Source: Actinomycetota bacterium
GTDB lineage: Bacteria; Actinomycetota; Nitriliruptoria; Nitriliruptorales; Nitriliruptoraceae
Direction of reading: 5' to 3'
NCBI GenBank assembly: GCA_019348135.1
Contig: JAHWJY010000016.1
Span: 1-36,564, forward strand
Length of the DNA: 36,564 bases
The translations under genes and the position numbers were made by a program. The first letter of the stretch is position 1. Each line of letters opens with the position of its first letter. The notes beneath the pieces are model-generated. The model was not told the origin of the DNA. It was given only the letters and a program-made list of their open reading frames with translations, and did no database searches. Shown in pieces: positions 1 to 36,564 of the stretch.

Positions 1-2
1 TG

Positions 3-815
3 GGCAGCGTCTACCTGCTGCTGTGGTCCAACTACGGCGCCAAGAAGGGCGCGCTGATCTACTCCGTGGCCCTGTTCGGCTTCGCGGCCGTCCTCGGGGT
101 GTTCTGGTGGTTCGGCGCCCCGGGGACGCCCGTGGCCACGGGGTTGCAGAACTTCCCCGGCCAGCCGCCGGACGCGTATCTGGGCAAGTGGTTCGCGTTC
201 GAGCCCGGTTCCGAACGCGCGGAGTTCTTCGACGCGGTCAACAACGAGTCCGAGTTCGAGACCGTCGCCGAGTACCTCGGGATGGAGGACGCCTCCCAGG
301 AGGCGCTCGAGTCCGACCCCATGGCCTCGTTCCTGCGCGGTGACCTGGACCAGGCCACCAGCCGGATGCTGGCGCAGTTCATGCCCGAGGACGAGTTCGG
401 CACGGTGCTGCTCGGTGCCGAGCGTCGGGCCCTCGCGCTGGAGGCGGCCGGGGAACCCGAGGAGGGTGAACGGCGGGCCGACGCGTTCCTCACGGCCGAC
501 CTGACCCCGGGGACCGAGCGGCAGCTCATCGAATCCAACGGCCACACGGTCGCGATGTCGAGCCTCACGATGTTCGCGAACTTCGTCAACGCCGAGACGG
601 GCGTGGTGACGCGGACCGTCCCGGTCGAGGAGCAGACGTGGTTCGCGTTCAAGGACCCCGGCGCGCTGTGGTTCCCGTCCGCGGTGTGGACGGGCATCTC
701 GCTGCTGCTGTTCCTGATCTCGCTCTACGCCCTGGACGCGGTCGAGCAGCGCGAGAAGCGGCTCGTCGGCGAGGTCCAGGAGGCCGAGGACCTGGCCGTG
801 CCCGTGGCCCAGTGA
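3..815 (+). CDS. Membrane protein of unknown function, 5'-truncated by the window edge
   Basis: Frame is open from nt 3 (GSVYLLLWSNYGAKKGALIYS...) through the track ORF start at 66, so the GTG at 66 is probably internal. Hydrophobic segments near the N-terminus (ALIYSVALFGFAAVLGVFWW) and C-terminus (LWFPSAVWTGISLLLFLISLYAL). Confidence 0.65.
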   Translation, partial: GSVYLLLWSNYGAKKGALIYSVALFGFAAVLGVFWWFGAPGTPVATGLQNFPGQPPDAYLGKWFAFEPGSERAEFFDAVNNESEFETVAEYLGMEDASQEALESDPMASFLRGDLDQATSRMLAQFMPEDEFGTVLLGAERRALALEAAGEPEEGERRADAFLTADLTPGTERQLIESNGHTVAMSSLTMFANFVNAETGVVTRTVPVEEQTWFAFKDPGALWFPSAVWTGISLLLFLISLYALDAVEQREKRLVGEVQEAEDLAVPVAQ

Positions 816-837
816 GCACGGGACGGACCTAGATCCC

Positions 838-865
838 GGAACCGGCGGAACCTCCCGCCGGCTCC
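838..865 (+). terminator. Possible hairpin terminator after the first CDS
   Basis: GGA-A-CCGGCGG-aacctc-CCGCCGG-C-TCC inverted repeat just after the stop at 815; no clear T-tract. Confidence 0.45.
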
Positions 866-924
866 GCCGTTGCCTTCCCGAGACCCGCCGACGACCCCCC
901 AGCTCCGGGAGGGCATCCCCCGCC

Positions 925-1485
925 GTGCGCCGTCCGACCTCCCTCGTGCTGCTGCTCGCCCTCGCGTTCCTCGCCGGCGGGTGCACCGGTGCGTCCGAGA
1001 CCCCGCGCATCCCCGGCGTGCGCCCGGGCGTCGTCCTGCCTCCGCCGGACGAGCGGCCGCCGGCCCCGCTCGACGTCGCGCCGGTGCTCGGTGGCGACGG
1101 GCAGGAGATGGGCCTCGGCGACCTCGCCGGCAAGGTCGTGGTGCTGAACTTCTGGGCGTCGTGGTGCGGCCCGTGCCGCAGCGAGCAGCCCGAGCTGAAC
1201 GAGGCCGCCGCGACGCTGCCGGACGACGTCGCGTTCCTCGGCGTGGCCATCCAGGAGGCGAGCGAGGCCAACGCGCTCGCGCACGAGCGTGAGTTCGACG
1301 TCCCGTACCCGTCGCTGTACGACCCGGCCAACGCGTACGCGGCGCGCTACAAGGGTGTCGGGCCGCGCTCCATCCCCACCACGATCCTGATCGACCGCGA
1401 GGGGCGGGTCGCCGCGCGGCTCTTCGGCAGCACGACCGCCACGGAGGTCACGGTGCTGGCGTCCATGCTCGTCGACGAAGCCTGA
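925..1485 (+). CDS. resA: Thioredoxin-like TlpA/ResA family lipoprotein
   Basis: Lipobox-like LAGGC in the signal peptide; NFWASWCGPCRSEQPEL active site; located directly upstream of ccdA and resB. Confidence 0.85.
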   Translation: MRRPTSLVLLLALAFLAGGCTGASETPRIPGVRPGVVLPPPDERPPAPLDVAPVLGGDGQEMGLGDLAGKVVVLNFWASWCGPCRSEQPELNEAAATLPDDVAFLGVAIQEASEANALAHEREFDVPYPSLYDPANAYAARYKGVGPRSIPTTILIDREGRVAARLFGSTTATEVTVLASMLVDEA

Positions 1486-1497
1486 CCGGGAGCCCAC

Positions 1498-2250
1498 GTG
1501 GAGGAGACCGTCCGCAGCATCATCACCGACGCGAACCTCCTCGTCGCGGCCGGGCTCGCGTTCGTGGCCGGTCTCGTCTCGTTCGCCTCCCCGTGTGTGG
1601 TGCCGCTCGTCCCCGGCTACCTGTCGTACATGACCGGCATGTCCGGCGAGGAGCTGTCCGCCGCCGGCGCGGTGGGCCGCGGCCGCGTGCTGCTGGGCTC
1701 GCTCCTCTTCGTGATGGGCTTCGCGATCCCCTTCACCATGCTCGGCATCGCCTTCGGGGCGCTGTCGTTCCTCCAGACGAGCCGCGCCGCCCAGGTCGTC
1801 ATGGGGCTGATCGTCGCGACCCTGGGCGTGCTGATGGCGCGGGGGACCCTGATGCGGGAGTTCCGCGTGAGCGACCGGGCCCCATCGGGGGGCGTCGCCA
1901 CGGCGCCGCTGCTGGGGTTCGTGTTCGGTGTCGGCTGGACGCCCTGCCTGGGACCGACCGCCGGGGCGATCCTGACGCTCGCGGCCGGCGTCGGCGACGG
2001 GGTGTCCTGGCGGGGCGGCGTCCTCGGCTTCGTCTACGCCGTCGGGCTCGGGGTCCCGTTCATCGTCTTCGGCGTGATGTTCAAGCGGATGGCTCGCGCG
2101 CTGGACTTCCTGAAGCGCAACGCCCGGACGCTGCAGGTGGTCGGTGGCGTCCTCCTCACCCTGGTCGGGATCGCCATCGCGACCGGCCTGTGGAACCGCT
2201 TCATCATCTACCTCCGCCCGATGATCGGCGGGTTCGAGACGGCGCTGTGA
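1498..2250 (+). CDS. ccdA: Cytochrome c biogenesis protein CcdA (thiol-disulfide transmembrane protein)
   Basis: FASPCVVPLVPGYLSYMTG and GVGWTPCLGPTAGAIL motifs, multiple TM segments, GTG start. Confidence 0.93.
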   Translation: MEETVRSIITDANLLVAAGLAFVAGLVSFASPCVVPLVPGYLSYMTGMSGEELSAAGAVGRGRVLLGSLLFVMGFAIPFTMLGIAFGALSFLQTSRAAQVVMGLIVATLGVLMARGTLMREFRVSDRAPSGGVATAPLLGFVFGVGWTPCLGPTAGAILTLAAGVGDGVSWRGGVLGFVYAVGLGVPFIVFGVMFKRMARALDFLKRNARTLQVVGGVLLTLVGIAIATGLWNRFIIYLRPMIGGFETAL

Positions 2251-2299
2251 GTCCCGGGCCGCGTACCGGGACCGCCCCGCGCCCGGGTACCGTCGGAGC

Positions 2300-3964
2300 G
2301 TGAGCCGCACCGACTCCCCCCTGCCGCCCGAGGCGAACCCCGCCCTCCGGCGTCCCTCGGACCCGGGTCCCGACGGGCCGGTCGGGTTCGTCCTCGCGTC
2401 CCTCCGGATGGCGTGGCGGTGGCTGCGTCGCATGCGCACGGCGCTGTACCTGCTCGGCGCCCTGGGCCTGCTGACGTTGCTCGCGACCGTCGTGCCGCAG
2501 TTCCCCAACGTGCCCCGGACGGTGGCGCAGTGGCGCAGCGGCGAGGCCGGGCCGGGACGGTTCGTGTCGGCGATCATCGACCTGCTCGGTGGCTACGACG
2601 TGTACGGCTCGCCGGCGTTCCTGGCGCTGCTGCTGCTGCTGTTCACGAGCCTCACGGCGTGCCTCATCCCGCGCTACCGCGCCTGGTGGCGGGTGCTGCG
2701 CCGCACCCGGCCGCCACGCAGCCGCCACCTCGAGGCCCAGGAGCAGGTGGCCGTCCTCGACACCGCCGCCGATCCCGCCGACGTCCACGCCGCGGCGCGG
2801 CGCGTCCTCGCCGGCCGCCGGTGGCGGCTCCGGGCCCCGGACGCCGATCCGGACCTCCCCGACCAGGTCGCCGCCGAGAAGGGCCACGTCGTCCGCGAGG
2901 GCGGCTCGCTCGTCTTCCACACCTCGTTCTACGTGCTGCTGATCGGCATCGTGCTCGGGCAGCTCCTCGGCTACAGCGGCCAGGTCGGGGTGGTCGAGGG
3001 CAAGGCCTTCACCGACACCGCGTCGGGCTACTGGACCTCCACCCCCGGCCGGTGGTGGACCGACGCCGACCACCGCGCCTTCACGCTCACGCTCGACGAG
3101 TTCCACGTCGACTGGTACCGCGACGTCCGGCTCGGCGGGCAGCCGCGGGTGTTCCTGTCGGACGTCACGGTCCGGACCGAGGACGGCGAGGAGATCGAGC
3201 GCACGGTCGGGGGCAACGACCCGATGGTCGTCGAGGGGATGAAGATCCACCAGCTCGACTGGGGCTACGCCCCCCGGGTCGTGGTCCACGCCGACGGCGA
3301 GGTCCTCTACGACGGCTACCTCACGATGAGCGCGGCCGAGGGCGGGTTCTACAGCGGTGCCGTGAAGGTCCCGGGTGCCGACCCGGACGTCGGCTTCGAG
3401 GTCTTCTTCTGGCCGTACGCGCCCGAGGACGACGACGGGACGCCCCAGCTCACCGGTGCGCCCTGGGCCGACGCGCCCTACATGGTGCTCCAGGAGTTCC
3501 GGGGCGACCTCCGGCTCGATGCGGCCCAGAACGTCAACACCCTCGACAAGACCGGGCTCGCGGAGGGCGACGTGCTCGCCCTCCGTCCGGGCTCGCTCGC
3601 GGTCCTGCCCGACGGCGTCACCGTCGCCTTCCCGGAGCTGCGTCGCTGGGTCGGCTTCCAGGTCAGCTCCCGCCCGACCGCGCCCCTGCTGCTCACCGGC
3701 GCCTTCCTGATCCTCGCCGGCCTCATCCCCGCTCTGTACGCTTCGCGCCGACGGCTGTGGGTCGGGGCGGCCGTCGATCCCGCTTCCGGTCGCACCCGGG
3801 TCACCGTCGCCGGCCGCGCGTTCCAGCGGCCCCAGGCGTTCGAGGCCGAACACCGACGCATCGTCGCGAGCCTCGCGGCCGCGCTCGCCGAGCTCCCCCC
3901 GTCCTCGCCCCCGCCCGCGGACCTGCGTCCCGGGGACGCCCCCACCGAGGTGGTGCCACGATGA
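2300..3964 (+). CDS. resB: Cytochrome c biogenesis protein ResB
   Basis: 554 aa, N-terminal TM segments, large extracytoplasmic domain, C-terminal TM; gene order resA-ccdA-resB-ccsA; ATGA overlap with the next gene. Confidence 0.9.
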   Translation: MSRTDSPLPPEANPALRRPSDPGPDGPVGFVLASLRMAWRWLRRMRTALYLLGALGLLTLLATVVPQFPNVPRTVAQWRSGEAGPGRFVSAIIDLLGGYDVYGSPAFLALLLLLFTSLTACLIPRYRAWWRVLRRTRPPRSRHLEAQEQVAVLDTAADPADVHAAARRVLAGRRWRLRAPDADPDLPDQVAAEKGHVVREGGSLVFHTSFYVLLIGIVLGQLLGYSGQVGVVEGKAFTDTASGYWTSTPGRWWTDADHRAFTLTLDEFHVDWYRDVRLGGQPRVFLSDVTVRTEDGEEIERTVGGNDPMVVEGMKIHQLDWGYAPRVVVHADGEVLYDGYLTMSAAEGGFYSGAVKVPGADPDVGFEVFFWPYAPEDDDGTPQLTGAPWADAPYMVLQEFRGDLRLDAAQNVNTLDKTGLAEGDVLALRPGSLAVLPDGVTVAFPELRRWVGFQVSSRPTAPLLLTGAFLILAGLIPALYASRRRLWVGAAVDPASGRTRVTVAGRAFQRPQAFEAEHRRIVASLAAALAELPPSSPPPADLRPGDAPTEVVPR

Positions 3965-5202
3965 CCGAGATCCAGCTCGCCGAGCTCAGCCGGGTGCTGT
4001 TCTTCCCCGTGACGATGCTGCTCTACCTCGTCGCCATGGGGCTGTACCTCTACGCGCTCGCCTTCACCAAGGTCGACCGTGCCGCGGACGAGCCGGCCAT
4101 CGCCGGCACGCGCGCGCTGCGCCTCGGGACGCTCGTGGCCGCGATCGGTCTCGCGACCCACCTCGGCCACATCGTGACGCGGTCGCTCGCCGCCGGCGGG
4201 CGCGTGCCATGGGGCACGATGTTCGAGTACTCGTCGGTGATGGGCTTCCTCGTCGTGCTGGCCGGCCTGGTGGTCTTCCAGTGGCGGATGCGCCGCCCGG
4301 AGGTCGTCGGGTTCCTGCTGCTCGGCTCGCTCCTGACCATGGGTGCGGCGCTGCTGCTCTACGCCGAGCCCGGCCCGCTCCAGCCGATCCTGAACTCCCA
4401 CTGGCTGAAGATCCACGTCTTCGCGATCATGCTGGCCGCGACCGTCTTCACGGTCGGCTTCGTCTTCAACGGACTCCACCTCATCCGCGACACCGCCGAG
4501 CAGCGCGTCGCGGAGCGCGAGACCGCCAGGCTCACGGGCTCCACCGTCGGGGCGGCCTACGGCGGTCCGCCGGTGGTGGTCGAGAACGACGAGTCGCCGC
4601 TCGGCTCCGACGTCGAGCGTGCCGACGCGCCGGCGGACCTCGCCGACGGCGGGGTCCGTGGACCCGCCGACGGCGACGACGACCGGGCGTACGGCGCCGC
4701 CCTCCGGGCGACCATCTCGCCCTGGCGGCTCGCGGCCGGCACGTTCCTCGGCACGTCGGTCGTGTCCTGGGTCTTCATCCCCGCCTCCCCAACGGTGGAG
4801 GAGGGCGTCCGGCGCTTCCTCGGCATCAACCTGGCGCTCGTGCTGGCCGCCCTGGTCGCCTGGTGGTTCGTCGCGAAGCTCCCCTCCGCGGCCACCCTCG
4901 ACTCGCTGGCGTACCGCACGATCGCGTTCGGGTTCCCCATCTGGACCTTCGCCGTGCTCGCCGGCGCGGTCTGGGCCGAGCAGAGCTGGGGCCGCTACTG
5001 GGGCTGGGACCCGAAGGAGACGTCCGCGTTCCTGACGTGGGTCGCCTACGCCGCCTACCTCCACGCCCGGGCGACCCGCGGCTTCCGAGGCCGGGGTGCC
5101 GCCTGGCTCGGCATCGGTGCCTTCGCGGTCCTGATGTTCACCTACTACGCGGTGAACCTCGTGGTGACCGGCCTCCACTCCTACGGCGGCCTCCCCGGCT
5201 GA
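3961..5202 (+). CDS. ccsB: Cytochrome c biogenesis protein CcsA/CcsB (heme handling)
   Basis: ATG at 3961 inside track ORF 2413-5202; WGTMFEYS and WAEQSWGRYWGWDPKETSAFLTW tryptophan-rich heme-handling motifs; multiple TM segments. Confidence 0.92.
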   Translation: MTEIQLAELSRVLFFPVTMLLYLVAMGLYLYALAFTKVDRAADEPAIAGTRALRLGTLVAAIGLATHLGHIVTRSLAAGGRVPWGTMFEYSSVMGFLVVLAGLVVFQWRMRRPEVVGFLLLGSLLTMGAALLLYAEPGPLQPILNSHWLKIHVFAIMLAATVFTVGFVFNGLHLIRDTAEQRVAERETARLTGSTVGAAYGGPPVVVENDESPLGSDVERADAPADLADGGVRGPADGDDDRAYGAALRATISPWRLAAGTFLGTSVVSWVFIPASPTVEEGVRRFLGINLALVLAALVAWWFVAKLPSAATLDSLAYRTIAFGFPIWTFAVLAGAVWAEQSWGRYWGWDPKETSAFLTWVAYAAYLHARATRGFRGRGAAWLGIGAFAVLMFTYYAVNLVVTGLHSYGGLPG

Positions 5203-5292
5203 CCCTCGTCCCGAGCCGGCGGATCCCCGACCCCCGCCCCCGCCCCCGCGCATGCCGTCACGACGGGTCTGCGACGGGCTGTGGACGAACGA

Positions 5293-5339
5293 GATCGGGT
5301 GCGGGAAGGACGCCGATGGCGTCGTACTCGCACCCGATC
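5293..5339. terminator. Two-tier hairpin in the convergent ccsB / anti-sigma intergenic region
   Basis: Outer arms GATCGGGTGCG (5293-5303) / CGCACCCGATC (5329-5339); inner arms GACGCC (5309-5314) / GGCGTC (5318-5323). Confidence 0.5.
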
Positions 5340-5427
5340 GTCACTCGGACGTCGGTCCCGCACCCGTGCACCCGATCATCGTGGGCGCGGGGCGCGGGGT
5401 GGGGGGGTAGCGAGGCGTTCGCTCGGG

Positions 5428-6159
5428 TCAGACCTCGGCGACCATGATGGGGTCGCTGGTGGGCTGCGCGGAGCCGCCGGCCGGCTCGACCGTGACGCCG
5501 ATCGCCTGCACCTGCGAGAGGTCGCCGGTCAGCACGTGGGTGACGCGGCCGCGCTCGTCGGCATCGAACAGCCCGGCCGGGGACGCTCCGTCCTCGCCGA
5601 TGAACCACAGCTCGTAGACCTTCTCGCCCGGCGCCTCCGGGAGCCCGTCGGCGAGGAAGATGCCCTCGCCGCGCGAGGCCGAGTAGACGAGGCGCGCGTT
5701 GGCGCCCTCGAAGCCCGGCATCTCGATGATGGAGGCGTCCGCCGCCGCGACCACGTCGGCCACCCGGGCCGTCTGGGTCTCCATGGTGGCGATGCGACCG
5801 TTCATGTTGGCGATGATGGCGGTCATGCCGAGCACCGCGATCGCGAGCACCGCGGCCGCCGGTGCGAGCAGCCGCTGGTACCACGGGTCGCGACGCGACG
5901 CGAGGTCGGTCACGGTCGACGGCAGCGGCCGCTCCTGGCGGACGGTGTCGATCTCGGCCAGGACGGCGGCCTTCATCGACGGCGGCGGCGGCTCGTGGGC
6001 CGCGTCGCCGACGGCCGCGGCGGTCGCGTGGAACTCGGCGATCTCCTGGGCGCAGGCGTCGCACTCGCGGATGTGCAGCTCGAAGAGCTGCCGCTCGTCC
6101 TCCTCGAGGGCGTCGACGGCGTAGGCGCCGGTCAGCGTGTGGATGTCGGGGCTGGTCAT
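5428..6159 (-). CDS. Anti-sigma factor, RskA-like, with ZAS-type zinc motif
   Basis: MTSPDIHTLTGAYAVDALEEDERQLFELHIRECDACAQEI (HxxxCxxC), one TM segment (LLAPAAAVLAIAVLGMTAII), RskA-like C-terminal domain; 4-nt overlap with the upstream sigma gene. Confidence 0.88.
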   Translation of the reverse strand: MTSPDIHTLTGAYAVDALEEDERQLFELHIRECDACAQEIAEFHATAAAVGDAAHEPPPPSMKAAVLAEIDTVRQERPLPSTVTDLASRRDPWYQRLLAPAAAVLAIAVLGMTAIIANMNGRIATMETQTARVADVVAAADASIIEMPGFEGANARLVYSASRGEGIFLADGLPEAPGEKVYELWFIGEDGASPAGLFDADERGRVTHVLTGDLSQVQAIGVTVEPAGGSAQPTSDPIMVAEV

Positions 6160-6755
6160 GCGTGCACCCCCATGGCGTCTCGGAGTCGGATGAGCCCGTC
6201 GCGGAGACGGGTCTTGACGGTCCCCAGGGGGGCGTCGAGGAGTTCGGCGACCTCCCGGTAGGTGTGGCCGCCGTAGTACGCGAGCTCCACGGCCTCGCGC
6301 TGCAGATCGGTGAGCTGGTCGAGCGCGTCGCGGACCTGTTGGTGCTCGAAGCGGGTCTCGACCTCCTCCGCGACCTCGTCGAACGGGCGGACGTGCTCGC
6401 GTTGGCCGACGCGCTGGTCGCGGTCCCGGGACGACTGCTCGGAGCGGACGCGGTCGATGGCGCGGCGGTGCGCCATGACCATGATCCACGTGACCGCGCT
6501 GCCGCGGTCGGGGTCGAAGCGGGTGGCGGTCCGCCACACCTCGACGAGCACCTCCTGCGCGACCTCCTCCGACTGCGAGGGGTCACGCAGGACCCGGCGG
6601 ATGACCCCGTAGACCTTGCCGGCCACGCGGTCGTAGAGCTCCGAGAAGGCCTCCTGGTCACCGCGGGCAACGGCTCCGAGGAGCTCGTCCTCGGAACGGG
6701 GCGGTGCGCCGCCCGGATCGGGGACGGACCGGAGCGACCTCGCGCCGGATGCCAT
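6156..6755 (-). CDS. ECF RNA polymerase sigma factor, SigK-like
   Basis: Region 2 VARGDQEAFSELYDRVAGKVYGVIRRVLRDPSQSEEVAQEVLVEVWRTATRFDPDRGSAVTWIMVMAHRRAIDRVR; region 4 LTDLQREAVELAYYGGHTYREVAELLDAPLGTVKTRLRDGLIRLRD; ATG at 6755. Confidence 0.92.
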   Translation of the reverse strand: MASGARSLRSVPDPGGAPPRSEDELLGAVARGDQEAFSELYDRVAGKVYGVIRRVLRDPSQSEEVAQEVLVEVWRTATRFDPDRGSAVTWIMVMAHRRAIDRVRSEQSSRDRDQRVGQREHVRPFDEVAEEVETRFEHQQVRDALDQLTDLQREAVELAYYGGHTYREVAELLDAPLGTVKTRLRDGLIRLRDAMGVHA

Positions 6756-6811
6756 GGGTGCTCCTGTGATCGGGCGTCGAGCCCCCGTGGTCCGGGAGGG
6801 CGTCGGGGCGG

Positions 6812-7213
6812 TCAGGTGGTCGAGGGCTCGGGGACGTCGCGGCTGGCGATCGTCGCGAGCGTCGCGACCACGGCGGTGAGGAGGTGGAGGACGTTGTCGG
6901 GGTGGTTCAGGGCCAGCACGTTGCCGTCCGTCCCGACGAGAGCCAGGCCGAGCAGGCCCACGACCCCGTAGGCGGCGGCGGTCAGCATGCTGATCGTACG
7001 AGCCTCGTCCTCGCCGCGGGCGGCAGCGATGACGAGGGCCACCCCGATGAGGAGGTGGAGGGTGTTGTGGAGGGGGTTGAGGCGCAGCCCGAACAGGATG
7101 GGACCGGTGGTCGCGGCGAAGCCGGCGAGCCCGGTGACCGCGAACCCGAGGAGCCCCAGTGCCGTGTACACGCTCCCGGCCACCTGGCCGAAGCGTCTCG
7201 CCGGCGTGCTCAT
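6812..7213 (-). CDS. DUF4383-like small membrane protein
   Basis: 133 aa, four hydrophobic segments, FGLRLNPLHNTLHLLIGVALV and NHPDNVLHLLTAVVA motifs. Confidence 0.75.
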   Translation of the reverse strand: MSTPARRFGQVAGSVYTALGLLGFAVTGLAGFAATTGPILFGLRLNPLHNTLHLLIGVALVIAAARGEDEARTISMLTAAAYGVVGLLGLALVGTDGNVLALNHPDNVLHLLTAVVATLATIASRDVPEPSTT

Positions 7214-7285
7214 CGGGTTTCCTCGTCGGTTGCATCCTGTGGGGTGGTCGGCGGGGGACAGGGCCGTGCACTCGGTTCGGCGCGC

Positions 7286-7314
7286 GGGGCGGTGGGGATT
7301 GCTCCCACGGCCCC
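7286..7314 (-). terminator. Possible hairpin terminator downstream of the cupredoxin gene
   Basis: GGGGC-G-GTGGG-gattgct-CCCAC-G-GCCCC: ten paired positions around one mismatch, just past the stop at 7329. Confidence 0.5.
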
Positions 7315-7328
7315 GCCGGCGCCGCCTG

Positions 7329-7757
7329 TCAGCCGGTCACCTCGACCGTGCCGAGCATGAACGGGTGGAGCTCGCAGAAGTACGGGTAGGTGCCGGGCTC
7401 GTCCAGGGTCGTCGAGACGGTGTCGCCCTGCTCGGCGACCTCGAGGTCGAAGCGGTCCGGCTCCGGCGCGTCCGGCGTACCGGCCGTGACCGTGTGTGCC
7501 GTGGCGTCCTGGTTGGTCCAGGTGATCTCCGTGCCGGCGGCCACGGTGATCGTCTCGGGCACGAAGCGGAAGTCGTCGATGTCGACGGCCGGGTCGGCGG
7601 CGGTCTCCCCGGTCTCCCCGGACTCGTCGGCCGCGCTGGCGGACTCCGTGGAGACGGGCGTGCCCTCGGTCGAGGGGGACGTGGTCTCGCCGTCGCCGCA
7701 CGCCGCGAGTGCGACGAGTGACAGCGCGAGCGCCAGGGGGCGGATGATCGTGCGCAT
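7329..7757 (-). CDS. Cupredoxin-domain (plastocyanin-like) lipoprotein
   Basis: Lipobox-like LVALAACGDG; TWTNQDATAHTVTAG and YPYFCELHPFMLGTVEV give type-1 copper ligands H...C..H..M. Confidence 0.88.
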   Translation of the reverse strand: MRTIIRPLALALSLVALAACGDGETTSPSTEGTPVSTESASAADESGETGETAADPAVDIDDFRFVPETITVAAGTEITWTNQDATAHTVTAGTPDAPEPDRFDLEVAEQGDTVSTTLDEPGTYPYFCELHPFMLGTVEVTG

Positions 7758-7796
7758 GGGTTCTCCTTGTGGTGGCGGGGCGTCGGGTGAAGCGCC

Positions 7797-7824
7797 GGAG
7801 CCCGCCCCTGTGGGGACGGGCTCC
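7797..7824 (-). terminator. Hairpin terminator downstream of the tandem-repeat lipoprotein gene
   Basis: GGAGCCCG-CCCC-tgt-GGGG-a-CGGGCTCC stem-loop between the stop at 7844 and the next gene start at 7757. Confidence 0.55.
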
Positions 7825-7843
7825 GTTCGGTACGACCCTCGGA

Positions 7844-9175
7844 TCAGCCCGAGAAGTTCACACCCGAGAGGCTGACGATCGCCCCCGCGAGGGTGGAGAT
7901 GTGCTCCTCGAGGGAGCCGGCGACGGCGTCGGCCGGGAGCTCGCCACCGGTGATCTCCTCGAAGAAGGCACCGGCGTCCTTGGTGTAGCCCTGGAGGTTG
8001 GCGATCGCCTCCTCCTGAGCCGCCTGGTCATCGCTCACCGCACCGACCGCGAAGTCGACGAAGAAGCCGATGTGCTGCCTCCAGAGGTCGAGGAACGCCT
8101 GGCCCTTCTCGTCACCGGCGATCGAGCCGACGGCGTTCGAGAGCTCGACCGAGTTGGCGTCGAGGGTCGCGGCGGCGGCGCTGAACGCGTCGCTGTCAGG
8201 ACCGGCCGCGTACGCGGTCTTGACCGCGACGCCGGCGAGGTAGACGTGCTCCTGGAGGAGCCCGGTCAGGTCCGCACGCAGCGTGGCTGCGGGCGAGGCC
8301 GGGTCGCCTTCCATGCCGGTGGCCTGGACGATGCCGCCGGCGAGGGTCTTGGCGGTGCCGTTGACGTGCTCGGCGGCCTGCTTGAGGTTGTCGAAGACGC
8401 TGGCGTCACCTGCGGCGACCGCGTCGATCGCGGCGACGACGGTGTCGATGTGACCCTTGAGGTTCTCCGCGACGGCATCGGCCGGCAGGGCGCCACCGGT
8501 GACCTCCTCGAAGAAGGCACCCGCGTCAGCGCGGTAGCCGTTGAGGTTGTCGAGGGCCTGCTTCTTCAGCTCCTCGTCGCCACCGGCTGCACCCTTGGTG
8601 TAGTCGACGAAGAAGCCGATGTGCTGCCTCCAGAGGTCGAGGAAGGCGTCGCGCTTGTCCGGCGCGACCGAGCCGACGGCGTCGGCGAGGGCGACGGAGT
8701 TCTCGTCGAGCTGCGCGGCGGCGAGCTCGAACTCACCCGAGTCGAAGCCGAAGGCGGCCGCGGTGTCGAGCGCGATCCCGGCGAGGTAGACGTGCTCCTG
8801 GAGGAGCGCGGTCAGGCCGGCCTGGAGCTCGGAGGCCGGCGAGGCGGTGTCGCCCTCGAGGCCCGCGGCGGCGGCGATGCCACCGGAGAGGGTCCCGGCG
8901 GACATCACCACGTGGTCCGCAGCGCCCTGGAGGTCGGCGAACGGGTCACCGGAGGACTTGACCGGGACGGCGAAGTCGCCGGCGGCGTCCTCGGTGGCCT
9001 CGGTCATCGTGTCGTCGCCGGCCGGCGTCGTCTCGGTGTCGGCCGGTGCGGTGGTCTCGGTGTCGACGGTCTGGGCGGTCTCGGCGTCGTCGCCGTTGCC
9101 ACCACAGGCGACGAGCGCCACGGTGAGGGCGGCGGCTGCCGCGAACGGTCGGATCCTGCGTCGCACGTGCATCAT
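7844..9175 (-). CDS. Lipoprotein with two tandem helical repeats, function unknown
   Basis: MMHVRRRIRPFAAAAALTVALVACGGNG (lipoprotein signal), Thr/Glu-rich linker, then two ~183-aa repeats sharing LLQEHVYLAG and AFLDLWRQHIGFFVD. Good RBS AAGGAGA upstream. The longer track ORF (to 12478) is a GC-rich open frame antisense to another gene. Confidence 0.85.
   Translation of the reverse strand: MMHVRRRIRPFAAAAALTVALVACGGNGDDAETAQTVDTETTAPADTETTPAGDDTMTEATEDAAGDFAVPVKSSGDPFADLQGAADHVVMSAGTLSGGIAAAAGLEGDTASPASELQAGLTALLQEHVYLAGIALDTAAAFGFDSGEFELAAAQLDENSVALADAVGSVAPDKRDAFLDLWRQHIGFFVDYTKGAAGGDEELKKQALDNLNGYRADAGAFFEEVTGGALPADAVAENLKGHIDTVVAAIDAVAAGDASVFDNLKQAAEHVNGTAKTLAGGIVQATGMEGDPASPAATLRADLTGLLQEHVYLAGVAVKTAYAAGPDSDAFSAAAATLDANSVELSNAVGSIAGDEKGQAFLDLWRQHIGFFVDFAVGAVSDDQAAQEEAIANLQGYTKDAGAFFEEITGGELPADAVAGSLEEHISTLAGAIVSLSGVNFSG
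8053..8095. repeat. Copy 1 of a 43-nt perfect direct repeat inside the lipoprotein gene
   Basis: agtcgacgaagaagccgatgtgctgcctccagaggtcgaggaa; encodes FLDLWRQHIGFFVD on the minus strand. Confidence 0.9.
8602..8644. repeat. Copy 2 of the 43-nt perfect direct repeat
   Basis: Identical to 8053-8095, offset 549 nt (183 codons). Confidence 0.9.
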
Positions 9176-9442
9176 CGGGGGTTCTCCTTGGACTGAGGTC
9201 TGGGTTTGCGATCCGAGCGGGAAGGGAGGTGCTGCTCGTCCCGCTGTGGTCGTGGTTCGCAGTCGTCCCGGAGGCGGATTGCCGCTGAGGTGCCCCATCC
9301 GGGCCATGTCGTAGTGGCCCGTCCGGACGGTGGTGGCCGCCGCGCGCGCGGCCGGGGCGCGGCAGCAGGGACCGGCCCGTCGGCCGGCGAAACCCCCCAG
9401 GCAGCGATCGGGGACGCCCGGTCCGTCACCCGGGAGACCCGC

Positions 9443-12400
9443 ATGCTCGCCGCCCCCTCCAGCGTCCGCCCGCGGCCACGCACCCTCCTCGTCCTGCTCG
9501 TCGTGGCCGCCCTCCTCGCCTCGACCGGGGTCACCTCGGTGCGGGCGGGGACCGACCGGGCGACGTCCGCGGCCGGGGCGCCGACCGGGCTGCCGTGGGG
9601 CGGCACGCGTGCCGGGGTCGCCTCGGTCGACGCCTCGTGGCACCTCGGTGCCTCCGGCGGGCAGTTCGCCGAGCACCAGGCGCCCCCCGGCAGCAGCGGG
9701 ACGCCGGGCGAGGAGCTCCTCGACGGCGAGGCCCCCGACGGTCCCGGTGAGCAGGAGTACGTCGACCCGTTCCTGCACGCCAAGCGCAAGCGTCCCACCC
9801 GTGGGCTGCAGTCGCGCATCCTCACCCGCGCCATGGTGGTGGAGGACGCCGCGGGCGATCGCGTGGCGATCGTCGGCAACGACCTCTACCTCCCGAACGA
9901 CCTCGTGAACCGCCGGGTGGCCCAGCTGCTCGAGCAGCACGACCTCGCCGTCGAGGCCGGTCTGGCCGACGGCCCCGTCACCGGGATCGGCGAGGACAAC
10001 CTCGCCATCACGGTGAGCCACAACCACAACTCGGCGTTCTACTCCACCCCGAGCTGGGGCACCTGGGTGTTCCAGGACGTCTTCGACCTCCGCTTCTACG
10101 AGTACATCGCCGAGCGCATGGCGCAGGCGGTCATCGACGCGACCGCGGACATGCGCGACGTCCGCATCGGTGCGGCGACGGTCCCGTTCAACGAGATCCA
10201 GGCGCACACCATCGGCCCGAAGGTCGCCGACGACGGCACCCCCGCCGGGCAGCCGTTCGCGCACACCACCGGGCAGATGACGGTCGTCCGCGTCGACGAC
10301 GTGACGGACCCGACCGACCCGACGCCGTACGCCAACTGGATCACCCTCGGCCTGCATCCCGAGTGGACGTGGGGCTACGACCTGTTCAGCGGCGACATCA
10401 CCCACGCCGCCATGCGCATCATCGACCGCGAGCTCGGCACGACGACCGTGATGAGCCAGCGCGAGACCGGCTCGTCCGGGCCCCACAAGGACCTCCGGGT
10501 CCACGAGCCCGAGGAGCGGCGCGAGTTCCAGGAGAGCGGCTGGCAGCAGCTCGACGTCGGCGCGCGCTACTGGGCCGATGCGGTGCACCGGGCCTACGCG
10601 GCCATCGAGGCGGCCGAGGCCCCGGCGCCGTACGACCCCCACGACGCACGGACCGACGGCGCACCCATCGAGCTCGTGCCCTTCGCGAGCGACCACGACG
10701 TGTCGGTCGCCTCGGCGCGGTTCGCGCCACCTTGGACGCGCCCCGTGCCGGGGCTCAGCAACTGCAACACCGCCTCGCTGTTCCACGGCAACTGGCAGGT
10801 GCCGGTGCTGGGGCTGCCGGACTGCGACGACAGCGGTCGCGCCATCGGCGAGCCGGTGGTCGACAACACCCCCTTCGAGGAGCGCGACGTCTACGACCAG
10901 CTCAAGGCGGCCGGCGTGCCGGTGCCGGAGTCGTACTTCGGCGTGGCGTTCACCGGCGTCGAGGAGACCGCGGCGGTGCACCTCATGGCGGTGCGCATCG
11001 GCGACATCGCGGCGACGTTCTGCCCCTGTGAGCAGTTCACGGACACGGCGCTCAACATCCAGACCCGGCTGGACCGCATCCCCGACAACGTGTGGCGGGG
11101 CTGGGACTGGACCACCCAAGAGACCCCGGAGGGACGCGACTTCTGCGTCCAGAACGACGACACGACCTGGACGTGCGCGCACCCCGGCTTCTTCCGCGAG
11201 GCGGGTCCGTGGCCGGACCTGCCGCCGATCACCGACCTCGAGTACCGGCGCATGCGCGCCCAGATCAACAACGACGCCGAGGGCTGGGAGGAGCTCGAGA
11301 ACGCCGGCACCCACCTCGGCGGTGAGGCCGAGCCGACCGATCCGGAGCGGATCAAGGGCAACTACACCCACCGCGAGATCGACGGGTACGGCGCCGAGGA
11401 CGGCTACGGCCTCACGATCGCGGTGGGGATGGCCAACGACTACTTCGGCTACACGCCGAGCTACCGCGAGATGCGCGGCTACGACCACTACCGCAAGGCC
11501 CTCAACGGGCTGGGCCTGCACGGCTCCGACTACCTCGCGACGCGCCTCGTGAAGCTCGCCGCGTCGCTCCGGGGCGGGGCGCCGGTCGAGCCCGGTCCGC
11601 TCGACCTCGCCTACCAGGCCGAGGCCGGCCGTGCGCGTGTCGTCTCCCAGGGTCTCGGCGAGCTGGCCCGCGCCCACGTCGCCACGTACGACGCCACGCT
11701 GCCCGCCGACGGCGGCACGCCGGCGATCCTGCAGCAGCCCGAGGACATCGAGCGCTTCGCCGGCGCGGTCGTGCGCTTCGTCGGTGGCTCGACCTACACC
11801 GACCTGCCCCACGTCCGCGTCGAGCGGCTGGTGGGGGAGGAGTGGGTGTCCTACGCCGACCAGAGCGGCGAGGTCCAGACCGAGGCCCGGTTCCCCACCC
11901 CCGAGGAGCTGCCGGCGTTCGCGGCCGGCCAGTTCACCTGGGAGTGGACGGCGTCCTGGGAGGCGTTCGTGAGCCAGGTCCCGCTGCCGGACGCGACGGG
12001 CGAGCTGCGACGGGCGACGCCGGCCGGCACCTACCGGTTCGTCATCGAGGGACAGCGTCGCGTCTCGCTCGGCGACGTCGTCGAGGGCTACTCCCTGGAG
12101 AGCGAGCCGTTCGAGGTCGCCCCGTGGCGCGGCATCACGGTCGACGACCTCCGCGTCGAGGGCGACCAGGTGCGCGTGACCGTCGGACCGACGACGACGG
12201 AGGTGTTCGACGGCCGCCTGTGGACCTTCGGCTCCATCGACTACCCGCAGGGGTGGGCCTGGGACGAGGCCATGACGACCGTGGCGGACAAGCGCTCGCT
12301 CACCGAGAAGGGCCACCACGGCGAGCACGGCGAGCGCGTCTACTACCGCTACCGCGACGGTGTCGCGGACGACCAGGCCTACTGCCTCTTCTGCCGCTTC

Positions 12401-12634
12401 CAGCCGTGGCTGGAGGCCGGCGAGGCGGCGGAGGTGTGGATCTCGGTCCGCAACCCGGGCGGCGTCGTCACCCGTCACGCCGCGACCCCGACCGCGGACG
12501 GCTGGGTCGCCACGGTGCCGCTGCGGCCGCTCGACGAGGTCTACGTCGAGGCCGGCGACGTCCTCGACCCGTGGGGGAACACCAACGGCGCCCGTTCGGA
12601 GGTCGTCCAGGTGCCGGTGCCCGCCACGCGCTGA
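9443..12634 (+). CDS. Secreted neutral/alkaline ceramidase-like hydrolase with a large C-terminal region
   Basis: ATG at 9443 preceded by GGGAGA; Sec signal LLVLLVVAALLASTGVTSVRAG; LTRAMVVEDAAGDRVAIVGNDLY, ITVSHNHNS and GDITHAAMRII resemble the N-terminal domain of neutral ceramidases. Catalytic assignment is not proven. Confidence 0.6.
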   Translation: MLAAPSSVRPRPRTLLVLLVVAALLASTGVTSVRAGTDRATSAAGAPTGLPWGGTRAGVASVDASWHLGASGGQFAEHQAPPGSSGTPGEELLDGEAPDGPGEQEYVDPFLHAKRKRPTRGLQSRILTRAMVVEDAAGDRVAIVGNDLYLPNDLVNRRVAQLLEQHDLAVEAGLADGPVTGIGEDNLAITVSHNHNSAFYSTPSWGTWVFQDVFDLRFYEYIAERMAQAVIDATADMRDVRIGAATVPFNEIQAHTIGPKVADDGTPAGQPFAHTTGQMTVVRVDDVTDPTDPTPYANWITLGLHPEWTWGYDLFSGDITHAAMRIIDRELGTTTVMSQRETGSSGPHKDLRVHEPEERREFQESGWQQLDVGARYWADAVHRAYAAIEAAEAPAPYDPHDARTDGAPIELVPFASDHDVSVASARFAPPWTRPVPGLSNCNTASLFHGNWQVPVLGLPDCDDSGRAIGEPVVDNTPFEERDVYDQLKAAGVPVPESYFGVAFTGVEETAAVHLMAVRIGDIAATFCPCEQFTDTALNIQTRLDRIPDNVWRGWDWTTQETPEGRDFCVQNDDTTWTCAHPGFFREAGPWPDLPPITDLEYRRMRAQINNDAEGWEELENAGTHLGGEAEPTDPERIKGNYTHREIDGYGAEDGYGLTIAVGMANDYFGYTPSYREMRGYDHYRKALNGLGLHGSDYLATRLVKLAASLRGGAPVEPGPLDLAYQAEAGRARVVSQGLGELARAHVATYDATLPADGGTPAILQQPEDIERFAGAVVRFVGGSTYTDLPHVRVERLVGEEWVSYADQSGEVQTEARFPTPEELPAFAAGQFTWEWTASWEAFVSQVPLPDATGELRRATPAGTYRFVIEGQRRVSLGDVVEGYSLESEPFEVAPWRGITVDDLRVEGDQVRVTVGPTTTEVFDGRLWTFGSIDYPQGWAWDEAMTTVADKRSLTEKGHHGEHGERVYYRYRDGVADDQAYCLFCRFQPWLEAGEAAEVWISVRNPGGVVTRHAATPTADGWVATVPLRPLDEVYVEAGDVLDPWGNTNGARSEVVQVPVPATR

Positions 12635-12683
12635 CGCGCGGGACGTCTCAGCGGCGTGGACGGTTCTGAGCGACGAGCGTGGC

Positions 12684-13871
12684 TCAGCGGTCCCCGAGCA
12701 TCGCGGCGACCGCCGCGCGGGTGGTCTTGCCCATGCGGTCCCGGGGGAGCACGTCCACGACGATGAGCTCGCGCGGGAGCGCCGCGGGGGGCAGGACGCC
12801 CCGCAGGTGGCTCCGGAGCGCCTCGAGGTCGGGCGGCCCTCCGGGGAGGCACTCGCACACGGCCGTCACCCGCTCGCCCCACGCGGGGTCCGGCCGGCCC
12901 ACGACCACGGCGGCGCGGACCAGCGGGTGGGTCTCCACCGCCCGCGCGACCACGGCGGCGGCGACGTTCTCCCCGCCGGTGACGATCACGTCGTCGGCAC
13001 GCCCGAGCACCTCGAGCCGGCCGTCGTCGGACCACCGACCGAGGTCCTCGCTCGTGAACCAGCCGTCCGCCATGACCTCGGCCGTCAGATCCGGACGCCC
13101 GAGGTACCCCGCCAGCAGCGTGTCCCCGCGGAACCGGATGCGCCCGTCGGTCGCGACCTCCACCTCCACGCCGTCGAGCGGGTGACCGTCGTAGACGCAG
13201 CCGCCGCCCGTCTCCGTCATGCCGTACGAGACCGTGACCCGGACCCCGGCGGCCTCCGCCCGGTCGAGGAGGTCCCGGGCGGGCGCCGCCCCGCCGAGCA
13301 GCACGCCGCGCAGCGGCGACAGGTCCACGCCGGCGTCCAGCAGCCGCGCCAGCTGCGTCGGGACGAGCGAGACCCAGGCCACCTCGCCGGCGCCGACCGT
13401 CCGCGCCACCGCGGCGACGTCGAAGCGGTCGTGGACCACCGGCGCGACCCCGAGCGCCCGGGACCGCAGGACGACCTGGATCCCCGCGACGTGGGACAGC
13501 GGCAGGCACAGCAGCCACCGCTCGCCCTCGCGGCAACCGAGCCGGCGCAGCGACGCGGACGTGGACGCGGCGAGCGCGTCCCGGGTCAGCACGACCCCCT
13601 TCGGCTCGCCCGTCGAACCGGAGGTCGCGACCACCACGGCGGCGTCCCGTGGCAGCGGCAGCGGGTCCGGCAGCCGGTGCAGGCGCGGCTCGCCGTCGGG
13701 ACGCGGCTGCAGCAGCGCGGCCGGCCGCAGCGACCGCAACGTCCGCTCGACCTCGCCGTCGGGCAGGTCCGGGGCGATCGGCAGCACGGCGTCGCCGGGG
13801 CCGGCCAGCTGGTCCCAGGCACGGAGGAAGCCGTCGGCGGTGGGCAGACGCACGGCGACGAGCTCGGCCAC
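12684..13871 (-). CDS. menE: o-Succinylbenzoate-CoA ligase / AMP-binding protein (MenE)
   Basis: VVVATSGSTGEPKGVVLTRDAL (P-loop), SYGMTETGGGCVYDG, LGRADDVIVTGGENV, DRMGKTTR; divergent from menA; GTG start at 13871. Confidence 0.88.
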   Translation of the reverse strand: MAELVAVRLPTADGFLRAWDQLAGPGDAVLPIAPDLPDGEVERTLRSLRPAALLQPRPDGEPRLHRLPDPLPLPRDAAVVVATSGSTGEPKGVVLTRDALAASTSASLRRLGCREGERWLLCLPLSHVAGIQVVLRSRALGVAPVVHDRFDVAAVARTVGAGEVAWVSLVPTQLARLLDAGVDLSPLRGVLLGGAAPARDLLDRAEAAGVRVTVSYGMTETGGGCVYDGHPLDGVEVEVATDGRIRFRGDTLLAGYLGRPDLTAEVMADGWFTSEDLGRWSDDGRLEVLGRADDVIVTGGENVAAAVVARAVETHPLVRAAVVVGRPDPAWGERVTAVCECLPGGPPDLEALRSHLRGVLPPAALPRELIVVDVLPRDRMGKTTRAAVAAMLGDR

Positions 13872-13943
13872 GGGGGTCCTCGGTCGAGGTGGCGTTGGTA
13901 GCGTACGAGCCGGCACGCCGCCCCCGGACCCAGGAGCCACTCG

Positions 13944-14816
13944 GTGAACGTCTGGGTCGAGGCGGCACGACCGAGGACGCTGCCGGCGGCGGTGGCGCCG
14001 GTCCTCGTCGGCACGGCCGTCGCCGACCGGGTCTCGGCGTGGCGCTTCGTCGCGGCGCTCGTGGTGTCGCTGTCCCTGCAGGTCGCCGTGAACTTCGCCA
14101 ACGACCTCTACGACGGCGTCCGCGGCGTCGACACGGCGGCGCGGACCGGCCCCCGACGGGTCGTCGCCGCGGGGCTGGTGTCGCCGGGTCGGATGAAGGC
14201 AGCGCTCGTCGTCGCGCTCGCGGTCGCCGCCACCGCCGGCCTCGCGCTCACCGTCGCCGTGGGGTGGGAGCTGCTGCTCGTGGGCGCGCTGGCGATCCTC
14301 GCCGCGCTCGGCTACTCCGGTGGGTCGTCGCCCTACGCGAGCCGTGCTCTCGGCGAGGTGTTCGTCTTCGTGTTCTTCGGGCTCGTCGCGACCGCCGGGT
14401 CGCAGTACGTCCAGGACGGCGAGCTCGCCTGGATCGCCGTGGGGGCGGCCATCCCCGTGGGCTGCATCACGACGGCCATCCTGGTCGTGAACAACCTCCG
14501 TGACATCCCGACCGACGGCCCCGCGGGCAAGCGGACCCTGGCGGTGGTGCTGGGGGACGCCCGCACCCGCCAGCTCTTCGTGGCCCTGATCGCGGCCGCG
14601 TTCGCCGCCGACGTGGTCCTGGCGGTCGTGCTCGCGAGCCCCTGGCCGCTGCTGGCGCTCGTCGGGATCCCGCTCGGCGGTCGGGCCGTGGGTCGTGTCC
14701 GCCGCGCCGCGCGGGGGCGCGAGCTGGTTCCCGTCCTCGAGCTCGTGGGGCGGCTCACCCTCGTCCACGGCGTCGCCCTCGCGCTCGGCCTCCTCATCAC
14801 GGTCCGGGGGCGTTGA
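13944..14816 (+). CDS. menA: 1,4-Dihydroxy-2-naphthoate polyprenyltransferase (MenA)
   Basis: VEAARPRTLPAAVAPVLVGTA, NFANDLYDGVRGVD, NNLRDIPTDGPAGKRTLAV; polytopic; GTG start. Confidence 0.93.
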   Translation: MNVWVEAARPRTLPAAVAPVLVGTAVADRVSAWRFVAALVVSLSLQVAVNFANDLYDGVRGVDTAARTGPRRVVAAGLVSPGRMKAALVVALAVAATAGLALTVAVGWELLLVGALAILAALGYSGGSSPYASRALGEVFVFVFFGLVATAGSQYVQDGELAWIAVGAAIPVGCITTAILVVNNLRDIPTDGPAGKRTLAVVLGDARTRQLFVALIAAAFAADVVLAVVLASPWPLLALVGIPLGGRAVGRVRRAARGRELVPVLELVGRLTLVHGVALALGLLITVRGR

Positions 14817-15779
14817 GTGCCGCCGCCCGAGCTCGCGTTCGTCCCGTTCCGCATCCCGATGCGGCTGCGCTTCCGTCGCGTCGACCACCGCGCCGGCGTG
14901 CTGGTCCGGGGGCCCGCCGGGTGGGGGGAGTTCTCCCCGTTCCCGGAGTACGCGCCGGACTACACCTCCCGGTGGCTGGCCGCGGCGCGGGAGGCGGCGA
15001 CGGTCGCGTGGCCGGCACCGCGGCGCTCGTCCATCCCGGTCAACGTCACTGTGCCGGCGGTCGACCCGTCGACCGCCTCCGCCCTCGTCCGCGACTCGGG
15101 GTGCCGGACCGCGAAGGTCAAGGTCGCCGAGCCGGGACAGACGCTCGCCGACGACGTCGCGCGGGTCACGGCCGTGCGTGAGGCGCTGGGTCCCGACGGC
15201 AGCATCCGCGTGGACGCGAACGGCGCCTGGGACGTGGCGTCCGCGTCCCTCGCGATCACCCGGCTCGCCCCGCTGGGCCTCGAGTACGTCGAGCAGCCCG
15301 TGGCGACGCTGGAGGAGATGCGTGACCTGCGCGGTCGGGTGACGGTGCCGCTCGCCGCGGACGAGTCGGTGCGCACCGCCGAGGACCCGCTGCGGATCGC
15401 CGACCTCGACGCGGCCGACGTGCTCGTCCTGAAGGTCCAGCCCCTCGGCGGGGTCCACCGGGCACTGGAGATCGCGGACGCGGCCGGGCTCCCGGTGGTG
15501 GTGTCGAGTGCGCTGGAGACGAGCGTCGGCCTCGCCGCCGGCCTCGCCTTCGCCGCGGCGCTCCCCGAGCTGCCCTACGCGTGCGGGCTGGCGACGGCGT
15601 CGCTCCTCGCCGGCGACGTGGTCCTCGACACCCTCGCCCCCGAGGGCGGCGCCATCGCCGTCCGTCGACCGCTGCCGGACCCGGCGCTGCTGACCACCTG
15701 GGCGCCCGGACCCGAGGACGCGGCCGAGCTGCTGCAGCGGCTGGCCGACGCGGACGCCGCGGCCGGGAGCTTCCGGTGA
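14817..15779 (+). CDS. menC: o-Succinylbenzoate synthase (MenC), enolase superfamily
   Basis: TAKVKVAEPG, IRVDANGAWDV, EYVEQPVATLEEM, LAADESV, LVLKVQPLGG; GTG start immediately after the menA stop. Confidence 0.92.
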   Translation: MPPPELAFVPFRIPMRLRFRRVDHRAGVLVRGPAGWGEFSPFPEYAPDYTSRWLAAAREAATVAWPAPRRSSIPVNVTVPAVDPSTASALVRDSGCRTAKVKVAEPGQTLADDVARVTAVREALGPDGSIRVDANGAWDVASASLAITRLAPLGLEYVEQPVATLEEMRDLRGRVTVPLAADESVRTAEDPLRIADLDAADVLVLKVQPLGGVHRALEIADAAGLPVVVSSALETSVGLAAGLAFAAALPELPYACGLATASLLAGDVVLDTLAPEGGAIAVRRPLPDPALLTTWAPGPEDAAELLQRLADADAAAGSFR

Positions 15780-17521
15780 CGGCCGCCCCGAACCCGTCCT
15801 CCGCGCTCGCGCTCGTGGTCGCGGACGAGCTCGCACGGTGCGGCGTGACCGACGCGGTCCTGTCGCCGGGGTCGCGGTCGACCGCGCTCGCGCTCGTGCT
15901 GGCCGAGGACCCGCGGCTGCGGCTGCACGTCCAGCTCGACGAGCGCTCGGCCGGGTTCGTGGCGGTCGGACTCGCGCGTGCGACGGGTCGCCCCGCCGCG
16001 GTCGTGACGACCTCCGGCAGCGCCACGGCCAACCTGCACCCCGCGGTCGTCGAGGCCGACCACGGTCGGGTGCCGCTGCTCGTGCTCACGACCGACCGCC
16101 CGCCCGAGCTGCGCCACACGGCGAGCAACCAGACGATCGACCAGCTCCGGCTCTACGGCACGGCCGTCCGCTGGTTCTGCGAGCTCGGCGTCCCGGAGGA
16201 CCGCCCCGGCGTCGTCGCGTACTGGCGCTCGACCCTGTCCCGCGCCTACGCCGAGGCGACGGGGATCCGGGACGCGCCGGGACCGGTGCACTGCAACCTC
16301 GCCTTCCGCGAGCCGACCGTCCCCGAGACCGACGACGGTCGCAGCCGGGTCGAGCACGCCTTCCGGCAGGACCTCGCCGGTCGGCCCGGTGGCGACGCCT
16401 GGGTGACGACCACCCGCCCCCCGGCACAGCTCGCGCCGGAGCACGTCGCCGCCCTCGCCGAACGGATCGCCGGCACGGAGCGGGGACTCGTCGTCCTGGG
16501 CGACTCGCCCGCGGAGCTCGCGCCGGCGCTCGACCTCGCCGAGCGGGCCGGCTGGCCCGTCGTGGCCGAGCCGCTGTCGAACGCCCGGCTCGACGAGCGC
16601 GCCCTGACGCACGCGGCGCAGCTGACCGCCGTCCCGACCTTCGCCGCCCGCCACCGTCCCGATCTCGTGCTCCGCATCGGCCGGACCGGTCTGTCGCGGG
16701 GCGTCGCCCGCCTGCTGGGGCCGGACGTGCCGCAGCTGCTGATCGACGCGTCCGGCGCCTGGCTCGACCCCGAGCGGGCGGTCGCGGAGCTGCTGGTCGC
16801 CGACCCGTCCCGGACGTGCGCCGCGGTCGCGACGACCCTGGCCGCGCCCGCCGGCAGCGCCTGGCTCGACGCCTGGCGGACGGCCGACCGCGCCGCCGCG
16901 GGCGCCGTCGCCGGGATCCTCGACGCCGGCGACGCCCCGACCGAACCCCGCACGGCGCGCGACGTCGCCGCGGCCGTGCCGGACGGCGGCACGCTCGTCG
17001 TCGCGTCCTCCATGCCGATCCGCGATCTGGACGGCCACCTCCGGCCGCGTCGTGGTCTGCGCATCCTCGGCAACCGCGGCGCGAGTGGCATCGACGGCTT
17101 CGTCTCGACCGCGCTCGGTGTGGCCCTGGCCGGACCGCCGCCCACGGTCGCGCTCTGCGGCGACCTCAGCCTCCTGCACGACGCCAACGGGTTCCTGCTC
17201 GCTCCGGACGCGGCATCGGTGGACTGCACCTTCGTGGTCGTCGACAACGACGGCGGCGGGATCTTCTCCTTCCTCCCGCAGGCGCGGTACCCGGCGTCCT
17301 TCGAGCGGGTCTTCGCCACGCCCCACGGTCGCGACCTCGCGGACCTCGCGCGCTTCTCCCGGCTGCCGCACGAACGGGTGACGTCGGCCGACGCGCTGCC
17401 GGACGCGGTCCGTGCCTCCGTCGCCGCCGGCGGCATCCGGATCCTCGAGGTCCGGACGGACCGGGAGGCCAACGTCCTCCTGCACCAGCGGATCCAGGAC
17501 GCGGTCGCGGCGGTCGTGTGA
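15776..17521 (+). CDS. menD: 2-Succinyl-5-enolpyruvyl-6-hydroxy-3-cyclohexene-1-carboxylate synthase (MenD)
   Basis: GVTDAVLSPGSRSTALALVLAEDPRLRLHVQLDERSAGFVAVGLARATGRPAAVVTTSGSATANLHPAVVEA; ThDP-binding C-terminal domain GDLSLLHDANGFL; GTGA overlap with menC. Confidence 0.95.
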   Translation: MTAAPNPSSALALVVADELARCGVTDAVLSPGSRSTALALVLAEDPRLRLHVQLDERSAGFVAVGLARATGRPAAVVTTSGSATANLHPAVVEADHGRVPLLVLTTDRPPELRHTASNQTIDQLRLYGTAVRWFCELGVPEDRPGVVAYWRSTLSRAYAEATGIRDAPGPVHCNLAFREPTVPETDDGRSRVEHAFRQDLAGRPGGDAWVTTTRPPAQLAPEHVAALAERIAGTERGLVVLGDSPAELAPALDLAERAGWPVVAEPLSNARLDERALTHAAQLTAVPTFAARHRPDLVLRIGRTGLSRGVARLLGPDVPQLLIDASGAWLDPERAVAELLVADPSRTCAAVATTLAAPAGSAWLDAWRTADRAAAGAVAGILDAGDAPTEPRTARDVAAAVPDGGTLVVASSMPIRDLDGHLRPRRGLRILGNRGASGIDGFVSTALGVALAGPPPTVALCGDLSLLHDANGFLLAPDAASVDCTFVVVDNDGGGIFSFLPQARYPASFERVFATPHGRDLADLARFSRLPHERVTSADALPDAVRASVAAGGIRILEVRTDREANVLLHQRIQDAVAAVV

Positions 17522-18099
17522 CGCGCTGGCAGGAGCACCTCGCCGAGGTGCAGGGCCGGCTGGTGCGCTCACGCTACGACGACGCCCGAGAGGGCGGGGA
17601 TCGGCTCCGGGCCGGGGTCGGCCACCTCCGCGTCGCGACCCGTGACCTCCCCGGGGACGACCTCCCGCCCGCCCGGCTGCTCCCCCCGACCGCGCTCCGC
17701 CTCGCCCGCGATCACCTCGACCTCGAGCGCTCGGCAGAGGTCCTCTCCGCCGTGCTCGGTGCGGACCTCGACCTCGTGCGCCGCCACCTCGGTGGCAACC
17801 TCCGGCAGGTCGACGGCGCGAGCGTGCTGCTCGCGGTCCGGCACGGCGAGAACGCCGTCGGGACCGTCACGCTCGTCCTCACCGAAGACGCCGCGGGCAC
17901 CGTCGCCGGCGTGCACGCGCTCGCGGTCGCCGCGCCCTACCGGGGACGCGGCATCGGCTCGGCGCTGGCCGGGCGCGCCCTCGAGCTCGGGGCCGCCGCG
18001 GGCGCGGACCTCGCCGTCGCGACGTCGCTCGAGGCCGCCGGGGACGTGCTCGAGCGGCTGGGGCTGCGGCCGGTCGGTGACCGGCCCGCTCCCGCCTGA
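17518..18099 (+). CDS. GNAT-family N-acetyltransferase
   Basis: VHALAVAAPYRGRGIGSALAGRALELG (acetyl-CoA binding motif A); GTGTGA overlap with the menD stop. Confidence 0.75.
   Translation: MTRWQEHLAEVQGRLVRSRYDDAREGGDRLRAGVGHLRVATRDLPGDDLPPARLLPPTALRLARDHLDLERSAEVLSAVLGADLDLVRRHLGGNLRQVDGASVLLAVRHGENAVGTVTLVLTEDAAGTVAGVHALAVAAPYRGRGIGSALAGRALELGAAAGADLAVATSLEAAGDVLERLGLRPVGDRPAPA
18068..18086. terminator. Hairpin inside the last codons of the GNAT gene
   Basis: GGCCGGTC-GGT-GACCGGCC: perfect 8-bp stem, 3-nt loop, ~10 nt before the convergent stop codons. Confidence 0.45.
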
Positions 18100-19350
18100 T
18101 CAGGCGTCGGCATCGAAGGCGGACTGCATCGCGCGCAGCTTCACCCGCGTCTCCTCGAGCTCGTCCTCGGGCAGCGAGTCCGCCACGATGCCGGCGCCGG
18201 CGAACAGGCGGGCCCGCGCCCCCGACAGCTCGGCGCAGCGCAGCGCGATGCCCCACTCACCGTCGCCCGTGGCGTCGATCCACCCCACCGGGGCGGCGTA
18301 GCGGCCGCGGTCCATCCCCTCGAGCTCGCGGATGAGCGCCACCGCGCGGTCCCGCGGCACCCCGCCGACGGCCGCTGTCGGGTGCAGGGCCGCGGCGAGG
18401 TGCAGGGCCGTGTCCCGGCCGGGGTCGGCGAGGCGGCCGCGGAAGCGCGTCGCGAGGTGCATCACGTTGTCGAGCCGCAGGAGCTCCGGACCGTCGGGGT
18501 GCTCGAGCGTCGTGCACCGCGGCGCGAGCACCTCCGCGACCGTCCCCGCCGCGAGCTCGTGCTCCCACCGGTCCTTGGTCGAGGCGAGGAGCTCCTCGCC
18601 GATGCGCTCGTCCTCCTCCACGTCGACCCCGCGCCGCGCGGTGCCGGCGAGCGCGAGCGACTCGATCTCGTCCCCGAAGCGGCGGACCAGGAGCTCCGGC
18701 GTCGCGCCGACGAGCCCGTCGACGACGAACGTCGAGCAGCCGGGGAACCGCCGGTTGAGCCGGCGCGCGAGCACCCGCGGATCGAAGGGTGCGCGTGACC
18801 ACACCGCGTGGTCCCGCGCGAGCACGACCTTGTCGAGCTCGCCGGCGTGGATGCGGTCGACGGCGGCCGCGACGGCCTCGAGCCAGTGGACGTCCGGCAT
18901 CGACGACCCGGCGTACCGGGGTCTGTCGGCCGCCGCGTCGGCGCTCGCCCGCCCGGGTGCCAGGGTCGGGCGCTCCGGCACCGATCCGTCGGCGCTGACG
19001 GCCGTCACCCAGGCCGTCCCCGCCCGCCGGCCGACGAGGACGGTCGGCACGACGAGCGCGGAGCCGGCGGAGCGCGCGTCGAACGTGAAGCTGCCGAAGG
19101 CGACCGCGCCCGTGCCCGGGACCTCGACCTCGTCGCCGGTCTCGGTCGAGGCGAGCACCGCGGCGAACTCCGTCCGTGCCGTCGAGAAGCGGTCCGGACC
19201 GTCCGCCGTCAGCCGGACGGCCTCGCCCCACCCCACGAGCCCGTCCGCTCCCTGCAGCCACGCGAAGCCACCCGCCGCACCCGGGAGGTGGTCGAGGAGG
19301 TCGCCGGCGTCGTCCAGCGGCCACGTCCGGACGCGCAGGCGGGACGTCAT
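18100..19350 (-). CDS. menF: Isochorismate synthase (MenF/EntC family)
   Basis: DKVVLARDHAVWSRAPFDPRVLARRLNRRFPGCSTFVVDGLVGATPELLVRR, LALAGTARRGVDVEED, LHPTAAVGGVPRDRAVALIRELEGMDRGRYAAPVGWIDATGDGEWGIALRCAEL. Confidence 0.93.
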   Translation of the reverse strand: MTSRLRVRTWPLDDAGDLLDHLPGAAGGFAWLQGADGLVGWGEAVRLTADGPDRFSTARTEFAAVLASTETGDEVEVPGTGAVAFGSFTFDARSAGSALVVPTVLVGRRAGTAWVTAVSADGSVPERPTLAPGRASADAAADRPRYAGSSMPDVHWLEAVAAAVDRIHAGELDKVVLARDHAVWSRAPFDPRVLARRLNRRFPGCSTFVVDGLVGATPELLVRRFGDEIESLALAGTARRGVDVEEDERIGEELLASTKDRWEHELAAGTVAEVLAPRCTTLEHPDGPELLRLDNVMHLATRFRGRLADPGRDTALHLAAALHPTAAVGGVPRDRAVALIRELEGMDRGRYAAPVGWIDATGDGEWGIALRCAELSGARARLFAGAGIVADSLPEDELEETRVKLRAMQSAFDADA

Positions 19351-19859
19351 CCCGGGGCGCCGGTCTCGCGGTCCCAGCGCTCGCGGGCCGCGACCAGGAG
19401 GAGCTCACGGAAGTGGCGTCCGACGAGCTGTTCGGTGGCCGGCAGCATGGTCTCGAACGCCGACACGAGCCGGGCGGCGGCCTCCTCGTCGTCGTCCGAG
19501 GTCCCGAGGACGGGGTCGCGGACGAACCGGACGAACAGGTCGACGGCGTGATCGGCGAGCGGACGCATGGCGACGTCCGTGCGCCGCGCCAGGTCGAGGA
19601 ACTCCCCCAGGGGCAGCCCGGCCTCGACGAGCTCCAGGGCGGTGCGGACCAGCTCGGCGTCCTCGACGGCGTAGCGCGGCGGATCGTCCGTCCGCGCCAC
19701 GAGCAGCCCCTCACGGGCCACCGTCTGGAGGACGGGCAGCGACAGGCCCGTGATCTCGGCCAGCTCGTCCAACGGCACGAGACCGTCGCCTCCGGCCAGC
19801 ACCCTCACGAGGGCCTCGTCCGAGGCGTCGGCGTCGGAGGGCAGCCGTGGCTCGTTCAC
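19347..19859 (-). CDS. MerR-like HTH regulator
   Basis: GDGLVPLDELAEITGLSLPVLQTVAREGLLVARTDDPPRYAVEDAELVRTALELVEAGLPLGEFLDLARR; GTG start at 19859; ATGA overlap with menF. Confidence 0.65.
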   Translation of the reverse strand: MNEPRLPSDADASDEALVRVLAGGDGLVPLDELAEITGLSLPVLQTVAREGLLVARTDDPPRYAVEDAELVRTALELVEAGLPLGEFLDLARRTDVAMRPLADHAVDLFVRFVRDPVLGTSDDDEEAAARLVSAFETMLPATEQLVGRHFRELLLVAARERWDRETGAPG

Positions 19860-20698
19860 CGCTTGCGGAACCGCCCGCCCTTCCCCGCGTCGGGGCCCAC
19901 CTTGCCGCCCTTCGCCGTGAAGTTCGACAGGTCCACGGGGGCAGCGTCCGTCGCCGGACCCGTCGACGTCGCCGCGTCGTCGGCCGTGCCCTCGGCGGCG
20001 GGATCGCCGAGGTCGTCCTCCCAGGCGGCGTGGTCGTCGCTCGGGGCCGCTCCATCCACGGGCGCGACCGGTTCGGTCGGCGCGGCGGCGGCCGGTGACG
20101 TGGGCGAGGGGGCGGCGTCGTCCATGCCGAGCTCGGACACCGCGGCCGCGAGGTCGTCGAGGTCGAAGTCGTCGGCGTCGTCATCGGCGGCCGGGGCCGG
20201 TGGCTCGGCGGGTGCGGGCGGGGGCACGGGCGCCGGCGCGGCCGGGTCGTTCGTGGGCGGCGTCCAGCCCGGCACCTCGCCCTCGGACGGCAGGGTCCGG
20301 GGCCAACCGGCCTCGACCTGGTCGTCCTGGCCCTCCACCGGGTCCGGTCCGGGCACCGCGGTGCCGCCGTCCGGGGTCGTCTCGACGGAGTCGACGGCGG
20401 CCGCGGCGGCGGCCGCGAGGTCGTCCCCGCCCGGCGCGGCGTCCGCCGGATCCGCGGGCGGGATCCAGGGCTCGCCCTCGGGCTCCGCCACGGGCTCGTC
20501 GCCCGGCGGCGGGGTGAAGCCTCCCAGCGTCGTCGAGTCGACGCTCGCGACCCACGGTTGCGGCTCGTCCGACTCCTCGGCGTCGGCGGCCGGTCCGGAC
20601 CCGGTGGCGACCGTGTCGACGCGGTGGCCCACGTGGCAGACGCCGTCGTCGTCGACGGGCACCTCGGAGCCGCACTCGGGACAGAAGGCGCGGGGCAT
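19856..20698 (-). CDS. Zinc-ribbon protein with long Pro/Ala/Asp-rich region and basic C-terminus
   Basis: MPRAFCPECGSEVPVDDDGVCHVGHRV (CxxC...CxxxH), low-complexity middle, GGKVGPDAGKGGRFRKR end; GTGA overlap with the MerR-like gene. Confidence 0.7.
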   Translation of the reverse strand: MPRAFCPECGSEVPVDDDGVCHVGHRVDTVATGSGPAADAEESDEPQPWVASVDSTTLGGFTPPPGDEPVAEPEGEPWIPPADPADAAPGGDDLAAAAAAAVDSVETTPDGGTAVPGPDPVEGQDDQVEAGWPRTLPSEGEVPGWTPPTNDPAAPAPVPPPAPAEPPAPAADDDADDFDLDDLAAAVSELGMDDAAPSPTSPAAAAPTEPVAPVDGAAPSDDHAAWEDDLGDPAAEGTADDAATSTGPATDAAPVDLSNFTAKGGKVGPDAGKGGRFRKR

Positions 20699-20839
20699 GG
20701 TCCTCCCTGCAGTCGGACTGGCGGTCGTCGTTGCCTCCGCGCTGGGCGTCGGCTCGACGTGCTCGACCCGCGCTGGCACGCGGGGCGGGGCGGTCGACCC
20801 CGGCCGGTAGCCTGCCACACGCCGACGGCGAGGACGAGC

Positions 20840-21556
20840 GTGGCCCACACCGCACTGCCGGACCCCGGCCGCGACGCCAAGGACGCGGCCCTCGTCCAGG
20901 CGATGTTCGACCGGGTCGCGCCGAGGTACGACCTCGCGAACGCGCTGCTGTCCTTCGGCCAGGATGCGCACTGGCGACGGGTCACCGCGGCGGCCGCGCG
21001 ACCCGCCGGCGCGGTGGTGCTCGACGTCGCGTCGGGGCCCGGCAACGTCGCCATCGCCCTCATCGCCCGCGGGGCGCGCCGTGTCGTCGCCCTCGACCTG
21101 TCCCTCAACATGCTCCTCGAGGGTGCCCGCCGCGACTACCCCGACGTCGCCTTCGTGCACGGCGACGCGCAGCGGTTGCCGTTCCCCGACGGATCCTTCG
21201 ACGCCGTCACCATCTCGTTCGGCCTGCGCAACGTCCCCGACCCGAGGGTGGCGCTCGAGGAGTTCGCTCGCGTGCTGCGTCCCGGTGGTCGCGTCGTCAT
21301 CGCGGAGTTCGCGGCACCGACCTGGCCACCGTTCCGGACGCTCTACACCGAGTACCTCATGCGGGCCCTGCCCGAGGTCGCCAGGGTCGTGTCGTCCGAT
21401 GCACCGGCGTACCGCTACCTGGCCGACTCGATCCGCGCCTGGCCGGACCGCGCGACGGTCGCCTCGTGGCTGGAGCGGGCCGGCTTCGGTGAGGTCCGGG
21501 TCAAGGACCTGTCCGGCGGCGTGGTCGCCGTGCACCGCGGCTTCCGCCGGGCCTGA
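20840..21556 (+). CDS. menG: Demethylmenaquinone methyltransferase (MenG/UbiE)
   Basis: MFDRVAPRYDLANALLSFGQDAHWRR, VLDVASGPGNVAIALI, FPDGSFDAVTISFGLRNVPDPRVALEEFARVLRPGGRVVIAEF; GTG start at 20840. Confidence 0.93.
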   Translation: MAHTALPDPGRDAKDAALVQAMFDRVAPRYDLANALLSFGQDAHWRRVTAAAARPAGAVVLDVASGPGNVAIALIARGARRVVALDLSLNMLLEGARRDYPDVAFVHGDAQRLPFPDGSFDAVTISFGLRNVPDPRVALEEFARVLRPGGRVVIAEFAAPTWPPFRTLYTEYLMRALPEVARVVSSDAPAYRYLADSIRAWPDRATVASWLERAGFGEVRVKDLSGGVVAVHRGFRRA

Positions 21557-21639
21557 CGCTCCTCGGCGGGTGGTCGACCGCACCGTCGACGGGCGACGAC
21601 GCGGTTACGCTCTGCTGACCACCGGACCGAGAGGCACCC

Positions 21640-22674
21640 ATGAGCTCCACGCTGACGTCCCCGCGACGGCGCCCGCTCTCGCTGCTCCTGACCGTCCTGG
21701 CGGTCGTGACGGCGGCGTGCGGGACGAACTCGCCGGACCCGGAGACGCGCCTGAACTCGGCGGTCGAGAACACCTTCGACGGGGCCTTCTCGTACACGCT
21801 GACCGTCGACGCGGACCGGGCCGCGCTCGAGGCCATGGGCGACGGCGCGGGCGACGCCGCGACCTTCCTCCAGACCTTCGGGTTCTCCGGCGTCGTGGAC
21901 GGTGAGGACGGCAGGAGCTTCGCCATCGACCTCGGGGGCAACGCCCCGCTCCTCGAGCTGCGGACGTTCAGCGACGAGGCGTTCTACGTGAACGTCGGCC
22001 TCAACGACTTCCTCTCGCTCGCCGGCGCCGGTGCCTTCGACCCCCGCGACGAGCTGGCGCCGGCGCTCGATGCGCTCGGGTTCGAGGACGAGGTCAAGGC
22101 GGCGGTGCTCGACGCGCTCGACGGCAAGTGGGTCGGCGTCGAGGGCGAGCTGGACGTCGCGCGGCTCCAGGCGCTGATGGGTGCGGACGCCCCGACGGTC
22201 GACGAGGAGGAGGCCAGCGAGGCCGCCGCCGAGCTCTTCGGCGACGACGCGGCCGGCTTCTTCGAGCGCTACGTCACGATCGTCGAGACGGTGGCGGAGG
22301 ACGACACCGAGCGGTTCGAGGTGGCGTTCGAGCTGCGCGAGCTCATGCGTGCGATGGGCGAGCTGAACCAGCGCGTCGGGGCCGAGGGCTCGGACGCGTT
22401 GACGGACGTGGAGGCCGATCTCCAGGACCTGCCCGAGACGGTCCCCGGCACGGTGATCGTGGACGAGGGCCACGTCACGCTCATCCGGCTCGATGTGGCG
22501 GACACGGCCCGCCAGGCCGGCGCGGAGCTCGAGGGCGCGATCGTGCTCCAGGTCGCGTTCGCCGACTTCGACGACGTGGAGCCGCTGTCGCGTCCCGAGG
22601 GCGCGACGGTGCTCACCGACGAGCAGTTCACCGACGCCATGGCGAAGCTCATCGGCCTCACCGGCGGTCTCTAG
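21640..22674 (+). CDS. Lipoprotein of unknown function
   Basis: MSSTLTSPRRRPLSLLLTVLAVVTAACGTNS lipoprotein signal; 344 aa; no recognised catalytic motif. Confidence 0.78.
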   Translation: MSSTLTSPRRRPLSLLLTVLAVVTAACGTNSPDPETRLNSAVENTFDGAFSYTLTVDADRAALEAMGDGAGDAATFLQTFGFSGVVDGEDGRSFAIDLGGNAPLLELRTFSDEAFYVNVGLNDFLSLAGAGAFDPRDELAPALDALGFEDEVKAAVLDALDGKWVGVEGELDVARLQALMGADAPTVDEEEASEAAAELFGDDAAGFFERYVTIVETVAEDDTERFEVAFELRELMRAMGELNQRVGAEGSDALTDVEADLQDLPETVPGTVIVDEGHVTLIRLDVADTARQAGAELEGAIVLQVAFADFDDVEPLSRPEGATVLTDEQFTDAMAKLIGLTGGL

Positions 22675-22676
22675 GG

Positions 22677-22692
22677 GACCGGGGGCCCGGTC
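22677..22692. terminator. Short inverted repeat after the lipoprotein stop
   Basis: GACCGGG-gg-CCCGGTC, 3 nt past the stop codon. Confidence 0.4.
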
Positions 22693-22706
22693 GGCCCACG
22701 CGGGGC

Positions 22707-22736
22707 TTGGCTAGGGTCGGCCGGCCTGGTTACACT
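22707..22736 (+). promoter_or_regulatory. Sigma70-like promoter for the geranylgeranyl/menaquinone reductase gene
   Basis: TTGGCT (22707-22712), 18-nt spacer, TACACT (22731-22736). Confidence 0.6.
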
Positions 22737-22738
22737 CA

Positions 22739-22770
22739 CCTGCGCTTGTGAAGAACTTCACAAGCGCAGG
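22739..22770. promoter_or_regulatory. Candidate Rex operator in an extended palindrome
   Basis: CCTGCGCTTGTGAAG-AA-CTTCACAAGCGCAGG: 15-nt perfect arms; 22746-22763 reads TTGTGAA-GAAC-TTCACAA, a perfect match to the Rex consensus. Confidence 0.8.
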
Positions 22771-22796
22771 TCCCGGACCATCGGCGAGGAGGCGAC

Positions 22797-24062
22797 ATGC
22801 GTGCACCGGTCACGTACGCCGACGTCGTGGTCGTCGGGGCCGGACCGGGCGGGAGCACCACGGCGGCCCACCTCGCGGGTCTCGGACACGACGTCCTGCT
22901 GATCGAGAAGGAGTCGTTCCCGCGCGACAAGGTCTGCGGGGACGGGCTCACGCCGCGCGTCATCAAGGAGCTGCTCGACCTCGGGCTCGAACGCGAGGCG
23001 CGGGGCGAGGTCCCCGGCTGGGCGACGCAGCACGGGCTACGGATCCACGGCGGCCACACGGTCATGCAGCTGCCGTGGCCGACGCTCGAGGACTGGCCGG
23101 GTTGGGGAGGTACGGCGACCCGGAAGGTGTTCGACGCCCGCCTGGCCGACCTCGCCGTCGAACGCGGCGCGATGCTGTGGCAGTCCACCACCGTGACCGG
23201 CCCGGTGCGGCGGGACGACCTCGGTGGCCGCATCGCCGGCGTGCGCTGGCGCGACGCCGAGGGCGGCGAGGGCGAGGTCCGCGCCCCGGTGGTCGTGGCG
23301 GCGGACGGCCCGAGCTCGAAGCTCGCGTCCGCGATGGGGCTGCAGCGACGCACGGACCGGCCGATGGCGGTCGCGGTGCGGACCTACTACGAGTCGCCGG
23401 CGGCCGACGACGACTGGATCAGCTCGTTCCTCGACCTGCGTGACGACACCGGTGACCTGCTGTCGGGCTACGGCTGGATCTTCCCCCTCGACGACGGGAC
23501 CATCAACGTCGGCCTCGGTCTGCTCGACACGTCGAAGGATTTCCGCAACGTCAACTACCGCGAGCTCATGACGCGCTGGGCGCGGGGGCTCGAGGCCGAG
23601 TGGGGCACGGCCGTCGAGGCGCAACGTGGCCCCATCCGGTCGGGTCCCATCCCGATGGGCTTCAACCGCACCCCGCTCCACCGCTCCGGCCTGGTGCTCG
23701 TGGGCGACTCGGCGGGCATGGTCAACCCCATGAACGGCGAGGGCATCTCGTACGCCATGGAGTCGGCCAAGCTCGCGGCCGAGGTCATCGACCACGCCCT
23801 CGCCGTCCGCCGCACGGACGTCCTGGACGGCTACGACCGCGAGCTGCGTCGCCGCTGGGGCGGCTACTACACCCTCGGCCGGCTCTTCGCCGACCTCATG
23901 GGCCACCCCACCGTCATGCACGTGTGCACCGAGTACGGCATGCCCGTCCGGCCCCTGATGGAGTTCGTCTTCAAGCTGATGGCGCACCTGACGGACGAGC
24001 GCCCGTCCGATGCGAAGGACGCGATCATCAACACCCTCAGCAGGTTGGCACCCGCCGCCTGA
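22797..24062 (+). CDS. Geranylgeranyl reductase family FAD protein, probable menaquinone reductase (MenJ-like)
   Basis: [87 protein letters not shown]; sits between menG and nuo. Confidence 0.88.
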
Positions 24063-24115
24063 CACGCCCACCCCCGGGGTTCCTCGGGGACCCGGTCGCC
24101 CGACCGGTGATCACC

Positions 24116-24145
24116 TTGCAGGTCCCGAGCTCCCACCCCTACGGT
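24116..24145 (+). promoter_or_regulatory. Possible promoter for the nuo operon
   Basis: TTGCAG (24116-24121), 18-nt spacer, TACGGT (24140-24145), in the 188-nt gap before nuoA. Confidence 0.4.
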
Positions 24146-24250
24146 TCGCCCCGAGCGAGAGGCGTCCACGACGTTCTCCGACCCGGGTCCCCCGGGAGCC
24201 CGCACCGGCCGCCCGACACGCCCACGCTCGACCCCAGAGAGGACGGGATC

Positions 24251-24610
24251 GTGCTTTCCGAGTACCTACCCATCCTGCTGTTGTTCATCGTCGCGGCGGC
24301 GTTCGCCGTCGGGTCCATCGCGGCGGCGAGCCTCGTCGGTCCGAGCGTGCCGAACCCGACCAAGCTGGCGGCCTACGAGTCCGGCAACGAGCCGCTCGCC
24401 GACGTCAAGGGCACCCGCTTCTCCGTCCAGTTCTACCTCGTCGCGATGATGTTCCTCATCTTCGACATCGAGACCGTCTTCCTCTACCCATGGGCGGTCG
24501 TCTACCGCAGCCTCGGGTGGTTCGCGCTGGGTCAGATGGCGATCTTCATCGGCATCCTCGGCGTCGCCTTCGTCTACGAGCTCGGCCGAGGAGGTCTCGA
24601 ATGGGACTAG
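24251..24610 (+). CDS. nuoA: NADH-quinone oxidoreductase subunit A
   Basis: [44 protein letters not shown] start at 24251. Confidence 0.96.
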
Positions 24611-25089
24611 AGGAGAAGCTGCCCTCCGGGATCCTCCTGACGAACCTCGAGAAGGTCGTCAACTACAGCCGTGGCGCCTCGCTGTGGCCGGCCACGTTCG
24701 GGCTGGCGTGCTGCGCCATCGAGATGATGGCCACCGGTGGCGCCCGCCACGACATGGCACGGTTCGGGATGGAGGTCTTCCGCGCGTCCCCGCGCCAGGC
24801 CGACCTCATGATCGTGGCCGGTCGGGTCAGCCAGAAGATGGCTCCCGTCCTGCGGCGCATCTACGACCAGATGTCGGACCCGAAGTGGGTCCTGTCGATG
24901 GGCGTGTGCGCCACCTCCGGCGGCATGTTCAACAACTACGCGCTCGTCCAGGGCGTGGACCACATCGTGCCGGTCGACATGTACGTCCCGGGGTGCCCGC
25001 CGCGCCCCGAGATGCTGATGGACGGGATCCTCAAGCTCCACGCCAAGATCCGGGGCGAGACGTTCGAGGAGCAGGGGGCCCGCGCGTGA
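24601..25089 (+). CDS. nuoB: NADH-quinone oxidoreductase subunit B
   Basis: [55 protein letters not shown]; overlaps nuoA by 10 nt. Confidence 0.97.
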
Positions 25090-25799
25090 CGGCCCAGCAC
25101 CCGCCCCGCGGCTCCGACGCGGTGACCGTCGGCTCCGACCCGCTCTCGCACGAGCAGATCGAGCAGCGCGTCCAGGCGCGCTTCCCCGCCGTCGCGGCCG
25201 ACATCGCGTTCGCCGAGCTCACGCTGTTCGTCGCGGCCGAGGAGCTCCTCGACCTGCTCCGGTTCTGCCGCGACGACGAGGAGCTCTCCTGCGAGTCCCT
25301 CGCCGACGTCGGGGGTGTCCACTTCCCCGCCGGCGAGCACGTGATCGAGCGCCAGGCATCGACCACGGGCTGGCCGGCGCACCGGGTCAGCCGCGACATC
25401 GGCGTCGTCGAGGTCAACTACATCCTGCGGTCGCTGCGTCGCAACCACTGGTTCCGCGTCGCGTGCGCCACCTCCGACGACGGCGGCACCCTGCCGTCCG
25501 TCACCGGGATGTGGCCCGGCGCGAACTTCCCCGAACGCGAGATCTTCGACATGTTCGGGGTCGCGTTCGAGGGCCATCCGGACCTGACGCGCATCCTGAT
25601 GCCGGACGACTGGCTCGGTCACCCGCTGCGCAAGGACTACCCGCTCGGCGGCGTCGACACGAACTACAAGCACGGCAAGTTCATCCCGCCTCCGCACCAG
25701 CGCGATCTGCGCGAGGTCATCGGCGACACCCCGGCCGCCACCCGCCATCTGCCGCTCCTCCCCGGTGATGCCGACAGCGAGACCGGAGGCGACCAGTGA
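25086..25799 (+). CDS. nuoC: NADH-quinone oxidoreductase subunit C
   Basis: [46 protein letters not shown] overlap with nuoB. Confidence 0.96.
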
Positions 25800-27091
25800 G
25801 CACCACCGCATCGGACGACTTCGGGCAGGACGTCTTCGTCGACGGCGCCGACTGGGAGGTCGTCGAGGACGCCGTCGGCGAGTCGACGATCACGGTCAAC
25901 ATGGGGCCGCAGCACCCCTCGACCCACGGGGTGCTCCGGCTCGTCCTCGAGCTCGAGGGCGAGATCGTCCGCAACGTCAAGCCCGTGATCGGCTACCTCC
26001 ACACCGGCATCGAGAAGAACGCCGAGTACCGCACCTGGGTCCAGGGCACGACCTTCGTGACCCGCATGGACTACCTGTCGCCGTTCTACAACGAGACGGC
26101 GTTCTGCCTCGCGGTCGAGAAGCTGTTGGACATCGAGGTCCCGGAGCGGGCGCAGACGATCCGCGTCATCCTGATGGAGTTCAACCGCATCGCGAGCCAC
26201 CTCGTGTGGCTGGCGACCGGGGGGATGGAGCTCGGCGCCATCGGGATGATGATCTACGGCTTCCGCGAGCGGGAGCACATCCTCGACCTGTTCGAGTCGC
26301 AGACCGGCCTGCGGATGAACCACGCCTGGATCCGTCCCGGTGGGCTCGCCAACGACGTCACGGACGACTTCGTGCAGCGCTGCGAGCACCTGCTGGGACT
26401 GCTCCCCGAGAAGATGCGTGAGTACGAGGACCTCCTCCTCGACAACCCCATCTGGCGCGAGCGCCTCACCGACGTGGGCGTCCTCTCCGCGGGCGACGCC
26501 GTGCGTATGGGCGTCACCGGGCCGCTCCTGCGCGCGGCCGGCGTCCCCGCCGACCTGCGCAAGGCCCAGCCGTACTGCGGCTACGAGCGCTACGAGTTCG
26601 ACGTCCCCACCCAGGACAGCGGTGACAGCTTCGCGCGCTTCCTCGTCCGCCTCGAGGAGATGCGCCAGTCGATGCGGATCATCCGCCAGGCGCTGGACAT
26701 CCTGCCCGGCGGCCCGGTGATGGTCGCGGACAAGCACATCGCCTGGCCGGCGCAGCAGTCGCTCGGCCCCGACGGGATCGGCAACGACCCGGCGTACATC
26801 CGCCACATCATGGGTGAGTCCATGGAGGCGCTGATCAACCACTTCAAGCTCGTGACCCAGGGCTTCACGGTCCCGGCCGGGCAGGTCTACGTGCCCGTCG
26901 AGTCACCCCGGGGCGAGCTCGGGTACGCCGTCACCTCCAACGGCACGAACAAGCCGTACCGGATCCACGTGCGCGACCCCAGCTTCGTCAACCTGCAGGC
27001 CACCAACCTGATGAGCAAGGACCGCATGGTCTCGGACCTCATCGCCATCGTCGCGTCGCTCGACCCCGTCATGGGTGGCGTCGACCGCTAG
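25796..27091 (+). CDS. nuoD: NADH-quinone oxidoreductase subunit D
   Basis: [80 protein letters not shown] overlap with nuoC. Confidence 0.97.
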
Positions 27092-27152
27092 CCCGCCCGC
27101 GCCGGACGCCCTCCGGCGCGAGCCCGAACCAGACCAGACACGGAGACGTCAC

Positions 27153-28196
27153 GTGCCGGTTTCCGACACCACGCGCGAGGCAGCCGCAGCCCTCGTGAAG
27201 CGTTACCCCGTGGCGCGGTCGGCCCTGCTCCCGCTCCTGCACCTGGTGCAGGCGGACCACGGGCACGTCACCGACGAGGGCATCGCGTTCTGCGCCGAGT
27301 CCCTCGGCCTGACCAAGGCCGAGGTCGGTGCGGTCGCGACCTTCTACACCATGTTCAAGCGCCAGCCGGTCGGCGACTACCTCCTGTCCGTCTGCACCAA
27401 CCCGACCTGCAAGATCGCCGGTGCCCAGGACATCTACGACGGCTACGTCGAGCAGCTCGGGGGCCACCACAGCGACAGCGACGGGGTCACGGTCGAGCAC
27501 GCCGAGTGCCTCGGCATCTGCGACGCCGCGCCGGTCGTCCAGGTGAACTACGAGATGTTCGGCCCCGTCACCAAGCCGGAGGCCGACGAGCTCCTCGCCG
27601 CCTGCCGCAAGGGCAGCCCGCCGGCGTCGAACTGGTCGAACGAGGTCCCTCGGACGTTCCGGGAGGTCGAGTTCGAGCTGTCGGGCGCGACCGACGGGAC
27701 CGACGAGCTGCTCGCGGCGGCCGCCCGCGCCCAGGTCGAGGCCGAGGTGCCGCCGACGTACCGCAGCGGCGAGACCGACATCCCGGTGACCCACCCGGGG
27801 GGCGACCCGAAGGGCATCGGCGCCGAGGTGCTGCGCGAGCGCACCTCCGGCGCCGCCGAACGCGGCGGCCTGGCGGAGGAGCGGGCCGAGGCGGACGCCG
27901 AGCCGCACGTCTCCGCCCAGGCGTCGGAGGCCGAGCAGGACGCCGTGGAGGACGCCGAGCTCGCCGACGAGGAGCGCGGCGTGGCCGAGGAGCGCAGCGA
28001 CCAGGCTGCGGACCCCACCCCCCAGACGCCCTCGGCCGACGACACCGCCGTGGCGCCGGCGGCGGGCGAGATGCCGCCCGAGGCGGCGGGCGACACCCCC
28101 ACCGCCACGGAGCAGAGCCAGGTCGAGCGCAAGGTCGCCACCGGTGGCGCGGAGGCGGAGCCGAGCACGCACGGCGCAGAAGAAGGCGAGGCCTGA
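27153..28196 (+). CDS. nuoE: NADH-quinone oxidoreductase subunit E with long acidic C-terminal extension
   Basis: GVATFYTMF-type motif (AVATFYTMFKRQPVG), VCTNPTCKIAGA, ECLGICDAAPVVQVN [2Fe-2S] ligands; GTG start at 27153. Confidence 0.94.
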   Translation: MPVSDTTREAAAALVKRYPVARSALLPLLHLVQADHGHVTDEGIAFCAESLGLTKAEVGAVATFYTMFKRQPVGDYLLSVCTNPTCKIAGAQDIYDGYVEQLGGHHSDSDGVTVEHAECLGICDAAPVVQVNYEMFGPVTKPEADELLAACRKGSPPASNWSNEVPRTFREVEFELSGATDGTDELLAAAARAQVEAEVPPTYRSGETDIPVTHPGGDPKGIGAEVLRERTSGAAERGGLAEERAEADAEPHVSAQASEAEQDAVEDAELADEERGVAEERSDQAADPTPQTPSADDTAVAPAAGEMPPEAAGDTPTATEQSQVERKVATGGAEAEPSTHGAEEGEA

Positions 28197-28197
28197 G

Positions 28198-29547
28198 GTG
28201 GCGCAGTTCGGACCCGTGAGGGCCATGACCGCCCGCTACGACGTCGAGGGCGTGCACGACCTCGACGTCTACCTCGAGCACGACGGCTACGAGGGGCTGC
28301 GGGCAGCGCTCGACATGACCCCCGACCAGATCATCGAGCTCGTGAAGGACTCCGGGCTGCGGGGCCGCGGGGGCGCGGGATTCCCCACCGGGATGAAGTG
28401 GTCGTTCGTCGCCCGCGACACCGGCAAGCCGGTCTACGTCGTGTGCAACGCCGACGAGGGCGAGCCGGGCACGTTCAAGGACCGCGAGTACATGGAGCGC
28501 GACCCGCACGCGCTCATCGAGGGCATGATCGTCGCGGGTCTCGCGCTCGAGTCCGTCCAGGGCTACATCTACCTCCGGGGCGAGTTCGCCTTCGCGGGTC
28601 GACGGCTCCGCGACGCCATCCGGCAGGCCTACGACCGCGGGTACCTCGGCGAGGACGTGATGGGGTCGGGCAAGCGCTACGACCTCACCCTGCACCGGGG
28701 CGCGGGCGCCTACATCTGCGGTGAGGAGACGGCGCTGCTCGACTCCCTCGAGGGCCGCCGTGGCCAGCCGCGCCTGCGCCCGCCGTTCCCGGCCACCCAC
28801 GGGCTGTTCGGCTGCCCCACGACGGTCAACAACGTCGAGAGCATCGCCACCGTCCCGTTCCTGCTGCGCCACGGGGCCGCCTGGTTCCGTCAGTGGGGCA
28901 CCGAGAAGTCGCCCGGGTTCAAGCTCATGTGCATCTCGGGCGAGGTGCAGCGGCCGGGCAACTACGAGTTCGCCCTCGGCACGCCCGTCAGCGAGATGAT
29001 CGAGGCGGCGGGCGGGATGCTCGAGGGCCGGGAGCTGTCGTTCTTCTGCCCCGGGGGCTCGTCGACCCCCTACCTCCCCGCGTCGGACGCGGACGTGCCC
29101 TACACCTTCGAGGACATCCAGGAGCGCGGGTCGCTCCTCGGCACCGGTGCGCTGATGGTGTACTCGACCCAGACCTGCATCGTGGACGCGACGCTGCGGT
29201 TCACCGAGTTCTACGAGCACGAGTCCTGCGGCAAGTGCACGCCGTGCCGCGAAGGCGGCTACTGGCTGTCGCAGATCCTGCACCGCATCGAGCACGGCCT
29301 CGGGCGGGAGGAGGACCTCCAGCTCCTGCTCGACATCTGCGACAACGTCTTCGGCCGCAGCTTCTGCGCCCTCGGGGACGGCATGACGAGTCCCATCACG
29401 GCCAGCCTGAAGCACTTCCGCGAGGACTACGAGCAGCACGTCGCCCAGGGTCGCTGCCCCAAGGGGGTCACCCCGCCGACGCCACGCGAGCCGGTCCTCT
29501 CCGTCGCCACGGACGCCGCCGGCTTCCAGAAGGGGGAGCGCCCGTGA
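28198..29547 (+). CDS. nuoF: NADH-quinone oxidoreductase subunit F
   Basis: LRGRGGAGFPTGMKWSFV, CNADEGEPGTFKDR, ICGEETALLDSLEG, ESCGKCTPCREG; GTG start at 28198. Confidence 0.97.
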   Translation: MAQFGPVRAMTARYDVEGVHDLDVYLEHDGYEGLRAALDMTPDQIIELVKDSGLRGRGGAGFPTGMKWSFVARDTGKPVYVVCNADEGEPGTFKDREYMERDPHALIEGMIVAGLALESVQGYIYLRGEFAFAGRRLRDAIRQAYDRGYLGEDVMGSGKRYDLTLHRGAGAYICGEETALLDSLEGRRGQPRLRPPFPATHGLFGCPTTVNNVESIATVPFLLRHGAAWFRQWGTEKSPGFKLMCISGEVQRPGNYEFALGTPVSEMIEAAGGMLEGRELSFFCPGGSSTPYLPASDADVPYTFEDIQERGSLLGTGALMVYSTQTCIVDATLRFTEFYEHESCGKCTPCREGGYWLSQILHRIEHGLGREEDLQLLLDICDNVFGRSFCALGDGMTSPITASLKHFREDYEQHVAQGRCPKGVTPPTPREPVLSVATDAAGFQKGERP

Positions 29548-31982
29548 GCGAACAGAAGGTCACGCTGACCATCGACGGCGAGGAGATCACGGTCCCGAAG
29601 GGGACGCTCGTGATCCGCGCCGCCGAGCAGCTGGGCGTCATCGTCCCGCGGTTCTGCGACCACCCGCTGCTCGACCCCATCGGCGCCTGTCGGCAGTGCA
29701 TCGTCGAGGTCGAGGGCCAGCGCAAGCCGATGATGGCCTGCACCACGACGTGCACCGACGAGATGGTCGTCAAGACCCACCTCACGTCGCAGCTCGCCGC
29801 CGACGGCCAGGCCGGCACGCTCGAGTTCCTGCTGATCAACCACCCGCTCGACTGCCCGATGTGCGACAAGGGCGGCGAGTGCCCGCTGCAGGACCAGGCG
29901 CTCAACCACGGCAACAACGAGTCCCGCTTCGTCGACGAGAAACGCCGCTACCAGAAGCCGGTCGCCGTGTCCGAGCAGATCCTGCTCGACCGCGAGCGCT
30001 GCGTGCTCTGTGCCCGCTGCACGCGCTTCTCCAACGAGATCTCCGGCGACCCCTTCATCGAGCTCTTCGAGCGTGGCGCCCTCGAGCAGGTCGCGATCTA
30101 CGAGGACGAGCCGTACGCCTCCTACTTCTCCGGCAACGTCATCCAGATCTGCCCCGTGGGGGCGCTCACGTCCGCCAGCTACCGCTTCAAGGCGCGACCC
30201 TTCGACGTCCGCACCGCCCCGAGCGTGTGCGACCTGTGCTCCGCCGGCTGCACGCAGACGGTGCAGTCCCGCCACGGCGAGATCCAGCGACAGCTCGCCC
30301 GGACGAACATGCCGGTCAACGAGGCGTGGAACTGCGACAAGGGCCGGTTCGGCTTCAAGGCCCTCACCTCCGAGGCCCGCGTCACCACGCCGAAGCTGCG
30401 TCGCGGCGGCGAGCTCGTCGACGCGAGCTGGGCCGAGGCGCTGACCGCCGTCACGTCGGCCGTCACCGCCGCGAACGGCAAGGGCGCCGGCCGCGTGGCC
30501 GTCGTCACCGGCTCGCGCCTCGCCGACGAGGACGCCTACGCCGTCAGCAAGTACGTGCGCACGGTCCTCCGCAGCGACGACCTCGACTTCCGCACCCGCT
30601 TCGCGCCGGCCGGGGAGCGGGCGGCGCTGGCCGCGTTGGCCGGCCGGGAGACCGCCAGCTACGCCGACGTCGAGCAGGCTCCGGTCATCATCGCGGTCGG
30701 CCTCGACCCCGAGGAGGAGGTGCCGATCCTCCACCTCCGCATCCGCAAGGCGTGGCGCAACCACTCCGCCAAGATCGTCCCCGTCGGGCCACGCATGGGG
30801 TCCATGGCCCCGTTCGCCTACCGCCGGCTCGCGACCGCTCCGGGGGGCGAGGTCGACGCCCTGCGCGCGTTGGGTGCCGCGGCCGGTGCCCGTGACCTCG
30901 ACGCTCCGGAGGGCTACGACGACGCCCAGGTCCGCGGTGTCCTCGACGACCTCGACGGCGTGACGGGCGCGGTGATCCTCGTGGGGGAGCGCGCGCCGGC
31001 CGGTGCCCTCGCGGCGGCCGGCCGGCTCGCGGACGCCATCGGCGCGAAGCTCGCCTGGGTCCCGCGGCGGGGCGGCGCACGCGGTGCGCTCGACGCCGGG
31101 CTGGCCGCGGGGACCCTGCCGGGGGGCCGGTCGCTGGAGGACGCCGGGGACCGCGCCGACGTCGAGGCCGTCTGGGGCGAGCTCCCCACGGTCGCCGGTC
31201 GCGACCTCCACGCCATCCTCACCGACGCCGCCGCGGGCACGATCGACGTGCTGCACCTGATCGGTGTCGACCTCGCCCGCGACGCCGAGTCGGCCGCGCT
31301 GGCGGAGAAGGCGCTCGCGAAGGTCGGCACGGTCATCGTGCAGGACCTCGTCGTCAACGCCACGACCGAGCACGCCGACGTCGTGCTGCCCGTCACCGCG
31401 ACGCAGGAGCGCCACGGGACGCTCACCAACTGGGAGGGACGCCGCCAGCGGTTCTCCCAGGCGATCTCCGGACCCGAGCTGGTCCAGGACGACTGGGAGA
31501 TCGTCGTGCAGCTCGCGGCCATGCTCGGCCAGGACCTGGGGTGGAACGACCTCGAGGCCCTGCGCGGCGAGATGACACGACTGGGCCCCCGCGACGGCGT
31601 GCGGGACTGGCCGGCGCTGCCGGCGTCAGCCGAGGCGTCCGACGACGAGGGCATGCTGCTCGTCACCTACCCGCTGCTGCTCGACCGGGGCACGATGCTG
31701 CTGGACGCCGACGACCTCAACGCCACGGCGCGCTCCCCCTTCGTCGCGCTGCACCCGGACGACGCGGCCCGACTGGGGATCGCCGACGGTGACCTCGTCG
31801 AGGTCGGTGACGGGACCACCACCCTCCGTCTGCCCGCCCGGGTCGAGGACGACATCGTCGCCGGCGCGGTGTACGTGCCGACCAACTCGACCGACACGCC
31901 CGTGACCGCGCTCGTGCCCGTCGCGGGGGGCCCCGCCCGCGTCGCGGTGTCGGTCAGCGAGCCGGCGGAGGTGGGCGCATGA
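29544..31982 (+). CDS. nuoG: NADH-quinone oxidoreductase subunit G
   Basis: N-terminal 2Fe-2S domain (CDHPLLDPIGACRQCIVEVEG), CPMCDKGGECPLQDQAL, RCVLCARCTRF, CDLCSAGC; C-terminal molybdopterin-oxidoreductase-like region; GTGA overlap with nuoF. Confidence 0.95.
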   Translation: MSEQKVTLTIDGEEITVPKGTLVIRAAEQLGVIVPRFCDHPLLDPIGACRQCIVEVEGQRKPMMACTTTCTDEMVVKTHLTSQLAADGQAGTLEFLLINHPLDCPMCDKGGECPLQDQALNHGNNESRFVDEKRRYQKPVAVSEQILLDRERCVLCARCTRFSNEISGDPFIELFERGALEQVAIYEDEPYASYFSGNVIQICPVGALTSASYRFKARPFDVRTAPSVCDLCSAGCTQTVQSRHGEIQRQLARTNMPVNEAWNCDKGRFGFKALTSEARVTTPKLRRGGELVDASWAEALTAVTSAVTAANGKGAGRVAVVTGSRLADEDAYAVSKYVRTVLRSDDLDFRTRFAPAGERAALAALAGRETASYADVEQAPVIIAVGLDPEEEVPILHLRIRKAWRNHSAKIVPVGPRMGSMAPFAYRRLATAPGGEVDALRALGAAAGARDLDAPEGYDDAQVRGVLDDLDGVTGAVILVGERAPAGALAAAGRLADAIGAKLAWVPRRGGARGALDAGLAAGTLPGGRSLEDAGDRADVEAVWGELPTVAGRDLHAILTDAAAGTIDVLHLIGVDLARDAESAALAEKALAKVGTVIVQDLVVNATTEHADVVLPVTATQERHGTLTNWEGRRQRFSQAISGPELVQDDWEIVVQLAAMLGQDLGWNDLEALRGEMTRLGPRDGVRDWPALPASAEASDDEGMLLVTYPLLLDRGTMLLDADDLNATARSPFVALHPDDAARLGIADGDLVEVGDGTTTLRLPARVEDDIVAGAVYVPTNSTDTPVTALVPVAGGPARVAVSVSEPAEVGA

Positions 31983-33160
31983 ACGAGACCTACCCGCTGT
32001 GGGTCCACCTCTTCCGCGTGGTGGCCGTCTTCCTGCTCTTCCTGCTCACGACCGCCATGCTCATCTGGGCCGAGCGGCGGCTGGTGGCGCTCATGCAGTC
32101 CCGCAAGGGCCCCAACCGCGTGGGGCCGTTCGGCATGCTCCAGACCCTCGTCGACGGTGTGAAGATGTTCTTCAAGGAGGACGTCACACCGTCGATGGTC
32201 GACAAGGTGCTCTACGGCATCGCGCCCCTCGTCGGCGTCGTGGTGGGCTTCCTGTCGATCGCGATCATCCCCTTCGGGGGTGAGGTCACGATGTTCGGCG
32301 AGACGTTCGTGCTGCAGGCGGCCGACCTCAACGTCGGCGTCCTGTGGTTCCTCGCGATGGGCTCGCTGCACGTCTACAGCGTCGTGCTCGCCGGCTGGGC
32401 GTCGCAGTCGCCCTACCCCCTGCTCGGCGGGGTGCGCTCGAGCGCCCAGCTCATCTCCTACGAGATCGCGCAGGGCCTCGCCGTCGCCAGCGTGTTCATC
32501 TACGCCGGCTCCCTGCGGGTGTCCGACATCGTCGGCATACAGGCGCAGGGCCCCGGGCTCATCGCCGGCGTGCCGAACTGGTTCGTCCTGCCGCTGTTCC
32601 CGGCGTTCGTGGTGTTCCTCGTCGGCATGGTCGCCGAGGCCGGCCGTCCGCCCTTCGACCTCGCCGAGGCCGAGGGCGAGCTCGTCGGCGGCTTCCACAC
32701 CGAGTACTCCGGGATGCGCTTCGGCATGTTCATGCTGGCCGAGTTCATGAACGTGGTCACCATGTCGGCGATCATGGTCACGCTGTTCTTCGGTGGCCCG
32801 GCCGGCCCCGTCTTCGGGCCGGACTGGTTCAGCTGGATCCTCCCCATCCTCTACTTCATGGCGAAGATGGCCTTCTTCATCGTCTTCTTCGTCCTGCTCC
32901 GCGCCGCGCTGCCACGCATCCGGTACGACCGGCTGATGGCGCTCGGCTGGAAGGTCCTCATCCCGGTGGGGCTGGTCTGGGTCCTCGTCACGGCCGCGAT
33001 GGTGCTCGTCAACGAGCAGGCGACCAGCCGTTCCCGTGTCCTGATCTTCGGCGGAGGCGTCGCCCTGGCGCTCCTGCTGTTCCTCGTCGCCCCGTTGTTC
33101 TCGCGGTCCACGGGCAGCGCCGTCACCGAGCCCCGCGACACCGAGGAGGTGACGGCCTGA
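31979..33160 (+). CDS. nuoH: NADH-quinone oxidoreductase subunit H
   Basis: [73 protein letters not shown] overlap with nuoG. Confidence 0.97.
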
Positions 33161-33942
33161 TGCCGCAAGCGGTCGTATCCATCATCACGCTGGTCGTCGT
33201 GGTCGGCGCCCTGTGGCTGTTCCTGACACGGACCGTCATCGGGCGCGGCTTCAGCGTGCCGCTGCGCACCGTCCTCCGCCGGTCCGAGACCGCGGAGTAC
33301 CCCGAGAAGCCACGCCCCGTCGCGCCGCGCTTCCACGGCCGCCACCAGCTCAACCGCTACCCGGACGGGCTCGAGAAGTGCATCGGGTGCGAGCTGTGCG
33401 CCTGGGCCTGTCCGGCGGACGCGATCTACGTCGAGGGCGGGGACAACACCGAGCTGCAGCGGTGGTCGCCGGGCGAGCGCTTCGGCGAGGACTACCAGAT
33501 CAGCTACGAGCGCTGCATCTTCTGCGGTCTGTGCATCGAGGCGTGCCCCACGCGCGCCCTCACGATGACCCACGAGTACGAGCTGTCCGAGCGCACGCGT
33601 GCCGACCTCGTCTACACGAAGGACATGCTGCTGGCGCCGGTGCCGCCGGGGGGCAAGGACACCCCGCACCTCGACCGTGAGGTCCGCACGCGCGGCCTCA
33701 ACTACTACGGCGGGCTCGCCGTGACACCTCCCACCCTGCACGGCGGGGACTACCAGCAGGCGTCGAACGCGCCGTCCGCACGCGCCGGCGAGGTGCTCCC
33801 GACGGGCACGCCACCCGACACGGACCTCGAGCCCGAGGACCCGGCCGTCGTCGGTGCCGAGAACGTACTCCGGTCGCGCCACGCGCCCGGCGGATCCGAG
33901 CACCCGCGCACGCGCCGCGAGCAGCCCGAGGAGGAGCGCTGA
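33160..33942 (+). CDS. nuoI: NADH-quinone oxidoreductase subunit I
   Basis: [20 protein letters not shown] and [24 protein letters not shown] two 4Fe-4S motifs; ATG overlaps the nuoH stop (TGATG). Confidence 0.96.
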
Positions 33943-34643
33943 TGGAGCTCGTCCTCGCAACGGCGCACGCGCTCCTCGCGCAGGGCACCGACAACCTCAC
34001 CACCGCGCCGGGGGAGACCGTCGCCAGCAGCGGGGCGACCGCGGAGGCGATCGTCTTCTGGGTCGCCGCGGTGATCGGCGTCGGCTCGGCCGTCGCCGTC
34101 ATCCTGATGCGCAACATCGTCCACGCCGCCCTGATGCTGGTCATGAACCTGGTCGCGATCGCGATGCTCTACCTCGCGCTGCAGAGCTCGTTCCTCGCCA
34201 TCATCCAGATCCTCGTCTACGCCGGCGCCATCGTCGTGCTGTTCCTGTTCGTGATCATGCTGCTCGGGGTCTCGCGCGACGACCTGCTGTTCGAGACGCA
34301 CCGGTGGCACCGTGTCGCCGCCGGCGTCGGCGGGGTCGCGGTCGCCGGCCTGCTCGTCTTCGGCGTCGCCGGCGAGCACCTCGGCGCCGCGAGCCGGTGT
34401 GGTGGTCAGGCGGACCCGGCGGTCGTCGCCGAGAGCACGGTGACCCCGTGCCGGGGTCTCGACGACGCGCTCGGCGCGAACGAGCAGGGCTCGGTCGGGA
34501 TCATCGCCGAGCGGTTGTTCACCCGCTGGACGTTCGCGTTCGAGATCTCGGCGCTGCTGCTGGTCGTCGCGACCATCGGCGCACTCGTGCTCGGCCGGCG
34601 TCACGACCCGGACGCGTCCGCCACCGGACCGGAGGTCGTGTGA
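33942..34643 (+). CDS. nuoJ: NADH-quinone oxidoreductase subunit J
   Basis: [60 protein letters not shown]. Confidence 0.95.
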
Positions 34644-34942
34644 TGCCGATCGGCGCCTACTTCGCCGTCTCGGCGATCCTGTTCTGCATCGGCCTCACGG
34701 GCGTGATGATCCGGCGCAACGTCATCGTGCTGTTCATGTGCATCGAGCTGATGCTGAACGCCGTGAACCTGACCCTCGCCGCCGCGGCCCGGATGTGGGG
34801 CGGTGCCGACGGCCAGGTGTTCGTGTTCTTCGTCATCGTCGTCGCCGCCGCCGAGGTGGTCGTGGGGCTCGCCCTCATCGTCAACCTCTTCTTCCGGCGC
34901 GGGACGCTCGACATCGACGCCCCCAACCTCCTGAAGTGGTGA
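34643..34942 (+). CDS. nuoK: NADH-quinone oxidoreductase subunit K
   Basis: [54 protein letters not shown]-like end; TGATG overlap with nuoJ. Confidence 0.95.
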
Positions 34943-34946
34943 CGCC

Positions 34947-36564
<1,618 letters not shown>

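Follow-up and report, generated by a model that had tools for sequence, protein, structure and literature searches.

A perfect palindrome ahead of a geranylgeranyl-reductase-family gene (ggr) and the genes of complex I (nuo) in a member of the Nitriliruptoraceae is almost certainly a Rex binding site, Rex being the sensor of the cellular NADH/NAD+ balance. We consider it very probable that this Rex operator, lying directly after the -10 element, imposes a block relieved by NADH on a promoter serving ggr and, through transcriptional read-through, nuoA-N as well. That Rex regulates nuo has been demonstrated before, in Streptomyces avermitilis (PMC5355995); what would be new is the case in Nitriliruptoria, the placement of the operator just after the -10 element, and the inclusion of ggr in the predicted regulated unit. 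No earlier report for class Nitriliruptoria was found in the literature examined, and older work on Rex regulons may already predict a link between Rex and ggr.

The palindrome and its promoter

All coordinates refer to the window, that is, the whole stretch of 36,564 nt that was analysed. The features around the operator are the following:

21640-22674, + strand: conserved gene 5' of the operator, no assigned function
22707-22712, + strand: putative -35 element TTGGCT (from sequence; also in the congener G013, spacer 17 nt)
22731-22736, + strand: -10 element TACACT, 18 nt after TTGGCT (from sequence; similar hexamers in nearly all relatives)
22738-22771, no strand: perfect palindrome ACCTGCGCTTGTGAAG-AA-CTTCACAAGCGCAGGT (arms 22738-22753 and 22756-22771, 16 nt each, 2-nt gap, 100% complementary)
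22746-22763, no strand: putative Rex operator (ROP) core TTGTGAA-GAAC-TTCACAA (exact consensus match, and conservation at orthologous loci)
22797-24062, + strand: ggr, geranylgeranyl-reductase-family flavoprotein, first gene of the unit (TIGR02032, 251 bits, above cut-off)

The gene at 21640-22674 has no Pfam or NCBIfam match; its orthologue in the congener (L084) starts with a lipoprotein-like signal.

The core (TTGTGAAGAACTTCACAA) agrees with TTGTGAA-N4-TTCACAA at 14 of 14 specified bases. It is the only match to this consensus at up to 3 mismatches in the window (0.04 expected by chance) and the sole perfect match in the assembly (3.17 Mb, 72% complete); a Rex-type site with 2 mismatches lies elsewhere in the source genome (G000:C140:5682, L003). 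A preliminary description of this DNA had placed a perfect Rex core at these positions, which is borne out by the exact consensus and its uniqueness in window and genome. It had also given the palindrome as 22739-22770, right in sequence and coordinates except that each arm was one base short, and an extension of ~7 nt per arm beyond the core, which exists and measures 8 bp.

The operator core begins 9 nt past TACACT, and the operator ends 33 nt ahead of ggr. With TTGGCT 18 nt upstream of TACACT, the transcription start is predicted at ~22743, inside the left arm of the palindrome, so that the operator would cover the start and the early transcribed region. It thus lies at the promoter, where binding would be able to block transcription, and this geometry, with a start that is itself predicted, is the same in nearly all relatives: almost all of them have a TAGACT/TACACT-type hexamer ~6-22 nt 5' of the core. 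The TTGGCT-18-TACACT promoter had been proposed beforehand; both sequences are present and the -10 element is conserved in relatives, while a generic sigma-70 scan made no call for it.

A palindrome of this kind could also act mainly at the RNA level, as a hairpin in the 5'-UTR of ggr or as a terminator of the gene at 21640-22674. Transcribed in full, the palindrome would fold at -26.1 kcal/mol (z = -8.1), and read-through from the upstream gene, which is on the same strand, would transcribe the whole palindrome. However, a transcript beginning at the predicted start, within the left arm, would contain only ~9 of the stem pairs. The hairpin is followed by CCCGGACC and not by a U-tract, which does not correspond to an intrinsic terminator, and the terminator scan made no call. 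The outer 8 bp of each arm are moreover specific to the source genome (only 3 bp in common in the congener, mostly 0-4 bp in others), whereas the protein-binding core is conserved. On arm conservation, folding from the predicted start and the terminator scan, a main role as hairpin or terminator was rejected as extremely improbable, and the functional 5'-UTR hairpin suggested earlier is dropped; the hairpin, for which a function is unsupported, is treated as incidental.

Conservation of the site and its relation to Rex

The operator of the congener is TTGTGAATAACTTCACAA, with the same TTGGCT/TACACT promoter. For the family, the 400 nt upstream of ggr were scanned at the 27 ggr loci with usable upstream sequence, and 24 of them carry the operator at up to 2 mismatches, as against 0 of 5,400 dinucleotide shuffles; this result and the 0.04 matches expected in the window rule out a chance palindrome. 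At the same threshold, 64 of the 65 loci taken from named genomes have the operator; these loci span Nitriliruptorales, Egibacteraceae (Egibacter), Euzebyaceae (Euzebya), Frankiales, a Nocardioidaceae MAG and many Micromonosporaceae; some of these loci are close relatives, and L011 and L109 apparently represent one locus, which means that the counts cannot be read as independent events. Judged from ggr, the closest named relative is a Nitriliruptoraceae MAG. The check proposed in the preliminary description, conservation upstream of orthologous ggr-nuo loci, thus turns out positive in the congener, in the family and in distant actinobacteria. Against the identification as a Rex operator stand a few loci without the site: L224, where nuoA adjoins ggr and no operator is found, and L095, whose version has 4 mismatches. 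Each family genome contains 0-3 matches to the strict motif TYGTGAAN4TTCACRA and none to its reversed control; most of these matches are the ggr site.

The source genome encodes one clear Rex (L001:218-874, - strand) with PF06971 and PF02629 (CoA_binding) domains. This protein scores 321 bits against the NCBIfam Rex equivalog NF003992 (cut-off 226) and aligns end to end with Rex crystal structures, including the GNLGRA-type nucleotide-binding loop; the search for a rex gene, also proposed beforehand, was therefore successful.

Across 159 genomes of the phylum, TTGTGAAN4TTCACRA was found in 44 of 123 with a Rex domain versus 1 of 36 without (Fisher p = 2e-5, in a test that treats genomes as independent and leaves phylogenetic relatedness uncorrected). 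The single genome of this sample with the motif and no Rex-domain match, G059, has two sites (C1:16645 and C1:288528), whose identity suggests a repeated element.

Other candidate targets were found in the same genomes. Strong Rex-type sites precede NDH-2-type genes in G006, G007, G009, G012 and G028 (NDH-2 family identity was confirmed for the G007 protein). Beside the NDH-2-type gene of genus g4, the operators are paired (L176 in G009, ~3021-3061; L177 in G012, ~3041-3083), at 23-25 nt start to start. The whiB1/wblE orthologue is preceded, at a distance of 44-263 nt, by a Rex-like site (usually TCGAGAA-N4-TTCACAA) in nearly all family genomes, including the source genome (G000:C204:8166-8183, L004/L184). 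The asymmetric left half TCGAGAA (T4 to A) of this site is kept across most family genera (L183-L212) and is possibly a selected weaker site.

The Streptomyces Rex regulon comprises nuo, ndh2, wblE, cyd, rex-hem and atp, and Rex of S. avermitilis directly binds and represses nuoA1-N1, ndh2 and wblE (PMC5355995). Sites at nuo, ndh2 and wblE are present in the family genomes, and this coincidence of targets gives independent support to the assignment to Rex. A point against it is that, unlike Streptomyces with its autoregulated rex-hem operon, Nitriliruptoraceae show no rex autoregulation: no Rex operator was found within ~600 nt upstream of their rex genes (L001 and L116-L143), and a site at rex itself was ruled out for the family over this distance.

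The core also fits the cAMP-receptor consensus, as it holds a perfect TGTGA-N6-TCACA, and a regulator of the CRP/GlxR type could bind it in place of Rex. The two families of sites differ at A7 and T12, which are free in CRP sites and fixed in Rex sites. Among 46 sites, GTGAA and CAC are invariant, A7 is conserved in 46/46 and T12 in 45/46, and the central N4 varies freely; this agrees with Rex sites and departs from the free inner N6 of a CRP site. HTH_Crp_2 matches in the source genome (assembly 72% complete) are all below threshold, motif presence follows Rex presence across the phylum genomes, and the genes that share such sites, wblE, ndh2 and nuo, are established targets of Rex. Binding by a CRP/GlxR-type regulator was rejected on the A7/T12 conservation, the co-occurrence with Rex and the lack of a Crp HTH above threshold, and we judge it very improbable.

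Extent of the predicted regulated unit

Downstream of ggr, the following nuo genes were annotated:

24252-24611, + strand: nuoA, GTG start proposed (PF00507 and sequence), 189 nt after ggr
24603-25089, + strand: nuoB, start approximate (PF01058)
25160-25799, + strand: nuoC, start approximate (PF00329, NF005856)
25796-27091, + strand: nuoD (TIGR01962)
28893-31982, + strand: ORF with nuoG, domain from about residue 218 (NF005895, TIGR01973)
31979-34643, + strand: nuoH, nuoI-type 4Fe-4S protein and nuoJ (PF00146, Fer4 families, PF00499)

The ggr product had been called a menaquinone reductase. Its place in the geranylgeranyl reductase family (TIGR02032) stands; against the MenJ model NF045655 it scores 249.7 bits for a curated cut-off of 700, so that a role as menaquinone side-chain reductase is plausible, not established.

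In several relatives (G035, G041, G078, G111, G122 and G162) the operator lies 5' of ggr and the likely nuoA start falls between ~4 nt ahead of the ggr stop and 16 nt past it. With genes overlapping or nearly touching in this way, transcription of nuo would have to start at the ggr promoter or at a promoter inside ggr, which supports the read-through from the reductase to nuoA-N put forward in the preliminary description. In the window, ggr and nuoA are separated by 189 nt, in which promoter, terminator and motif scans found no promoter, operator or terminator; read-through from the ggr promoter to nuo is therefore likely in the source organism, as deduced from gene order.

The same 189-nt gap makes a second nuo promoter possible, and the operator might then control ggr only, with nuo driven by an unregulated promoter of its own; such a reading bears on how far the regulated unit reaches and leaves the identity of the site untouched. 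Separate nuo promoters are indeed apparent in two genera. In genus g13 (L179, L180), GNAT, SDR and amino-acid-permease-like genes are inserted between ggr and nuo, and both units are equipped with a separate -10-like element and operator; in genus g2, TAGACT and a degenerate operator with 3 mismatches stand between ggr and nuoA. These detached nuo promoters thus bear operators of their own, which argues against unregulated nuo transcription, as do the empty scans of the gap in the window and the relatives whose ggr-nuoA spacing is too tight for a separate intergenic promoter. Across the phylum sample, finally, the operator tracks ggr-nuo adjacency: at up to 2 mismatches, it was found at 15 of 17 nuo-adjacent ggr loci versus 0 of 9 loci without detected NuoA. 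Control of ggr only is thus considered unlikely. At L225, nuo follows ggr and had been missed by the NuoA motif scan; a second Rex-like match at this locus (~3549) was rejected as an operator, being located in the nuoC coding sequence.

A second ggr copy in Actinoplanes (L071), free of nuo, still carries the operator. Taken with the adjacency counts and genera g13 and g2, this indicates that what is chiefly conserved is the control of nuo, with a few cases arguing for separate control of ggr. Because genus g13 and Actinoplanes L071 keep a ggr operator without adjoining nuo, ggr itself may be a target of Rex throughout the deep lineages of the actinobacteria, menaquinone side-chain saturation being tuned to NADH/NAD+ alongside complex I; we advance this tentatively, as the less probable case.

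Proposed mechanism and comparison with characterised Rex systems

Rex binding, release by NADH and the direction of regulation are taken by analogy from characterised Rex proteins. At low NADH/NAD+, Rex would sit on the transcription start and the early transcribed region and block initiation. When NADH builds up, Rex would leave the DNA, and transcription of ggr and of the NADH-oxidising complex I would increase.

The nearest characterised case is nuoA1-N1 of S. avermitilis (PMC5355995), which has in common with the present one the Rex family, the TTGTGAA-N4-TTCACAA consensus, complex I as a target, and wblE and ndh2 in the regulon. The two differ in geometry: the S. avermitilis nuoA1 site (TTGTGACCTGCTTCACAT) extends from -42 to -16 and overlaps the -35 element, whereas here a perfect consensus follows the -10 element and precedes ggr. 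A placement like the one proposed here, over and after the start, is found at the S. avermitilis cydA1 operator (footprint -3 to +25; PMC5355995), whose target is a cytochrome bd oxidase, unlike ggr-nuo. The operator consensus of Staphylococcus aureus Rex (TTGTGAAW4TTCACAA; PMC2883068) is essentially alike, but its sites precede genes of fermentation and nitrate respiration that are induced under anaerobic conditions, and not nuo.

By comparison, the operator described here extends the link between Rex and complex I from Streptomyces to class Nitriliruptoria, and it shows the breadth of the ggr-nuo operator. It makes testable the idea that quinone chemistry and complex I supply would shift jointly with NADH/NAD+.
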